From an uncultured Anaeromyxobacter sp. (GTDB taxonomy: Bacteria > Myxococcota > Myxococcia > Myxococcales > Anaeromyxobacteraceae), in NCBI GenBank assembly GCA_903855945.1, contig CAIOAK010000177.1, forward strand, positions 64,086 to 128,085: a stretch of DNA of 64,000 nucleotides, in the 5' to 3' direction. Position numbers and translations under genes: made by a program. Positions 1-64,000 of the stretch are shown here, piece after piece. How positions within the stretch are numbered: position 1 is the stretch's first letter; every line of letters starts with the position of its first letter. Below the pieces are notes generated by a model. The model had not been told where the DNA came from. It saw nothing but the letters and a program-made list of their open reading frames with translations, and ran no database searches.

Positions 1-493
1 TGAGGGGATTCCGGATCTCGTGGGAGAGCCCCGCGGTCATCGTGCCCACCGCGGCCAGCTTCTCGGCCATGGCGGCGCGCCGGGAGAGTTCCCGCTTCTC
101 GGAGTGGGAGCGGACGTGGCGCATCGCCGTCTCGAGCGTCATGAGGAGCTCGGGAGGATTCACCGGTTTCTGGAGGTACGCGCAGGCGCCCGCCCGGACC
201 GCCTGGAGCGCCGACTCCATCGTGGCATGCCCGGTGAGGAGCACCACCTCGCTGTCGGGCGAGGCCTCCTTCATCGCCTGGGCGAGCTCGGCGCCGCTTC
301 CATCGGGCAAGGCGAGATCCACCAGGGCCACGTCGAAGCCGTGCCGTGCCAGCGCCTGTGCCTCCGCGCAGCTGCCGGCGGTCCGTACCGAGAAGCCGGC
401 GTCCGCCAGGATGTCCCGGAGGTTCTCCGCGAGCGGCGCGTTGTCGTCGACGAGGAGGACGCGGGGGAGCCGTGCCGGGGAGGAAGGGTTCAC
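1..493 (-). CDS. Response regulator-histidine kinase hybrid (3' end outside window)
   Basis: Two-component signalling protein; only the first 164 codons are inside the window. The N-terminus is a canonical receiver domain: acidic pair D16-D17, phospho-acceptor D59 in VDLALPD, the TGH switch motif and the YLQKP lysine. A linker follows, then the H-box SHEIRNPL at the very edge, so a dimerisation/kinase core must continue beyond base 1. The GTG start (491-493) overlaps the TGA stop of the upstream globin-coupled kinase (GTGA), so the two are translationally coupled. Inference: the globin kinase may phosphorylate this receiver, which then tunes its own kinase core. The receiver and H-box calls are firm; the stimulus and output are unknown. 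Confidence 0.85.
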
Positions 494-1653
494 GGTTCGT
501 CTCCCCTGCGGGCGAGGAAGAGGGGAAGCCGCAGCGTGAAGCGGGTGCCCCCGCCGGGGCGGGGTGCATGGCCAACCGACCCGCCGTGTCGCTCCGCCAC
601 CCGCTTGACGAGTGCGAGCCCGAGCCCGTGTCCGTTCGGCCGTGTGGTGATGAGCGGCTCGAAGAGGCGGCTGCGCACCGACTCGTCGATCCCCGGCCCG
701 TCGTCGTCGACGTCCAGGATGGCGAAGGCCCCCTCCGTCCGGGCGCCGAGCCAGACCTTGCCGCCGGGCCCTGCCGCCTGGGCCGCATTCGTGAGGAGGT
801 TCACCACGGCCTGCCGAAGCTGGAGCGGGTCGCCGCGCAGGGTGAGCCCGTTCGACGGTGCGACGTCGAGCGTCGGGCCGGACGGGCGCGGGACCGCTTC
901 GGCCGCCCCGGCGAGCAGCGCATCCACCGCGACCTCCTGTCGCGCCACCGGCCGGTCGCGCACCATGTCGAGGAGCCCCTGGATGATGTCGGTGGAGAGC
1001 CTGACCTGGCCACCGATCCGGTCGAGGTGCTTGCGGACGTCCTCGTCCTCCCCGGCTCGACCCCGCAGGAGCCAGACCGAGCTCTCGATCACGCCGAGCG
1101 GGTTCCGGAGCTCGTGGCCGATCGACCCCACGAGCTGGCCGAAGGTGGCGAGTCGTTCCGAGCGCGTGGCCCGGGCGAGGAGATCCTCCCGGTAGGTGTG
1201 GAGCATGATGGCGAGGTCGAGGTCGAGCACCCGATCGAGCGCCACCCGGGCGCGCGCCCGGCGCGCGGGATCCGAGGGCCAGAGCGCGTCGACCCGGGCG
1301 CCCAGCGCCTCCCGGATCCCGTTCATGGCGCCGAACATGTAGTGCTGGGGGAGGTCGATCCGGACGTGTACCCGGCCGATGCGACAGTGCGACTCCCACC
1401 AGGCCTCGTCCCAGGGGCCGCCGAGCGTCTCGTCCATCCAGCGGACGAGCGTGGTCCGAAGGTGCCCGACCTGGCTCTCCCCGCCGGTCAGGGCGCGCCG
1501 AGCCCCGTCGTGGGCCAGGATCCGCTCGTAGAAGGCGGCGGCGATGGCGGGAAACTCGGGGGCGACCGTACCTCGCAGCTCGCGCAGGGCCGACTCGTCG
1601 TCCGGTCCGAATCCGACGTAGCGCTTCAGCTCCTCGAGGAGGGACTCCGCCAT
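490..1653 (-). CDS. Globin-coupled sensor histidine kinase
   Basis: 387 residues. Residues about 5-150 match the protoglobin/globin-coupled-sensor fold: the YVGF start motif, and the helix F/G region with proximal-histidine candidate H96 in [10 protein letters not shown] followed by [12 protein letters not shown]. The kinase core follows: H-box with H180 (IGHELRNPL), N-box [11 protein letters not shown]1 box DDGPGID and G2 box [11 protein letters not shown]. There are no membrane segments, so it is a cytoplasmic sensor, and by family knowledge its haem would bind O2, NO or CO. Its stop overlaps the start of the downstream receiver-kinase hybrid by four bases. It is divergent from the phospholipase D gene, 61 bp away. 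The ligand is not shown by the sequence. Confidence 0.88.
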
Positions 1654-1714
1654 CCGCGCCAGAATCTAGGGCCGACGGGTGCCCGGATCAACGCGGACGA
1701 TGTAGCCTCGAAGG

Positions 1715-2821
1715 ATGGCGCAGGCGCCCCTCCCCACCCCTGACCGGATCACCCTCCTCGCCGGGGGCCGGGAGGCCTTCCCGAGGATGCTGCACGCCAT
1801 CCGGGAGGCGCGCCAGTCGGTGCACCTGGAGGTTTACCATCTGGCGCGGGAGGGGATCGGCGACCAGTTCCGCGAGGCGCTCTCTCATGCGGCGCTCCGG
1901 GGAGTCCGGGTGCGCGTCATCCTCGACGGGTGGGGCTCGGCGCTCGACGGGCGGTGGTTGCAGTCGATGCTGGAACCGGACGGAGCCGAGGTACGCATCT
2001 ACCATCCGCTCCTGGCCCTGTTCACAGGCCGATTCAGGCGAAACCACCGGAAGATCCTCCTCGTGGACGGAGAGGTTGCGTTCCTGGGCGGGATCAACAT
2101 CGCGGACGAGTACGGGATGGTCGGCCCGGACCGTGCGCCCGACCTCGCCGAGGATTCACCGGAATGGCTCGACGTCGCAGTGGAGCTGCGGGGAGCGCCG
2201 GCCGCATGGCTCGACGCGCGGCTCCGCGGAGAGCGCCCCCCGAGGCCCCGCAGCGCCGCCCAGATCCACCTCTCCGGGATCGGTGGAGGTCGCCGGCTCC
2301 GGACCCTCTACCGACGCTCCTTCGGGGCGGCGCGGACCGAGATCCTGGCCGCGCACGCCTACTTCCTGCCCGACCGGCGCTTCGTCCGGTCCATCACCGC
2401 GGCCGCGCGGCGCGGTGTGAAGGTGACGCTGCTGCTGGCGGGTCGGAGCGACGTGCCGCTCGTCCGAGCGGGGACGACGCGCCTCTACCGCAGGCTCGTC
2501 GAGGCCGGCGTCGAGATCCGCGAGTGGACCCGCTCCGTCCATCACGCGAAGGTGGCCATCGTGGACGGGGAGCGCGTGCTCGTCGGAAGCTTCAACCTCG
2601 ATCCCTATTCCCTCGCCAACCTCGAGACCCTGGTGGACATCGAAGATCGCGCCACCGCCGAGGAGGCGCGGCGCTGGTTCCGGCAGCGGGCCGACGCGGC
2701 CCGGCTCGTTCCCCCCGAGGAGGCGCTGCGCGGGGACTGGATCGGCCGGGTCGCCGACGCCGTCGGCCGGGTCGTGGCCGCCTTCGCCGAGAAGGTGGGG
2801 CGGGTCCTGTCGGGGCGCTAG
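1715..2821 (+). CDS. Cardiolipin synthase-like phospholipase D family protein
   Basis: 368 residues with two HKD phospholipase D motifs: H111-x-K113-x4-D118 followed by GG, and H277-x-K279 followed by VDG and GSFNLD. This is the arrangement of ClsB-type cardiolipin synthases, which join phosphatidylglycerol with another phospholipid. The short N-terminus lacks the two membrane helices of ClsA, so a peripheral membrane enzyme is expected. The ATG has an AAGG directly before it, which is a poor Shine-Dalgarno spacing, and no better in-frame start is seen. The 3' end overlaps the end of convergent tatA by four bases. Substrate preference (cardiolipin synthase or another transphosphatidylase) cannot be decided from sequence. 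Confidence 0.82.
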   Translation: MAQAPLPTPDRITLLAGGREAFPRMLHAIREARQSVHLEVYHLAREGIGDQFREALSHAALRGVRVRVILDGWGSALDGRWLQSMLEPDGAEVRIYHPLLALFTGRFRRNHRKILLVDGEVAFLGGINIADEYGMVGPDRAPDLAEDSPEWLDVAVELRGAPAAWLDARLRGERPPRPRSAAQIHLSGIGGGRRLRTLYRRSFGAARTEILAAHAYFLPDRRFVRSITAAARRGVKVTLLLAGRSDVPLVRAGTTRLYRRLVEAGVEIREWTRSVHHAKVAIVDGERVLVGSFNLDPYSLANLETLVDIEDRATAEEARRWFRQRADAARLVPPEEALRGDWIGRVADAVGRVVAAFAEKVGRVLSGR

Positions 2822-3012
2822 CTCGACGGCGGACCGGGCGGCGCGGGAGGCTTCCGGGGCGGATCCTCGCCCTGGATCTCGCGGAAGGACTTCCGGAAGC
2901 TCTTCACCGTCTCCCCGAGCGCCTGCCCGAGCTGGGGCAGCTTCTTCGCGCCGACGAGGACGAAGATCACGATGGCGATGAGCAGCAGTTCGCCGAAACC
3001 GAGTCCGAACAT
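2818..3012 (-). CDS. tatA: Sec-independent protein translocase TatA
   Basis: 64 residues: an N-terminal membrane helix with the FGLGFGELLLI start typical of TatA, the hinge, then an amphipathic helix containing KKLPQLGQALGE. It ends in a short Pro-rich tail (PPRKPPAPPGPPSS). TatA polymerises with TatC to export folded proteins with twin-arginine signals. A client lies in this window: the formate dehydrogenase alpha subunit carries SRRGFLK. No tatB or tatC is adjacent. TatA is favoured over TatB by length and by the FGLG/GxxKLP pattern. Confidence 0.93.
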   Translation of the reverse strand: MFGLGFGELLLIAIVIFVLVGAKKLPQLGQALGETVKSFRKSFREIQGEDPPRKPPAPPGPPSS

Positions 3013-3030
3013 GGGGCGATGCTACCGCGT

Positions 3031-3687
3031 TCAGGCCGCGGCGTCCTCCATGGCGATGGCCGCCAGGCGGCGCGCGTCGATCACCTTCACGCCGCGGGAG
3101 GCGTCGAGGACGCCGTCCTGCTCCAGACGGGTGAGGCAGCGGGAGAGGGTCTCCGGGCGCATGCCGAGGAGCCTTGCGACCACCTGCTTCCGGACGGCGT
3201 TGGGGCGGTCGGCCAGGAACTTGGCGTGGGCCAGCGCGAAGCGAGCCACCCGCGACATGCAGTCGCCTTGCCGGAAGTTCACCTCGTCGCGCTGCATCCG
3301 CGACTCGGCGAGGACCAGATCGAGCATGACGCGCGCCGGGCTCCGCTCGGGTCCGACCCATTGCGAGAGGGCGTCGCCGGCGATGCCGCAGAGCTTCACC
3401 CGCGAGAGCGCACGGACCTCGTAGGCGGAGGGCTCGCTGCTGATGGCCTCGGTGCAGAGGAGGGATGTGGGGCCGCGCAGCGTGAGCACGAGCTCGGTGC
3501 CGCGGGGGCTCACCGCCGAGAGGGCGACGAAGCCCTCCTTGATGAAGTAGACGGAGCGCGGGCGCTCGCCCTGCGCGCAGAGGCTCGCACCCGACTCGCG
3601 CGTGGACGGGGTGAATCGACACCGGCCCGCGGAGGCGATGCCGAGGTTGCAGGCGTTACAGTCGGTGACGGGTGGGGTAGAGATCAT
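3031..3687 (-). CDS. FNR/CRP-family transcription regulator with Fe-S cysteines
   Basis: 218 residues from the ATG at 3685-3687, which has a GGGAGG Shine-Dalgarno five bases upstream; in-frame codons further upstream lack this and look non-coding. The N-terminus has C10-x2-C13 and C23, and C100 sits in RVKLCGIAGDAL, aligning with C122 of E. coli FNR. Four cysteines in this order are the ligands of the O2-labile [4Fe-4S] cluster. A cyclic-nucleotide-type beta barrel, long dimer helix and helix-turn-helix follow, with recognition motif ETLSR (E, S and R contact TTGAT half-sites in FNR). Inference: an oxygen-responsive regulator, probably of anaerobic genes such as the formate dehydrogenase operon. 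I found no good TTGAT-N4-ATCAA box in the window. Confidence 0.86.
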   Translation of the reverse strand: MISTPPVTDCNACNLGIASAGRCRFTPSTRESGASLCAQGERPRSVYFIKEGFVALSAVSPRGTELVLTLRGPTSLLCTEAISSEPSAYEVRALSRVKLCGIAGDALSQWVGPERSPARVMLDLVLAESRMQRDEVNFRQGDCMSRVARFALAHAKFLADRPNAVRKQVVARLLGMRPETLSRCLTRLEQDGVLDASRGVKVIDARRLAAIAMEDAAA

Positions 3688-3793
3688 GGCAGCCTCCCAG
3701 CTTGACCGACGTCTAGATGCACGTCTCAGGCCCGGGTTTTTCAAGGTTTTTCCCGCAGAACGTGCGTCTTGCCCCGGATCAAGAGAGACGGGA

Positions 3794-3806
3794 CGCAACT
3801 GTTGCG
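3794..3806. promoter_or_regulatory. 13-bp perfect palindrome between fnr-like gene and moeA
   Basis: CGCAAC-T-GTTGCG lies in the divergent intergenic region between the FNR-like gene (start 3687) and moeA (start 3850). It is suitably placed for an operator. The sequence does not match the FNR or CRP consensus, so the binding protein is unknown. Confidence 0.35.
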
Positions 3807-3849
3807 GAATTGGCCGGACACCGTCGGCTCCGGATGGCATGATCCGGCG

Positions 3850-5010
3850 GTGGACCGCCTGGATTCCTACCGTCGAAAGGTTCTCGAATCGTCTGGCCCC
3901 GTGGGCTCCGAGCGGATTCCTCTCGCGGCGGCGTGGGGGCGGGTTCTGGCAGTTTCAGCCCGGGCGGCACGCGCGGTTCCAGCCCACGACTGCTCCGCGA
4001 TGGACGGCTACGCGGTGCGTCAGGCCGACCTTGCTGGATCTGTCGAGCTGGTCGTGCGCAGCGTGATCTACGCCGGGGACATGCCCGGTGCTCCTCTCGC
4101 TCCGGGAGAGGCGGTTCGCATCTTCACCGGAGCGCCGCTGCCGGACGGAGCCGACTCCGTGGTGCAGGAGGAGTCCACCGAGGCTCGGGGCGGCCGGGTC
4201 CTCGTCCGGCACGGGGTCCGCCGTGGTGAGAACGTCCGCGAGGCCGGCGAGGACGTCGCGCGCGAGGGCGAGGCGCTCCCTGCGGGCACGAGACTCGGGG
4301 CCCGGCAGGTGGCGCTCCTCACGGCCGTCGGTTGCGAGGAGGTGGAGGTTCGCCGGCGGGTACGGGTCGCGATCCTCTCCACCGGAGATGAGGTGGTGAA
4401 GGGTCGGACGCCCGACTCGAACGGGACCGCGCTGGCGGGGCTCCTGGAGGAGTGCGGGTTTGCCGTGACCCGCTCCGCCGTGGAGGACGAAGCCGGGGCG
4501 CTCCGCGCGGCGCTCGAACGGGCGCTCGCGGGGGCGGACGCGCTCGTCACCGTGGGGGGCGTGTCGGTGGGAGAGCGGGACCTCGTGCCGGGATCCCTCC
4601 GCGCGATCGGCGCCGAGATCCGGGTCCACGGCGTTCCGATGAAGCCCGGCAAGCCATTCCTCTTCGCGCGTGCCGGGGAGAAGCCGGTGCTCGGACTGCC
4701 CGGCAGCCCCTCCGCCTGCCTGGTGGCGTTCGAGGTGTTCGCTCGCCCCCTCCTGCTCACCCTCTCGGGCGCGAGGAGGGTCGAGCGCGCGCGCGCGTGG
4801 CTGCCGCTCGCCGAGCGTTGCGAGGGTCGTCCGGGGCGCGCTCGCTTCCTGTGGGCGGCGCTCTTGCCGGACGGATCGGTCTGCCCGCTGGGGAGGGACG
4901 CGGCGCAGGTGCGGGGGCCCGCGCTCGCCCAGGCGCTCGTGCGTGTTCCCGAGGGGGCGGGCGACGTCGCCGCGGGGGAGAGGGTGGAGACGTGGCTCCT
5001 CGAGGCCTGA
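3850..5010 (+). CDS. moeA: Molybdopterin molybdenumtransferase MoeA
   Basis: 386 residues from the GTG at 3850, chosen because VDRLDSYRRKVLES begins where MoeA proteins normally begin; a longer reading through 3769 would add unsupported sequence. MoeA inserts Mo (or W) into adenylylated molybdopterin. Seen: AMDGYA in domain III, the GD-containing STGDEV segment, GGVSVGERD of the MoCF-biosynthesis domain, and GLPGSPSACLVAFEVF near the active site. The C-terminal beta-barrel domain (MoeA IV) is present. Its end overlaps the start of mobB. It is needed for the formate dehydrogenase encoded at 23-26 kb. Confidence 0.94.
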   Translation: MDRLDSYRRKVLESSGPVGSERIPLAAAWGRVLAVSARAARAVPAHDCSAMDGYAVRQADLAGSVELVVRSVIYAGDMPGAPLAPGEAVRIFTGAPLPDGADSVVQEESTEARGGRVLVRHGVRRGENVREAGEDVAREGEALPAGTRLGARQVALLTAVGCEEVEVRRRVRVAILSTGDEVVKGRTPDSNGTALAGLLEECGFAVTRSAVEDEAGALRAALERALAGADALVTVGGVSVGERDLVPGSLRAIGAEIRVHGVPMKPGKPFLFARAGEKPVLGLPGSPSACLVAFEVFARPLLLTLSGARRVERARAWLPLAERCEGRPGRARFLWAALLPDGSVCPLGRDAAQVRGPALAQALVRVPEGAGDVAAGERVETWLLEA

Positions 5011-5558
5011 AGGGGAAGCGGGCGCGCAGTCGGTCGGTGCCGATCGTCGCGTTCTCGGGCCCGAGCGGCGCGGGGAAGACGACGCTCCTCGTGGCGCTCG
5101 TCCGGGCGCTCGGTCGCCGCCGACTCCGCGTCGCCGCCATCAAGCACTCCGGCCACGAGCACGGGTTCGACGTGCCCGGGAAGGACAGCGACCTCCTGCT
5201 CCGCGCCGGTGCGGAGGCCGTCGCGGTCCAGGGTCCGGCGCAGTTCGCCCTCTTCGGAGCGGCGCGCGTCGGGGGGGCCCGGGCCCTCGCCCGCCTGCTG
5301 CCGCCCGTGGACCTCGTGCTCGTGGAGGGCTGGAAGGCGGAGCGCCTCCCACGCGTGGAGGTCCACCGCAGGAGCGTGAGCCGCGCGTTCGCCTGCGCGC
5401 GCGCGCGCGGGTTCCTCGCCGTGGTCACGGACGAGCCGCCGCCTCGACGGCTGCCCACCTTCGCGCCGGACGAGGTGGAGGCGCTCGCCGACTTCCTCGT
5501 GGATCGGTTCGGGCTCCGCCCTCCACGTGAACGGAAAGTTGTCCGCTATCTTGACTGA
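4992..5558 (+). CDS. mobB: Molybdopterin-guanine dinucleotide biosynthesis adapter MobB
   Basis: 188 residues. P-loop GTPase-like protein with Walker A GPSGAGKTTL, the AIKHSGHEH motif typical of MobB, the GKDSDLLLRAGA segment and LVEGWK. It assists conversion of Mo-molybdopterin to the bis-MGD cofactor used by formate dehydrogenases. The GTG start lies inside the last codons of moeA in another frame (19-base overlap), with GGAG just upstream, so translational coupling is likely. MobA, its usual partner, is not in the window. Confidence 0.88.
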   Translation: MAPRGLKGKRARSRSVPIVAFSGPSGAGKTTLLVALVRALGRRRLRVAAIKHSGHEHGFDVPGKDSDLLLRAGAEAVAVQGPAQFALFGAARVGGARALARLLPPVDLVLVEGWKAERLPRVEVHRRSVSRAFACARARGFLAVVTDEPPPRRLPTFAPDEVEALADFLVDRFGLRPPRERKVVRYLD

Positions 5559-5604
5559 GCGCCTTCGCTCCCTCTAGATTCCGCTTCTTCCGTGTCCCGC
5601 GGCC

Positions 5605-7839
5605 ATGCCCTTCGCCGACAAGCCACCCGACCCGCTGGCCCCCGCGCGAGCCGCCTTCATCGCGCCGGAGACCCGCTGGTACGTGCCCCCGGGCCCTTTC
5701 CTGCTCGAGTCGGGCGCTCGGCTCCCGCGGCTCCAGGTGGCCTTCCGCACCTGGGGGCGGCTCTCGCCCGCGGGCGACAACGCCGTGGTGGTCTGCCACG
5801 CCTTCACCGGCTCGGCCGACGCGGACCGGTGGTGGACCCGGATGTTCGGGCCGGGGAGGGCGCTCGACCCGGAGCGAGACTTCATCGTCTGCTCCAACAT
5901 CCTGGGGAGTTGCTACGGCACCACGGGCCCTGCGTCGATCGACCCGGCCACCGGGAGCCCGTACCTGGGCTCGTTTCCTCTCGTCACCGTCCGTGACATG
6001 GTCCGGGTGCAGGGCGAGCTGGCCCGCGCGCTCGGGATTCGCCGCATCCGGTCGGTGGTGGGCGGCTCGCTCGGCGGGATGCAGGTGCTCGAGTGGGCGC
6101 TGCTCTTCCCCGACCTCGTCACCTCCATCGTCCCGATCGCCAGCTCGGCGCGTCACTCCGCGTGGGCCATCGGCCTGTCCGAGGCGCAGCGGCAGGCGAT
6201 CGCCGCCGACCCCCGCTGGGCGGGCGGGCGCTACGACCCCGCCGATCCCCCGGCAGCCGGCCTGGCCGCGGCCCGGATGATGGCGATGTGCACCTACCGG
6301 GGCTGGGAGAGCTTCGAGGAGCGGTACGGCCGGAGACCCCAGTCGGCCGACCTCTTCGCCATGGAGAGCTACCTGCGGTACCAGGGGCAGCAGCTCGTGG
6401 GGCGCTTCGACGCTGCCACCTACTTCGTGCTCACCCGCGCCATGGACACACACGACGTCGCTCGCGGCCGGGGCGACTTCGAGGAGGTGCTCCGGAGCAT
6501 CCGGCAGCCGGCGCTGGTCGTCACCGTGGACACCGACGTCCTCTACGTTCCCGAGGAGCAGCGGATCATGGCGCGCCACATGCCCGCCGCGCGTCTGGAG
6601 CCGCTGCCGTCGCCGCACGGGCACGACGCCTTCCTCATCCACGTGGACGAGCTCTCGACGCTGGTGGCCGGATTCCGGGAGCGGGTCGAGGGGCGGGCCG
6701 CATCGCGCCCCGTGGCGAGGCCGGCCTCCGGCGGGCAGGGGGTCTCCCTCCTCGTGCTCGGCAAGGGGAAGGTGGGATCGCCGCTCCTCGATCAGGTGCG
6801 GGACCAGGCCGCCAGCCTCTCCTCCGACTACGACATCGCACTCCGCGTCGTCGGAGTGGGAGACCGGCGCGGACTCGCCTTCGACGACCACGGACTCGAC
6901 CTCTCCCGGTGGAGGGACGAGCTCGCGTCGGCGCCTCCGACGGGCCCCTTCCACATTCCCGGTTCGGGAGAGGTCCTCGACCGGCTGGCGCGCCTGCCCG
7001 GTCCGGTCCTCGTGGACATCACCGCCGACCCGGCGCTGCTCCCGGTCTACGAGGAGGCCTTCCGGCGCGGGATCCACGTGGTCGGTGCGAACAAGCTCCC
7101 GCTCGCGTCCTCGATGGTGGACCGGGACCGGCTCTCGGCGGCGCGGCGACAGGCGCACGTGCGCTTCCACTACGAGACCTCGGTCGGCGCGAGCCTGCCC
7201 CTGCTCGGCACGCTCCGCAACCTGGTGCGCACCGGCGACCGGGTCCTCGCCGTGGAGGGTTCGCTCTCGGGAACCGTCTGCTACCTGCTCGGGGAGGCCG
7301 AGAAGGGCACGCCGCTCTCCATGGCGCTCCGCTGGGCCCGGGAGCTCGGATACACGGAGGAGGATCCGCGCGACGACCTCTCCGGACTCGATTCCGCCCG
7401 GAAGGCCGTGATCCTGGCCCGCGAGCTGGGGATGCGGGTCGAGGTGGACGACGTGATCCTCGAGCCGCTCGTCCCGCCGGAGCTACTCCCCTCCTCCGAC
7501 CCCAGCGCGCTGGTCGGCTCGCTGCGCGGGCTCGATCGGGAGTTCGCGGCCCGGGTGGAGGGCGCGCGTGCGCGCGGAAAGGTTCTCCGCTACCTGGTGC
7601 GCGTGGACGTGGACGCGGGGCGCATCCGCGTCGGACCGGTCGAGGTGGGGCCCGAACACCGCGCCGCCGGGCTGCGCGAGGTGGAGGCCTACGTGGCGGC
7701 GACGACGGTTCGCCGCTCCGGCTCGCCGCTCGTGGTGCAGGGCGCAGGCGTCGGCGGGGCGCTCACCGCGGGCGGCATCCTCACCGACGTCCTGCGCGTG
7801 GCCTCGTCGCTGGGCGTGCGCACCGGCTGGAGCGGGTAG
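5605..7839 (+). CDS. Fusion: homoserine O-acetyltransferase (MetX) - homoserine dehydrogenase
   Basis: 744 residues with two full-length enzymes joined head to tail. Residues about 15-365 are a MetX-type alpha/beta hydrolase: [14 protein letters not shown], nucleophile S155 in GGSLGGMQ, Asp in [13 protein letters not shown] and His in HGHDAFL. Residues about 380-744 are homoserine dehydrogenase: Rossmann motif [46 protein letters not shown], the signature with [15 protein letters not shown], and no ACT regulatory domain. The dehydrogenase makes homoserine from aspartate semialdehyde and MetX acetylates it for methionine synthesis, so one chain performs consecutive steps in reverse order along the polypeptide. 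No frameshift or internal start signal separates the halves. Acetyl versus succinyl donor cannot be settled by eye. Confidence 0.9.
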
Positions 7840-7880
7840 CGCGGCTTCGTGCTAATGCAGGTGGGGGAGGAGAGCCGCGC

Positions 7881-9335
7881 ATGTCCGCTTCACCGCTGCC
7901 CATCGCAAAAGGGGAGCAACTCCTGTCGCTCCTGCCGGGGATGGCCAACCGGCACGGCCTGGTGGCCGGAGCCACCGGGACCGGAAAGACCGTCACCCTC
8001 CGCGTGCTGGCGGAGCGACTCTCCCGCGCCGGAGTCCCGGTATTCCTGGCCGACGTGAAGGGTGACCTGTCGGGCCTCGCCCTCGCCGCGGAGCCGGACG
8101 AGCGCATGCGGGAACGGGCCGCAAAGCTCGGGGCCACCATCGATCCGGCCGGCGCCCCGGTGGTCTTCTGGGACGTCTTCGGGCAGCAGGGGCACCCGCT
8201 GCGGGCCACCGTCTCCGAGCTCGGTCCGGTCCTGCTCGGCCGCATGCTCGATCTGAACGAGGTCCAGGAGGGCGTTCTCGCGCTCGCCTTCCAGCTCGCC
8301 GACGACGAGGGGCTGCTCCTGCTCGACCTGAAGGACCTGCGCGCGGTGCTGCAGCACGTCGCCGAGAGGGCCGCCGAGTTGCAGAGGACCCACGGCAACG
8401 TCTCCTCCGCCAGCGTGGGAGCCATCCAGCGGCAGCTCCTCGCGCTCGAGCAGCAGGGGGGCGACCAGTTCTTCGGCGAGCCGGCGCTCGACCTCGACGA
8501 CCTCCTCGCCGTGGACGGTCGGGGCGAGGGGATCGTGAACGTCCTCGCGGCCGACAAGCTGCTCCTCGCGCCGCGCCTCTACGCCACGTTCCTCCTCTGG
8601 CTGCTCTCCGAGCTCTACGAGCGGCTGCCGGAGGTGGGAGATCCGGAGAAGCCCAGGCTCGTCTTCTTCTTCGACGAGGCGCACCTGCTCTTCCGGGACG
8701 CCCCGCGGGCCCTGCTCGAGAAGGTGGAGCAGGTCGTGCGGCTCGTGCGATCCAAGGGGGTGGGCGTCTACCTCGTCACCCAGAACCCGCTCGACGTTCC
8801 CGATGCGGTGCTCGGGCAGCTCGGCAACCGGGTGCAGCACGCGCTGCGCGCCTTCACGCCCCGCGACCAGAAGGCGGTCCGCACCGCCGCCGAGACCTTC
8901 CGGCCGAACCCGCGCGTGGACGCGGTCACCGCCATCACCCAGCTCGAGGTGGGCGAGGCGCTGGTGTCGCTGCTCGATGCGAAGGGGACACCGGTGCCCG
9001 TGGAGCGGGCCTTCGTGCTGCCTCCCCGATCCCGTCTCGCGCCCCTCTCCCCCGACGAGCGGAAGCGGGTGATGAAGGCCTCGCCGGTGAAGGGGAAGTA
9101 CGACGAGCCGATCGACCGGGAATCGGCCTACGAGCGGCTCCAGGCACGGACGGCGGAGCGAACCTCCCAGGAGGCGCCGCGGGCGCGCGGGCGTGCTTCG
9201 GAGCCTCGCAGCGAGCTCGCCGAGACGCTCGGTGCCATGGCGAAGAGCGTCGCGCGCTCGGCGGGAACCCAGATCGGCCGTGAGCTCGTCCGTGGCGTGC
9301 TGGGTGGCCTGTTCGGCACGAGCCGGCGGCGATGA
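7881..9335 (+). CDS. HerA-like ATPase, DUF853 family
   Basis: 484 residues from ATG 7881, preceded by GGGGGAGGA. HerA/FtsK-superfamily ATPase with Walker [20 protein letters not shown] after the second strand, Walker [13 protein letters not shown], sensor segment YLVTQNP and a basic, flexible tail. This is the DUF853 group (E. coli YjgR-like), often described as a helicase of unknown role. No NurA-type nuclease is nearby, so a HerA-NurA repair complex is not supported. Its stop overlaps the start of the DUF523-DUF1722 gene (ATGA). Confidence 0.82.
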
Positions 9336-10312
9336 GCGGCGGAGTCCCGGCGGGCCCGGATCCGGCGGGCGACGCCATCCGCATCGGAGTCTCCTCCTGC
9401 CTGCTCGGGCAGAACGTCCGTTACGACGGAGGGCACAAGAAGGACGACTTCCTCACAGGGCAGCTCGGCCCCTTCGTCGAGTTCGTCCCGCTCTGCCCCG
9501 AGGTGGAGGTCGGGATGGGCATCCCGCGCCCCTCCATCCGGCTGGAGCGACGAGGGGAGGAGGTGCGGCTCGTCGACCCGAAGAACGGCCTCGACCACAC
9601 CGACGCGATGAGGGGCTGGGCCCGCAAGCGGGTGGGGGAGATCGAGCGGCTCGATCTCTGCGGCTACGTGCTCAAGAAGGATTCCCCCTCCTGCGGAATG
9701 GAGCGGGTCCGGGTCTACGCGAAGTCCGTCGCCACCAGGTCGGGACGGGGCCTCTTCGCGGAGGAGTTGCTCGCCCGGTTGCCGCTCCTGCCGGTCGAGG
9801 AGGAGGGGCGGCTCAACGATCCGGAGCTCCGCGAGAACTTCGTGGAGCGGGTCTTCGGCTACCGACGCCTCAAGAACCTCTTCCAGGGGCGCTGGACGGT
9901 GGGGGACCTCGTCCGGTTCCACACGGCGGAGAAGCTGCTCCTGCTCGCCCACGATCCGGACGGCTACCGGAAGCTCGGGCCGGTGGTCGCGCATGCGAAG
10001 GCGCTCCCGCGCGGAGAGCTTCCGATGCGCTACGGGGAGCTGTTCATGCGGGCCATGGCGAAGCCGGCCACACCCGGCAAGCAGATGAACGTCCTCCAGC
10101 ACATGGCCGGGTACTTCAAGGACTCGCTCGCCGACGACGAGAAGGCGGAGTTGCAAGAGTCCATCCGGGACTACCGGAAGCGGCTGGTCCCGCTCGTGGT
10201 GCCGCTCACGCTCCTGCGCCACCACGTGCGCCGGCAGCGGGTCGCCTACCTGGAGGGGCAGACCTACCTGGCGCCCCATCCCAAGGAGCTCATGCTCCGG
10301 AATCACGTGTAG
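9332..10312 (+). CDS. DUF523-DUF1722 protein (YbgA/TudS-related)
   Basis: 326 residues. The N-terminal DUF523 domain (about 15-165) has cysteines in [20 protein letters not shown] and KKDSPSCG. In the DUF523 thiouracil desulfidase TudS such cysteines hold a [4Fe-4S] cluster, so a desulfurase or Fe-S role is possible but inferred. The C-terminal DUF1722 domain (about 185-320) contains [11 protein letters not shown], the [12 protein letters not shown] segment and [11 protein letters not shown]. The same pair of domains occurs beside photolyase genes in other bacteria (E. coli ybgA next to phrB). Here it is translationally coupled to the HerA-like gene, and its last 23 bases overlap the end of the convergent photolyase. 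Confidence 0.83.
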
Positions 10313-11771
10313 CGCCGAAGCGCCGGAGGTAGCCCTTCATCCGCAGCTTCCGGACCGTGTTCTCGGACGACATGTAGCGGATGACGCCGAACACCGGGCG
10401 CTCTGGCGCCCACGGTCGGTCGTATCTCCCCAGGCACCAGAAGATGCCCGAGGCCGAGTTGGGATCGCGGCCGTCGAGCGCCCAGCGGTCGTTCAGGTGC
10501 AGCATGGTGGCGAGCGCCTCCCGGGGCGTGCGGCTCCACTGGAGGATCTTCTTGCCCCAGAGCATCCGGAGATAATTGTGGATGCGCCCGCGCTCCCGCA
10601 GCTCCCGCTGCGCCGCGTTCCATACCTCGTCATGGGTCTCGGCACGCTCCAGGGTGTCCCGGTCGTGAAGCGGATCGCGAGGGTCGCTCGCGTGCGCCTC
10701 GAGCGTGCGGATGGCCCAGGGGGGGAGCGAGTCGAAGTCGTGGGCCGCGTCGGGGCGACGGACGAGCATGTTGAGCCCGACCTCGCGCCAGGTGACGAGC
10801 TCGTCGAGGAACGATTCGGCCTCCGGGCTCATGCCCCAGAACCCCTCGCGGCTCCCGCCCGCCTTCCCGAGGCGCGCCGCCTTCCATCCTTCCCGACGGG
10901 TCACCGCCCGGAAGACCTCATGGGGGGAGACGTGGCCGAAGTGGAGCCAGGGGGAGAGCCCGCTCGCGCCGTCCACGTCGGGGTGGTTCCGCTCCAGGTA
11001 GCGGGGGAGCCGATCCTCGACGAAGGAGTGGAGCACGAGATGCCCGGCCTGGCTGCCTCCCCGTGCATCGCCCACCACCGGGACCGAGTGGTCGATGGGC
11101 AGGGTCCGGAGCGCGTCCGGTTCGCCCGCCAGCAGCGATGCGCCGGCCCGGGGCCAGCGGGAGGCGACGTCGTCCGGCACCTCGGCGCCAGCGACCCCGG
11201 TGGCGTCGAGCGGGTCGGTGCTGGGAAAGGGCACGAGCCGCTCCGGGAGTTCCCGCTGCAGGAACCGACGGAAGGCATGGGCGGTCAGGAAGGTGGTCTG
11301 CGCGAGTCGCACCGGGAGGAGGCCGTTCCCGTCCACGGCCTCCACGCGCACCGGCAGCCGGGCCGCCGCGGCCGCGAGCATGCGCGGCAGGAAGAAGAAG
11401 GGCGCGTCGTCCGTGACGACGACACAGGCGCGGGCGGCCAGCGCGGCGAGGAGTCCGCGCCCCGCGCCAGGGGTCGGTTCGACGTAGGGGTGGTACCCGA
11501 TGCCCGCATCGGCGAAGGCGCGGGCGCTGTCGGCCATCCCGGGCAGGACGAATCCGTGGATCCGATCGCTCGCGTGGGGATACCCGGCCCGGAGCGCCTC
11601 GAGGACCAGCACGGGGCGTTTCAACTCCCTCGACCACTCGACGGCCCGGTCGAGGGGGAAGCTCCACGACGTGCGCCGGGAGGCTGTCGCCCAGAAGAGG
11701 ACGTACGCCCCGTCCCGGCGAACCGGGGATTCGTTGGCCGCGCGGATCCGCTCCGGCGGGACGCGGCTCAC
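10290..11771 (-). CDS. Class II deoxyribodipyrimidine photolyase
   Basis: 493 residues from the GTG at 11769-11771, which overlaps the upstream SDR stop as GTGA. It repairs UV-induced cyclobutane pyrimidine dimers using FAD and light. The class II signatures are clear: LRMLWGKKILQWSR and the DGRDPNSASGIFWCLGRYDRPW region (FAD-binding C-terminal domain, about 350-470), with a Rossmann-like photolyase domain at 25-170 (AYVLFWATASRRTSW). Class II enzymes are usual in myxobacteria and eukaryotes, unlike the class I enzyme paired with ybgA in E. coli. It is co-transcribed with the SDR-DUF2867 gene. Confidence 0.93.
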   Translation of the reverse strand: MSRVPPERIRAANESPVRRDGAYVLFWATASRRTSWSFPLDRAVEWSRELKRPVLVLEALRAGYPHASDRIHGFVLPGMADSARAFADAGIGYHPYVEPTPGAGRGLLAALAARACVVVTDDAPFFFLPRMLAAAAARLPVRVEAVDGNGLLPVRLAQTTFLTAHAFRRFLQRELPERLVPFPSTDPLDATGVAGAEVPDDVASRWPRAGASLLAGEPDALRTLPIDHSVPVVGDARGGSQAGHLVLHSFVEDRLPRYLERNHPDVDGASGLSPWLHFGHVSPHEVFRAVTRREGWKAARLGKAGGSREGFWGMSPEAESFLDELVTWREVGLNMLVRRPDAAHDFDSLPPWAIRTLEAHASDPRDPLHDRDTLERAETHDEVWNAAQRELRERGRIHNYLRMLWGKKILQWSRTPREALATMLHLNDRWALDGRDPNSASGIFWCLGRYDRPWAPERPVFGVIRYMSSENTVRKLRMKGYLRRFGATRDSGA

Positions 11772-13234
11772 GGGGCGCTTCCGACCGGTGGCAGGGTGGG
11801 GAGAGAGGCGCCCCTCTCCGCCACGCGCCGGACCAGCCCCGAGAAGATGAGGGCGTGGACGGGGTAGAGGAGGTACCAGTAGAGGTGGCCGGCCAGCCCG
11901 TGAGGGGCGAAGAAGGCGGTCTGGCGCAGCACCGATCCCCCGTCGGCCGGTTCGGCCTCGAACTGGAGCCAGGCGCGCCCCGGCACCTTCATCTCGGCGC
12001 GGAGCCGCAAGAGGCGACCCGGCTCGACCGCCTCCACCCGCCAGAAGTCGAGCGCATCGCCCGGTCGGAGGTGGTCCGGGTCCCGCCGCCCGCGCCGGAA
12101 CCCCGGTCCGCCGGCGAGCTGGTCCAGGACGCCGCGGATCTCCCACGCCCAGTCCATCGCCAGCCAGCCCCTCTGGCCCCCCAGTCCGGTGAAGGAGCGG
12201 AAGAGAGCCTCCGGCGGGAGGTCCACCTGGAGCGATCGGCGCTCGATGATCATCCCCTCGACGGTGGAGAGCTGGACGGCGGGGACTCCGCGCGGGGAGC
12301 TGGCGAGCGCGTCGCTCCAGGCGGTCTCCACGTCGCCCCGCTCCAGCCGCTCGAAGGCGCGATCGAGAGCCTGCGCATAGCTGAGAGGGTGGATGTCCGG
12401 GAAGAGTCGCCTCGCCGAATCGTCCCGCACCACCACCTCGTTGCGCAGCCCCTCGACGAGGGGGCGGGCGATGGAAGCGGGGACCGGCGTCATCCAGCGG
12501 ACCCAGTGGGAGGAGAGGCGTGGCGTGAGGAACGGGACCGGCACGAGGTGGCGCCGCAGCCCGCGACGCTCGGCGTACCGGAGCATCATGTCCCGGTAGG
12601 TGAGGACGTCGGCGCCGCCGATCTCGACCACCTTCCCGGCCGACTCGGGCACCGTGGGTGCGGCCACCAGGTAGGAGAGCACGTCGCCGACGGCGACCGG
12701 CTGGATGCGCTGGTAGACCCAGCGCGGGCAGATCATCACCGGGAGCCGCTCGACGAGCCAGCGGATCATCTCGAAGGAGATGCTGCCGCTCCCGACGATG
12801 ACCGCGGCCCGGAACTCGGTCACCGGAACCCCTGCGCTCCGCAGCGCGTCGCCGGTCTCCTGGCGCGAGCGGAGGTGATCGGAGAGACCGGAGGCCGAAT
12901 CGCCCAGTCCTCCCAGGTAGACGATGCGTTTCACCCCGGCGTCGCGGGCCGCAGCCGCGAAGGCCCGCGCCGCGTCCCGATCCCGATCGGCGAAGGCGCC
13001 GTGAACCCCCATGCTGTGCACGAGGTAGTAGGCCACCTCGACGCCGGAGAGCGCGGGAGGGAGCGTGGCGGGGTCGAGGACGTCCCCGCGCACGATCTCG
13101 ACGTCACCGGCCCAGGCCCGGCCGACCAGGCGAGCCGGGTCGCGTGCAAGCACCCGCACGCTCCTGCCGGCCTCGAGCAGCCGGGGGACGAGCCGCCCCC
13201 CCACGTATCCTGTCGCGCCGGTGACGAGGTCCAT
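11768..13234 (-). CDS. SDR-family epimerase-like protein with C-terminal DUF2867 domain
   Basis: 488 residues. Residues 1-290 form an atypical NAD(P)-binding Rossmann domain: GATGYVGGRL, VRGDVLD, and YYLVHSMG where the catalytic Tyr region is not the classical YxxxK. Residues about 320-480 are DUF2867, a helix-grip lipid-binding-like fold containing GWLAMDWAWEIRG, with hydrophobic C-terminal segments HLYWYLLYPVHALIF that suggest membrane association. The whole architecture is a known but uncharacterised family. It is the first gene of a two-gene unit with the photolyase, so a link to light or UV stress is plausible but inferred. It is divergent from pepN. Confidence 0.82.
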   Translation of the reverse strand: MDLVTGATGYVGGRLVPRLLEAGRSVRVLARDPARLVGRAWAGDVEIVRGDVLDPATLPPALSGVEVAYYLVHSMGVHGAFADRDRDAARAFAAAARDAGVKRIVYLGGLGDSASGLSDHLRSRQETGDALRSAGVPVTEFRAAVIVGSGSISFEMIRWLVERLPVMICPRWVYQRIQPVAVGDVLSYLVAAPTVPESAGKVVEIGGADVLTYRDMMLRYAERRGLRRHLVPVPFLTPRLSSHWVRWMTPVPASIARPLVEGLRNEVVVRDDSARRLFPDIHPLSYAQALDRAFERLERGDVETAWSDALASSPRGVPAVQLSTVEGMIIERRSLQVDLPPEALFRSFTGLGGQRGWLAMDWAWEIRGVLDQLAGGPGFRRGRRDPDHLRPGDALDFWRVEAVEPGRLLRLRAEMKVPGRAWLQFEAEPADGGSVLRQTAFFAPHGLAGHLYWYLLYPVHALIFSGLVRRVAERGASLPTLPPVGSAP

Positions 13235-13270
13235 CGGGATACTCTAGCCAGGCAAGTGCCTCCCCGCCGT

Positions 13271-13294
13271 CCACCGGAACGAGGTTTCCGGTGG
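13271..13294. promoter_or_regulatory. Inverted repeat 1 upstream of pepN (9-bp stem, 6-base loop)
   Basis: CCACCGGAA at 13271-13279 and TTCCGGTGG at 13286-13294 are perfect complements around the loop CGAGGT. It lies in the divergent region between the SDR gene and the aminopeptidase gene. Either a leader hairpin of pepN or an operator dyad. Confidence 0.45.
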
Positions 13295-13300
13295 CCGTTG

Positions 13301-13326
13301 CCTCGACGCCCCTGTAAACGTCGAGG
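13301..13326. promoter_or_regulatory. Inverted repeat 2 upstream of pepN (8-bp stem, 10-base loop)
   Basis: CCTCGACG at 13301-13308 and CGTCGAGG at 13319-13326 are perfect complements around the A/T-containing loop CCCCTGTAAA. It follows the first inverted repeat by six bases and ends 20 bases before the pepN ATG, just before the AGGAGG ribosome-binding site. That position could gate translation or transcription. Confidence 0.45.
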
Positions 13327-13346
13327 CGGCCCAGGAGGTCCAGTGC

Positions 13347-15905
13347 ATGGCGCTTTTCCCCACCGACCGGAACTACCGCCTCACGGAGACCATCCGCCCG
13401 GTGCGCTACGAGCCCCTCCTCAGGGTGGAGCTCGCCACCGGCACCTTCCGGGGGCACGTCCGCATCGCGCTCGACCTCCGTGTCCCGGCTCGGGAGATCG
13501 TGCTCCATTCGGCGGGGCTCGAGGTCCTGCGCGCCACGGTCACGGCCGACGGCGTCCGAGGCGAGGCCCGGGTGGTCGCTCACGCGGCGAGCGAGACCGT
13601 GGTCCTCACCACCGGCGCCCTCCTCCCGGCCGGTCCTGCCGAGGTGGAACTGGAGTGGACCGGCACCTTCAGCCACGGGCTCCGGGGGCTCTACCGCGCC
13701 GGACCGCTCGCTGCGACCCAGTTCGAGGCGGCCGACGCGCGGCGCGTCTTCCCGTGCCTCGACGAGCCCGGGTTCAAGGCTCCGTGGGCCGTGTCGGTGG
13801 ACGTCCCGCGGGGCACCCCGGTCCTGGGCAACGGCCGGGAGGTGCGGCGAGTGCTCGTGGGCGACCGGGAGCGGGTCGAGCTGGCCGAGACCCCGCCGCT
13901 GCCCACCTACCTCGTCGCCCTCGTCTGCGGACCGATGGCGGGCTGCCCGGAGGAGAGCGTCCGGGGCGTTCCGGTGCGCACCTGGTCCATCCCGGAGAAG
14001 GCCGACCTCACCGCCTTCGGCCAGGAGGCCGCGGTCGCGGTCCTGCCCCGGCTGGAGGACTACTTCGACGTCCCCTACGCCTTCGGCAAGCTCGACCAGA
14101 TCGCGCTGCCCGACTTCGAGTTCGGCGCCATGGAGAACGCCGGGCTCGTCACCTACCGGGAGACGGCGCTCCTCCTCGATCCCGCCACCGCGTCGCTCGC
14201 GGTCCGCAAGCGGATCGCGGAAGTCGTGACCCACGAGCTCGCGCACCAGTGGTTCGGCAACTGGGTCACGATGCGCTGGTGGGACGACCTCTGGCTGAAC
14301 GAGTCCTTCGCGACCTGGATGGCCTACAAGGTCGTCTCGGACTGGAAGCCGGAATGGAGGATCTGGCTCGACTTCGACCAGGGCAAGGCCGCGGCGCTCG
14401 CCCTCGACGCCCTCCGCTCGACCCACCCCATCCACGCCGAGGTGAGGAATCCCGAGGACATGGGGGAGGCCTTCGACGTCATCACCTACGAGAAGGGTGG
14501 GGCCGTCCTGCGGATGATCGAGGCCTGGCTCGGCGCCGAGCGCTTCCGCGCCGGGATCCGGCTCTACATGCGACGCTTCGCGCGCGGGAACGCGGTGGCC
14601 GCCGACCTCTGGGCGGCGCTGCAGGAGGCGTCGGGGGAGCCGGTGAGCGAGCTCGCGAACGCCTGGATCAAGCAGCCCGGCTTCCCGGTGGTCGGGCTCG
14701 CAGTGGCCGGCGGTCGGGTGCGGCTCTCCCAGCGCCGTTTCCTTTCCGAGCTGCGGGGCAGCGCCGAGGGGCTCTGGCCCGTGCCGGTCGTGCTGCGCTT
14801 CGGCGACGACCGCGGCGCCCGGGAGCAGCGTGTGCTCCTGCGCGACGGGGAGATGGAGGTGGTTCTCGAGGCGGTTGGCCCGGTGCGCTGGGTGTTCGGA
14901 AACGCGGGCGGCACCGGTTTCTACCGGGTCGATCACGCGCGGGCCGATCGGGAGGCGCTCGCCCGGAACCTGCCGGAGCTCCGGCCCGAGGAGCGCATCT
15001 CGCTCGTCGCCGACGAGTGGGCGCTGCTCCGCGCCGGAGGGAGGGAGGCGGCCCCGTTCCTCGACCTCCTGGCCTCGTTCGAAGGCGAGCAGGACCGGGC
15101 CGTCCTCGACGAGGTCGTCGGGCGGCTCGGGGCCGTGGAGCACCGGCTCGTCGATCCGGAGGTGCGCCGGCGCTTCCAGGGCTTCGCCGCATCGCTCCTC
15201 CGGAGCGCGCTGGCGCGGGTCGGGCTCGACGCGAGGCCCGGGGAGGGCGGCGAGTCGCGACTCCTCCGTGCGGCGCTCGTCCGGGGCGTGGCGGTGGTGG
15301 CGCGGGACCCGGTCGCCTCGGCGGGGCTCGAGGCTCGGCTCGACCGGTTCATCGACGGGGAGCGGGAGGCCCTCGAACCCAACCTGCACGACGCGGCGGT
15401 GACCGTGGCGGCGCGCCGGGGGGACGAAGCCCGCCTCTCGCAGTTCCGCCGGCTCGCCCGGGAGGAGAAGGACCCCGCGCTCCAGCGCCGGTACCGGATG
15501 GGCGTGGCTTCCTTCGAGGCGCCCGGCCCGGCCGCCGAGGTGGCTGCCATCCCGTTCGGGGACGAGGTCCCCCTTCAAGACGTCGCCTCCTTCGCCTCGG
15601 GGCTCCTCGCCAACCGGGAGGCCTCCGGCCGCTTCTGGGGGCTGCTCCGGGAGCGATGGGGCGCCGTGGAGGCGCGCCTGGCGGACGCGCCGCTCCTCCT
15701 GCGCCGGGTGGTGGAGGGGATCGGAGCATTCACTACGCGTGAACTTCTGGACGAGGCCAGGGCCTTCCTGGGCGCCCGGGAACTCCCGGCGGCCCGGCAG
15801 GCGGTCGCGCAGACGATGGAGCGGCTCTCCCAGGACGTGGAACTCTGGGAGCGCATCGGGCCGGAGGTGGCCCGCTGGCTCGCGGCCCGGGAGGAGGGAC
15901 GATGA
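13347..15905 (+). CDS. pepN: M1-family aminopeptidase (aminopeptidase N type)
   Basis: 852 residues. Zinc metallopeptidase that trims N-terminal residues from peptides. The catalytic core shows the exopeptidase motif GAMENAG, zinc site HELAHQWFGNW with the third ligand in NESFATWMAY, and the transition-state Tyr segment ITYEKGGAVLRM. The N-terminal beta-saddle (1-200) and a long alpha-helical ERAP1-like C-terminal domain (about 520-850) are present, so the length is normal for the family. No signal peptide is seen, so it is cytoplasmic. The ATG has AGGAGG at good spacing. Its last codons overlap the start of the permease gene (ATGA). One TTCAC-N5-GTGAA palindrome lies near its 3' end. Confidence 0.93.
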   Translation: MALFPTDRNYRLTETIRPVRYEPLLRVELATGTFRGHVRIALDLRVPAREIVLHSAGLEVLRATVTADGVRGEARVVAHAASETVVLTTGALLPAGPAEVELEWTGTFSHGLRGLYRAGPLAATQFEAADARRVFPCLDEPGFKAPWAVSVDVPRGTPVLGNGREVRRVLVGDRERVELAETPPLPTYLVALVCGPMAGCPEESVRGVPVRTWSIPEKADLTAFGQEAAVAVLPRLEDYFDVPYAFGKLDQIALPDFEFGAMENAGLVTYRETALLLDPATASLAVRKRIAEVVTHELAHQWFGNWVTMRWWDDLWLNESFATWMAYKVVSDWKPEWRIWLDFDQGKAAALALDALRSTHPIHAEVRNPEDMGEAFDVITYEKGGAVLRMIEAWLGAERFRAGIRLYMRRFARGNAVAADLWAALQEASGEPVSELANAWIKQPGFPVVGLAVAGGRVRLSQRRFLSELRGSAEGLWPVPVVLRFGDDRGAREQRVLLRDGEMEVVLEAVGPVRWVFGNAGGTGFYRVDHARADREALARNLPELRPEERISLVADEWALLRAGGREAAPFLDLLASFEGEQDRAVLDEVVGRLGAVEHRLVDPEVRRRFQGFAASLLRSALARVGLDARPGEGGESRLLRAALVRGVAVVARDPVASAGLEARLDRFIDGEREALEPNLHDAAVTVAARRGDEARLSQFRRLAREEKDPALQRRYRMGVASFEAPGPAAEVAAIPFGDEVPLQDVASFASGLLANREASGRFWGLLRERWGAVEARLADAPLLLRRVVEGIGAFTTRELLDEARAFLGARELPAARQAVAQTMERLSQDVELWERIGPEVARWLAAREEGR
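15729..15743. other. TTCAC-N5-GTGAA palindrome, copy 1 (inside pepN)
   Basis: TTCACTACGCGTGAA. It is read in pepN as TTC ACT ACG CGT GAA (F-T-T-R-E). ACT, CGT and GAA are uncommon beside the prevailing ACC/ACG, CGC/CGG and GAG. Outer half-sites are perfect; the inner TRNYA core is only partly symmetric. Related copies are at 24010, 41464 and 57626. Confidence 0.55.
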
Positions 15906-17206
15906 CCGAGCACGTGGAGGGGGAGGAGCAGCGGTGGACGCGCCCCTGGCTCTACCTCTTCCTGGAACTGCCCTTCGGCGCCGCCATCGGCTTCCTCATG
16001 ATCGCGGTCCCGTACCGGCTGTCGGCGGCCGGCATCCCGCTCTCCGAGATCGCCACCGTGTCGGCGGTGGGGTTCATGCCGCACGCCCTCAAGATCTTCT
16101 GGGTGCCACTCATCGACATGGTGGGACGCCGGAAGGTCTGGTACCTGGTCATGGTGGCGGTCACGGCGGGTCTTCTGGCCGCCGCCTCCCTGGTCCCCGA
16201 CCCGGCGCGCCACCTCGGGCTCCTCACGCTGCTCGTCACCGCCCTCCAGGCGGCTGCCGCGACCACCTCGGCTGCGCTGAACGCCCTCATCGCGATGACC
16301 ACCCACCCCGACGACAAGGGGAAGGCGGGCGGCTTCTACATGGCCGGCAACGTCGGTGGGACCGGGATCCTGGGGGCGCTCGCCCTCTGGCTCTCGACCG
16401 CCGTCGCCCCGTGGGTGGGCGGCCTCGCGCTCGCGCTCGTGGTGGCGGCGTCGGGAGCGGGAGCCATCACCATCCAGGAGCGGCACCTGGTCGGGGATGG
16501 CGGCGCCTTTTCCGGGGGGATCCTGCGCGCGCTGGGGCGGCGCATCGCCGCGATGGGGCGCGACCTCTGGGAGACCGCCTCGAGCCTGCACGGCTTCACC
16601 GCGCTCGTCATCTCGGTGGCGCCCGTCGGTTGCGGCGCGCTCACCAACCTCTTCTCGGGGATGGCCATCGAGTACGGGGCCGACCAGCACGTGGTGGAGG
16701 TCGTGAACGGCCTCGGCGGAGGCCTGGCCGGTGCGCTCGGGTCGCTCGTCGGCGGATTCCTGGCCGACCGGATGAACCGCCGGGTGGCCTACGCGCTGGC
16801 CGGTGGGCTCACCGCACTCTCGGCGGTGGGGATGCTTTTCGCCCCCATGACGCCCGCGACCTACACGGCGGGCACGCTCGCCTACAACTTCGCCAACGGT
16901 GTCGCCTTCGCCACATGGGCCGGGATGGTGCTCGAGGTGGTGGGGAACAGCGCCGCGGTGGCCACCAAGTACGCCCTCTTCGTCGCCTCCTCCAACTTCG
17001 CCATCAGCACGGTGACCAAGCTGGACGGCTGGGCGGCCGGGTTCCGGGGGCTCCACGGCGACTGGGGGCGTGAGGCGGGGGCCCGGGGGGCGCTGGCCTT
17101 CGACGCGGTGATCACCTTCGCCGGGCTCCTCCTCGTGCTCTGGCTCGTCCGCTACACCGCCCGCAGGAAGGCGAGGATCTCGGCCGCAACCGCCGCCGGC
17201 TCGTGA
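15902..17206 (+). CDS. MFS permease, AmpG-like (PAT family)
   Basis: 434 residues with about 12 hydrophobic segments. Near the N-terminus are PFGAAIGFLMIAVPYRL and HALKIFWVPLIDMVGRRK, the pattern (flexible helix 1, then lK-ffWaPliD) of AmpG and acetyl-CoA permeases. In those families the substrate is a muropeptide or acetyl-CoA; here it is unknown. The start overlaps the pepN stop (ATGA), so aminopeptidase and permease are coupled, which would fit peptide or muropeptide recycling (inference). The 3' end overlaps the convergent hydrolase gene by 55 bases. Confidence 0.78.
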   Translation: MTEHVEGEEQRWTRPWLYLFLELPFGAAIGFLMIAVPYRLSAAGIPLSEIATVSAVGFMPHALKIFWVPLIDMVGRRKVWYLVMVAVTAGLLAAASLVPDPARHLGLLTLLVTALQAAAATTSAALNALIAMTTHPDDKGKAGGFYMAGNVGGTGILGALALWLSTAVAPWVGGLALALVVAASGAGAITIQERHLVGDGGAFSGGILRALGRRIAAMGRDLWETASSLHGFTALVISVAPVGCGALTNLFSGMAIEYGADQHVVEVVNGLGGGLAGALGSLVGGFLADRMNRRVAYALAGGLTALSAVGMLFAPMTPATYTAGTLAYNFANGVAFATWAGMVLEVVGNSAAVATKYALFVASSNFAISTVTKLDGWAAGFRGLHGDWGREAGARGALAFDAVITFAGLLLVLWLVRYTARRKARISAATAAGS

Positions 17207-18021
17207 CGGATCATCATGTGACCGGCGCGCGGGATGACACGCGTGCGTGCGTCGGCCAGGCAGGCGACCCGCTCGGCCATGTCGGGAGGCGCCTCGAGTT
17301 CGGTCCGCTCCCCTTCGAGGAGGAGAGCCGGGCATCGGATGGCCCGCCAGTAGCGGGTCCACTGCTCCAGCCGGAACGGGTAGGGGCCGCGCGTCACGTG
17401 CACGGGGTCGTGCTTGAAGGCGCGGCCGCCCGGGACGGGGCGCGTGCCCCGCTCGGCGAGGAAGAGGGCCACCTCGGGGGAGCAGAACGGATCGAACTGC
17501 CGGATCCGGTCGGCGCAGGAGTTCAGATCCGGGAGCACACGCTGCCCGCGCTGGCGGGCACGTCGCACGCCGTGGATCCACTCGGCGGCGCGGCGGGGCA
17601 GGTCCTCGTCGATCTGCTCGGCGAGGCGCATGCCCTCCATGGCCACGAGCGCCGCCGTGCGCTCCGGGAACACACCGGCGAAGAGCGCTCCGATCGACGC
17701 CCCCATGGAGTGGCCCATCACCACCAGCCGATCCCGGGAGAGCGCGTCGGCGAGGTCGGCCACGTCGTGCAGGTAGTCGAGGAAGTGGTAGTAGCCGCCC
17801 TCCCCGATCCACTGCGTGTCCCCGTGGCCGCGGAGGTCCGGCGCGACGACGTGGTAGCCGGCATCGGCGAGGAACGGCGCGAGCGGCGCGAAGCCCCAGG
17901 AGAGGTCGAGGAAGCCGTGCAGGCAGAGGATCGTCGTGCGGCCGCCCCCGTCCCATTCGAGAACGTGGTGGCGAAGGCCGTTCGCGACGGTCTCCCGCCG
18001 GGTGGGGTGTCCGATGTTCAT
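17152..18021 (-). CDS. Alpha/beta-fold hydrolase
   Basis: 289 residues from ATG 18021, where MNIGHPTRRETVANG begins; sequence further upstream lacks support. Fold features: LCLHGFLDLSWGF (oxyanion loop HGF), APDLRGHGD, nucleophile elbow GHSMGA (serine), a late Asp in LLEGERTE and His in RAGHMMIRHEP. This is a typical epoxide hydrolase/esterase-like enzyme with an unspecified substrate. Its 3' end overlaps the convergent permease gene by 55 bases. Confidence 0.82.
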   Translation of the reverse strand: MNIGHPTRRETVANGLRHHVLEWDGGGRTTILCLHGFLDLSWGFAPLAPFLADAGYHVVAPDLRGHGDTQWIGEGGYYHFLDYLHDVADLADALSRDRLVVMGHSMGASIGALFAGVFPERTAALVAMEGMRLAEQIDEDLPRRAAEWIHGVRRARQRGQRVLPDLNSCADRIRQFDPFCSPEVALFLAERGTRPVPGGRAFKHDPVHVTRGPYPFRLEQWTRYWRAIRCPALLLEGERTELEAPPDMAERVACLADARTRVIPRAGHMMIRHEPAAVAAEILAFLRAV

Positions 18022-18072
18022 CGACCGGGAGCGTAGCGCCTCGCGCCCGGCTAAGGAATGGCGGGAGGGTAC

Positions 18073-19092
18073 ATGCGAGCCGTCACCATCACCCGAAGAG
18101 GCGGTCCCGAGGTCGTCCAGGTCCGCGAAGTGGCCGAACCCTCGCCCGGGCCGGGCCAGGTGCGGATCGCCGTCCGGGCGGCAGGGCTCAACTTCGCCGA
18201 CCTCATGGCGCGGATGGGGCTCTACCCCGATGCGCCGAAGCTCCCCGCGGTGGTGGGCTACGAGGTGTCCGGCGTGGTGGACGAGGTGGGGCCGGGCGTC
18301 TCCTCTCCCGCCGTCGGCGATCGGGTGCTCGCGCTCGTGCGGTTCGGCGGGCAGGCCGAGAAGGTCGTGCTGCCGGCCACGAACGCGCTCCCGATGCCGG
18401 ACGGGATGACCTTCGAGCAGGGAGCCGCTCTCCCCGTCGCCTACCTCACGGCCTACCACTCGCTCTTCCGGGTCGGTCATCTCTCGGCGGGTCGGTCGGT
18501 CCTCGTGCACATGGCCGCGGGCGGCGTGGGCACCGCCGCGCTCCAGCTCTGCGCCACCGTCCCCGGGGTCACGGTCTTCGGGACCGCCTCCGCCGCGAAG
18601 CACGCCGTCCTCCGGGAGGAGGGCTGCCATCACCCCATCGACTACCGGACGATCGACTACGAGGCCGAGGTGCAACGGCTCACCGGCGGCCGGGGTGTCG
18701 ACCTGGTCCTCGATGCCCTGGGCGGGCAGGACTGGAAGAAGGGCTACCGGCTCCTCCGCCCCGGCGGGATGCTCGTGACCTACGGATTCGCCAACATCGC
18801 CGCCGGTCCCCGCCGCTCGGTGGTGCGCGCCGCCCGGCAGCTCCTCTCGGTTCCACGCTTCTCCCCCATCGCGCTCATGGACGACAACCGGGGCGTCGCC
18901 GGCGTCAACATGGGGCACCTGTGGGGGGAGCCGGAGATGGTGCTCGGGGAGTTCCGGGCGCTGCTCGGACTGTTCCAGGAGGGTCGGATCCGGCCCCGGA
19001 TCGACTCGGTCTTCCGGTTCGAGGAGGCGGCGCGGGCCCACGAACGGCTCCAGGGGCGAGCGAGCGTGGGCAAGGTGCTCCTCGTTCCCTGA
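18073..19092 (+). CDS. Zinc-independent MDR-family quinone oxidoreductase-like protein
   Basis: 339 residues from ATG 18073, preceded by GGGAGGGTAC; an in-frame codon at 18058 lacks this signal. Medium-chain dehydrogenase/reductase with GroES-like N-terminus (VRAAGLNFADLMARMG), cofactor motif AAGGVGTAALQL and the DLVLDALGG segment. It has no structural or catalytic zinc cysteines, so it is of the quinone reductase/VAT-1 type and NADPH-dependent. The physiological substrate is unknown. It ends head-on against the next gene with the two stop codons touching (TGA|TCA). Confidence 0.82.
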   Translation: MRAVTITRRGGPEVVQVREVAEPSPGPGQVRIAVRAAGLNFADLMARMGLYPDAPKLPAVVGYEVSGVVDEVGPGVSSPAVGDRVLALVRFGGQAEKVVLPATNALPMPDGMTFEQGAALPVAYLTAYHSLFRVGHLSAGRSVLVHMAAGGVGTAALQLCATVPGVTVFGTASAAKHAVLREEGCHHPIDYRTIDYEAEVQRLTGGRGVDLVLDALGGQDWKKGYRLLRPGGMLVTYGFANIAAGPRRSVVRAARQLLSVPRFSPIALMDDNRGVAGVNMGHLWGEPEMVLGEFRALLGLFQEGRIRPRIDSVFRFEEAARAHERLQGRASVGKVLLVP

Positions 19093-19103
19093 TCAGGGAA
19101 CGA
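19082..19103. terminator. 22-bp perfect palindrome holding the stop codons of two convergent genes
   Basis: The sequence is fully self-complementary from 19082 to 19103 and centred on TGATCA, which is the stop codon of the MDR gene read on + and of the hydrolase gene read on -. Folded as RNA it gives an 8-bp stem with a 6-base loop on either strand, so it can serve as a bidirectional hairpin. No T-tract follows. As a result both proteins end in Val-Pro. Confidence 0.55.
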
Positions 19104-20082
19104 CGCCGCTCGCCCGCTCGACCAGGAAGGGAAGCGCGCGCTCCTCGGCCCAGAAGGTGGGGTGGAAGGGGGATCCCGACACGAAGGCCCCGTGGCCGCC
19201 CCCGCGCGTCACCTCGAGCGTGACGGACGGGTTGGCGTTCGCCGCGTCCACCGGGATGGAGCGGGAGGGAACGAGGGGGTCGTCGTCCGCCGACAGGAGG
19301 AGGAGGTCGCGGCGCACCCCCGGGAGAAACCGTGCGGAGCTGCAGCGCCGCCAGTAGTCCTGCGCGCTCGCGAAGCCGTGCAGGCGAGCGGTGACGAGTC
19401 CGTCGTACTCGGCGAAGGTCCGGGAACGGCGCACCCGGTCGATGTCCAGCGCGCCCGGGTGTTCAGCCGACTTGGCGATGGCCTTCCGGCGCAGCCGCCG
19501 GAGGAACCGCTCCCGGTAGACGAAGGGCCAGAACCCCGGGGCGTCGAGCGCGACGGCGCAGGCTTCCAGGTCGAAGGGGACCGACACCGCCACCGCCGCA
19601 CGAACGATGTCCGGCAAGGTCTCGCCCCGCTCCCCCATCCACTTCACGATCTGGTTTCCGCCGAGCGAGAAGCCGGCCAGGAGGATGGGCCGGGCCGGGT
19701 CCTCCGACGCGAGCCGACCCACCACGCCCTCGAGATCGCCCGTCTCCCCCGAGTGGTACTGCCGGAGGAGCCGGTTCGGCTCGCCCGAGCAGCCCCGGAA
19801 GTTCCAGGCCGCGATCGCGAACCCGTGCCGGGAGGCGGCGGCCGCCAGACCGCGCACGTAGGAGGCACCCGAGCTCCCCTCCAGGCCGTGGGAGATGACG
19901 AGCACCGGTGCGCCCCGGGCCGACCCGTCGAGCCGATCGACGTCGAGGAAGTCGCCGTCCGGAAGCTCCCAGCGCTCGCGACGGAAGGCGGGGCGAGGGA
20001 AGGGGCGGGCCACGCTGGCGTACACCGTTCCGAGGTGCTGGCCCGGAAGCCACCGGGCGCGCTGGAAGGCGGGGGTACTCAC
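19093..20082 (-). CDS. YheT-like alpha/beta hydrolase
   Basis: 329 residues from the GTG at 20080-20082, which overlaps the stop of the DTW gene (GTGA). Members of this family (E. coli YheT, AB-hydrolase 4) have the long N-terminal lead, ISHGLEGSSGASYVRGLA, WNFRGCSGEPN, and the nucleophile elbow AGFSLGGNQIVKWMG. Asp is in SADDDPLVP and His in GGGHGAF. All are present. It is probably an esterase or lipase of unknown substrate. It is the last gene of the formate dehydrogenase-led operon. Confidence 0.82.
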   Translation of the reverse strand: MSTPAFQRARWLPGQHLGTVYASVARPFPRPAFRRERWELPDGDFLDVDRLDGSARGAPVLVISHGLEGSSGASYVRGLAAAASRHGFAIAAWNFRGCSGEPNRLLRQYHSGETGDLEGVVGRLASEDPARPILLAGFSLGGNQIVKWMGERGETLPDIVRAAVAVSVPFDLEACAVALDAPGFWPFVYRERFLRRLRRKAIAKSAEHPGALDIDRVRRSRTFAEYDGLVTARLHGFASAQDYWRRCSSARFLPGVRRDLLLLSADDDPLVPSRSIPVDAANANPSVTLEVTRGGGHGAFVSGSPFHPTFWAEERALPFLVERASGVVP

Positions 20083-20690
20083 CCGGGCTCCTCGCCGGTG
20101 CGCGCGCGACGAACCTCGCCCGACCAGCGGAGCGAGAGGCTTCGCTCCACCGCGAGATCCCAGGTCCGGTGGAGCGCGCGTGCCGCCTCCTCGTCGCCGA
20201 GGAGGGCGAGCGCCCCGGCCACCGCCTCGATGGTGGACATCCCGTCCGCCACCGGCGGCTCCCGGAGCCGCTCGGCGGGCCACCCGGACAGCGACAGGCG
20301 TGGCATGGCCCGGAGCGCGGGGATGCGCTGGAGCATCCGGCGCGCCTGCGCCCAGGTGGCGTCGAGGACCACGAGCGTCCCGGGGAGGGGAGACGGGACG
20401 CCGCCGGACGGGGAGGGGAAGAGCACGGCGACGTCGGAGGTGGGGATCCGGTCCACGTCGAGCGGCGCGCCGGGTACGCCGTGATCGACGGTCTCGCACC
20501 GGGCGAGGCAGAGGGCCGCCCAGCGCCCCGAGTTGGTGGTGCGCACCCGCTCCTGCCAGTGGCGCACGAAGAGGACCCGGGTGCGGTTCTCCACGCGAGG
20601 TGCCTCCCGGCAGATGCACCGGTCCGGCGGGAAGAGGCAGCCCGGGCAGCGCCGGGAGAGATCCGGCACGCGGTTCCGCGGCTTCGGCAC
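20079..20690 (-). CDS. DTW-domain tRNA-uridine aminocarboxypropyltransferase
   Basis: 203 residues. N-terminal zinc-ribbon-like CPGC and CIC cysteines, then the family signature LDATWAQARRM (the DTW motif) and LSGWP. E. coli TapT (YfiP) and TuaA of this family place an acp3 group on tRNA uridine; this activity is inferred by family. The start is the GTG at 20688-20690, just after the fdhE stop, and the 3' end is coupled to the YheT-like gene. Lying in the formate dehydrogenase operon is unusual. Confidence 0.82.
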   Translation of the reverse strand: MPKPRNRVPDLSRRCPGCLFPPDRCICREAPRVENRTRVLFVRHWQERVRTTNSGRWAALCLARCETVDHGVPGAPLDVDRIPTSDVAVLFPSPSGGVPSPLPGTLVVLDATWAQARRMLQRIPALRAMPRLSLSGWPAERLREPPVADGMSTIEAVAGALALLGDEEAARALHRTWDLAVERSLSLRWSGEVRRARTGEEPG

Positions 20691-20692
20691 GG

Positions 20693-21562
20693 CTACCCTT
20701 CCGCGCCGCCGAGAAGGAACAGGTTCACGCCGCTCCGGCCCCAGCCCTCCTGGGCCGCGAGCAGGTCGAGCGTGAGGGAGGCCACGTCGTCGGCCAGAGG
20801 CTCCGCCGCCGGCATCTTCTCCAGGTAGAAGAGCTTCACGTAGGCCCCGCAATCGGAGCAGAGCTCGGCCTTCACCCCGCCGGGATCGCCGGCGACGGCG
20901 AGATAGCGGATTCCGCCCGTGGACCGGCAGCTCCAGCACTGGATGCGCGTCAGGTTCCAGTCCGACCCGCACAGGGAGCAGCAGAGGTAGCGGAGCCGGT
21001 CGTCGCCGAGCACGACGCCCGCCACCGGGGGGGAGCCGCAGACCGGGCAGCCCTGCTCGCTCCGGGCCAGCCCCGTCGCCGAAAGGGCCGACGCGAGGGA
21101 GGTGAAGTACACTTGGAGTGCGGCTCCCACGAAGGGGGCCGCCGCCAGGTCGGTGGCGGCGGGTTCGCCTCGCAGGACGCCATCGGCGAGGGATTCGAGC
21201 TCCGCGGGGGCGGCCGTAGCGAGCCTCCGGAGCGCCTCCGCGGCGGGGGTCGGCCAGGAGCGGCTCCGCAGCGACCCGACGATGGAGGCGAGCCCGGCGC
21301 GCCAGGCGGGGTCGCGGACGTGGGTGGAGGCGCGCAGGGGCGTCCCGCCGGCGGGTTCCCGGTCCGGTGCTCCGGGCGGGACAGCTCCGAGCGCGGTCCC
21401 CTGGGCGCTGGCCACGTCGGCGAGCGCGTCGAGGAAGTCGCCCATCGGGTTCCCCGGGACGAGCTCGCGGAAACGGCGCGCCCGGCGGGCGAAGAGCTCG
21501 GCCGGGCGCGGCAACCTCAGTGGAACCACCTCGCCCGGCGTGCCGGGCGGTTCGAAGCTCAT
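20693..21562 (-). CDS. fdhE: Formate dehydrogenase accessory protein FdhE
   Basis: 289 residues. Four CxxC-type pairs in the C-terminal half (CPVCG, CCSLCGSDW, CWSC, CSDCG) match the rubredoxin-like Fe-binding sites of FdhE, the cytoplasmic chaperone required for activity of membrane formate dehydrogenases. The ATG overlaps the stop of the gamma-subunit gene (ATGA). The N-terminal half is more variable, as in the family. Confidence 0.9.
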   Translation of the reverse strand: MSFEPPGTPGEVVPLRLPRPAELFARRARRFRELVPGNPMGDFLDALADVASAQGTALGAVPPGAPDREPAGGTPLRASTHVRDPAWRAGLASIVGSLRSRSWPTPAAEALRRLATAAPAELESLADGVLRGEPAATDLAAAPFVGAALQVYFTSLASALSATGLARSEQGCPVCGSPPVAGVVLGDDRLRYLCCSLCGSDWNLTRIQCWSCRSTGGIRYLAVAGDPGGVKAELCSDCGAYVKLFYLEKMPAAEPLADDVASLTLDLLAAQEGWGRSGVNLFLLGGAEG

Positions 21563-22209
21563 CGATCCTTGCCCCCGGTGACCTGCCGGAACCAGGCGGG
21601 GTGATGGTAGCGAGCCCAGGCCCGGGTCACCGTCCCCCGCACCATGGAGCGGATCGAGCCTCGGGTCCAGTAGGCCGCGTACCAGTGGATGCCGATGCCG
21701 ATGAACATGACGAAGGCCGCCACCGCGTGGAGGAGGCTCGTCACCCTGCGCAGCGGCGCCGGGAAGGCGCCCGCGAACCAGGGCTGCCACATGGTGATGC
21801 CGGTGAGGAGGAGCACGGCGATGATCGGGACCATCGACCAGTACATGAGCTTCTGGCCGGCGTTGTACTTGCCGGTGTCGTCGAACTCGATCCGCTTCTC
21901 CATGTAGGCGACCGAGTGCTTCACCCACTCCGCGTCGGTGGGGGTCCAGCGGTTGTCCTGCCTGAGCCGCCACGCGTACGGGTAGAAGAGCAGGACGAGC
22001 AGGACGCCGGCGAACGGGTGGAGCAGCCGCATGAACTGGCCTCCCCCGAAGACCGCCGCGAGCCAGAAGAAGAAGGGGGAGAAGAGCGCCAGCCCCGACA
22101 GGAAGAGGAAGATGAAGGCGATGGCCACCGACCAGTGGACGATCCGCTCGAAGTTGCCGTGCCGGACCACCTTGCCGTCCGGAAGGACGAAGTCCTCGTC
22201 GCGATTCAT
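21559..22209 (-). CDS. fdoI: Formate dehydrogenase gamma subunit (cytochrome b556)
   Basis: 216 residues with four membrane helices (near IVHWSVAIAFIFLFLSGLAL, LLHPFAGVLLVLLFYPYAW, MVPIIAVLLLTGITMW, LLHAVAAFVMFIGIGIHWY). Conserved histidines in RIVHW, LLHPFAG, LLHAV and GIHWY are candidate ligands of two b haems. It passes electrons from the beta subunit to quinone. The start overlaps the fdoH stop (ATGA). Order G-H-I-E is the usual one. Confidence 0.92.
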   Translation of the reverse strand: MNRDEDFVLPDGKVVRHGNFERIVHWSVAIAFIFLFLSGLALFSPFFFWLAAVFGGGQFMRLLHPFAGVLLVLLFYPYAWRLRQDNRWTPTDAEWVKHSVAYMEKRIEFDDTGKYNAGQKLMYWSMVPIIAVLLLTGITMWQPWFAGAFPAPLRRVTSLLHAVAAFVMFIGIGIHWYAAYWTRGSIRSMVRGTVTRAWARYHHPAWFRQVTGGKDR

Positions 22210-23099
22210 GGCTGCGCCTCCTTCCCGCCAGCGCCCCCGGACTCGTCGGGAACCTCGAGCGGTCCGTACCGCATGTAGTGCAGGATGCCGGCCACCAGCA
22301 CGCCGAACATGGTGGCCACTCCGAGCGCGCGGGCCACGCCGGAGCGCCAGAAGCCCACCAGCGCCCCGACGCTCGGGTCGCGCGGCAGCCCGTAGACCTC
22401 GGGCCGCTCGCCGTGGGGGAGCACGTAGAAGACGTGCGTGCCGCCCACGCCGGACGGGTCGTACACCGCCGCCTTGGCGAGTCCGCGCGCGTTCAGGTCC
22501 ACGAGCCTGTGGGCTGCGAGTTCCCTCATCTCGGCCTTGGAGCCGAAGGTGAGCGCCTGGGTGGGGCAGGCCTTGATGCAGGCCGGTTCCAGTCCGACCG
22601 AGACCCGGTCGGAGCAGAGGGTGCACTTGTAGACCCGGCTGTCCTCCTTGCGGAGGCGCGGGACGTCGAACGGGCAGCCGGTGATGCAGTAGCCGCAGCC
22701 GATGCAGTGGTCCTGCTGGAAGTCGACGATGCCGTTCGCGTACTGCACCACCGCGCCGGGTGCGGGGCAGGCCTTCAGGCAGCCCGGCTCGGCGCAGTGC
22801 ATGCAGCCGTCCTTGAAGATGAGCCAGGCGAAGTTGCCGTCTACCTCGGTCTCCTGGAAGCGCATCACCGTCCAGGACTGGTCGGTGAGGTCGATCGGGT
22901 TCGCGTAGGTCCCCTGGAAGGTGCCGATCACGTCGCGGAGGTCGTTCCACTCCATGCAGGCGGCCTGGCAGGCCTTGCACCCGATGCAGCGGGAGAGGTC
23001 GATGAGCTTCGCCACCTCGGGCCGGAAGGACCGGGCCGAGGGGGCGGACTCCATCGTGGTGGCGGAGCGTCGGAGGATGTCCTGGGTCTCGAGAGCCAT
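22206..23099 (-). CDS. fdoH: Formate dehydrogenase beta subunit, four [4Fe-4S] clusters
   Basis: 297 residues. Cysteine motifs CIGCKACQAAC, CMHCAEPGCLKAC, CIGCGYCITGC and CTLCSDRVSVGLEPACIKAC account for four cubane clusters that wire the catalytic subunit to the haem subunit. A C-terminal membrane anchor (VATMFGVLVAGILHYMRYG) is present as in FdnH/FdoH. Its ATG lies nine bases after the alpha-subunit stop. Confidence 0.95.
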   Translation of the reverse strand: MALETQDILRRSATTMESAPSARSFRPEVAKLIDLSRCIGCKACQAACMEWNDLRDVIGTFQGTYANPIDLTDQSWTVMRFQETEVDGNFAWLIFKDGCMHCAEPGCLKACPAPGAVVQYANGIVDFQQDHCIGCGYCITGCPFDVPRLRKEDSRVYKCTLCSDRVSVGLEPACIKACPTQALTFGSKAEMRELAAHRLVDLNARGLAKAAVYDPSGVGGTHVFYVLPHGERPEVYGLPRDPSVGALVGFWRSGVARALGVATMFGVLVAGILHYMRYGPLEVPDESGGAGGKEAQP

Positions 23100-23108
23100 G
23101 GTCGCCTC

Positions 23109-26100
23109 CTAGGCCTTCTCGACGTTGACCAGGAACGCCTTGTACTCGGGCGTCTGGATGTTGGCGTCGCCGACGGGCGGGGTGAGGGTGTTCGTGATGA
23201 ACCCCTTCCTCGTCTGTCCCATGAACCCCCAGTGAATGGGGAGCCCCACCACCTCGATCTCCTTGCCGTCCACCTGGAGGGTGGGCAGCCGCTTCGTGAC
23301 GAGGGCCTTCAGCTTCACCTGTCCGCGCTTCGACTTCACCACCACCCAGTCGGCGTTGCGGATTCCCTTCTTCCGGGCCAGCCCCTCCGAGACCTCCACG
23401 AAGGCCTCCGGCTGGAGGACGGCCGGGATGCGGGCGTGCTTGGTCCAGAAGTGGAAGTGCTCCGTGAGCCGGTAGGTGGTGGCCACGAAGGGGAACTCGT
23501 CCGGCTTCCCGAACGCCTTCCAGTCGTCGGCGTACACCCGCGCGGCCGGATCGTTCAGGATCTTGCCGAAGGGGTTCTTCGCGAGCGGGGTGTCGAAGGG
23601 CTCGTAGTGCTCCGGGAACGGCCCGTCGGCCATGGCCGGCGCCCAGAGCCGGCCGACGCCCTCGGCGTTCATGATGAACGGCTGCATGCCGTCGGCGGGG
23701 GCGGAGTCGGCCTTGAAGTCGGGCACGTCGTTGCCCACCCACTTCGCGCCGTTCCACCAGACGAGCTTCCGGGTGGGGATGTAGGGCGCGCCGTCGGCGT
23801 TGCAGGAGGCGCGGTTGTAGAGGATGCGCCGGTTGGCCGGCCACGACCAGGCCCAGGCCGGGGTGATGCCCAGGCCGCTCGGGTCGGAGGGATCGCGCCG
23901 GGCCATCTGGTTGCCGGCCTGGGTCCAGCTGCCGGCGAAGATCCAGCAGCCGCAGGCCGTGGAACCGTCGGCCTGGAGGACCGCGAAACCGGGGAGCTGT
24001 TCCCCTTGCTTCACTAGTAGTGAACCTGGGTTCTTGGGATCCGGCACGTCGGCGAGCGCCTGGCCGTTGAACTCGCGCGCCACCTCGTCGGGGGCGGGCG
24101 CCCTGGCGATGCGGTAGGGCCAGGCGAGCTGGAGGACCGGGTCGGGGAAGGCCCCGCCCTCCTTGGCGTAGAGCCCCTTCAGCGCGAGGAAGAGCTCGCC
24201 CACGATCTCGAGGTCGCCCTTGGCCTCTCCGGGAGGTTCGGCGGCCTTCCAGTGCCACTGCAGCCAGCGTGCGCTGGAGACGAGCGACCCGTCCTCCTCG
24301 GCGAAGAGGGAGGAGGGGAGCCGGAAGACCTCGGTCTGGATCTGGGACGGATCGACGTCGTTGAACTCGCCGTGGTTCTGCCAGAACTCGGAGGTCTCGG
24401 TGGGGAGCGGATCGATGGTGACGAGGAACTTCAGCTTGCGCAGCCCGGCCAGCACCTTGGGCTTGTCCGGGAAGGAGGAGAGGGGATTGAACCCCTGGCA
24501 GACGTAGCCGTTGACCTTCCCCTCGTTCATGAGCTGCATGACGCGCAGCACGTCGTAGGGGGCGTCGATCTTGGGCAGCCAGGAGAAGGCGAAGTCGTTG
24601 TCCTTGGTGGCGGCGGCCCCGAACCAGCTCTTCATCATCGAGACGAAGAACTTGGGGTAGTTGGACCAGTAGTTGAACTGGCCCGGACGGAGCGGCTTGG
24701 GGGTTCGCTTGTCGAGGTAGGTCTTGAGGTCGGCGTCGTCGTCGGTGGGAAGGGTCAGGTAGCCGGGGAGGGAGTGGGAGAGCAGCCCCAGGTCGGTGAG
24801 CCCCTGGATGTTGGAGTGGCCGCGGAGCGCGTTCACGCCGCCGCCGGCCATGCCCATGTTGCCGAGGAGCAGCTGGAGGATGGCGATGGAGCGGATGTTC
24901 TGCGAACCGACGCTGTGCTGGGTCCAGCCGAGCGCGTAGAGGCTCGTCATGGTCCGGTCGGGCGCCGAGGTGGTGGCGATGGCCTCGCAGATCTGGAGGA
25001 ACTTGGCCTTCGGCGTGCCGGTGGTGCGCTCGACCAGCTCCGGCGTGTAGCGGTCGTAGTGCTTCTTCATCCGCTGGAAGACGCAGTTCGGGTCCTGCAG
25101 GGTCGGATCGACCCGGAGCATGCCGTCCCTGTCCACCTGGTAGTTCCAGGTGGACTTGTCGTACTTGCGCTTGGCCTCGTCGTAGCCGGTGAAGAGGCCG
25201 TCGTCGAAGCCGGTGTCCTCGCGCACGAGCATCGCCGCGCTCGTGTAGTTCCGGACGTAGTCGTGCTGGAGCTTGTCGTTCGCGATCAGGTACCGGATGA
25301 CCCCGCCGAGGAAGGCGATGTCACTGCCGGGCCGGATGGGGGCGTAGAGATCCGCCACCGCCGCCGTGCGCGTGAAGCGCGGGTCCACCACGACGAGGCG
25401 GGCCTTCTTCTTGGCCTTGGCCTCGAGCACCCACTTGAATCCGCAGGGATGGGCCTCGGCGGGATTCCCGCCCATCACCAGGATCAGGTCGGCATTCTTG
25501 ATGTCGACCCAGCTGTTCGTCATCGCACCACGGCCGAATGTCGGGGCCAGACCGGCCACCGTGGGACCGTGTCAAACACGTGCCTGGTTGTCGACGGCGA
25601 CCCCCCCGAGCGCCCGGATCACCTTGTGGAAGACGAAGCCGGTCTCGTTGGAGGAGGCCGACGCGGCCAGGAAGGCGGTGGAGGTCCAGCGGTTCACCAC
25701 CTGCCCCTTGCCGTTCTGGGCGAGGAAGTTCTTGTCGCGGTCCTCCTTCATCAGGCGGGCGACGCGATCGATGGTCCACTCCCAGGAGACCCGCTTCCAC
25801 TCCTTGGCCCCGGGGGCGCGGTACTCGGGGAAGCGGAGCCGGCTGGGGCTGTGGATGAAGTCGAGGAGGCTCGCGCCCTTCGGGCAGAGCGTGCCCCGGT
25901 TCACGGGGTGGTCGGGGTCGCCCTCCACGTGCATGATCTCGGTGCGGGCGTTCTTGGACCGGTCGCCCAGGCCGTAGAGGATGACGCCGCAACCCACCGA
26001 GCAATAGGGGCAGGTGTTGCGGGTCTCGCTGGCGTGGGCCAGCTTGAAGAGCCGGACGTCGGCCACCGCGCGCGCCGCGGAGAACCCGAGGGCTCCGATC

Positions 26101-26159
26101 GTGGTCGCGCCGATCCCGGACGCGGTGAGCTTCAGGAAACCTCTGCGAGAAACTTGCAT
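23109..26159 (-). CDS. fdoG: Formate dehydrogenase alpha subunit, selenocysteine-containing
   Basis: 1016 residues if the in-frame TGA at 25572-25574 is read as selenocysteine. It is codon 196, in the context QARV-U-HGPTVAGLAPTFGRG, exactly as in E. coli FdnG/FdoG. It oxidises formate to CO2 at a bis-MGD Mo/W centre on the outer face of the membrane. Start ATG 26159 has GGAGG five bases upstream. A twin-arginine signal (SRRGFLK then a hydrophobic stretch) is followed by the [4Fe-4S] site CPYCSVGCGV and a later Cys in GTLCPKGAS. A stem-loop right after the TGA resembles a bacterial SECIS. The protein is full length compared with FdnG (1015). A TTCAC-N5-GTGAA palindrome lies at 24010. selABCD are not in the window. 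Confidence 0.93.
24010..24024. other. TTCACTA-G-TAGTGAA palindrome, copy 2 (inside fdoG)
   Basis: Perfect 7+1+7 palindrome. On the coding strand of fdoG it is read TCA CTA CTA GTG AAG (S-L-L-V-K), with three codons (TCA, CTA, CTA) that are rare in the surrounding gene. The coding-strand 15-mer is identical to the copy in mnmA at 41464. Confidence 0.6.
25542..25574 (-). promoter_or_regulatory. Selenocysteine codon and bacterial SECIS-like hairpin
   Basis: The UGA (25572-25574) is followed by GGCC-GGUCU-GGCC at 25557-25545. This is a short stem with a GGUCU loop, the loop sequence recognised by SelB in E. coli fdnG and fdhF SECIS elements, 14 bases downstream of the UGA. Flanking codons CACGGTCCC match the fdnG context. 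This supports recoding rather than a pseudogene. Confidence 0.8.
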
Positions 26160-26269
26160 CGGCACCTCCGAGAAGGATTCGGCACGCTATCGCAAAGGGG
26201 ACGTACCGCGAAAGGGGGGCGAGGGTGAAACCCCCCGATTTTCCTGGCGCATTGCGTCAAGCACGGGGG

Positions 26270-26298
26270 TCGACAATCGCCCGGTGGGTCACTAAACA
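26270..26298 (+). promoter_or_regulatory. Possible sigma-70-type promoter for the liv operon
   Basis: TCGACA (26270-26275), 17-base spacer, then TAAACA (26293-26298), followed 23 bases later by the livG start. The -35 matches 5/6 and the -10 only 3/6, so it is a weak call. Confidence 0.3.
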
Positions 26299-26320
26299 TT
26301 CTCCCCGCGCCACTCCCCAC

Positions 26321-27073
26321 ATGCCCGACGACCTGATCCTCGAAACCCGTGACGTCGCCAAGGAGTTCCGCGGGTTCGTGGCCGTGGCCGGCGTGTCACT
26401 GCGAGTGAAACGCGGATCCATCCACGGGCTCATCGGGCCGAACGGCGCCGGGAAGACGACGATGTTCAACCTGCTCACCCGGTTCCTCCCGGTGACCCGG
26501 GGAACGATCCTCCATCGTGGGGAGGACGTCACCGCGATGGCCCCGGCCCAGGTGGCCCGGCGCGGCGTGGTCCGGTCCTTCCAGATCTCGGCGGTCTTCG
26601 GCAGCCTGACCGCGCTCGAGAACGTCCGCATCGCCCTCCAGCGGCGGCTCGGGACCTCCTTCCGGTTCTGGGCGCCGGAGCGCAGCCTGCGCGTGCTCGA
26701 CGACCGTGCGCGCGCGCTGCTCGACGACGTGGACCTCGGATCGCTGGCCGACGTCCCCGCGGGCGAGCTTCCCTACGGCCGCAAGCGTGCCCTCGAGCTC
26801 GCCACCACCCTGGCGCTCGAGCCCGAGGTGCTGCTCCTCGACGAACCCACCGCCGGGATGGGGCACGAGGACGTGGGGCGGGTGGCCGATCTCATCCAGC
26901 GGGTGGCGAAGGGGCGCACCGTCCTCATGGTGGAGCACAACCTCTCGGTGGTCGCCGACCTCTGCGACACCATCACCGTGCTGGCCCGGGGAAGCGTGCT
27001 CGCCGAGGGCAGCTACGCGCAGGTCTCCGCCGACCCGGCCGTGCGAGAGGCCTACATCGGGAGCGCGGCATGA
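26321..27073 (+). CDS. livG: Branched-chain amino acid ABC transporter ATPase LivG
   Basis: 250 residues from ATG 26321 (MPDDLILETRDVAKEF). ABC ATPase with Walker A GPNGAGKTT, the LivG-type region RSFQISAVFGSLTALENV, a degenerate signature AGELPYGRKRALELA in place of LSGGxxR, Walker B VLLLDEPTAGMGHED and H-loop VEHNL. It is the first gene of livG-F-K-H-M, with ATGA overlap to livF. A weak TTCAC-N5-GTGAA-like palindrome (GTCACTGCGAGTGAA) sits at codons 25-30. The substrate is most often leucine, isoleucine or valine, but such systems also import amides, urea or aromatic acids. Confidence 0.9.
   Translation: MPDDLILETRDVAKEFRGFVAVAGVSLRVKRGSIHGLIGPNGAGKTTMFNLLTRFLPVTRGTILHRGEDVTAMAPAQVARRGVVRSFQISAVFGSLTALENVRIALQRRLGTSFRFWAPERSLRVLDDRARALLDDVDLGSLADVPAGELPYGRKRALELATTLALEPEVLLLDEPTAGMGHEDVGRVADLIQRVAKGRTVLMVEHNLSVVADLCDTITVLARGSVLAEGSYAQVSADPAVREAYIGSAA
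26395..26409. other. Weak copy of the palindrome (inside livG)
   Basis: GTCACTGCGAGTGAA: TCACT and AGTGA arms around GCG. It departs from TTCACTRNYAGTGAA at the first base and at core position 9. Read as TCA CTG CGA GTG AAA; TCA, CGA and AAA are uncommon codons here. Supporting evidence only. Confidence 0.35.
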
Positions 27074-27789
27074 ACGGCTCCCCGGTCGGCGCGCCGGTCC
27101 TGCGCATCCGCGATCTCCAGGCCTTCTACGGCGAGTCGCACGTCCTCCACGGCATCGACCTCGAGGTGGAGGAGGGGCAGGTGGTCACGCTGCTCGGACG
27201 CAACGGCTCCGGGCGCACCTCCACCCTGAAGGCGATCCTGGGGCTCGTGGGGCGGCGAACCGGGTCGATCCAGGTGCGCGGCCAGGAGACGCTCTCGATG
27301 GCGCCGCACCGCATCGCCCGGCTGGGCGTGGGCTACTGCCCGGAGGAGCGGGGCATCTTCGCGAGCCTCTCCACAGAGGAGAACCTCCTCCTCTTGCCCC
27401 GGACCGGGGACGCCGGGCTGTCGGTGGAGGAGATCTACGCGATGTTCCCGAACCTCCTGGAGCGGCGGAAGAGCCAGGGGACGCGCCTGTCGGGCGGGGA
27501 GCAGCAGATGCTCGCCATGGCCCGCATCCTGCGCACCGGGGCCACGATCCTTCTCCTCGACGAGATCACCGAGGGGCTCGCGCCGGTCATCGTGCAGGCG
27601 CTGGGCCGGGTGGTGCGGCAGCTGAAGGACCGCGGGTACACCATCGTGCTCGTGGAGCAGAACTTCCGGTTCGCCGCTCCGCTCGCGGACCGGCATCACC
27701 TGCTCGAGCACGGGCGGGTGGTGGATACGATCGAGGCCGGGCAACTCGCCGGGCGCATGGAGTCGTTGCAGGAATTCCTGGGCGTGTAG
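27070..27789 (+). CDS. livF: Branched-chain amino acid ABC transporter ATPase LivF
   Basis: 239 residues. Walker A GRNGSGRTST (GRT in place of GKT, a conservative K-to-R change at the phosphate-binding lysine), the Q-loop region GYCPEERGIFASLSTEENL typical of LivF, signature LSGGEQQMLAMARIL, Walker B ILLLDEITEGLAP and VEQNF in place of the H-loop VEHN. The substitutions at the Walker A lysine and switch histidine are unusual and could make LivF the less active half of the ATPase pair. The start is coupled to livG by ATGA. Confidence 0.9.
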   Translation: MNGSPVGAPVLRIRDLQAFYGESHVLHGIDLEVEEGQVVTLLGRNGSGRTSTLKAILGLVGRRTGSIQVRGQETLSMAPHRIARLGVGYCPEERGIFASLSTEENLLLLPRTGDAGLSVEEIYAMFPNLLERRKSQGTRLSGGEQQMLAMARILRTGATILLLDEITEGLAPVIVQALGRVVRQLKDRGYTIVLVEQNFRFAAPLADRHHLLEHGRVVDTIEAGQLAGRMESLQEFLGV

Positions 27790-27813
27790 CTCGCCCCTTC
27801 GAGGAGAAACCAC

Positions 27814-29025
27814 ATGACGAAGCGCTTCGCACTCGCCGTAGCCCTCTTGCTCGCCGCCGGAACGGCCCGGGCCGCCGATCCCAAGATCTCCGACGACGTC
27901 GTGAAGATCGGCGTCCTCACCGACATGACCGGCTACTACTCCGACCTCTCCGGCCCCGGGTCGCTCGAGGCCGCGAAGATGGCCGCCGAGGACTTCGGCG
28001 GGAAGGTGCTGGGGAAGCCCATCGTGGTCATCGGCGCCGACCACCAGCTCAAGGCCGACGTCGCCTCCACCGTGGCCCGCAAGTGGTTCGACGAGGAGAA
28101 GGTGGACGCCATCGTCGACCTCGTCTCCTCCTCCACGGCGCTCGCGGTCATGCCGGTGGCGGCCGAGAAGAAGCGCATCACGCTCCTCTCCGGGCCGGGC
28201 ACCACCGCCATCACGGGCGAGAAGTGCACGCCCTACAACGCCCACTGGACCTACAACAACTGGGCGCTCGCCAACGGGACGGGGCGCGAGGTGGTGAAGC
28301 AGGGCGGCAACACCTGGTACTTCCTCACCGCCGACTACGTCTTCGGGAAGTCGCTCGAGGAGGACACCTCCAACGTCGTCAAGGCGGCCGGGGGCAAGGT
28401 GCTGGGCTTCTCCCGCCACCCGTCGCCGGGCACCACCGACTTCTCCTCCTTCCTGCTCCAGGCCCAGGCGTCCGGCGCCAAGATCATCGGACTCGCGAAC
28501 GCCGGCGCCGACACCATCAACGCCATCAAGCAGGCGAACGAGTTCGGCATCACCAAGAAGCAGAGCCTGGCCGGCCTGCTCGTCTTCATCTCCGACATCC
28601 ACAGCCTGGGGCTCCCCACCGCGCAGGGCATGTACCTGACCACCGCCTTCTACTGGGACCGGGACGACGCCTCCCGCAAGTGGGCCAAGCGCTTCGCCGA
28701 CCGGATGAAGGGGAAGATGCCCACCATGGTCCAGGCCGGCGTCTACTCCGAGGTCTCCCACTACCTGAAGGCCATCCAGGCCGCCGGTACCGACGCCCCC
28801 GACGCCGTCATGGCCAAGATGCGCGAGATGCCGGTGAACGACTTCTTCGCCCCGGGCGCCCGGCTCGGCCCCGACGGCCTCCTGCGCCACGACATGTACC
28901 TGGTCCAGGTGAAGACCCCGGCCGAGTCGAAGTACGCCTGGGACTACTACAAGATCGTGAAGACCATCCCGGCGGCCGAGGCCTTCCCGCCCGTCTCCGA
29001 CAAGTGCCCCAACGTGAAGAAGTAG
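27814..29025 (+). CDS. livK: ABC transporter substrate-binding protein (Leu/Ile/Val family)
   Basis: 403 residues. Cleavable signal peptide (hydrophobic AVALLLAAG, then AxA before ADPK) directs it to the periplasm. Type I periplasmic-binding-protein fold: KIGVLTDMTGYYSDLSGPGS at the start, DHQLKADVA, VSSSTALAVMPVAAEK, and the second lobe GGKVLGFSRHPSPGTTDFSS. The family includes binders of branched-chain amino acids, amides and aromatic acids; the ligand is not assigned. SD GGAG precedes the ATG. Confidence 0.88.
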   Translation: MTKRFALAVALLLAAGTARAADPKISDDVVKIGVLTDMTGYYSDLSGPGSLEAAKMAAEDFGGKVLGKPIVVIGADHQLKADVASTVARKWFDEEKVDAIVDLVSSSTALAVMPVAAEKKRITLLSGPGTTAITGEKCTPYNAHWTYNNWALANGTGREVVKQGGNTWYFLTADYVFGKSLEEDTSNVVKAAGGKVLGFSRHPSPGTTDFSSFLLQAQASGAKIIGLANAGADTINAIKQANEFGITKKQSLAGLLVFISDIHSLGLPTAQGMYLTTAFYWDRDDASRKWAKRFADRMKGKMPTMVQAGVYSEVSHYLKAIQAAGTDAPDAVMAKMREMPVNDFFAPGARLGPDGLLRHDMYLVQVKTPAESKYAWDYYKIVKTIPAAEAFPPVSDKCPNVKK

Positions 29026-29032
29026 TCCCCGG

Positions 29033-29899
29033 ATGATCCAGGCGCTCTCCGGCCAGCTGCTGCTCGGCCTCATCAACGGCTCGTTCTACGCGCTGCTCTC
29101 CCTCGGGCTGGCCATCATCTTCGGCCTGCTCGACGTGGTGAACTTCGCGCACGGCGCGCAGTACATGCTGGGAGCCTTCCTGGCGTGGATGGGGCTCACG
29201 TACCTCGGCATCGGCTACTGGTGGGCGCTCTTCCTGTCCCCGCTGCTCGTGGGCGTCCTCGGGCTCGTCATCGAGCGGGTCTTCCTGCGGCGGCTGCAGG
29301 GTCTCGACAACCTGTACGGGCTCCTCCTCACGTTCGGCCTGGCGCTCGTGATCGAGGGGCTCTTCCACCACGCCTTCGGCAACTCGGGCAGCCCGTATCC
29401 GGTGCCCGAGCTGCTGCGGGGCGGGTTCGACCTGGGATTCATGTACCTGCCCAAGTACCGCGCCTGGGTGGTGGTGGTGTCCCTCGTCGTCTCGATCGGC
29501 TCCTGGTTCGTCATCGAGAAGACCCGGGTCGGCGCCTACCTGCGCGCCGGCACCGAGAATCCGAAGCTGCTCCAGGCCTTCGGCGTGAACGTCCCCGTCA
29601 TGTTCATGCTCACCTACGGCTTCGGGGTGGCGCTGGCCGCCTTCGCGGGCGTCATGGCCGCGCCCATCTACCAGGTCACCCCGATGATGGGCTCCTCGGT
29701 GATCATGGTGGTCTTCGCGGTGGTGGTCATCGGCGGGATGGGTTCCATCCTGGGTTCCGTGGTCACCGGGATCGGCGTCGGTCTCATCGAGGGGCTCACC
29801 AAGTTCGTCTGGCCCGAGGCGGCGAGCGTCGTGGTGTTCGTCCTCATGGCTGTGGTGTTGCTCGTGCGACCGGCCGGCCTCTTCGGGAGGCAGAAGTGA
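29033..29899 (+). CDS. livH: ABC transporter permease LivH
   Basis: 288 residues, about eight membrane helices. Starts LSGQLLLGLINGSFYALLSL, with LLDVVNFAHGAQYMLGAF typical of LivH, and ends in the conserved EAA-like loop and VFVLMAVVLLVRPAGLFG. It forms the inner-membrane channel with LivM. Only seven bases separate it from livK, with little Shine-Dalgarno signal. The stop overlaps the livM GTG start. Confidence 0.92.
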   Translation: MIQALSGQLLLGLINGSFYALLSLGLAIIFGLLDVVNFAHGAQYMLGAFLAWMGLTYLGIGYWWALFLSPLLVGVLGLVIERVFLRRLQGLDNLYGLLLTFGLALVIEGLFHHAFGNSGSPYPVPELLRGGFDLGFMYLPKYRAWVVVVSLVVSIGSWFVIEKTRVGAYLRAGTENPKLLQAFGVNVPVMFMLTYGFGVALAAFAGVMAAPIYQVTPMMGSSVIMVVFAVVVIGGMGSILGSVVTGIGVGLIEGLTKFVWPEAASVVVFVLMAVVLLVRPAGLFGRQK

Positions 29900-30843
29900 G
29901 CCACGGGGCGCGCCGGGTCTGGTCGGGACAGGCGGTATTCCTGGCCTGGGCCACGGTGGCGGCGTGCGGGTTCGTCGCGCCGTTCGTGGTCTACCCGGTC
30001 TTCGCGATGAACGTGCTCGTGATGGCGCTCTTCGCGAGCGCGCTCAACCTGCTCCTCGGCTACTCCGGGCTCCTCTCCTTCGGCCACGCGGCCTTCCTGG
30101 GATCGGCGGCCTACGTGACCGGCTGGTCGGCCAAGGCGTGGGGGATGCCGGTGCTGGTGTCGCTCGCGGCCGGGGTGGCGGTGGCCACCCTGCTGGGCCT
30201 GGTCTTCGGCGTGCTCGCGCTGCGCCGGACCGGTATCTACTTCGCCATGATCACGCTCGGCCTCGCGCAGGTGGTCTACTTCATCGTGGTCCAGATGCCC
30301 TGGACCGGTGGCGAGGACGGGCTGCAGGGCATCCCGCGCGGGACCTTCCTGGGGATCGACCTCGGGAACTCCATCGCGATGTACTACTTCACCTACGCCG
30401 TCTTCCTGGCCGCGTTCTGGCTCATCCAGCGGACCATCCGCTCCCCGTTCGGGCAGGTGCTGCGCGCCATCAAGGAGAACGAGCCTCGCGCCATCTCGCT
30501 CGGCTACGACGTGCAGCGCTACAAGCTGCTCGCCTTCGTCATCTCCGCCGGGCTGGCCGGGCTGGCCGGCTCGCTCAAGGCCCTGGCGATGCAGTTCGCC
30601 ACGCTCGGCGACGTGGCCTGGCAGCGGAGCGGAGAGGTGGTGCTCATGACGCTGCTCGGCGGGATGGGAACGGTGCTCGGCCCCTCGGTGGGGGCGCTCC
30701 TCGTCGTGACGATGGAGAACTACCTCTCGAGCATCGGCTCCTGGGTGACGGTCATCACCGGCGCGGTCTTCGTGGTGGTGGTGATGGCCTTCCGGCGCGG
30801 GATCGTCGGAGAGGTGCAGGCGCTGCTCGGTCGTCGGTCCTGA
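29896..30843 (+). CDS. livM: ABC transporter permease LivM
   Basis: 315 residues from the GTG at 29896, with GGGAGG five bases before it and GTGA overlap with livH. Hydrophobic throughout, with the LivM signatures LNLLLGYSGLLSFGHAAFLG, TGIYFAMITLGLAQ, GLQGIPRGTFLG and IKENEPRAISLGYDVQRYKL. It is the partner permease of LivH. The operon continues into the 3-hydroxybutyrate dehydrogenase gene after 12 bases. Confidence 0.92.
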   Translation: MSHGARRVWSGQAVFLAWATVAACGFVAPFVVYPVFAMNVLVMALFASALNLLLGYSGLLSFGHAAFLGSAAYVTGWSAKAWGMPVLVSLAAGVAVATLLGLVFGVLALRRTGIYFAMITLGLAQVVYFIVVQMPWTGGEDGLQGIPRGTFLGIDLGNSIAMYYFTYAVFLAAFWLIQRTIRSPFGQVLRAIKENEPRAISLGYDVQRYKLLAFVISAGLAGLAGSLKALAMQFATLGDVAWQRSGEVVLMTLLGGMGTVLGPSVGALLVVTMENYLSSIGSWVTVITGAVFVVVVMAFRRGIVGEVQALLGRRS

Positions 30844-30855
30844 GGAGGTCGCGGG

Positions 30856-31632
30856 ATGGAACGCAGATTCGAGGGGAAGGTCGCGCTGGTCACCGGGGCC
30901 GCGGGCGGCATCGGATTTCGCATCGCGGAGCGGCTGACGGAGGAGGGGGCGAGCGTCACGCTGGCCGACCTCGACGGGCGCGCGGCGGCGGCTGCCGCCG
31001 GTCGAATCGGGCGTGGCGCGCTCGGGCTCGCCGCCGACGTGTCCCGCGAGGAGCAGGTGGCGGCGGCCATCGACGAGACCCTGCAGGCCCGGGGTCGGCT
31101 CGACGTGCTCGTGAACAACGCGGGGCTGCAGCACGTCTCCCCCATCGAGGAGTTCCCGTCGGAGCGCTTCGAGCTGCTCGTGAAGGTGATGCTCTTCGGC
31201 CCCTTCTACGCCATCAAGAAGGCCTTCCCGATCATGAAGCGGCAGGGGAGCGGCCGGATCCTGAACGTCGCCTCCATCAACGGCCTGGTGGGGTTCGCTG
31301 GCAAGGCCGCCTACAACAGCGCCAAGCACGGCGTGATCGGCCTCACCAAGGTCGCCGCGCTGGAGGGGGCCCGCCACGGGGTCACGGTGAACGCACTCGC
31401 GCCCGGTTACGTGGACACGCCGCTCGTCCGGAACCAGCTCGCCGACCTGGCGCGGACCCGCGGGGTTCCGCTGGAGAAGGTCCTGGAGGAGGTCATCTAC
31501 CCGCTCGTCCCCATGCGCCGGCTGCTCGAGGTGGACGAGGTGGTCGGCTACGCGCTCTTCCTCGTGTCGGACGCTGCGGCCGGGATCACCGGATCGGTGG
31601 CGGTGATGGACGGGGGCTACACCGCGCAGTGA
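30856..31632 (+). CDS. bdhA: 3-hydroxybutyrate dehydrogenase (SDR family)
   Basis: 258 residues. Classical SDR: TGAAGGIGFRIA cofactor loop, NNAGLQHVSPIEEFP (the LQHV motif is characteristic of D-3-hydroxybutyrate dehydrogenase), catalytic Ser in NVASINGL, and Y-x3-K in AAYNSAKHG. The substrate-side segment APGYVDTPLVRNQL is also typical. It interconverts 3-hydroxybutyrate and acetoacetate with NAD. Strong SD GAGGAGG. It sits 12 bases after livM, so it is probably co-transcribed with the ABC transporter. Acetoacetate is also a product of Kce encoded 15 kb away. Confidence 0.87.
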   Translation: MERRFEGKVALVTGAAGGIGFRIAERLTEEGASVTLADLDGRAAAAAAGRIGRGALGLAADVSREEQVAAAIDETLQARGRLDVLVNNAGLQHVSPIEEFPSERFELLVKVMLFGPFYAIKKAFPIMKRQGSGRILNVASINGLVGFAGKAAYNSAKHGVIGLTKVAALEGARHGVTVNALAPGYVDTPLVRNQLADLARTRGVPLEKVLEEVIYPLVPMRRLLEVDEVVGYALFLVSDAAAGITGSVAVMDGGYTAQ

Positions 31633-31653
31633 ACGCGCCGGCGGAGCCGGCCT

Positions 31654-32043
31654 TCAACTGGAAGTGCTGCGGGCCGGGGTGAGCCACACCTCGGCGCCGA
31701 CCCGGAACATCGCCGACGGAAGTCCCAGCTCGACCGGGTCCGCGGAGAGGAAGGCCGCCATGGCCATCGCGGCGCGCTCCCGCCGGGCTCGCTCCTCCGG
31801 GATGGGGCCGTGCCCTTCCCGCACCCGGAACACCGCGTCCACCAGTTCCTTGACGGTGGGACGGGCGGGGAGGGCGCAGTGCACCGGACCGAGGTAGCGA
31901 TCGATGGGCTCCGCGGCGCCGAAGGCGAAGGTCACGACCGTGTCGATGGCGCTGTCCACCTCGCGTTCGGTGTGGAACCGGACCTCGGAGGCGTCGAGGG
32001 AGACCGCGCGGGAGTGGTTCTGCATGACGCATGATGGGGGCAT
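31654..32043 (-). CDS. Hypothetical protein
   Basis: 129 residues (or 123 from the internal ATG at 32025); neither start has a clear ribosome-binding site. Not recognised. It is soluble, with no signal peptide or membrane segment; a charged middle (RVREGHGPIPEERARRERAA) precedes a C-terminal part with FRVGAEVWLTPA. It is convergent with bdhA (21 bases between stops) and divergent from the patatin gene. Codon bias and lack of overlap with other genes support coding, weakly. Confidence 0.5.
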   Translation of the reverse strand: MPPSCVMQNHSRAVSLDASEVRFHTEREVDSAIDTVVTFAFGAAEPIDRYLGPVHCALPARPTVKELVDAVFRVREGHGPIPEERARRERAAMAMAAFLSADPVELGLPSAMFRVGAEVWLTPARSTSS

Positions 32044-32085
32044 CCCCGCCGGGGCCGCCAGTCCCGTTGGAGGGGGACGCGGACG

Positions 32086-33360
32086 ATGCCGACTCGCACC
32101 TACATCGACTCACAGTCAAATGGGGGAGGAAGGGCTGGCGCCGGGAGGTCCGTCACGGATGCGGTGACGGCGCCCGGGCCGGGTGGTAGTCTCCCGCCCG
32201 TGGACGTCGGGCTCGTTCTCACCGGTGGCGGAGCCAGGGCGGCGTATCAGGCGGGCGCGTTGCTGGCGCTCTCCGAGATCCTGCCGGCGGGCGCCGTTCC
32301 CTTCCGGATCCTCTCCGGAGTCTCCGCCGGCGGTCTCAACGTCGGCCTCCTGGGCACCTGGCAGGGCGACTTCGAGGATGCCTCCCACAGGCTCCGGGAG
32401 CTCTGGCTCGAGCTCACGCCGGAGCGGGTCTTCCGCACCGATGGCAAGCGGATGGTGGGCATCGGCACCCAGTGGATGCGCAACCTCTCCGGCGGCGGGT
32501 TCTTCCAGGACAGCCGGATCAACTTCCTCCTGGATGCCACGCCGCTTCGCGACTTCCTCCACGAGCGGGTGGCGTTCGCCGATCTCAAGCGCAACATCGC
32601 GAGCGGCGCGCTCCGGGGGTTTGCCATCACCGCCACGAGCTACGCCACCAACACGGCGGTCACCTGGTTCGACGGCGATCCGGACATCGAGAACTGGGTG
32701 CGCGCCACCCGGATCGGGATCCGGACGAATCTCCGGCTCGATCACGTGATGGCCTCGGCCTCCATCCCCATCTTCTTCCCCCCGGTGCGGATCCAGGGTG
32801 CCTGGTACGGGGACGGCAGCGTGCGCATGACGGCCCCGCTCTCGCCCGCCATCCACATGGGGGCAGACAGGCTCGTGGTCATCGGCGTGCGCCGGTGGCG
32901 GGCCCCCTCCGAGCTCCAGCAGGTCCGCCCGGCCGCGAAGCGCGAGGCGCTCCCCCCGTCCCAGATCGCCGGCACCCTGCTGAACGCGGTCTTCCTCGAG
33001 ACCATCGAGGCGGACGTCGAGCGGCTGGAGATGGTGAACAAGCTGGTGGAGAAGATCCCCCCGGCCGAGCGGGGCGAGCTGCGCCCCATCCCCACCCTCA
33101 TGCTCCGACCGTCCCGGGATCTCGGGCACCTGGCCGCCGACCAGTACCAGCGTTTCCCGCGCTTCCTGCGCTACCTGCTCTCCGGCCTGGGCGCGAAGTC
33201 CGACACCGGGTCGGACCTCCTGAGCTACCTCGCCTTCGAGCCGATCTACGTGGGGCGGCTCATCGAGCTCGGCTACGAGGACACGCTCGCCCGGCGGGCC
33301 GAGGTGGAGGACTTCTTCGCGGTAGGTCGCCGCGACGAGAGGGTCCCGCTGCGGGCGTAG
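32086..33360 (+). CDS. Patatin-like phospholipase
   Basis: 424 residues. Patatin lipase with oxyanion hole GGGARAAYQAG, nucleophile GVSAGGLN (G-x-S-x-G), and catalytic Asp in YGDGSVRMTAPLSPAI (DG motif). It hydrolyses acyl esters of phospholipids as a Ser-Asp dyad enzyme. ATG 32086 has GGAGGGGG upstream, but the first 38 codons are low-complexity with untypical codons (TCA, TCA, AAT). An alternative GTG at 32200 starts directly at VDVGLVLTGGG and may be the true start. No signal peptide. Confidence 0.85.
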   Translation: MPTRTYIDSQSNGGGRAGAGRSVTDAVTAPGPGGSLPPVDVGLVLTGGGARAAYQAGALLALSEILPAGAVPFRILSGVSAGGLNVGLLGTWQGDFEDASHRLRELWLELTPERVFRTDGKRMVGIGTQWMRNLSGGGFFQDSRINFLLDATPLRDFLHERVAFADLKRNIASGALRGFAITATSYATNTAVTWFDGDPDIENWVRATRIGIRTNLRLDHVMASASIPIFFPPVRIQGAWYGDGSVRMTAPLSPAIHMGADRLVVIGVRRWRAPSELQQVRPAAKREALPPSQIAGTLLNAVFLETIEADVERLEMVNKLVEKIPPAERGELRPIPTLMLRPSRDLGHLAADQYQRFPRFLRYLLSGLGAKSDTGSDLLSYLAFEPIYVGRLIELGYEDTLARRAEVEDFFAVGRRDERVPLRA

Positions 33361-33373
33361 GAGTGCCCGCCCG

Positions 33374-33973
33374 CTACTTCCTGGGCGGCAGCGCCAGGAC
33401 GGCCGCAGCGATCTCGTGGGCCATGTCGGTGACGAGCGCGCTCGTCACCGCGACCGAGGCGCCCGCCCCCTTCGCGCCGATCTCGCGCCGGAGCACGGAC
33501 CGGCCGCGCGCCAGCGCCTGCTCACCCTTCGCGTCGAGGACGGCCCAGTTCGCGTCGAGCCGGGCCTCCCCCTTGTCGTTCCATCCCAGCGCCGTGACGT
33601 TCACCACCACGCGGGCCCGCAACGGCACCGTGGGATCCCAGGGCTGCGGGAGCACGCGCCAGCCGGGCAGGAGCGCCGAGAGCTCCTGGGAGAGAACGCG
33701 GGTCACGCCGGAGCCGAGCGGCTCGGCCCAGCGGCTGAACTCGTCCACGTTGACCGTGTTGTCGTTCAGGAAGGTGACGATCTGGGGCTGGTCGAGGTAC
33801 TCGGCCATCCGGGTGGGGAAGACCCCCAGGGTGCCCTCGGGGCCTGTGGACGGAACCGCCGCGTTGGAGGTCTGGCTGGGGGAGAGAACGTAGAATCGGG
33901 CTGGCGGCGACGTGCCGAAGCAGCCTGCGATGGGGAGGGCGGCGACGAGGACGAGGAGGTGGCGGAGTCGCAT
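33374..33973 (-). CDS. ABC-type transport auxiliary lipoprotein (PqiC/Mla-associated)
   Basis: 199 residues from ATG 33973, which has GAGG six bases upstream; a GTG at 33985 that overlaps the mlaD stop is the alternative. Signal with lipobox LPIAGC (C18), so an outer- or inner-membrane lipoprotein. The body (FYVLSPS, then a DUF330/ABC-auxiliary fold with YLDQPQIVTFL and VNVTALGW) matches proteins that accompany MCE lipid transporters. It is the last gene of the mla operon. Confidence 0.82.
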   Translation of the reverse strand: MRLRHLLVLVAALPIAGCFGTSPPARFYVLSPSQTSNAAVPSTGPEGTLGVFPTRMAEYLDQPQIVTFLNDNTVNVDEFSRWAEPLGSGVTRVLSQELSALLPGWRVLPQPWDPTVPLRARVVVNVTALGWNDKGEARLDANWAVLDAKGEQALARGRSVLRREIGAKGAGASVAVTSALVTDMAHEIAAAVLALPPRK

Positions 33974-33981
33974 GTTCGGCC

Positions 33982-34926
33982 TCACTTGGGCGCGGGCTTC
34001 CCGTCCAGCACGGCGGACGGGTTTCGTTCCAGGTACTCGGCCAGGACCCGCACCGCCGCGGCGGCACGGGCGAGCTCGGAGAGCGTGTGGGAGAGCTCGC
34101 GCTGCACGCCCGAGCTCCCGGCCAGGGTCGAGGCGACCTGGTCCAGGCCCCTCTGGGCGGCCTCCAGCGTCCGGTGCAGGTCGGCCACGACGAGCTTCAC
34201 GTCGGCGTCGTTCACCTTCACGCGCAGGTCGCCCACCAGCTTGTCGATCCCTCCCAGGGTCCGGTTGAGGTCCTTGCCGGCGCTACCCGCGGCGGCGATG
34301 GCCTGGCGGAGCTCCGGGGAGCGCGCGATGTCCCGGACGGCCAGGAGCGCATCGGACAGGTTCTTCCCGATGTCCTCGAGCGGAACGTCGGCGAGGGAGT
34401 TCGCGAACTTCTCGATGCGCTCCGAGAGCAGCTGGAAACGGGTGGGCGCGGTGGGGATCTGGGGCACGTCGGTGGGGATGTCCAGCCTGCGTGGCTTCGT
34501 CTTCGGGTGGAAGTCGAGGTCGATGTAGAGCTGGCCGGTGACCATGCTGGTGGTCTGCAGTTCCGCGCGCAGCCCCTTGTCGGAGAGCATCTTGGCGCCA
34601 TCCGCTGGGCCCATGGCCTTGAGATTCCGGACCATTCCCCCCGGATCGTTGATCCGGTCCAGGTTCACCTCGTAGGTGACCTTGATGTCGATCCCCTCCC
34701 CGGTGACCATGTAGGCCTCGATGGCGGTGACCTGACCGAGCGGGACGCCGCGGAAGGTCACCGGCGATCCGATCTGGAGGCCGCGCACCGACTCGGGGAA
34801 GAAGCTCACCAGGCGGGTGCTGTGGGTGAGGAACTTCCCCGACATGAGCGAAGCCACCGCGAGCAGCAACAGCAGGCTGCCGCCGATGATGAAGCCGCCG
34901 ACCACCTTGGGATTCGCTCGCATCAT
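33982..34926 (-). CDS. mlaD: MlaD-like MCE-domain lipid transport protein
   Basis: 314 residues. One N-terminal membrane helix (GGFIIGGSLLLLLAVASLMSG), then an MCE domain (residues about 40-120: VSFFPESVRGLQIGSPVTFRGVPLGQVTAI and GQLYIDLDFHP). A long helical tail follows. MCE proteins form hexameric tunnels that carry lipids across the periplasm. The long tail suggests a PqiB/YebT-like or extended tunnel rather than the short E. coli MlaD. ATGA overlap with mlaF. Confidence 0.87.
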   Translation of the reverse strand: MMRANPKVVGGFIIGGSLLLLLAVASLMSGKFLTHSTRLVSFFPESVRGLQIGSPVTFRGVPLGQVTAIEAYMVTGEGIDIKVTYEVNLDRINDPGGMVRNLKAMGPADGAKMLSDKGLRAELQTTSMVTGQLYIDLDFHPKTKPRRLDIPTDVPQIPTAPTRFQLLSERIEKFANSLADVPLEDIGKNLSDALLAVRDIARSPELRQAIAAAGSAGKDLNRTLGGIDKLVGDLRVKVNDADVKLVVADLHRTLEAAQRGLDQVASTLAGSSGVQRELSHTLSELARAAAAVRVLAEYLERNPSAVLDGKPAPK

Positions 34927-35690
34927 GGATACTGCCCCCGCTCGAGAAAGGCCTTCACCTTGGGATCGGTCGTGGTCGCCGCCATCTCGCGCGGTGCGCC
35001 GCGCGCCACCATCCGGTGGCGCTCCCCGTCCAGGAAGATGGCGTCGTCGGCGATCGCGAAGATGCTGGGGAGCTCGTGGGTGACGACGAAGAAGGTCGTC
35101 CCCAGGCTGTCGCGAAGCTCCAGGATCAGGTCGTCGAGGTGGCGCGCCGAGAGCGGATCGAGCCCGGCGGAGGGCTCGTCCAGGAAGAGGATGTCGGGGT
35201 CGAGCGACAGCGCGCGGGCCAGTCCGGCCCGGTTGCGCATGCCGCCGCTCACCTGCGAGGGGTAGCTGTCCTCGAACCCGCCCAGACCCACGAGCTCCAG
35301 CTTGGTCACCGCCACCTCGCGCGCCTCGCCCGGCTCGACCTTCAGGTGTTGCTTGAGGGACAGGGAGATATTCTCGGCCAGCGTCATGGAGCTGAGGAGC
35401 CCCGCGCCCTGGAAGAGGACGCCGAAGCGACGCCGGAGCTTGCGCTGCTCCAGTTCGGTGGAGCTCCAGTAGGGCGTCCCGGAGTAGCGGACGTCCCCCT
35501 TCGACGGGCGATCGAGCCCGATCATGTGGCGCATCAGCGTGCTCTTGCCGCTGCCGCTGTCCCCCATGACCACGAAGACCGAGCCGCGCCGGATGGAGAA
35601 GGAGACGTCGCTCTGCACCACGAAGCTGCCGTAGGCCATGGTCATGCCGTCCACGGTCACGAAGTCGGGGGGCGTGGGGGTGGCGGCCAT
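34923..35690 (-). CDS. mlaF: MlaF-like ABC ATPase
   Basis: 255 residues. Walker A GDSGSGKSTLMRHM, FGVLFQGAGLLSSMTLAENI (the MlaF-type Q-loop region), signature VSGGMRNRAGLARAL, Walker B ILFLDEPSAGLDPLSA and H-loop VTHELPSI. It powers the MlaE permease for lipid transport at the inner membrane. Two bases separate it from mlaE; its end overlaps mlaD. Confidence 0.92.
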   Translation of the reverse strand: MAATPTPPDFVTVDGMTMAYGSFVVQSDVSFSIRRGSVFVVMGDSGSGKSTLMRHMIGLDRPSKGDVRYSGTPYWSSTELEQRKLRRRFGVLFQGAGLLSSMTLAENISLSLKQHLKVEPGEAREVAVTKLELVGLGGFEDSYPSQVSGGMRNRAGLARALSLDPDILFLDEPSAGLDPLSARHLDDLILELRDSLGTTFFVVTHELPSIFAIADDAIFLDGERHRMVARGAPREMAATTTDPKVKAFLERGQYP

Positions 35691-35692
35691 GG

Positions 35693-36814
35693 TCAGAGCT
35701 TCACGGCGTAGAAGAAGACGGTGAGGATGGCGTCCATCACGATGACGAGGAGGATGCCCGAGACGACCGCTCGGGTGGTGGCGACGCCCACCGAGGAGGC
35801 GGTCCGGCCGGTCTTCATGCCGAAGTAGGTGCCGGAGAGGGCCACCACGGCGCCGAAGGCCGGGGCCTTGAGCAGCCCCACCATCACGTCGGACATGGCC
35901 ATCGATTCACGGGTCTGGGTGAGGTAGAGGGCTGGCGTGAGGTCGAGGAGGCCGACCGCCACCACGTACCCGCCCAGCATGCCGAAGACGTCCCCGTAGA
36001 GGACGAGCAAGGGCATCATCAGCATCATGGCGAGCACGCGCGGCGCGACCAGGAACTCCATGGGCGGGAAGTTCATGGTCTCGAGGGCGTCCACCTCCGA
36101 GTTGACCGTCATCGTGCCCAGGACGGCGGCGAAGGAGGCGCCGGTCCGGCCCGCCATGACGATGCCGGTCATGAGCGCGCCCGTCTCCCGCACCGTGCCC
36201 ACCCCCACCAGGTTGGCGACGAAGATCACGGCGTCGAACTGCTGGAGCTGGACCGCCCCCAGGAAGGCGAGCACCGCCCCCACCAGGAAGTTGATCACGG
36301 CCACGAGCGGCAGCGCCGCGCCTCCGGTCTGTTCGAGCAGGAGGTAGAAATCGGTCTTCTCGAAGTGGCCCCGGCCGATGAGGACGTCCTTCACCGCCAG
36401 TGACGCGCGCCCCACGAAGTCGAGCAGACCGAGGGAGTGGTCCCAGAAGTCGATCGCGGCGACGCCGACCCGCCTGGGGATCGTCGGGTGGGGCGGGGGA
36501 GGCGGAGTGGGGCGGCGGGGCCCGGCGGCCAGCGCGAGCAGGTGCTGCAGCCCGTGGGGCAGTCCGGTGGTGTCTACGGTGGCCGCCTCGCCCCGGGCCA
36601 CCTCGGAGACGAAGACCAGGTAGGCGACGAGGGACGAGTCCCAGTGACCCAGATCGACGGCCTGGAAGACCACGCGGGACGGGACCTCGTTCCGGAGATC
36701 CGTGACCGCTTCGCTCGAGGGCGGGATCGGGGCCTCGAGCGACCAGTCGCCCGAGACCCGGACCACGAAGGTGCCGTCGCCGTCGCGGTGGAGGGATGCG
36801 ACCGGAGCGCTCAA
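35693..36814 (-). CDS. mlaE: MlaE-like permease with N-terminal STAS-like domain
   Basis: 373 residues. Residues 1-110 are soluble and STAS-like (VVRVSGDWSLE, VVFQAVDLGHWDSSLVAYL); in E. coli the STAS protein MlaB is a separate gene, so here it is fused. After a Pro-rich linker, residues 125-373 are the MlaE permease domain (GALMTGIVMAGRTGASFAAVLGTM, LALVAPR-like region, and the C-terminal VVSGILLVIVMDAILTVFFY). The ATG overlaps the stop of the upstream ion-channel gene (ATGA). Confidence 0.9.
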   Translation of the reverse strand: MSAPVASLHRDGDGTFVVRVSGDWSLEAPIPPSSEAVTDLRNEVPSRVVFQAVDLGHWDSSLVAYLVFVSEVARGEAATVDTTGLPHGLQHLLALAAGPRRPTPPPPPHPTIPRRVGVAAIDFWDHSLGLLDFVGRASLAVKDVLIGRGHFEKTDFYLLLEQTGGAALPLVAVINFLVGAVLAFLGAVQLQQFDAVIFVANLVGVGTVRETGALMTGIVMAGRTGASFAAVLGTMTVNSEVDALETMNFPPMEFLVAPRVLAMMLMMPLLVLYGDVFGMLGGYVVAVGLLDLTPALYLTQTRESMAMSDVMVGLLKAPAFGAVVALSGTYFGMKTGRTASSVGVATTRAVVSGILLVIVMDAILTVFFYAVKL

Positions 36815-37467
36815 GATGCCTTCTCCTCGGCCCGCCGGCGGGCGTTCACGAACCGGGCGATGAGGACCGCGACGTAGAGTTGGCCGGTGAGGGCCTGCGC
36901 CATGGCGATGGCGCGGGTCACGGTGGTCCGGGGGAGGGCGTCACCGAACCCGACGCTCGTGAGCGTGGTGACGCTGAAATAGATGTAGTCGGCCGGCGTG
37001 CAGGAGCGTCCTTCCATGGTGAGGGAGCCGGGGTGGGCCACGTTCACTGCTTCGTACACGAAGGCGTACGTCGCGGCCACCAGCAGGTAGGCCAGGATGA
37101 CGTCGAGGAGCCGATCGGGGCCCGTGTCATCGCGGAATACGTCCATCAGGACGAGCGTGGCAAACATCCCCATGGCGATCGCCGAGAGGACTGCATCGGC
37201 GATCACGATCGTGTGCGAGGCGTCCACGAAGCGGAAGAACTGGATGGCGAAGGCGGCGGTCGAGATGGCGAGGACGAGCCTGCGCCCTTTTCCGCCCCCC
37301 GTGGCGGTCATGGCCACGAGCATCGTCACGGCGAATACCGTGTCGGCCAGCCGCAGGGGCATGAGTTCAAGCGTCAGGAAGACCGGGAGGATGAAGACGT
37401 CGAGCACCATCATCGCGAGCAGCGAGATGCGACCCGCGTGGGTACGAAGGAACGGCTCCCGTTTCAC
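36811..37467 (-). CDS. Potassium-channel-like membrane protein
   Basis: 218 residues from the GTG at 37465-37467; further upstream the frame runs through the antisense of the tRNA, so earlier starts are rejected. About six hydrophobic helices; the last two flank a pore loop with selectivity filter TLTSVGFGD, the K+ channel signature. There is no arginine-rich S4 voltage sensor and no cytoplasmic RCK domain, so it is an ungated or unusually gated channel. It is the first gene of the mla operon and is coupled to mlaE (ATGA), an unusual pairing. Confidence 0.82.
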   Translation of the reverse strand: MKREPFLRTHAGRISLLAMMVLDVFILPVFLTLELMPLRLADTVFAVTMLVAMTATGGGKGRRLVLAISTAAFAIQFFRFVDASHTIVIADAVLSAIAMGMFATLVLMDVFRDDTGPDRLLDVILAYLLVAATYAFVYEAVNVAHPGSLTMEGRSCTPADYIYFSVTTLTSVGFGDALPRTTVTRAIAMAQALTGQLYVAVLIARFVNARRRAEEKAS

Positions 37468-37583
37468 GGGGGATATCCTAGCGGAATCACGCGCCGCGTC
37501 ACCTTCGCAGACGCCTGGCGTGCGCATGCGCCGCCTTGCGGGTCCGGGCCGGTCGAGGTATCTGAGCGCATCGCGGAGTCCGG

Positions 37584-37660
37584 GGCCCCGTAGCTCAGGT
37601 GGATAGAGCGACGGTTTCCTAAACCGTAGGTCGCGTGTTCGAGTCACGCCGGGGTCACCA
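37584..37660 (+). tRNA. tRNA-Arg (anticodon CCT)
   Basis: 77 bases with a full cloverleaf. Acceptor arms GGCCCCG/CGGGGTC (one G-U pair), D stem GCTC/GAGC, anticodon stem ACGGT/ACCGT with loop TTCCTAA (anticodon CCT, reads AGG), T arm GCGTG-TTCGAGT-CACGC, discriminator A and encoded CCA at 37658-37660. It is followed by a weak GCCCC-TTT-GGGGC hairpin at 37716-37728 and an A/T-rich patch that may hold the next promoter. Confidence 0.97.
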
Positions 37661-37787
37661 TATGCCGGGGCCACGCTCCGGGTTTCGCAAGCTCCAGATC
37701 GGGGAACCGGGAAGGGCCCCTTTGGGGCTGTAAAATATAAATGTCATATCGTGTCGGTCAGGGCGTCAGTATGGGGTGGAGGTCAGC

Positions 37788-37901
37788 GTGCACAAGGTCA
37801 TCACCAAGGACAATCCCGAGCAGTGGCTCTGGACCTATCTCGCGGTCGTGGGGACGGGGCTCGCGGCGGCCACGATCCTGCTCACCAAGATCCTCTTCTG
37901 A
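37788..37901 (+). CDS. Small membrane protein, 37 residues
   Basis: GTG start with a strong ribosome-binding site: GGAGG at 37778-37782, five bases before the start. The product begins with a polar head (VHKVITKDNPEQWLW) and continues as one hydrophobic helix (TYLAVVGTGLAAATILLTKI), ending LF. It lies alone between the tRNA and the cca gene, downstream of an A/T-rich patch (TAAAATATAAATG at 37731-37743) that may carry its promoter. Not recognised; the size recalls assembly subunits of respiratory complexes, but that is only a guess. Confidence 0.7.
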   Translation: MHKVITKDNPEQWLWTYLAVVGTGLAAATILLTKILF

Positions 37902-37931
37902 GGTCTCGCGGGAGCGGTAGAGTCGCTCCCG

Positions 37932-39299
37932 ATGACATCCCCCCATCCCCGCCTCGCACCCCGGCACGTCCCCCGGGCGGTGAAGGACGTCCTCCGCCGC
38001 CTCGGCGAGGCCGGCCACCGCTCCTGGCTCGTGGGCGGCGTGGTGCGGGACCTGCTCCTCGACCGCGTCCGGCACGATCCGGGCGAGTTCGACGTCGCGA
38101 CCCCGGCGACCCCGGCGCAGGTCCAGGCCCTCTTCCGGAAGGTGGTCCCGACCGGCATCGACCACGGGACCGTCACCGTCGTGGAGGAGGGTGCGCGGGT
38201 CGAGGTGACCACCTTCCGCGGGGAGGGGGACTACGTCGACGGGCGCCGCCCGAGCCAGGTCACCTTTCACGGCGACCTGGAGGCCGACCTCTCCCGGCGC
38301 GACTTCACGGTGAACGCGATGGCCTGGGACCCGCTGGCCGGAGAGCTTCGCGATCCGTTCGGCGGCCGGCGCGACCTTTCCCGAAAGTCCCTGCGCGCGG
38401 TGGGGGACGCCCGGGCCCGATTCTCCGAGGACGGGCTCCGTCCGCTCCGCGGCGCACGGTTCGTCGCCCAGCTCGGATTCCGCCTGGCGCCGGCCACGCG
38501 CGCGGCCATCCCGGAGGCGCTCCCGGTCGTGGCGCGCGTCTCCCGCGAGCGGGTCGCCGAGGAGCTCTCCCGACTGCTCACCGGTCCTCACGCCGGAGAT
38601 GGGCTCCGCGTGCTCCACTCCACCGGACTCCTCGCCGTGGTGCTCCCTCGACTCGCCGCGCTGCCCGCGCCGCGGGTCCGGCACGCGCTCGCCGTGGCCT
38701 CCGAGCCGTTCGCCCCCTGCAAGCGTGCCGTCGCGGGCGACGAACGGGAGACGTGTCGGCTGCTCCGTTTGTCGGCGCTCCTCCACGTCCTGCCCGCAGA
38801 CGAGGCCCGGCAGGAGGTGGTGAACCTGCGCCTGCCCAGCCGGCTGGCCGCGGGGGTCGCAGCCCTGTCGGAGGGCGGATGCGGACTCGCGGGGGGCGCG
38901 CATGTGGCCGGCGACGACGCCGCCGGGGCGCGCCGCTGGATGTCCGCGGTGGGGCGGGAGCGGATCTCCCCCTTCCTCGACCTCTGGGAGGCGGATGCGC
39001 GCCACCAGGGAGTTTCGTCCGCAGAACGGGGCCAGGAGGTCCGGAGGCTGCGCGCCAGGGTCCGCGGCGCGCTTCGCGTCGAGGCGCCGCTCGCCGTCTC
39101 CGACCTGGCGCTGGGTGGCGACGACGTGAAGGCGCTCCTCCCGGGGGTGACGGGCCGGCAGGTGGGCGAGGCGCTGCGGATGCTGCTCGCCGACGTCCTG
39201 GAGGATCCCGAGCGCAACACGAAGGCGCATCTTTCCGGCCTGTTGCGCGCGTGGTGGGCGGCGGTCGGCTGCCCTCCGGACGGAACCACCTCGGCTTGA
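37932..39299 (+). CDS. cca: CCA tRNA nucleotidyltransferase / poly(A) polymerase family protein
   Basis: 455 residues. Class II nucleotidyltransferase: SWLVGGVVRDLLLDR, catalytic acids in the EFDVATPA segment, then DLEADLSRRDFTVNAMAWD, DPFGGRRDL, and the EDGLRPLRGARFVAQLGF motif. The C-terminal half is a helical body with HD-like remnants and a hydrophilic tail. It adds or repairs the 3' CCA of tRNAs. The preceding tRNA-Arg has an encoded CCA, so repair may be the main role. The D-x-D pair expected after GGxVRD is less obvious here (EFDVAT), so poly(A) polymerase cannot be excluded. Confidence 0.86.
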   Translation: MTSPHPRLAPRHVPRAVKDVLRRLGEAGHRSWLVGGVVRDLLLDRVRHDPGEFDVATPATPAQVQALFRKVVPTGIDHGTVTVVEEGARVEVTTFRGEGDYVDGRRPSQVTFHGDLEADLSRRDFTVNAMAWDPLAGELRDPFGGRRDLSRKSLRAVGDARARFSEDGLRPLRGARFVAQLGFRLAPATRAAIPEALPVVARVSRERVAEELSRLLTGPHAGDGLRVLHSTGLLAVVLPRLAALPAPRVRHALAVASEPFAPCKRAVAGDERETCRLLRLSALLHVLPADEARQEVVNLRLPSRLAAGVAALSEGGCGLAGGAHVAGDDAAGARRWMSAVGRERISPFLDLWEADARHQGVSSAERGQEVRRLRARVRGALRVEAPLAVSDLALGGDDVKALLPGVTGRQVGEALRMLLADVLEDPERNTKAHLSGLLRAWWAAVGCPPDGTTSA

Positions 39300-39369
39300 C
39301 CCGGCGCGTCTTTTTTTGGGAGCCCTCCTTCCGCAGCGGGACTATCATCCCCTCGCCCTTCAGGCCCCC

Positions 39370-40584
39370 ATGCTCCAGAGAATCCTCTTCATCGAGAGCG
39401 ATGCCCCATTCCGCGCGCGCCTGAAGCGCGTGCTCGAGGGGGAGGGGTTCGCGGTGGACGAGGCTCCGTCGGGGATGTCCGGCATCCACCGGGCGCTCAC
39501 GCTGCCTCCGCAGCTCGTCATCGCCCACGTCCACCTTCCCGACATCGACGGCGTCGAGGTGGTGAGCCGGCTCAAGCAGGAGAGGTCGCTCTCCGGCATC
39601 CCCTTCCTGGCGCTCGGCGATCGGGACGACGAGCACGACCTCGCCCTGGCGGCCGGGGCGGATGCCTTCCTCGCCGCTCCCTTCGATGAGGCGCGCGTCG
39701 TCGCCGCCGTGCGGAGCGCGCTCTCCGGGCAGAGGGAGAGCCTCCCCGAATCGGGGGAACGAGCCGGTCTCAAGGCGCTCTCCTCGGCCATGGTCGGCCA
39801 CCTGGAGCGGGCGCTCGAGGACGCGCAGGAGTGGGAGCAGCGCTGCCTGGAGCGCGACCGGCTGGGCGGCCTCTTCATCGGCAACCTGGCGCACGAGCTC
39901 CGGACCGCGCTCACGCCCATCGCCGGCTACCTCAAGATCCTCTCCTCCGACAAGCTGGGCCCGCTCTCCGCGCAGCAGCAGCGGATCCTGGAGTCGATCC
40001 AGGGTGCCACCGGCCGGCTCACCCGCGTCGTCGAGAACCTCTCCGACTTCGCGACACTCCGCAGCGCCGACGCGGCCCTCTTCCCCGCGCAGGTCGATCC
40101 GGACCTCCTCGCCGACGAGGTGGTGGCCGATCTCCGCCCCGCCATCCGAGAGGCGCGCCTCCACGTGACGGTCCAGAAGTCGGGTGGCGGTTCCTTCCTC
40201 GCCGACCCGCGCAAGCTGCGCCAGGCGCTCGCCAACGTGGTGGGCAACGCCGTGAAGTTCTCCGCGCACGGCGGCGAGGTGCTGGTGGAGGTGCTGCGCG
40301 ACGCCCGGTCCGTCCGCTTCGTGGTCTGCGACCAGGGGCCGGGCATCCCGCCACAGGACCAGAAGCACCTCTTCGAGCCCTTCTTCCACGCCGCCGGCAA
40401 GGACGACCGTGCCAAGCACCCGGGGAGCGGTCTCGGGCTTCCGGTGGCGAGCCGGATCGTCGAGGCCCACGGGGGCAGCATCACGGTGGAGAGCCCGCCA
40501 CGCGTCCAGTCCGAGCTGGTCCGACGCCACTTCACCGGTTCCAAGTTCGTCCTCGAGATCCCCCTCCCGGTCCCCGCGGGATAG
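39370..40584 (+). CDS. Hybrid histidine kinase with degenerate N-terminal receiver
   Basis: 404 residues from ATG 39370. Residues 1-125 have a receiver fold but lack the chemistry: H53 replaces the phospho-acceptor Asp ([10 protein letters not shown] aligned with LDVMLPDMDG), Gly replaces the switch Thr ([10 protein letters not shown]) and Ala replaces the conserved Lys (FLAAPFD). Residues about 170-400 are an intact kinase: H-box [14 protein letters not shown]-box [11 protein letters not shown]1 [10 protein letters not shown]2 [18 protein letters not shown]. The receiver is therefore probably a ligand- or partner-binding pseudo-receiver that controls the kinase. mnmA begins four bases after its stop. 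No partner regulator is adjacent. Confidence 0.87.
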
Positions 40585-40588
40585 CGTC

Positions 40589-41644
40589 GTGCGCGTCCTC
40601 GTGGCCATGTCCGGCGGCGTCGATTCCTCGGCCGCCGCGGCCCTCCTCGTCGAGCAGGGGCACGAGGTGGTGGGCGTGTCGATGCGGGTGCACGACTTCT
40701 CCGACCGCGCCCGGGGTCGGTCCTGCTGCGCCCCGGACGACCTGGAGGACGCGCGCGGCGTGGCCCGGCGGCTCCGGATCCCGTTCTTCGTGGCCAACGT
40801 GGAGGAGGAGTTCGGGCGGCGCGTGGTCGACCGGTTCGTGGAGGACTACCTGTCCGGCCTCACGCCCAACCCGTGCGTGGCCTGCAACGTGGAGGTGAAG
40901 TTCGACTGGCTGCTCCGGCGCGCCCGGGGCATGGGGGCGAAGCTCGCCACCGGTCACTACGCCCGGATCGAGCGGCGCGGGGAACGGTTCGCGCTCCTCG
41001 CCGGCGCCGACCCGGCGAAGGATCAGAGCTACTTCCTGCACGGGCTCGGGCAGGCGGAACTCGGCGACGTCCTCTTCCCGGTGGGGCACCTCCCCAAGGC
41101 CGAGGTCCGCGCGCTGGCCTCGAGGGCCGGTCTCTCCACCGCCGGCAAGGCCGAGTCGCAGGAGATCTGCTTCGTCACCGACGGCGACGCGGCCCGGTTC
41201 GTGGAACTGCGTCGTCCGGGCGCGGCCCGACCCGGCGACGTGGTGGACGGGTCGGGACGGACGCTCGGCCGGCACGGCGGGATCCACCGCTTCACCGTCG
41301 GTCAGCGCCGCGGCCTGGGGGTGGCCACGGGCGCTCCGGCCTACGTGGTGCGCATCGACCCGGTGGAGGCACGCGTCGTGGTGGGCTCTCCCGAGGAGGC
41401 CTCGACCGACCGGTTCGGAGTGGAGGAGGTGCGCTGGACTGCGGAGGCGCCCGGGGACCGATATTCACTACTAGTGAAGGTTCGCCACCGGCATGCGGGG
41501 GAGCCCGGGCTCCTGCAGGCCCTTCCGGGCGGACGGGTCGAGGTGCGACTTCGAAACCCGGTGCGCGGGGTCGCGCCGGGCCAGTCGGCGGTCTTCTACG
41601 ACGGGGACGAGGTGGTGGGCGGTGGACGGATCGCGGCCGGATAA
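40589..41644 (+). CDS. mnmA: tRNA-specific 2-thiouridylase MnmA
   Basis: 351 residues from the GTG at 40589. PP-loop ATPase [25 protein letters not shown] with the catalytic Cys, [15 protein letters not shown], and the second catalytic Cys in [17 protein letters not shown] and the C-terminal beta domain complete the family pattern. It thiolates U34 of Lys, Glu and Gln tRNAs. It is followed by another tRNA-modifying gene (mtaB). A perfect TTCACTA-C-TAGTGAA palindrome lies near the 3' end. Confidence 0.94.
41464..41478. other. TTCACTA-C-TAGTGAA palindrome, copy 3 (inside mnmA)
   Basis: Perfect 7+1+7 palindrome read as TCA CTA CTA GTG AAG (S-L-L-V-K), preceded by TAT. TCA and CTA are very rare in this gene. 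The same 15-mer and codon phase occur in the coding strand of fdoG, an unrelated protein. Confidence 0.6.
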
Positions 41645-42938
41645 GGTGGCCCTCGTGACGCTGGGCTGCCGGGTCGGGCGGGCCGACGCCGGTTCGGTCG
41701 CCGGCGGGCTCCCTCCCGGATTCCTCCCCGCGGCCGTCGGGGAACGGGCCGACTGGGTGGTCGTCTCCACCTGCTCGGTCACCGCCGACGCGGCAGCCTC
41801 CTCCCGGCAGGCGGTTCGCCGGGCCGCCCGCGACCACCCCGGCGCACGGATCGTGGTGGCCGGGTGCCACGCCGCGCAAGAGGGGTCCCTGCTCGCCTCC
41901 TTGCCCGGGGTCGCCGCGGTGGTGGAGCCGCGGGACCACCCTGCGCTTCCGGGGCTGCTCTCAGGGCTTCGGGGGGGAGCTGCGTCGGAGGCCGCGCTCT
42001 CGGCGGCCCGGCGCGCAGCGCCCCCGTGGGACGCCGCTCCCGAGCCCGGTGCAGGGCCGGCCCGGCCGGTACTCAAGGTCCAGGACGGCTGCGACGATGC
42101 CTGCGCCTACTGCGCCGTCCCGCTCGCCCGGGGCGCCTCCCGATCGCTCCCGCTCGACGCCTGCCTCTCGCGCCTGGCGACCCTCGGAGGCGGGTCCCCC
42201 GAGGTGGTGCTCTCCGGAGTCCACCTGGGAGCGTGGGGGCGCGATCTCCGGCCGGCGTCCAGCCTGGCCGGCCTGCTCCGGGCGGCTGCGGCGGCCCGGA
42301 CGGTGCGGCGGATCCGGCTCTCGTCGGTGGAGCCCAGCGAACTGCCGCTCGACCTGCTCTCGGAGGAGGCGGGCGGGATCCTGTGCGATCACTTCCACCT
42401 CCCGCTCCAGAGCGGTTCCGACCGGATCCTCGCCGCCATGGGGCGCTCCTGCTCCGCCGGGGCCTTCTCCCGGGTCGTGGAGGCGCTCTCCCGGGCGCGC
42501 CCCGCTGCCGCCATCGGCGTGGACATCATGGCCGGATTTCCGGGGGAGACCGAGGCGGACCACCGCGCCACGATGTCGCTCCTCGCGTCGCTGCCGATCG
42601 CCTACTTCCACGCGTTCTCCTTCTCGCCGCGCCCGGGGACGCGGGCCTGGGCGATGAAGGACGTTCCGCGCCCCGGGGATGCCGCGCGACGCGCAGCCGA
42701 GATCCGGGAGCTCTCCAGGCTGCGCTGGGCATCCTTCCTCGGCGCACTCTCCGGACGGGTGCTGGAGGTGGTGGTCGAGCGGGTCGAGGGCGCCCGCGCC
42801 CGGGGCACCGCGAGCCAGCGGGCCGTGGTGAACTTCCCGGCGGGATCCTCCCGGCGAGGGGAACTCGTCCGGGTTCGCGCCGGAGATCCGGGGGTCGAGC
42901 TGGATCGCGGAGTTGCCGAGGCCCCGGGGTCGGCGTAG
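41622..42938 (+). CDS. mtaB: tRNA threonylcarbamoyladenosine methylthiotransferase MtaB-like
   Basis: 438 residues from GTG 41622 (alternative GTG 41646, nearer the conserved start KVALVTLGC). Radical SAM methylthiotransferase with the three N-terminal cluster cysteines ([18 protein letters not shown]), the radical SAM motif [22 protein letters not shown] and a short TRAM-like C-terminus. It adds the ms2 group to t6A37. The usual NQxD after the first Cys is GRAD here. The start lies inside the mnmA end; kamD begins nine bases after its stop. Confidence 0.88.
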
Positions 42939-42947
42939 GACTCCGAT

Positions 42948-44522
42948 ATGCGACTTCCCGACGGGCGCGAGGTGCCGGACCTGCACGTCGCCCCGGACGT
43001 CGCGGCCCGGTGCCGCGAGCTGGCGCACCGGGTGACCGGCGAGGTGATGTCCTTCGTCGATCGGCACACCACGGTCTCGATCGAGCGCACCGTCCTCCGG
43101 CAGCTCGGGTTCCACGACGCGGGACCGCGCGGGATCCCGCTGGTGAACCTCATGGTGGACGCGCTCCAGGAGCGCGGGCTCCTGGGGATGGGTGCGGCCT
43201 GGTGGTACGGATGGGCGCTTCGTCAGGGTGCGAGCGATCCCTTGCAGGTGGTCGAGCGCATCACCGCCCTCCCGCGCGACCCGGCGCCGCTCCCGGAGGG
43301 GGAGGCGGCCCGGCTGCGCGACGAGGTCCGGGCCGAGGTCCGGGCCTCCGCGGAGGATCTGCGCCGCCGCATCGAGCGGAGGGATGCGCTCCGGATCGAG
43401 CTCGGCATGGGCCCTCGGCCCCACCGCTACCTCATCGTCGCCACCGGCAACATCCACGACGACGTGGAGCAGGCCCGGGCCGCGGCGCAGGCGGGGGCCG
43501 ACGTGATCGCCGTGATCCGGAGCACCGCCCAGTCGCTCCTCGACTACGTGCCGCACGGCGCCACCACCGAGGGCTACGGCGGAACCTACGCGACCCAGGA
43601 GAACTTCCGGATCATGCGGGAGGCGCTCGACGACCAGTCGCGCAAGCTGGGGCGCTACGTCATGCTCACGAACTACGCGTCGGGGCTCTGCATGGGCGAG
43701 ATCGCCTACGCCGCCTCCTGGGAGCGGCTCGACATGCTCCTGAACGACGCGATGTACGGGATCCTCTTCCGCGACATCAACATGAAGCGGACCCTCTGCG
43801 ACCAGCACTTCTCCCGGCGCATCACCGCCTTCGCCGACGTGATCATCAACACCGGCGAGGACAACTACATCACCACCGCCGACGCCGACGAGGCGGCCCA
43901 CACCGTCATCGCGAGCCAGTTCGTGAACGAGTCCTTCGCCCATCGGGCCGGGCTCCCCGACCGGCTCATCGGGCTCGGGCACAGCTTCGAGATCGATCCG
44001 TCCCGGGAGGACACCATCGCCCGGGAGATGGCCCAGGCGCTGCTCGTCCGGACGCTCTTCCCGGAGGCCCCCGTGAAGTACATGCCCCCCACGAAGCACA
44101 AGACCGGGGACATCTTCTTCAGCCACGCCTACGACGTGATGGCCGACGTGGTGGGGCAGGTGACCGGGCAGTCGATCCAGCTCCTCGGCATGATGACCGA
44201 GGCGATGCACAACCCCTTGCTCATGGACCGCTTCGTGGCACTCCAGGCCTCGAGCTACGTGTCCCGCGCCTGGCGCTCCATGGGCGGGGAGCTCCAGTTC
44301 CGTCCGGGCGGCCTCGTCGAGCGTCGCGCCGCGGAGACGCTCGGCCGGGCGCTCGGCCTCCTCGAGGAGGTGGCGCAGGAGGGGCTCTTCGCCGCCATCG
44401 GCAAGGGGCGGTTCGGGGACGTGTCGCGCCGGGAGGATGGCGGGAAAGGTCTCGGTGGGGTGGTGGAGCGGGCGCCCGGCTACTTCAATCCCTTCCTCGA
44501 CCTGCTGGAGGGGCGGCCGTGA
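42948..44522 (+). CDS. kamD: Lysine 5,6-aminomutase alpha subunit
   Basis: 524 residues. Match to the adenosylcobalamin- and PLP-dependent aminomutase that moves the terminal amino group of beta-lysine (or D-lysine) to carbon 5. Seen: DRHTTVSIERTVLRQLG near the start, ATGNIHDDVEQARAAAQAGAD, GYGGTYATQENFRIMREAL, MLTNYASGLCMGEIAYAA and PPTKHKTGDIFFSHAYD, all typical of KamD. The length is as in clostridial KamD (516). The first gene of kamD-kamE-kal-kce; GTGA overlap with kamE. Ornithine 4,5-aminomutase is a relative but has a different gene layout. Confidence 0.93.
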   Translation: MRLPDGREVPDLHVAPDVAARCRELAHRVTGEVMSFVDRHTTVSIERTVLRQLGFHDAGPRGIPLVNLMVDALQERGLLGMGAAWWYGWALRQGASDPLQVVERITALPRDPAPLPEGEAARLRDEVRAEVRASAEDLRRRIERRDALRIELGMGPRPHRYLIVATGNIHDDVEQARAAAQAGADVIAVIRSTAQSLLDYVPHGATTEGYGGTYATQENFRIMREALDDQSRKLGRYVMLTNYASGLCMGEIAYAASWERLDMLLNDAMYGILFRDINMKRTLCDQHFSRRITAFADVIINTGEDNYITTADADEAAHTVIASQFVNESFAHRAGLPDRLIGLGHSFEIDPSREDTIAREMAQALLVRTLFPEAPVKYMPPTKHKTGDIFFSHAYDVMADVVGQVTGQSIQLLGMMTEAMHNPLLMDRFVALQASSYVSRAWRSMGGELQFRPGGLVERRAAETLGRALGLLEEVAQEGLFAAIGKGRFGDVSRREDGGKGLGGVVERAPGYFNPFLDLLEGRP

Positions 44523-45295
44523 CGCCGGAGCGCACGCCGGAGCTGGTCCGGCCCTACGGCGACCGGAGGGACGACGGCGTGGTGCAGCTCTCCTTCGTGC
44601 TGCCGGTGACTCCCGGGGAGAGGGCGCGCGAGGCGGCCACCCGGATCGCCCAGAAGATGGGGCTCTCCGGCGTGCTCGTGGCCTCGATGGAGGCGGCCGC
44701 CGAGGGCTACACCTTCTTCGTCCTCTACGGGCGCACCGACGCGGCGGTGGACGTCGCCGCCATCGAGGTGCCCGAGGTGAAGGTGCGCAAGCGGGGCTTC
44801 GACGAGCTGAACGCGCTCGCGTCCCGTTCGCTCGGGCGGCGCATCGTGGTCCTGGGCGCCTGCACCGGCACCGACGCCCATGCGGTGGGCATCGACGCCA
44901 TCATGAACATGAAGGGCTTCGCCGGGGACTACGGCCTGGAGCGCTATCCGGCCCTCGACGCGCGGAACCTGGGTTCGCAGGTGGAGAACGGGGCGCTGGC
45001 CCGGGCCTGCCGGGACGCGTCGGCCGACGCCGTTCTCGTCTCGCAGGTGGTGACCCAGCGGGACGTCCACAAGGAGAATGCCCGGGCCTTCCTTCTCGAG
45101 CTCGAGAAGCTCGGCATCCGCGATCGGATCGTGGCGGTGCTGGGCGGTCCGCGCATCGACCACCGGCTCGCGCTGGAGCTCGGGTACGACGCAGGGTTCG
45201 GTCCGGGAACCCGGCCGTCCGACGTGGCCAACTACATCGTGGGGCGCGTGCTGGAGCGCGAGGGCAAGAGCCCCCGGGAGGCGAGCGATGGCTGA
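44519..45295 (+). CDS. kamE: Lysine 5,6-aminomutase beta subunit
   Basis: 258 residues from GTG 44519. Cobalamin-binding motif D119-A-H121-x2-G124 (base-off/His-on B12) followed by K132 in MNMKGFAG, which aligns with the PLP-binding Lys144 of clostridial KamE. The Rossmann-like B12 domain continues ([36 protein letters not shown]). The N-terminal dimerisation part is present. It overlaps kamD (GTGA) and the kal start. Confidence 0.94.
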
Positions 45296-45683
45296 TGGAG
45301 TTCTCATCCGGGTGCGGATGTCCCAGGCCGATGCCCACTACGGCGGCGATCTGGTGGACGGGGCGCGCCTGCTGCAGCTCTTCGGCGACGTGGCCACCGA
45401 ACTTCTCGTCCGGCACGACGGGGACGAGGGGCTCTTCCGGGCCTACGACTCCGTCGAGTTCCTCGCGCCGGTCCGTGCGGGGGATTACGTGGAGGCCACC
45501 GGCGAGATCACGCGGGTGGGGAGCACCTCGCGGGCGATGCGCTTCGAGGCCCGCAAGGTGATCGTCCCTCGCCGCGACCTGAACGACAGCGCGGCCGACC
45601 TGCTGGCCGAGTCGGTCGTGGTGTGCCGGGCCACCGGAACCTGCGTGGTCCAGCGGGAGAGGCAGCGGCGCGTGCGCGGGTAG
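45288..45683 (+). CDS. kal: 3-aminobutyryl-CoA ammonia-lyase (hotdog fold)
   Basis: 131 residues from ATG 45288, with GGGAG seven bases upstream. Thioesterase-like hotdog protein with [20 protein letters not shown]. In lysine fermentation Kal converts L-3-aminobutyryl-CoA to crotonyl-CoA and ammonia. The identity rests on sequence pattern plus its place between kamE and kce. It overlaps the kamE end by eight bases. Confidence 0.87.
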
Positions 45684-45696
45684 GGGGAGGACGAGA

Positions 45697-46539
45697 ATGG
45701 GGGACAGAGCCATCGTCACCTGCGCGGTCGTGGGCGCCGAGGTGACCCGGGAGCAGAGCCCGGCCATCCCGTACACACCCGAGGAGATCGCACGGGCCTC
45801 GGTCGCGGCCTGGCGGGCGGGAGCGTCGGTGGTCCACCTCCACGCGCGCCACCCCGATGGCCGTCCATCCCAGAGCGCCGAGCACTTCCGGGAGATCGTC
45901 GATCGGATCCGTTCGGCGGGCTCCGACGTGGTGATCCAGTGTTCCACCGGGGGTGCGGTCGGCATGTCGGTGGACGAGAGGCTCGGGTCGCTGGTGGCCG
46001 GGGCCGAGATGGCCACCCTGAATCTCGGGACGCTCAACTTCGGTGACCAGGTCTTCGTGAACTCCCGCCCCGACATCGTCCGCATCGCGGGGCGGATCCG
46101 GGAGAAGGGGCTCGTGGCGGAGTGCGAGATCTACGACGCCGGGATGCTCGAGACGCTGCGATGGCTGCGCGAGAAGGGGCACCTGGCCGAGCCCTACCAC
46201 CTCCAGTTCGTGCTCGGCGTGCCCGGAGGGATGTCCGGAACGGAGCGGAACCTTCGCTTCCTCGTGGAGGGGATGCCCGAGCCGGCCCACTGGACGGTGG
46301 CGGGGATCGGCCGATTCGAGATGCCGATGGCCGAGCTCTCGTTGAAGATGGGCGGCCACGTCCGCGTGGGGCTCGAGGACAACCTCCACGTCGCGAAGGG
46401 GGTCCTGGCGAAGGGAAACGAGGAGCTCGTCGCGGCCGCCGTGGCGCGGGTCCAGGCATCCGGGCGGTCGCTCGCCACGCCCGCGGAGGCCCGTGCCATC
46501 CTGGGGATCGGGATCGGGAAGACCCGGAGGACGGAATGA
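45697..46539 (+). CDS. kce: 3-keto-5-aminohexanoate cleavage enzyme
   Basis: 280 residues of the BKACE (DUF849) family. Zinc ligands in VVHLHARHPDG and the Glu in RVGLEDNLHVAKG match Kce, which condenses 3-keto-5-aminohexanoate with acetyl-CoA to give acetoacetate and 3-aminobutyryl-CoA. IQCSTGGAVGMSVDERL is also typical. BKACE enzymes vary in substrate, but the kamDE-kal context makes Kce by far the best call. It is coupled to the next gene by ATGA. Confidence 0.92.
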   Translation: MGDRAIVTCAVVGAEVTREQSPAIPYTPEEIARASVAAWRAGASVVHLHARHPDGRPSQSAEHFREIVDRIRSAGSDVVIQCSTGGAVGMSVDERLGSLVAGAEMATLNLGTLNFGDQVFVNSRPDIVRIAGRIREKGLVAECEIYDAGMLETLRWLREKGHLAEPYHLQFVLGVPGGMSGTERNLRFLVEGMPEPAHWTVAGIGRFEMPMAELSLKMGGHVRVGLEDNLHVAKGVLAKGNEELVAAAVARVQASGRSLATPAEARAILGIGIGKTRRTE

Positions 46540-47021
46540 GCCTGAAGGACTGGGTGGCGCGCTTCCGGACGCAGCACGAGCTGGCGAGGGGCGGAAAGCT
46601 CTCCGGTGACTCGTTGACGGCCTACCGGGCCATGCGGGACGAGCTCGCCCGCGCATTGCTGGGCGCCCAGACGGCCTCGCTCCGGTCGGGGGAGGTGCCG
46701 CGGCAGGTGCTCCGCGTCGCGCGCGCGCTGCAGGCCGACCTGGAGTGGAGCGTGGACCGGGCGCGGGCCGTCACCCAGGAGATCTCCGCGGGAGGCTTCT
46801 CCGCGCTTCTCGCGAAGGCGCCGCCCACCGACGAGGAGGTGAAGGTGAAGCTCCGCCTTCCGGGGGTGGAATCGGTGGCGGGGCTCGCCCGGGTGGTGGG
46901 CGTCGTGGTCCAGCCCTCGGTGGTGCGCGTCTCCTTCGCCTTCCAGGGGCTGTCGGACGCCGAGCGGGAGCGGGTCGAGATCGCGGTCTTCGACACGGTC
47001 CTGCAGAACATCCAGCTATGA
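46536..47021 (+). CDS. Unknown protein, possibly PilZ-like, last gene of the kam operon
   Basis: 161 residues. A helical N-terminus (KDWVARFRTQHELARGGKLS; basic) precedes a beta-rich C-terminal part (VKVKLRLPGVESVAGLARVVG, VVRVSFAFQGLSDAERERVEIAVFD). The pattern FxFxxLSxAERxRxExxxFD at the end recalls PilZ domains. The c-di-GMP-binding RxxxR and D/NxSxxG motifs are absent, so if PilZ it is a non-binding type. The ATG overlaps the kce stop. Confidence 0.5.
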   Translation: MSLKDWVARFRTQHELARGGKLSGDSLTAYRAMRDELARALLGAQTASLRSGEVPRQVLRVARALQADLEWSVDRARAVTQEISAGGFSALLAKAPPTDEEVKVKLRLPGVESVAGLARVVGVVVQPSVVRVSFAFQGLSDAERERVEIAVFDTVLQNIQL

Positions 47022-47082
47022 AAGCGAGAAGCGGCCTCGGAGCCCGCCGCCCCGAGACCGCTTCTCCTCGCGCCCCCGCGCG

Positions 47083-47916
47083 TCAGGACTTGGCCGGCTC
47101 GGCCGGTGCGGGCGCCTTGGGCGCCTGACCGAAGTCGATGTCGATGTCGAGCTGGACCGACCACATCATGTTGGAGAAGCCGGGCTGCGAGTACTTGTTG
47201 AGGAAGAAGACCGGCCCGGTGAGGATGTCGATGGAGGGGGTGAAGTAGATGCCGATGCCCGCGGCGGCGGCGCTGTAGGCGTTGTTGCCCGTCTGGATGT
47301 CGGCGAAGAAGTTGATCTTGTTCAGACCCTTCAGGCCGAGCTCGATGTCCGGCGAGATGTAGGAACCGATGAAGCCGGCGCGGCCCAGGGTGACGGGCGC
47401 GTCCGGGTTGGACCAGTCGCTCCAGATCAGGTCGGAACCGCCCGCTCCGTAGTATCCACCGACGGTGAGGGTGCCGAAGAAGAAGCCCTTCCCGATCTCG
47501 GCGTGCAGGATGTCGAACTGCGTGGCCTGGTTGGTGCCGACGCCGTAGATGCCGAGCGAGATGCCCGGGAACCACTCACCGAAGGCTCCCTCGGTGAGGC
47601 CGACCTTGGCGTTGAACTGGAGTGCGCCGGCCGGGGAGAGGAAGGCCGCGTTCTGAGCGCCCCAGTACGGGAGGAAGGCGTCGATCCCCACCTCGGCCTG
47701 GATCTTCTCCCAGGGCAGGATGCCCATGGTGAGGCCGAGATCCATCGGGTAGTTGGCCTTGTCGTTGAAGTACGTGTCGTACGTGATGTGCGGGATCAGG
47801 TACGGCTGGACGTAGGTCGTCGCCGGCGTCCAGAACAGGGTGGACGGAGTGGCCCAGGCACCCTGCGCGAAGAGCGCGATGGCACAGGCGGCGAGGACTC
47901 GGACGATCTTCTTCAT
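47083..47916 (-). CDS. Secreted beta-barrel outer-membrane protein beside amtB
   Basis: 277 residues from ATG 47916 (GGGAG upstream). Clear signal peptide (KKIVRVLAACAIALFAQGAWA) and a body of alternating amphipathic beta strands rich in Gly, Tyr and Phe (for example YLIPHITYDTYF, GISLGIYGVG, KINFFADIQTG, IGIYFTPSIDIL), ending in a Pro/Ala tail. This suggests an outer-membrane barrel or porin of no recognised family. A strong sigma-54-type promoter lies 56 bases upstream, as for amtB, so it is probably nitrogen regulated. The terminal Phe expected of many barrels is replaced by a soluble tail. Confidence 0.75.
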   Translation of the reverse strand: MKKIVRVLAACAIALFAQGAWATPSTLFWTPATTYVQPYLIPHITYDTYFNDKANYPMDLGLTMGILPWEKIQAEVGIDAFLPYWGAQNAAFLSPAGALQFNAKVGLTEGAFGEWFPGISLGIYGVGTNQATQFDILHAEIGKGFFFGTLTVGGYYGAGGSDLIWSDWSNPDAPVTLGRAGFIGSYISPDIELGLKGLNKINFFADIQTGNNAYSAAAAGIGIYFTPSIDILTGPVFFLNKYSQPGFSNMMWSVQLDIDIDFGQAPKAPAPAEPAKS

Positions 47917-47971
47917 CGGTGGTCTCCCTGTCGTGTAGTTCGCGGAAGGCGAACCGGATGTTCCGGGGTAT

Positions 47972-47988
47972 TGCACTCCCCGTGCCGA
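47972..47988 (-). promoter_or_regulatory. Sigma-54 (-24/-12) promoter of the outer-membrane protein gene
   Basis: Minus strand reads TCGGCACG-GGGA-GTGCA against the consensus YTGGCACG-N4-TTGCA; both invariant doublets (GG and GC) are present at the right spacing. The transcript would start near 47960, 44 bases before the ATG. Confidence 0.7.
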
Positions 47989-48036
47989 GGCGCCGAGGCC
48001 GGAAATCGTCGAGGGATCCAGGGGCTGGAAGCGAAA

Positions 48037-48077
48037 CTGCGCGCCGGCCGGGCAGGTCCTGCCCCGGAGGCGCGCAG
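48037..48077 (-). terminator. Two-tier hairpin after amtB
   Basis: Outer arms CTGCGCGCC (48037-48045) and GGCGCGCAG (48069-48077) enclose an inner perfect palindrome GGGCAGG-T-CCTGCCC (48050-48064). It starts 20 bases after the amtB stop and is upstream of the next promoter. It is followed by TTTC rather than a long T-run. A likely terminator. Confidence 0.55.
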
Positions 48078-48097
48078 CGGGTGACGCGAGGAGGGCG

Positions 48098-49363
48098 CTA
48101 TCCGGCGTGGGCCGGGCCGCCCGAGGAGGAATCGAACTCGGTGTGGATGTAGCCGCGCTCGCCGCTCTCCGACGCGTCCATCCCGGTCCACTCGTCCTGC
48201 TCGTCGGCGCGGAGCGGGAAGACGAATCCGACCAGCTTGTAGAGGACGAAGGAGAGACTTCCGGACCAGACCATCGTGACGGCAACCCCCACCGCCTGCC
48301 ATCCGAGCAGGGAGAGGCTGGCGTCGGCGCCGTCGGGGTTCACGAGCTTCGTGGCGAAGACGCCGGTGAGGAGGGCGCCGAGGGTGGCGGCGACCCCGTG
48401 GACCGCGAAGACGTCGAGGGAATCGTCGATCCCGAGGCGAGGGCGGTAGCGGACCGCGAGGAGCGAGGCGAGGCCGGCGAGCGCCCCGATGACGAGCGAC
48501 GCACCCGGGGTGACGAACCCGCAGGCGGGCGTGATGGCGACGAGCCCCGCCACCGCGCCCGACGCGAGGCCGACGCCGGACATCTTGCCGTGGAAGAAGA
48601 AGAGCTCGGCCAGTCCCCACGCGGCGGCCGCCGCGGCCGGAGCGAAGAAGGTGTTGGCGAAGGCGTACGCTGCGAGGCCGTTGGCGGCGAGGGCCGACCC
48701 CCCGTTGAATCCGAGCCAGCCGAACCAGAGCATGCCCGCCCCCAGGATCACGAAGGGGACGTTGTGGGGCAGCACCGTGGGGGAGCGCAGGCCGCGCCGC
48801 TTGCCGAGCAGGAGCGCGCCGACGATCGCCGCCGACGCCGCGTTGATGTGGACCACGGTGCCGCCGGCGAAGTCGAGCACCCCGCGGGCGCGCAGCCAGC
48901 CCCCCGGCGCCCAGACCCAGTGGGCCACCGGCGTGTAGACGATGAGGCTCCAGAGGACGACGAAGAGCACGAACGCCTTCACCCGGATGCGTTCCACGAG
49001 CGCTCCGGAGATGAGGGCCGGGGTGATGACCGCGAACATCCCCTGGAAGAGCATGAACGCCACGTGGGGGATGGTCGGGGCGAGGTCCTTCTGGACCTCC
49101 GCGCCCACCCCGCGCATGCCGAACCAGTGGGCGCCGCCCAGGAAGAAGTCGAACGTGCCGGGCGAGAAGGAGAGGCTGTAGCCGAGGAGGGCCCAGAGCA
49201 CGCCCACCACCGCCATGCAGACGATGGAGAGGATCATGGTGTGGACGACGTTCTTGGCGCGGACGAGGCCGCCGTAGAAGAAGGCGAGGCCCGGGGTCAT
49301 GAACATGACGAGGCCGGCGCAGATGAGGACGAAGGCGGTGTCGCCCGAGTTGATCGGATTCAC
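48098..49363 (-). CDS. amtB: Ammonium transporter AmtB
   Basis: 421 residues from a GTG start with GGAGG eight bases upstream. Eleven membrane helices; NSGDTAFVLICAGLVMFMTPGLAFFYGGL at the N-terminus, gate Phe region LFQGMFAVITPALISG, pore histidines in FAGGTVVHINA and FAVHGVAATLGALLTGVFA. The cytoplasmic tail ESGERGYIHTEF resembles the E-H-G-E-x-A/GY GlnK-docking tail. It takes up ammonium when nitrogen is scarce. A sigma-54 promoter precedes it. glnK, the usual partner, is absent nearby; an outer-membrane protein takes its place. Confidence 0.95.
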   Translation of the reverse strand: MNPINSGDTAFVLICAGLVMFMTPGLAFFYGGLVRAKNVVHTMILSIVCMAVVGVLWALLGYSLSFSPGTFDFFLGGAHWFGMRGVGAEVQKDLAPTIPHVAFMLFQGMFAVITPALISGALVERIRVKAFVLFVVLWSLIVYTPVAHWVWAPGGWLRARGVLDFAGGTVVHINAASAAIVGALLLGKRRGLRSPTVLPHNVPFVILGAGMLWFGWLGFNGGSALAANGLAAYAFANTFFAPAAAAAAWGLAELFFFHGKMSGVGLASGAVAGLVAITPACGFVTPGASLVIGALAGLASLLAVRYRPRLGIDDSLDVFAVHGVAATLGALLTGVFATKLVNPDGADASLSLLGWQAVGVAVTMVWSGSLSFVLYKLVGFVFPLRADEQDEWTGMDASESGERGYIHTEFDSSSGGPAHAG

Positions 49364-49401
49364 GCGGAATTCCTCCGGGGAGGGTGGGTGCCCGAAAGGA
49401 G

Positions 49402-49418
49402 TGCAGGCCGCGTGCCGG
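49402..49418 (-). promoter_or_regulatory. Sigma-54 (-24/-12) promoter of amtB
   Basis: Minus strand reads CCGGCACG-CGGC-CTGCA against YTGGCACG-N4-TTGCA; only the T of -26 and the first T of the -12 box differ. The expected transcript start near 49391 leaves a 28-base leader with a GGAGG ribosome-binding site. Confidence 0.72.
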
Positions 49419-49526
49419 GAGTCCGAGCACCGAGGCAGGCGATTTTCCGGGCATCGGGTGGAACGGATGCCCGCCGGACGCGCAGCGACGTGCTCGGCCC
49501 GCGGGCACCGATCGCTCGGGAGGGCG

Positions 49527-50783
49527 CTACCGGGAAGCGGTCTTCACCGGCTTCTTGCTCGAGGGCTTCGCCGGAGTCTTCGAGCCCTTGCCCTTCTGGG
49601 CGGGCTTTCCCTTGGCGGGAGCCTTCTTGGGCAGCGCCTTCTTCTCCACCTTCTTCGGTTCGGGAGGGGGAGCGGGGGGAGGTGGCACGTACGGGTCGTC
49701 GTCGCTCGCGGAGAGGAGGGATGCGGGTGCCCCGTCCACGACGCGGTAGGGGCCGCGCGTCAATTCCTCGACAGACGCCGCCCGGCCGAGCCAGGCCCGG
49801 TCGGCTCCCGTGACGCCGCAGGCGTCGATGGTGCGCAGGGCGGCGCCCCGCTCCCCGGCCCTGCCCTGGAGGGCGGCGAGGTGGAGGGCGGCACGCCCCC
49901 GCTCCGCGAGAGGCGTCGCGGTGGGCTCGGCGAGGATCCGCTCCAGCGCCGGGTAGGCCTCCTCCGGCCGGGCCGCGCCCGAGAGCGCGAGCTTGGCCAT
50001 CCCGTACGCGCTGCGCGGGTGGGACGGGGAGGCCTGGAGGGCCGCTCGGTAGGCCTGGAGTGCGCCATCCGGGTGGCCCGTGCGACGGAGCGCGTCCCCC
50101 TGCAGGGCCAGGGCAGCGGGGAGGGTGGCGTCGGCGGCCAAGGCCTCGGCGGCGATCGCCGCGGCGCCGGCGGGGTTTCCGGCGAGCAGCGCGACCCGTC
50201 CCTGGATCACGCGCCCCATGGCGCCGGTGCCCGGCCGGCCGGACGAGGTCGCGGCGCCCCCGGCCTGCCGCCGCCCCATGGCCAGCGCGGCACGGGCCAG
50301 GCTCGCAGCCGGAGGGATCTCGGCGGCGCGCTCCGGCGCGTCGAGCAGCCGCTCGGCATCCGCACCGGCGACCTCGTCGCGGTAGTCGGCGGCCAGCATG
50401 GCGAGCGCCTGGGCCCGGAGCGACCCGGCCTCCAGCTCGTCGATCGTCACGAGCGGCTCGAGCACCTGGGATGCGGCCCGGTATCCGGCCCAGGTGTCGG
50501 TGCGCATCAGCTCCCGCGCCTTGCTCATCCCCTGGGCCAGGACCTCGCGCCGGTGGTGGGTCCGGTAGAGGAGGACCGCGGCCAGGGCCACGATGACCAC
50601 GCCGGTGAGCGCGACGGCCTGCACCACGCGCCGCGAACCACCGCGCGGGGACGGGGGGCGCTCCTGCGCGGGAGGGACGGGGCCGTCCGCATCGTCCCCC
50701 GGTTCCACCCAGCGCGGATCGGCGCCCGGGGCGATATCGCGGGAGGAGCCGGCCTCGGGCCGGTCGGACGGTGGGGTGGGCAT
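49527..50783 (-). CDS. Membrane-anchored TPR-like repeat protein
   Basis: 418 residues from ATG 50783. An N-terminal Pro/Asp-rich cytoplasmic segment, one membrane helix (VVQAVALTGVVIVALAAVLLY, about residues 52-72), then Ala/Leu-rich helical repeats of TPR type (for example LPAALALQGDALRRTGHPDG and ALQAYRAALQASPSHPRSAY), and a Lys/Pro/Ala-rich tail (PKKVEKKALPKKAPAKG). It is probably a periplasmic scaffold tethered to the inner membrane; the tail could bind cell wall or DNA-like polyanions. Function unknown. Confidence 0.7.
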   Translation of the reverse strand: MPTPPSDRPEAGSSRDIAPGADPRWVEPGDDADGPVPPAQERPPSPRGGSRRVVQAVALTGVVIVALAAVLLYRTHHRREVLAQGMSKARELMRTDTWAGYRAASQVLEPLVTIDELEAGSLRAQALAMLAADYRDEVAGADAERLLDAPERAAEIPPAASLARAALAMGRRQAGGAATSSGRPGTGAMGRVIQGRVALLAGNPAGAAAIAAEALAADATLPAALALQGDALRRTGHPDGALQAYRAALQASPSHPRSAYGMAKLALSGAARPEEAYPALERILAEPTATPLAERGRAALHLAALQGRAGERGAALRTIDACGVTGADRAWLGRAASVEELTRGPYRVVDGAPASLLSASDDDPYVPPPPAPPPEPKKVEKKALPKKAPAKGKPAQKGKGSKTPAKPSSKKPVKTASR

Positions 50784-50824
50784 ATCAGCCGGTATCGCCC
50801 CGCCGGGACCGGGAGTCAAAAAAG

Positions 50825-51055
50825 CTACGTACCGCGCTCCTGGCTTTCCCGGACTTCCCGCTCGTCCTCCCGGGCGGCCCCGGAGAGCACGTCGTTCATC
50901 GACGGGAACCTCAGGATCTCCCCGCGGGCGATCTTCCACGCCTGCTGGACGATCCAGGAGAGGGAGCGATCCTGGCGATTGGCCTCCAGCTGGATCTCGT
51001 TCAGCATGTCCTCGGGGAAGTAGAGCGACTGCTTTCGCTTGTCGGTACCGGCCAT
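50825..51055 (-). CDS. TIGR04563-type small protein with RHH-like motif
   Basis: 76 residues from ATG 51055 (GGGAG six bases upstream; earlier in-frame ATGs are in the leader). KRKQSLYFPEDMLNEIQLEA and RQDRSLSWIVQQAWKIAR give a strand-helix-helix of ribbon-helix-helix type and match a family I know as TIGR04563, largely deltaproteobacterial. It could be a small DNA-binding protein. A sigma-70 promoter lies just upstream. It is divergent from tilS. Confidence 0.75.
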   Translation of the reverse strand: MAGTDKRKQSLYFPEDMLNEIQLEANRQDRSLSWIVQQAWKIARGEILRFPSMNDVLSGAAREDEREVRESQERGT

Positions 51056-51092
51056 CGATCGCTCCCTGAGGTAGGATGTCGCCTCACACGCG

Positions 51093-51122
51093 TTCATACG
51101 TCGCACCTACTCGTAAGGTCAA
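51093..51122 (-). promoter_or_regulatory. Sigma-70-type promoter of the TIGR04563-type gene
   Basis: On the minus strand: -35 TTGACC (51122-51117), 18-base spacer, -10 TATGAA (51098-51093). The transcript would start near 51086, about 30 bases before the ATG and its GGGAG site. A good match in an otherwise G+C-rich region. Confidence 0.55.
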
Positions 51123-51173
51123 GGAACACACTGTATGCAGGTTTCGTGTCGTCCCGGGGCGTGAGGAGGTCGC

Positions 51174-52442
51174 GTGACGAGGTTTTCTCGCGACGTGCTG
51201 GCCACCTGCCGGCGGAGAGCCCTCCTCGGGGGCGGCGACTCGGTCCTCGTCGCCCTCTCGGGGGGCGTGGACTCCACGGCGCTCCTGTCTTCCCTGGCGG
51301 AGCTCCGGGGTGCGGGGGAGGTCGGGCCCCTGTTCGCGCTCCACGTGGATCACGGACTTCGCAAGGGGAGTCAGCTGGATGGCGAAGCCTGCGCCCGGAC
51401 CTGCGAACTCCTCCGGGTGCCTTTCCGGGTGGAACGGGTCGAGGTGGCGCCGGGCAACGTCCAGTCCAGGGCCCGGGTGGCCAGGTATGCGGCGCTCCGG
51501 CGCGAGGCGATCCGCGTCGGAGCGACCCGGATCGCCACCGGCCACACGCAGGACGACCAGGCCGAGACGGTGCTGCTCCGGCTGCTTCGCGGCGCCGGCG
51601 CCCGAGGGCTCGCAGGGATCCCCCCTCGGCGCGGAGCGATCATCCGCCCCCTCCTCGACCGCACGCGTGCCGAGGTCGAGGCGTTCGTGGCGTCGAGCGG
51701 GCTCCGCCACGTCGAGGACCCCAGCAACGCCACCCCGCGCTTCCTTCGCAACCGGGTCCGGTCGGAGCTCGTGCCCGTGCTCCGCGCCCTCGCGCCACAG
51801 GGCGTCCGCTCCATCGCCCGCACCGCCGACCTGCTCCGCGACGACGAGCGCGCGCTCGCCGCGGGAGGAGGTCGGCTCGCAGCCGACGGGAGCGCCCGGG
51901 TGGCCGATCTCCTCGCGGCCCCCGTGGCGGTCCGGCGCCGCGCGGTTCGACACCTCTGGCGGACGGCCACCGGCCGCCGCAGCGGCCTGGAGGCACGCCA
52001 CGTCGAGGCCGTACTGGCGCTGCTCGCCCGGCGAAGCCCGGTCCGGGTGGCGCTGCCGCTCGACCACGAGGCGGTCGTCCGCTACGGAGCGCTCTCGGTG
52101 CGCGCGGTACCCGACGCGGGGCGGGCGACCGCGTCGAGCCCGGTCCGGATCGACCGGCCCGGGGGCCACCTCGTCCCCGGCGGCCGGCTCGAGGTCGGTG
52201 CGGCGGTGGGGGTCGCCTGGCCCCTGTGGTGGCGGACCCGGCGTCCCGGCGACCGATTCCGCCCGGAGGGGGGGCGTGGCTCGAAGAAGTTGAAGGCCTG
52301 GCTCATCGACCGGAAGGTCCCGCGGGAGGTCCGGGATGGACTCCGGGTCCTCGCCGACGACCGGGGATGGGTGCTCTGGATGCCGGACCTGGAGGCCCGG
52401 TCGGAGTCGCCCGGCGTGGAGATCCGCCTCATCCCGGGTTAG
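51174..52442 (+). CDS. tilS: tRNA(Ile)-lysidine synthase TilS
   Basis: 422 residues from GTG 51174 with GAGGAGG upstream. PP-loop [56 protein letters not shown] and the [15 protein letters not shown] motif identify TilS, which converts C34 of tRNA-Ile(CAU) to lysidine. The C-terminal domain ([24 protein letters not shown]) is complete. It is upstream of ftsH, an order seen in many bacteria. Confidence 0.95.
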
Positions 52443-52569
52443 CGATTCCCGGCCGTCCGGGGGATTTTCCGCGGCAAGATCCACGTTCCCGGACTGCAAG
52501 GGTGTCCCCGGCTGTTATATTGGCCGGAGCGAGAGATTCGGGGAGATCCCCGGGAAGAGGTTTCGGAAA

Positions 52570-54492
52570 TTGCGCCAGTCCTACAAGACCATCCTGCTGT
52601 GGGTCGTCCTGATCCTGATGTTCGTGGCGTTCTACCAGTTCTTCGCCCAGCACAACCGCGAGCAGAAGGAGTTCGCCTTCTCCGACTTCGTCTCCAAGGT
52701 GGAGACGGGTGACGTCCGCGACGTCACGGTGAAGGACACGAACTACTACGGCCACCTGCGGGACGGCAGCGACTTCCACACCGTGGGCCCCCTCGACGCC
52801 ACCGGGTCGGTATTCGACCGCCTCCAGAAGAAGGGGGTGAAGGTCCTCTACGAGAAGCCCGACCAGAACTCCTTCTGGGTCACGGTTCTCGTCCAGTACC
52901 TGCCGCTCGTCTTCCTCTTCCTCCTCTTCTTCTTCTTCATGCGCCAGCTCCAGGCGGGCGGCGGCAAGGCCATGAGCTTCGGCAAGTCGAAGGCCAAGCT
53001 CATGACCGAGCACCACAACAAGGTCACCTTCGCCGACGTGGCGGGCATCGACGAGTCGAAGGACGAGCTCGAGGAGATCATCTCCTTCCTGAAGGACCCG
53101 AAGAAGTTCACCCGGCTCGGCGGGCGCATCCCGAAGGGCGTCCTCCTCATGGGCCCCCCCGGCACCGGGAAGACCCTGCTCGCCCGCGCCGTCGCAGGCG
53201 AGGCCGGAGCGCCCTTCTTCTCCATCTCCGGCTCCGACTTCGTCGAGATGTTCGTGGGCGTCGGCGCGAGCCGCGTCCGCGACCTGTTCGAGCAGGGGAA
53301 GAAGAACGCCCCCTGCATCATCTTCATCGACGAGATCGATGCGGTGGGTCGCCACCGCGGCGCCGGGCTGGGCGGCGGCCACGACGAGCGGGAGCAGACC
53401 CTCAACCAGTTGCTCGTCGAGATGGACGGCTTCGAGTCCAACGAGGGCGTGATCCTCATCGCCGCCACCAACCGCCCCGACGTCCTCGACCCGGCGCTCT
53501 TGCGCCCGGGCCGGTTCGACCGGCGGATCATCGTCCCGCGCCCCGACCTCGGGGGCCGGCTCGGCATCCTCAAGGTGCACACCCGCAAGGTCCCGCTCGA
53601 CGGGACCGTGGACCTCACCAAGGTCGCCCGCGGCACACCGGGCTTCTCGGGCGCCGATCTGGAGAACCTGGTGAACGAGGCCGCGCTCTACGCGGCGCGC
53701 CTGAACAAGGAGAAGGTGGAGGGGCGTGACTTCGAGTACGCGAAGGACAAGGTCCTCATGGGCACGGAGCGTCGCTCCATGATCATCAGCGACAAGGAGA
53801 AGCGCACCACCGCGGTGCACGAGGCCGGCCACGCGCTCGTCGCGAAGGCGCTGCCCAACGCCGACCCGCTCCACAAGGTGACCATCATCCCCCGCGGCCG
53901 GGCCCTGGGTCTCACCCAGCAGCTCCCCGAGGAGGACCGGCTCAACATCGACCAGGAGTTCGCCCACAACCAGGTGGCCATCCTCATGGGCGGCCGCGTG
54001 GCCGAGGAGATCACCTTCGGTCAGAAGACCACCGGGGCCGGGAACGACATCGAGCAGGCCACCAACATGGCCCGCTCCATGGTCTGCGAGTGGGGCATGA
54101 GCGAGCGGATGGGGCCGCTGGCCTTCGGGAAGAAGGAGGGGGAGGTATTCCTCGGCCGCGACATGGCCTCCACGCAGACCTACTCGGAGCAGACCGCACG
54201 CGAGATCGACTCCGAGGTCCGGCGCATCGTCACCGAGCAGTACGAGCGAGCGAAGAAGATCCTGCTGGAGCGGCGCGAGGCGCTCGACAAGATCGCCGAG
54301 GCGCTGCTCGAGCACGAGACGCTCGACCTCGCCGACGTCGACGTGCTGCTCGCCGGGGGATCCATCAACCGTCCGCCGCCGCCCAAGGGTCCGCAGCCTC
54401 CCGCCGCCACCACCGGTGAGAAGGAGAAGGCGAAGGGCGGCATCCTGGGCGGGCTGGCTGGCCTCGGGAAGGCCGAGCCAGGCAAGGCCTGA
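52570..54492 (+). CDS. ftsH: ATP-dependent zinc metalloprotease FtsH
   Basis: 640 residues from a TTG start (52570) with GAGG nine bases upstream; it places the first helix ([19 protein letters not shown]) at the N-terminus as in homologues. A periplasmic domain and second helix ([14 protein letters not shown]) follow. AAA module: Walker [11 protein letters not shown], Walker [18 protein letters not shown] region [19 protein letters not shown], pore [11 protein letters not shown]. Protease HEAGH with a later Asp. It degrades membrane and short-lived proteins. A TATATT -10-like box sits at 52516. The C-terminal Gly/Lys tail is variable. Confidence 0.95.
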
Positions 54493-54504
54493 TCCGGAGC
54501 ACCC

Positions 54505-55365
54505 CTGGCGCGGGAGCCGATCCAGATCGGGGGGCGGCAGTTCGCCTCCTCCGGTGCCTACGTGGTGGGCATCTTGAACGTCACCCCCGACTCCTTCTCG
54601 GACGGGGGGCGATGGATCGACCCGGGCGCCGCCGTGGAGCAGGCCTTCCGTCTGGCCGCGGAGGGTGCGGATCTGATCGACGTCGGGGGCGAATCGACCC
54701 GTCCGGGCGCCCCGGAGGTGCCGGAGGCGGAGGAACTGCGTCGGGTCGTGCCGGTGCTCGAGAGGCTGGCAGCCGCCGGCCTTCCCGTCCCCGTCTCGGT
54801 GGACACCTCCCGCGCTTCGGTGGTCCGGGCTGCCGTCAACGCCGGAGCGGCCATGGTGAACGACGTCCGTGCCCTCGCCGACCCGGAGACCGCGCGGGCG
54901 GTGGCCGATTCGGGCGCACCGGTGGTCCTCATGCACATGCGGGGCTCGCCCCGGGACATGCGGGAACGGACCGGATACCGCGACCTCGTGGGGGAGGTCC
55001 GCGCCGAGCTGGCGATGGCGATCGGCCGTGCGATCGCAGCGGGGGTCCGGGAGGACCGGATCGCCATCGACCCCGGCCTCGGATTCGCGAAGACCCCCGA
55101 GCAGACCACCGAGGTGCTGGCACGCCTCGCGGAGTTCCTGTCGCTCGGTCGGCCGCTCTACGTCGGACCCTCCCGGAAGAGCTTCATCGGCGTGATCACA
55201 GGGGCTCCGCCGGCCGACCGGCTCCCCGGGACGCTGGCGGCGGTGACGGCCGCGGTCCTGGCCGGAGCCACCTTCGTCCGGGTCCACGACGTGGCCGCCG
55301 CGGTCCAGGCGGTCCGGGTGGCGCTCGCGTTACGGGATGCTGGCGCTTCCCCGACGAACGCCTAG
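54505..55365 (+). CDS. folP: Dihydropteroate synthase FolP
   Basis: 286 residues if the start is the CTG at 54505, which has GGAG five bases upstream and gives the usual N-terminal lead ([13 protein letters not shown]). The first canonical start codon (GTG 54562) would begin right at [14 protein letters not shown] and delete the first strand. Motifs: [63 protein letters not shown]. It condenses DHPP and p-aminobenzoate in folate synthesis. It lies 12 bases after ftsH. Confidence 0.9.
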
Positions 55366-55387
55366 ACTGTCACCGGGAGGAGAGAAC

Positions 55388-56791
55388 ATGGCGGCCTCAC
55401 AGGGCTTGGGTAACGGGGCGGGTGAGGAGCGGAAGCTCTTCGGGACCGACGGGGTTCGGGGCGTGGCCAACGTCCACCCCATCACCGCCGAGATGGCGCT
55501 CCAGCTCGGCCGCGCGCTTGCCTGGAAGGTCCGCTCCGGCAACCACCGGCACCGGATCGTCATCGGCAAGGACACGCGACTCTCCGGGTACATGCTCGAG
55601 ACGGCCATCGCGGCCGGCATCTGCTCCATGGGGGTCGACGTCCTGCTCTGCGGCCCGCTGCCGACGCCGGGGATCGCCTTCATCACCGAGTCGATGAGGG
55701 CCGACGCCGGGGTGGTCATCAGCGCGAGCCACAACCCTTATCAGGACAACGGCATCAAGTTCTTCGACCGGACCGGCTTCAAGCTTCCCGACGAGGAGGA
55801 GCTGGAGATCGAGCGGCTCGTGCTCGGGAACCAGGCGACCTCGCCCGACTTCCATGGGCTCCGCCCCACCGCCGAGCTCATCGGGAAGGCGAAGCGGATC
55901 GACGACGCCATCGGGCGCTACGTGGTCTTCCTGAAGTCGATATTCCCGAAGGAGCTGACGCTCGACGGGATGACCATCGTGGTGGATTGCGCCAACGGGG
56001 CCGCCTACCACACCGCTCCGGCGGTATTCGAGGAGCTGGGTGCCCGGGTGATCCCGCTCTCCGTGGATCCGGACGGCCGGAACATCAACGACGACTGCGG
56101 CGCCCTCCACCCGGCGCACATGGCCGCCCGCGTCCGGGAGGTCTGAGCCGACCTGGGGATCGCCCTCGACGGCGACGCCGACCGGGTCATCGTCGCCGAC
56201 GAGCAGGGGCGGGTGGTGGACGGGGACGCGATCATGGCCATCGTGGCCCGCGACATGATCCAGCGGGGAACGCTCCGGAAGGAGACGCTGGTCGCCACCG
56301 TGATGAGCAACGTCGGACTGGAGCGCGCCGTGGCGGAGGTGGGTGGAGCGGTGGTCCGCACGGGTGTGGGAGATCGCTACGTCGTCGAGGAGATGCGCCG
56401 CCGGGGCTACAACTTCGGCGGAGAGCAGTCGGGCCACCTCGTATTCCTGGACCACGCCACCACCGGTGACGGCGTGTGCGCGGCGCTCAACCTGCTCGCC
56501 GTGATGAAGCGGTCGGGATTGCGCGTCTCGCAGCTCGCCAGCTGCTTCACCCCTTCCCCGCAGGTGCAGCGCAACGTGACGGTGCGGGAGAAGCGCCCGA
56601 TCGAGACGCTGGCCCTCGTCCGAGCCGCCATCGACGACGTGGAGCGGGCGCTGGGTTCCTCGGGACGGGTGCTGGTTCGCTTCTCCGGCACCGAGAACAA
56701 GGCCCGCGTGCTCGTGGAGGGGCCGGACGACGCCTCCATCCGCGCGCACGCCGACCGGATCGCCGAGGCCCTCTCTCGGGAGCTCGCCTGA
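55388..56791 (+). CDS. glmM: Phosphoglucosamine mutase GlmM with in-frame TGA
   Basis: 467 residues if the TGA at 56144-56146 (codon 253) is bridged. GlmM converts glucosamine-6-P to glucosamine-1-P for UDP-GlcNAc synthesis. Phospho-serine loop [21 protein letters not shown] at the N-terminus, metal loop DGDADR right after the TGA, EQSGH sugar loop and the C-terminal [15 protein letters not shown] are all intact and in one frame. The TGA replaces one residue in VREV[11 protein letters not shown]. No SECIS-like hairpin follows. Either a sequencing error, a real nonsense mutation, or read-through; see finding. Strong SD GGAGG. Confidence 0.85.
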
Positions 56792-56792
56792 C

Positions 56793-57524
56793 ATGGCTGG
56801 ACCGCGGCTCGGCGTCAACGTCGATCACGTGGCCACCCTTCGCCAGGCCCGGGGGGCCAGCTATCCCGATCCGGTGGCGGCGGCGACGCTCGCCGAGCTC
56901 GCCGGCGCCGATCAGATCACGGTCCACCTCCGGGAGGATCGCCGGCACATCCAGGACCGGGACCTGGAGGCGATGCGGCGAACGGTCTCCACGCGGCTGA
57001 ATCTCGAGATGGCGGCCACCCCGGGGATGGTGGAGATCGCGCGCGCGGTTCGCCCCGACGAGGTGACGCTCGTGCCGGAGCGGCGTGCGGAGCTCACCAC
57101 CGAGGGCGGCCTCGACGTGGTCCGGGGTCGCGAGGAGATCGTCCGCGCCGTCCGGGCGCTCCGGGACGAGGGGATCCTGGTCTCCCTCTTCATCGACCCC
57201 GATCGGTCCCAGGTGGAGGCCTCCCGCGACGTCGGCGCACAGGTCATCGAGATCCACACCGGTCGTTACTGCGAGGCCCGACCCGGCGGCGAGCAGGTTC
57301 GCGAGCTCGCCCGCGTGGCCGAGGCGGCCCGGGCCGGGACGAGGCTGGGGCTCCAGGTCGCTGCCGGGCACGGCCTCCACTACCAGAACGTCGGTCCGGT
57401 GGTGGAGATCCCCGAGATCGAGGAGCTGAACATCGGCCACTCCATCGTGGCCCGCGCGGTGTTCGTGGGGCTGGAACGTGCGGTGCGCGAGATGAAGGAG
57501 CTCCTGGAGCGGGGCGGGCCATGA
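56793..57524 (+). CDS. pdxJ: Pyridoxine 5'-phosphate synthase PdxJ
   Basis: 243 residues. TIM barrel with [63 protein letters not shown], and GHGLHYQNV and [14 protein letters not shown] at the C-terminus, all PdxJ signatures. It makes PNP from 3-hydroxy-1-aminoacetone phosphate and DXP. One base after the glmM stop; the end is coupled to acpS (ATGA). Confidence 0.96.
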
Positions 57525-57913
57525 TCCGGGGCCTGGGCATCGACGTGGTGGAGGTGGCGCGGATCCGGCGCCTCCTCGGGGAGGAGGCCCGGGCCGGGAC
57601 GGCGGAGCGGTTCCTGGCTCGCTGTTTCACTGACAGTGAACGTCGCTTCTGCGATGGGCGGGCCGATCGGGAGAACGCCTACGCGGCGCGCTTCGCGGCC
57701 AAGGAGGCGACGTCCAAGGCACTCGGCGCTCCGGCCGGGATCCGGTGGACCGACGTGGAGGTGGAGCGGGGCGAGGGGGCTCCGACCCTCCGGCTTTCCG
57801 GGGTGGCCGACCGCGTGGCGCGGGAGAGAGGCGTCGATCGCGTCCACCTGTCCCTCACCCATGACGGCGGGATCGCGGCTGCGGTGGTGGTGCTCGAAGG
57901 AGGACGGGAATGA
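57521..57913 (+). CDS. acpS: Holo-[acyl-carrier-protein] synthase AcpS
   Basis: 130 residues. [14 protein letters not shown] with catalytic Asp, FT-x2-E motif (CFTDSE), [15 protein letters not shown] with the Glu/Lys of the active site. It transfers 4'-phosphopantetheine to ACP using Mg. The FTDSE codons form a palindrome copy. ATGA overlaps at both ends. Confidence 0.94.
57626..57640. other. TTCACTG-A-CAGTGAA palindrome, copy 4 (inside acpS)
   Basis: Perfect 7+1+7 palindrome read as TTC ACT GAC AGT GAA (F-T-D-S-E). Part of this is the conserved FTxxE motif of AcpS, but ACT, AGT and GAA are unusual codon choices in this genome. Confidence 0.55.
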
Positions 57914-59448
57914 GACTGGTGAATGCGGAGGAGATGCGGGCCATCGAGCGGATTGCCATCGAGGAGATGGGGATCCCCGCGGCCACCCTGATGGAGCGGG
58001 CGGGGCGGGCGGTGGCCGAGGAGGCCCTCGAGCTGGCCGGCCAGGACGGGCGCGTGGTCGTCGTCTGCGGAGCCGGAAACAACGGCGGCGACGGATTCGT
58101 CGCGGCGCGCCTTCTCCAGAAGGCGGGGCGCGGGGTGCTGGCGGTGGGGCTCGGCAGGCCCGACCAGGGCAGCCCCGAGTCGATGGCCATGCGGAAGGCG
58201 GCCGAGGAGGCCGGTGTGCCGATCTCGGGGCTCGGCGCGCTCGAGCAGTTTCCGGTCCGGAGGGGCGACCTCGTCATCGACGCGATCTTCGGCACCGGCC
58301 TCGACCGCCCCGCGGAGGGGAACTTCGCGGCGGGTATCGAGGCCATCGCACGACTCCGGGAGCAGGGGGCACGGGTGCTGGCCGTGGACCTGCCCTCCGG
58401 CCTCTCCACCGACACCGGGCACACCGTCGGCCTGGCCGTACGCGCCGACGCCACGGTGACCCTCGCCTATTCCAAGATCGGGCTCGAGCTGCAACCGGGT
58501 GCGGACCTGGCCGGGGTCATCACCGTGGTGGACATCGGCATCCCGCCGTCGGCGGCCGACCGCGTCCCGGCCTCGGCCGAGCTGCTCGACGAGGCGACCG
58601 CCCGTTCGCTCGTCCTCCGGCGGGATCGGGAGGCCCACAAGGGGAACGCGGGGCGGCTGCTCGTCGTGGCCGGCATGCCCGGGAAGACGGGGGCGGCCCA
58701 TCTCGCCCTGTGCGGAGCCCTGCGCGGAGGGGCCGGTCTCGTCACGCTGGCCGCACGCGCCGAGGTGATCGGACCTGCGCTGTCCGGGCGTCCCGAAGCC
58801 ATGAGCATCACGCTGCCGGGGAATGGAGCCATCACACGGTCCGACGTGCAGGCCCTCCAGGCGGCAGCGGCGGGGGCGGACGCGCTCGTCATCGGCCCCG
58901 GCATCCCGCGCGGGCCGGAGACGGCACCCGCCATCCGTGGGCTCCTCGAGCGGCACCCGCTGCCGACCGTGCTCGACGCCGACGCCGTGAACGCGCTGGC
59001 CGACCATCCGGGGCTCGTCGCGGCGATCGGCCAGGATGCACCCATCGTGCTGACGCCCCACCCGGGCGAGATGGCACGGCTCATCGGCGGAAGCGTCGAG
59101 GAGATCCAGGCCGACCGGGTCGCCATCGCCCGGCGCAAGGCGCAGGAATGGGGCGTGGTGGTGCTCCTGAAGGGGGCTCGCACCGTGGTGGCCGCTCCCG
59201 ACGGGCCGGCCGCCATCATCCCCACCGGAAATCCCGGGATGGCCACCGGCGGGACCGGGGACGTCCTCGCGGGGCTGCTCGGCGCGATGCTCGCCGGTGG
59301 GCTTCGGCCGCGGGAGGCGGCCCGGGCGGCTGCCTGGGTGCACGGGCGCGCCGGTGACATCGCGGCGCGACGTTTCGGGGAGCGCGGAATGCTCGCTTCC
59401 GATCTGGCCGAGGCCATCGGGGCGGTCTGGGTGGAATGGGGACGCTGA
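57910..59448 (+). CDS. nnr: Bifunctional NAD(P)H-hydrate epimerase/dehydratase (Nnr)
   Basis: 512 residues. N-terminal epimerase domain (YjeF_N, 1-210): VCGAGNNGGDGFVAARLL, AIFGTGLDRPAEG, AVDLPSGLSTDTG. C-terminal ADP/ATP-dependent dehydratase domain (about 225-505): NAGRLLVVAGMPGKTGAAHLA, VIGPGI, LDADAVNALA, LTPHPGEMARL and GTGDVLAGLLGAML. It repairs hydrated nicotinamide cofactors. ATGA overlaps acpS; its 3' end overlaps tsaE by 13 bases. Confidence 0.95.
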   Translation: MRLVNAEEMRAIERIAIEEMGIPAATLMERAGRAVAEEALELAGQDGRVVVVCGAGNNGGDGFVAARLLQKAGRGVLAVGLGRPDQGSPESMAMRKAAEEAGVPISGLGALEQFPVRRGDLVIDAIFGTGLDRPAEGNFAAGIEAIARLREQGARVLAVDLPSGLSTDTGHTVGLAVRADATVTLAYSKIGLELQPGADLAGVITVVDIGIPPSAADRVPASAELLDEATARSLVLRRDREAHKGNAGRLLVVAGMPGKTGAAHLALCGALRGGAGLVTLAARAEVIGPALSGRPEAMSITLPGNGAITRSDVQALQAAAAGADALVIGPGIPRGPETAPAIRGLLERHPLPTVLDADAVNALADHPGLVAAIGQDAPIVLTPHPGEMARLIGGSVEEIQADRVAIARRKAQEWGVVVLLKGARTVVAAPDGPAAIIPTGNPGMATGGTGDVLAGLLGAMLAGGLRPREAARAAAWVHGRAGDIAARRFGERGMLASDLAEAIGAVWVEWGR

Positions 59449-59942
59449 TCGATCGGGAACGGGTACGCGTGGAGCGCACCAGCCGCTCCCCCTCCGAGAC
59501 CCGCCGGCTGGGCGAGCGGATCGGGGCGCGCCTCCTCTCCGGGGACGTGCTCGCGCTGTCGGGCGATCTCGGAGCGGGGAAGACGCAGCTCGCCCGCGGG
59601 ATCTGCCGGGGAGCCGGGGTGCCCGACGACGAGATCGCGAGTCCCACCTTCGCCATCGTCGCCACCTACCGCGGCCGGATCCCCGTGAACCACGCCGACC
59701 TCTACCGGATCGGGGACGAGGACGAGCTCCAGGCGACCGGCTTTCCGGATCTCGTCGGTCGGGTGGGGGCGAGCGTGGTGGAGTGGGCCGACCGCTTCCC
59801 GGGGGCGCTCCCGGCCGAGCGGCTGGAGATCCAGCTCGCGCACGATCCGGTTCACCCGCGGTCGCGTCGTCTCGTCGTCACCGGGATCGGCGCGCGACAT
59901 GCCGCGCTGGCGCGGCTGCTCGAGCCGCGGCGCCCCGTCTGA
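59436..59942 (+). CDS. tsaE: tRNA threonylcarbamoyladenosine biosynthesis ATPase TsaE
   Basis: 168 residues. Walker A GDLGAGKTQLARGI, SPTFAIVATYRG with the ASPTF switch, HADLYRI and VVEWADRF match TsaE, which supports t6A synthesis with TsaBCD. Its C-terminal 22 codons overlap the end of the convergent amidotransferase gene by 65 bases. t6A is also the substrate of MtaB encoded at 41.6 kb. Confidence 0.93.
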   Translation: MGTLIDRERVRVERTSRSPSETRRLGERIGARLLSGDVLALSGDLGAGKTQLARGICRGAGVPDDEIASPTFAIVATYRGRIPVNHADLYRIGDEDELQATGFPDLVGRVGASVVEWADRFPGALPAERLEIQLAHDPVHPRSRRLVVTGIGARHAALARLLEPRRPV

Positions 59943-60708
59943 CCTCGTCGCGGAGCGGTTCCATCTCCACGCGCAGGGCGCGGTCCACGCCGACGAAGCC
60001 GTCCTCGGGCACCGGTTGCCACCCGGAGCTGCCGATCGGCTCGCTGGCGATGGCGACGAGGGGCCGTCCGCGCGAGGGGAGGGAGATCTGGAGTGGCTTG
60101 CCGTGGCGGCAGGCGCAGAGCATCCGCCCGTCGGAGACCAGGAAGTTCAAGGTGGAGCGCAGCTCCCCCCGATCGGCGATGGCCTTCACGAGGGAGACCG
60201 TCTCGGCGAGCGCGAGCCGGACATCGGTGAGCGAGGCCCGGCCCGGGCCCAGGCGGAGGTCGAGGCGGGAGAGGAAGAGCTGGAAGCAGCGTTCGCTGTC
60301 GGTCTCGCCGGAGAGGTTCGCTCGACGGCGCGGGGAGATGGCGGCGAGGAGCGCCTCCCGGACCGAGCGGGAGCGCTTGTAGCGGGCCACCGTTCCGTTG
60401 TGGGCGAAGACCCAGTTCCCCTCGACGAAGGGATGGGTGTTCTCGAGCGCCACCCGCCCGATGCTGGCGTCCCGCACGTGGGCCACGACCACCCGGGAAC
60501 GGGCGCCGCGCCCGGCCCGGACGAAATCGTCGTCGGCGTGAGCGGCCATGACGCCGCGGCGAACGCGCGGCCCCCCGGAGCCGTACCAGGCGATCCCCCA
60601 TCCATGGGGGTGCAGGTGCGACTGGGTCCGGAGCGCGTTCTCGGCGCTGCAGAGCGGTCGCGAGGCCGAGCGGCGAGCGTCGGAGAGCTGTCCGAAGAGG
60701 CGGCACAT
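59878..60708 (-). CDS. Class II glutamine amidotransferase (YafJ-like)
   Basis: 276 residues. Catalytic N-terminal Cys2 (MCRLFG, exposed after Met removal), HPHGWGIAWYG, VVAHVRDASIG, ENTHPFVEGNWVFAHNG and ETDSERCFQLFL define the Ntn-hydrolase glutaminase domain of the YafJ/EgtC group. No synthase partner domain is fused or adjacent, so the acceptor reaction is unknown. Convergent with tsaE, overlapping 65 bases. Confidence 0.86.
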   Translation of the reverse strand: MCRLFGQLSDARRSASRPLCSAENALRTQSHLHPHGWGIAWYGSGGPRVRRGVMAAHADDDFVRAGRGARSRVVVAHVRDASIGRVALENTHPFVEGNWVFAHNGTVARYKRSRSVREALLAAISPRRRANLSGETDSERCFQLFLSRLDLRLGPGRASLTDVRLALAETVSLVKAIADRGELRSTLNFLVSDGRMLCACRHGKPLQISLPSRGRPLVAIASEPIGSSGWQPVPEDGFVGVDRALRVEMEPLRDEVRRGAAARAAAPARHVARRSR

Positions 60709-60756
60709 CCCGGTCCGGAGTCTAGCGGGCCGGAAGGCTCCGCGCAGGGTTCCGCG

Positions 60757-62025
60757 TCAGCCCACGCAGTCGCAGGCCGCCGGCTCGTCCGCCTCGTGCA
60801 CCACGCGCCCGCCCTTCAGGACGCAGCGGACGTGGTTCGCGCCCGCGTGCCAGGCGAGGTGCTCGGGGGTCCGGGCTCCCCAGACCACCAGATCGGCGGG
60901 CCCTCCGGCGAAGAGTCGTCCCGCCTCCGGCAGGCGGAGCGCGCGCGCGCCGCCCCGGGTGAGCGCCCAGAGCGCCTCCCCGGGGGTGACGCGGCACTGG
61001 AGGACCGCGAGCGAGAGCGCGAGGCCAAGGTTCTCGCTCATGGACGACCCGGGGTTCAGGTTGCTCGCGAGGGCGAGCGGGACCCCGGCGTCGGCGAGCC
61101 GCCTCCCCGGCGCGAACGAGCTTCCGCGCAGGAGCAGCGTGGAGGTGGGGAGGAGGCCGGCCACCACGCCGGCGCGGGCCATCTCCGCGATGCCCGCGTC
61201 GTCCACGTGTTCCAGGTGGTCGGCCGAGGCGGCTCCGATCTCGGCGGCCAGCCGGGCTGCGCCATCGGCGGCGAGTTGATCGGCGTGCAGTCGCACGTGG
61301 AGACCGAGCGCCCGTGCCGCGAGCAGCACGCGCCGTGCCTCCTCGAGCGAGAAGGCGGTCGTGGCCACGAAGGCGTCGCAACCGGTGGCGAGCCGTTCCG
61401 CGGCGACGCGCGGCAGGAGGACCTCCACCACCTCCCGGAGCCATTCCTCCCGGGAGCGGCCGGTGGGGACCGCGTGGAGGGGCAGGGCGGTGGCGATCAC
61501 GTCCTGCTCACCCGAGACGGAGCGGGCGAGTTCCCGAACCGTTCGAAGCAGGCGCAGTTCCTCCTCGGCCGACTCCCCGTAGCCGCTCTTCACCTCGAGC
61601 GTGGTGACCCCCCAGGAGAGCAGCCGGCGCGCCCGGACGCGGGCCGAGCGGAGCAACTCGGCGTCGGAGGCCGCCCGGGTGGCCCGCATCGTCGCGCGGA
61701 TGCCGCCGCCCGTGCGGGAGATCTCCTCGTAGCTTCGTCCCCCGGCGAGCGCCGCGAACTCCGCGGCGCGCGCGCCGTCGTCGCCGAAGAGGAGGTGGGT
61801 GTGGCAATCGACGAGCCCGGGCGTGACGAGACGGCCGGCGGCGTCGATCTCCCGGGCGCCCGCGACCTCCACGGCCGACGCGACCCCTTCGTCGGGGCCG
61901 ATCCAGGCGACCCGCCCGCCCACGACCGCGACCGCCTGCCCCGACCGGAGCGCCGCGTCGTTCACGGCGCCGTCGCAGGTCGCGAGGGTGGCCCGGCGGA
62001 CGATCAGGGTGGCGGGCGGAAGCAT
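60757..62025 (-). CDS. hutI: Imidazolonepropionase HutI
   Basis: 422 residues. Metal-dependent amidohydrolase: [16 protein letters not shown] (zinc HxH), [37 protein letters not shown] and ASNLNPGSS, the HutI signatures. It opens imidazolone-propionate in histidine degradation. The ATG overlaps the hutU stop by one base (TGATG). hutH and hutF/G are not in the window. Confidence 0.94.
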
Positions 62026-63686
62026 CAGGGTTGGCTCCGGTCTCCTGGGGGGATTCGCACGCCCCGTTCCCGGGCCACGTCCAGCGCTTCCGGGTAGCCG
62101 GCGTCCGCATGGCGCAGCACGCCCATGGCCGGGTCGCCGCGCAGGACGCGGGCCAGGCGTCGCGCGGCGCCCTCGGTCCCGTCGGCGACGATCACCTGCC
62201 CGGCGTGCAGCGAGTACCCGATCCCCACGCCGCCGCCGTGGTGGAAGCTCACCCAGGATGCGCCGTTCACCGCGTTGAGGAGCGCGTTCAGGATGGGCCA
62301 GTCGGCCACCGCGTCCGAGCCGTCGCGCATGGCCTCGGTCTCCCGGTTCGGGGAGGCGACCGAGCCGCAGTCGAGGTGGTCGCGTCCGATGACGATGGGC
62401 GCCCGTACCTTTCCGTCCCGCACGAGCTCGTTGAAGGCGAGGCCGGCCCGCTCCCGCTCGCCGTAGCCGAGCCAGCAGATCCGCGCCGGGAGCCCCTGGA
62501 ACTTCACCTTCCGTGCGGCGAGGTCGAGCCAGCGCAGGAGCCCGCGCTTCTCCGGGAAGAGGCGGGCCACGGCCGCGTCGGTGGCGGCGATGTCGGCCGG
62601 GTCGCCGGAGAGCGCCACCCAGCGGAACGGCCCCTGCCCCTCGCAGAAGAGGGGACGGATGTAGGCGGGGACGAAGCCCGGGTAGTCGAAGGCGTTCGCG
62701 ACACCGGCGTCGAGCGCCCCGGCGCGCAGGTTGTTGCCGTAGTCGAAGACGTGGCTTCCGAGCCCGCGCAGCGCGAGCATCGCCTCCACTTGGAGTGCCA
62801 TCGACTCCTTCGAGCGGCGGATCACCTGGGCGGGATCGGAGATGCGAAGCCGGGCCACCTCCTCGATCGAGAGACCGACCGGCACGTACCCGTTCAAGGG
62901 ATCGTGGGCCGAGGTCTGGTCGGTGACGAGGTCGGGCGCGACGCCCCGGCGGACGAGCTCCGGGTAGACCTCGGCTGCGTTTCCGACGAGCCCCACCGAG
63001 AGCGGCCGGCGCTGCCGCCGGGCCTCGTCGAGCTTCCGGAGCGCGTCGTCGAGCGACGTCGCTCCCTCGTCGAGGTACCCGCCGGCGATCCGCTTCGAGA
63101 GGCGCGCGGGATCGACGTCCACGCCCAGGAAGGCGGCGCCGAGCATCGTGGCCGCCAGCGGCTGCGCGCCCCCCATGCCGCCGAGCCCTCCGGAGAGGAC
63201 GAGCCGGCCCGAGAGATCGTCCGTTCCGAAGTGGGTCCGCCCGGCCTGGGCGAAGGTCTCGTAGGTGCCCTGGAGGATCCCCTGGGTCCCGATGTAGATC
63301 CAGGAGCCCGCGGTCATCTGGCCGTACATCATGAGGCCGCGTCGCTCCAGCTCGTGGAAGTGCTCCCAGGTGGCCCAGCGCCCCACCAGGTTGGAGTTGG
63401 CGATGAGGACGCGGGGCGCGTCCGGGTGCGTGTCCACGACGCCCACCGGCTTCCCGCTCTGGACGAGCAAGGTCTCGTCGTCCCGCAGGTCCCGAAGGGC
63501 CGCCACGATCCGCCGGTAGCTCTCCGGATCGCGGGCCGCCTTCCCGGTGCCGCCGTACACGACCAGGTCGGCCGGGCGCTCGGCCACCTCCGGGTCCAGG
63601 TTGTTCATGAGCATCCGCAGCGCGGCCTCCTGGACCCAGCCGCGGCAGGAGAGGGCGGAGCCCCGGGGGGCGCGGATCTCTTCCAT
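62025..63686 (-). CDS. hutU: Urocanate hydratase HutU
   Basis: 553 residues from ATG 63686 ([17 protein letters not shown]). NAD-tight-binding urocanase with [73 protein letters not shown] and [12 protein letters not shown]. It converts urocanate to imidazolone-propionate. Divergent from psd across 60 bases. Confidence 0.96.
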
Positions 63687-63746
63687 GTCCCAGGCTCTAG
63701 CACGACTCCAGGGCACGCGCCCGGGCGGTCGGATAGACTGCTGCCC

Positions 63747-64000
63747 GTGAGCGACAGAGCCTTCATCGCCGCCCTGCGGCTGGTCCCGAAGAACGCCCTC
63801 TCCCGCGCCGTGGGAGCGGCCACGCGGCTGCCCCTTCCGGGTCCGGTGGGTCGCGGAGTCATGGGCGCGTTCGCCCGCCGCTACCGGATCGACCTTTCCG
63901 AGTGCGGTGAGCTCGAGGGATTTCGCACCTTCGGCGAGTTCTTCGCCCGGCCGCTCCGGCCCGGACTCAGGCCGGTGGCCCCCGGGGACGAGGTCGTGGT
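63747..64000 (+). CDS. psd: Phosphatidylserine decarboxylase (5' end only)
   Basis: 84 codons from the GTG at 63747; the rest lies beyond the window. The N-terminal pattern ([50 protein letters not shown]) is typical of Psd proenzymes, which decarboxylate phosphatidylserine to phosphatidylethanolamine. The self-cleavage LGST site cannot be seen. A TAGACT -10-like box is 11 bases upstream of the start. Confidence 0.82.

Follow-up and report, generated by a model that had tools for sequence, protein, structure and literature searches.

Work on ammonium uptake has dealt almost exclusively with the inner membrane, and passage across the outer membrane has been taken for granted. A locus in the window, by which the whole 64-kb stretch of DNA under analysis is meant, raises the question of whether an outer-membrane protein is produced together with the ammonium channel AmtB, and what such a protein would do. 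The barrel gene, coding for a secreted beta-barrel protein, lies directly downstream of amtB on the same minus strand, and each gene is preceded by an element of the −24/−12 (sigma-54) type; the pair and both elements were found at the positions given by an earlier reading of the DNA, made from the letters alone (the sequence-only reading). The genome belongs to the family that includes Anaeromyxobacter (Anaeromyxobacteraceae, Myxococcota). Species of this genus fix nitrogen and reduce metals in paddy soils and sediments, habitats in which scavenging and retention of ammonium matter.

The amtB gene (48098–49363, minus strand) has a GTG start and encodes 421 amino acids. Its product matches TIGR00836 with 424 bits (cut-off 343) and PF00909 over the full length (E 3.6e-115). 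In an alignment to E. coli AmtB (1xqe), the gating and pore residues (the Phe gate, W148, D160, H168, F215, S219 and H318) were conserved; their numbers and roles (Phe gate, twin His, NH4+ recruitment) follow the established AmtB literature. Judged by its sequence, the window amtB is a canonical member of the Amt family. No glnK was found beside it, as had been claimed before; the genome carries two P-II genes, both on other contigs. A second amt gene of the same genome, 39% identical, also carries a −24/−12-type element. The local gene order kamD, BKACE, PilZ, barrel, amtB, TPR and tilS is conserved as a block in the Anaeromyxobacteraceae.

The barrel gene (47083–47916, minus strand, ATG at 47916, stop at 47083–47085) is separated from amtB by 181 bp and encodes 277 amino acids, beginning with the signal peptide MKKIVRVLAACAIALFAQGAWA in translation. 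No sequence match was obtained in Pfam, NCBIfam or the PDB, either with single sequences or with alignments of 25 and 33 members, which bears out the earlier description of a protein of no known family, and no published description of the family was found among open-access papers. The barrel's family is uncurated and would belong to a familiar type, that of outer-membrane channels paired with an inner-membrane transporter. The fold was modelled with AlphaFold2 from the 33-member alignment. The barrel that had been read from the sequence was also predicted here, with 12 transmembrane strands, a pLDDT of 85.7 and a pTM of 0.79. Alongside the signal peptide and the even number of strands, the protein has alternating polar and apolar strand faces and a C-terminal aromatic beta-signal, and the members without a tail end in QLDINVPF. 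Foldseek matches were outer-membrane or designed transmembrane barrels (intimin/invasin, a designed 12-stranded barrel, FapF, NanC, PcoB, OmpLA and OmpF), with no functional match among them; as TM-scores normalised to the query were at most 0.47, the general barrel class is clear and no specific relative is indicated.

Several known families were considered for the barrel. The TorF family putative porin (Gcw_chp, PF09694) is a neighbour of glnK-amtB in proteobacteria. It was ruled out, the 33 members giving no PF09694 match at E<1; PF09694 was also absent from 189 Myxococcota genomes, and no porin neighbour was present at four plasmid amt loci. A general diffusion porin of the OmpF/OmpC type, a 16-stranded trimer, was ruled out by the 12 predicted strands and the lack of a profile match. 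The COG4313 channel 4rl8 gave TM-scores of 0.37–0.46 with the first model only; it was not among the matches listed for the better model, and no profile match to it was found.

The interior face of the barrel was assigned by strand alternation and polarity, without coordinates. The invariant polar strand residues H43, D47, Y49, E75, D79, N102, K104, D206, Q255 and D257 are all predicted to face inwards, and the predicted interior holds 6–9 acidic against 2–4 basic residues in every member. Such an interior fits a narrow cation pathway, and it also fits a closed barrel whose inside contains a network of salt bridges; with so dense a polar network, the modelled 12-stranded barrel could be closed. 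A closed or structural protein, serving as an outer-membrane sensor, an anchor or an envelope-remodelling protein under nitrogen (or potassium) limitation, would account for the conserved network including K104 and H43, as seen in closed barrels, and for the presence of intimin/invasin anchors among the closest folds. We nevertheless consider this role unlikely: the predicted interior is net acidic, the mature protein is essentially the barrel alone with no extra domain, and the gene is repeatedly paired with transporters, not with signalling genes. The sequence-only reading had left the choice between pore and sensor, and the acidic conserved interior together with the potassium-uptake contexts described below favours a cation pore.

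The element of the barrel gene, CGGCACGGGGAGTGCA (47972–47987, minus strand), lies in the intergenic gap, 55 bp 5′ of the ATG, and that of amtB, CGGCACGCGGCCTGCA (49402–49417, minus strand), lies 38 bp 5′ of the GTG. In both, the GG and GC doublets stand at the fixed spacing and the flanks are close to consensus; both lie upstream of their gene and are conserved in relatives. Within the 64-kb window, these two sites are the only matches to the strict pattern YGGCACG-N5-TGCA, against 0.14 expected, and one of 100 shuffles reached two sites. With a loose −24/−12 consensus (three mismatches allowed), matches in this GC-rich DNA were at chance level (70 against 62), and over the whole genome the strict motif showed no enrichment (12, with 12 for the reversed-pattern control). 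Loose scanning and strict genome-wide counts, being equal to chance or control, were set aside as evidence, and the weight of the two window sites therefore lies in their quality, position and conservation.

Conservation was assessed in 16 Anaeromyxobacteraceae loci, one per species and with near-copies excluded. The pattern NGGCAYG-N4-STGCA gave 28 sites in these loci, where 0.65 would be expected, and every one of them stands directly 5′ of one of the two genes, amtB or the barrel. The N4 spacer sequence and the distance from the element to the start codon vary among the loci. Upstream of the barrel, the element is conserved in nearly all family loci. In two of them (L043 and L045) only about 100 bp separate the barrel start from amtB and the barrel lacks an element of its own, as would be expected if amtB and the barrel are co-transcribed there. 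An rpoN gene was identified in the window genome (TIGR02395, E 2.7e-129) and in 25 of the 27 barrel-bearing genomes tested, this one included. A simple scan revealed no convincing NtrC enhancer near either promoter. Of the NtrC/sigma-54 control proposed earlier, the sigma-54 part is thus backed by conserved promoters and the NtrC part found no such backing; sigma-54 activators other than NtrC are possible.

Homologues were sought with the barrel sequence alone, so that the neighbouring genes provide an unbiased test of linkage. They were found in 28 of 195 Myxococcota genomes and in other phyla, with a patchy distribution: eight of 388 genomes in a Verrucomicrobiota sample, 11 of 396 in Acidobacteriota (some of them very weak matches) and 23 of 74 in Margulisbacteria, where the phylum names of the samples were inferred from the named genome at each search centre. 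Within the Anaeromyxobacteraceae, amtB adjoins the barrel in 18 of the 19 loci with enough flanking sequence; the exception (L042) has 3.6 kb upstream of the barrel without amtB. Outside the family, amt lies beside the barrel or within about 3 kb of it in at least 35 loci of at least seven phyla, mostly together with glnK. These comprise Myxococcota (L070, L082, L105), Nitrospirota (L085), Calescibacteriota-type genomes (L093, L094, L096), Verrucomicrobiota (L097, L176–L179), Kiritimatiellota (L099), Lentisphaerota (L098), Acidobacteriota (L182) and Margulisbacteria (WOR-1/Saganbacteria; L100, L102, L192–L204, L207, L209–L211), and a metagenome-assembled genome (MAG) that carries the label Micrococcales and has probably been mis-binned (L091). 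The gene order varies (barrel-amt-PII, amt-PII-barrel, amt-barrel-PII and divergent), and the amt partners are of different subtypes. Because the genomes carry only one to three amt genes, adjacency by chance is roughly estimated at less than 1 in 100. Further nitrogen contexts were glnA-barrel (L083/L084) and barrel-glnD-glnB (L089/L090). No nitrogen or potassium gene lies near the homologues in L087, L092, L095, L107 and L185, and Amt was not found in three barrel-bearing genomes, which are possibly incomplete MAGs.

These loci bear on two claims about the window. The suggestion that the barrel holds the place of glnK is contradicted: many operons of other lineages hold the barrel, amt and glnK together, and a role as glnK replacement is ruled out by the presence of both genes in many relatives. 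The core idea, an outer-membrane barrel under sigma-54 control made with the ammonium channel, is supported by the conserved promoters and by the linkage to amt elsewhere. Were the adjacency inherited synteny only and the promoter matches accidental, conservation of the whole block from kamD to tilS in the family and the chance level of loose consensus matches would be accounted for. Such a chance neighbourhood is extremely improbable given that 28 of 28 strict sites stand at amtB or the barrel gene and that barrel and amt are found together again in at least seven phyla, within unrelated surroundings and in differing gene orders.

Promoter-like elements were also seen outside the Anaeromyxobacteraceae. 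In Margulisbacteria the operon usually begins with the barrel gene, commonly with a TGGCA..TTGCT element 40–200 bp before the conserved domain. In the Kiritimatiellota locus (L099), TGGCACGAATCGTGCT stands 66 bp before the barrel start. Where amt is the first gene, it is preceded in L070, L098, L105 and L176 by an element with 10–11 of 12 matches; 10 of 12 matches have a probability of 0.018 in a random 300-bp window. In the glnA-barrel loci, TGGCACCCCCGTTGCA stands right where the open glnA frame begins.

A few homologues are linked to potassium uptake. In a verrucomicrobial genome the barrel lies inside a kdp operon (L175; kdpA-kdpB-kdpC-barrel-x-kdpD-kdpE), and a second copy in the same genome is part of amt-glnK-barrel (L177). 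In Acidobacteriota, one barrel precedes kdpABC (L104) and another has as neighbours KdpE-like regulators and a carrier that, among proteins of solved structure, is closest to the potassium importer KimA (L184; PDB 6s3k, E 4e-55). A maximum-likelihood tree requires at least two separate switches between barrels linked to nitrogen and barrels linked to potassium. Since NH4+ and K+ differ little in size and charge, a shared NH4+/K+ substrate class is the simplest reading of these contexts, which also weaken the barrel's alternative roles as an amino-acid carrier or a nitrogen sensor. The barrel might otherwise be a pore for another nutrient of nitrogen starvation (amino acids, urea, polyamines, nitrate or nitrite) that is merely co-regulated with amtB. 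Several transporters are often found in sigma-54/nitrogen operons, and one margulisbacterial locus (L102) has genes for a formate/nitrite transporter and a nitrite/sulfite reductase near the barrel as well. Across phyla, however, it is amt and P-II that accompany the barrel constantly, not other transporters, and the ion suggested by the kdp and KimA contexts is K+, which resembles NH4+ in size and charge and does not resemble these nutrients; a pore for another nutrient thus appears improbable.

A general small-solute porin without ion preference, induced as the starved cell raises its outer-membrane permeability, was also weighed. Small cations pass general porins too, so that a dedicated channel may not be needed. 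In Kuenenia, ammonium limitation induces the BBP2 porin (PMC7438415), and in L089 the barrel has a BBP2 gene upstream of it. The 12 strands and the invariant acidic interior, both predicted, argue instead for a narrow selective pore, and the transporter partners found are limited to NH4+ and K+ systems, which makes a general porin very unlikely.

The preferred reading is that the barrel is an outer-membrane channel for NH4+ (and K+), induced through sigma-54, and the partner of an inner-membrane transporter, and we regard it as probable for the locus in the window. Under nitrogen starvation, RNA polymerase with sigma-54 would transcribe amtB and, from its own matching promoter, the barrel gene; NtrC may be the activator. 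From the predicted interior charge and the gene context we infer that the barrel conducts NH4+ and K+ selectively: it would form a narrow 12-stranded channel with an acidic interior preferring small monovalent cations. NH4+, or K+ in relatives, would cross the outer membrane through it and be taken over by the inner-membrane transporter, which is AmtB here; in a few relatives this part would fall to KdpFABC or to a KimA-like carrier. Barrel and transporter would be produced together when the ion is scarce. The wider proposal, that this unnamed family of at least seven phyla is a dedicated NH4+/K+ channel working in tandem with Amt under sigma-54 and repeatedly recruited to K+ uptake operons, stands in our estimation at even chances. 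If true, NH4+ entry across the outer membrane would be a controlled step, bacteria would possess an outer-membrane entry matched to the simplest monovalent cations, and an uncurated protein family would gain a name. The swaps between Amt and Kdp or KimA partners constitute a built-in test of the shared NH4+/K+ selectivity.

The closest known arrangement is the glnK-amtB operon of E. coli, which is under NtrC/sigma-54 control. The window locus is similar in its canonical amtB with conserved gating residues and a −24/−12 promoter; it differs in that glnK is missing and the partner is an outer-membrane barrel with a −24/−12 promoter of its own, whereas elsewhere the barrel, amt and glnK share one operon. 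Two precedents bear on the proposed function. OmpW of Caulobacter crescentus forms a narrow channel for cations, and its conductance for monovalent ions is highest with NH4+ and K+ (PMC4659666). The barrel resembles it as a small outer-membrane barrel proposed to admit small cations, but OmpW is 8-stranded and the barrel is predicted to be 12-stranded, is of another family and has no Pfam match. We know of no tie of OmpW to amt operons. Ammonium limitation also strongly induces KSMBR1_3177, a BBP2/OmpL-like porin of the anammox bacterium Kuenenia that has been proposed for ammonium entry (PMC7438415); this porin belongs to PF07642, to which the window barrel has no match. By analogy, both precedents lend plausibility to the proposed function and not family membership. 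To our knowledge, no dedicated pair of outer- and inner-membrane proteins for NH4+ or K+ was known before this proposal. In its general design, the putative system is like those of LamB for maltose, NanC for sialic acid and PcoB for copper, in that an induced outer-membrane channel is proposed whose gene stands beside that of the cognate inner-membrane transporter. NanC and PcoB are among the 12-stranded fold matches of the barrel; no sequence relation to these systems was found.

A homologue of the barrel gene was found within a potassium-uptake operon of a Verrucomicrobiota genome (locus L175, G523:C2, 1762-11326), where the gene order is kdpABC-(barrel)-x-kdpD-kdpE. The same genome also carries an amt-glnK-barrel operon (locus L177). 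The kdp-embedded homologue came to light during testing of the barrel family and forms part of the main argument. At an Acidobacteriota locus (L184, 632-7754) the barrel gene adjoins several genes for KdpE-like response regulators, a kinase gene of the KdpD-like kind and a gene for a KimA-like carrier, a cluster that looks like a potassium-homeostasis island. A strict match to the -24/-12 element was observed at locus L108 (G000:C15:225812-225826), 166 bp 5' of a transporter gene assigned to the Kup type by eye from its sequence; this may be a chance match, yet it agrees with the potassium theme.

In the genome of the window, near-consensus -24/-12 elements are located upstream of both P-II genes, on the reverse strand at about 6414 of locus L065 and about 491 of locus L066. 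Lysine-fermentation genes (lysine 5,6-aminomutase and 3-keto-5-aminohexanoate cleavage enzyme) occupy 42948-47021 of the window together with the gene for a PilZ protein, and the position of all these genes beside the barrel gene is conserved in the Anaeromyxobacteraceae. A. oryzae and A. oryzisoli encode a second, divergent barrel paralogue (L054 and L055), about 36% identical and without linkage to amt. One MAG contig labelled Micrococcales (L091) is probably mis-binned or mislabelled, since it encodes an outer-membrane barrel next to amt.

Between barrel and glnD, locus L182 carries a gene (7060-7929) for a secreted protein without match (..GVDVPSVYVFRG..), possibly a second outer-membrane protein of the same nitrogen cluster. 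Directly upstream of barrel and glnD-glnB at locus L089 lies a gene (4707-5924) for a BBP2-type porin; in Kuenenia, ammonium limitation induces a porin of this type (PMC7438415).
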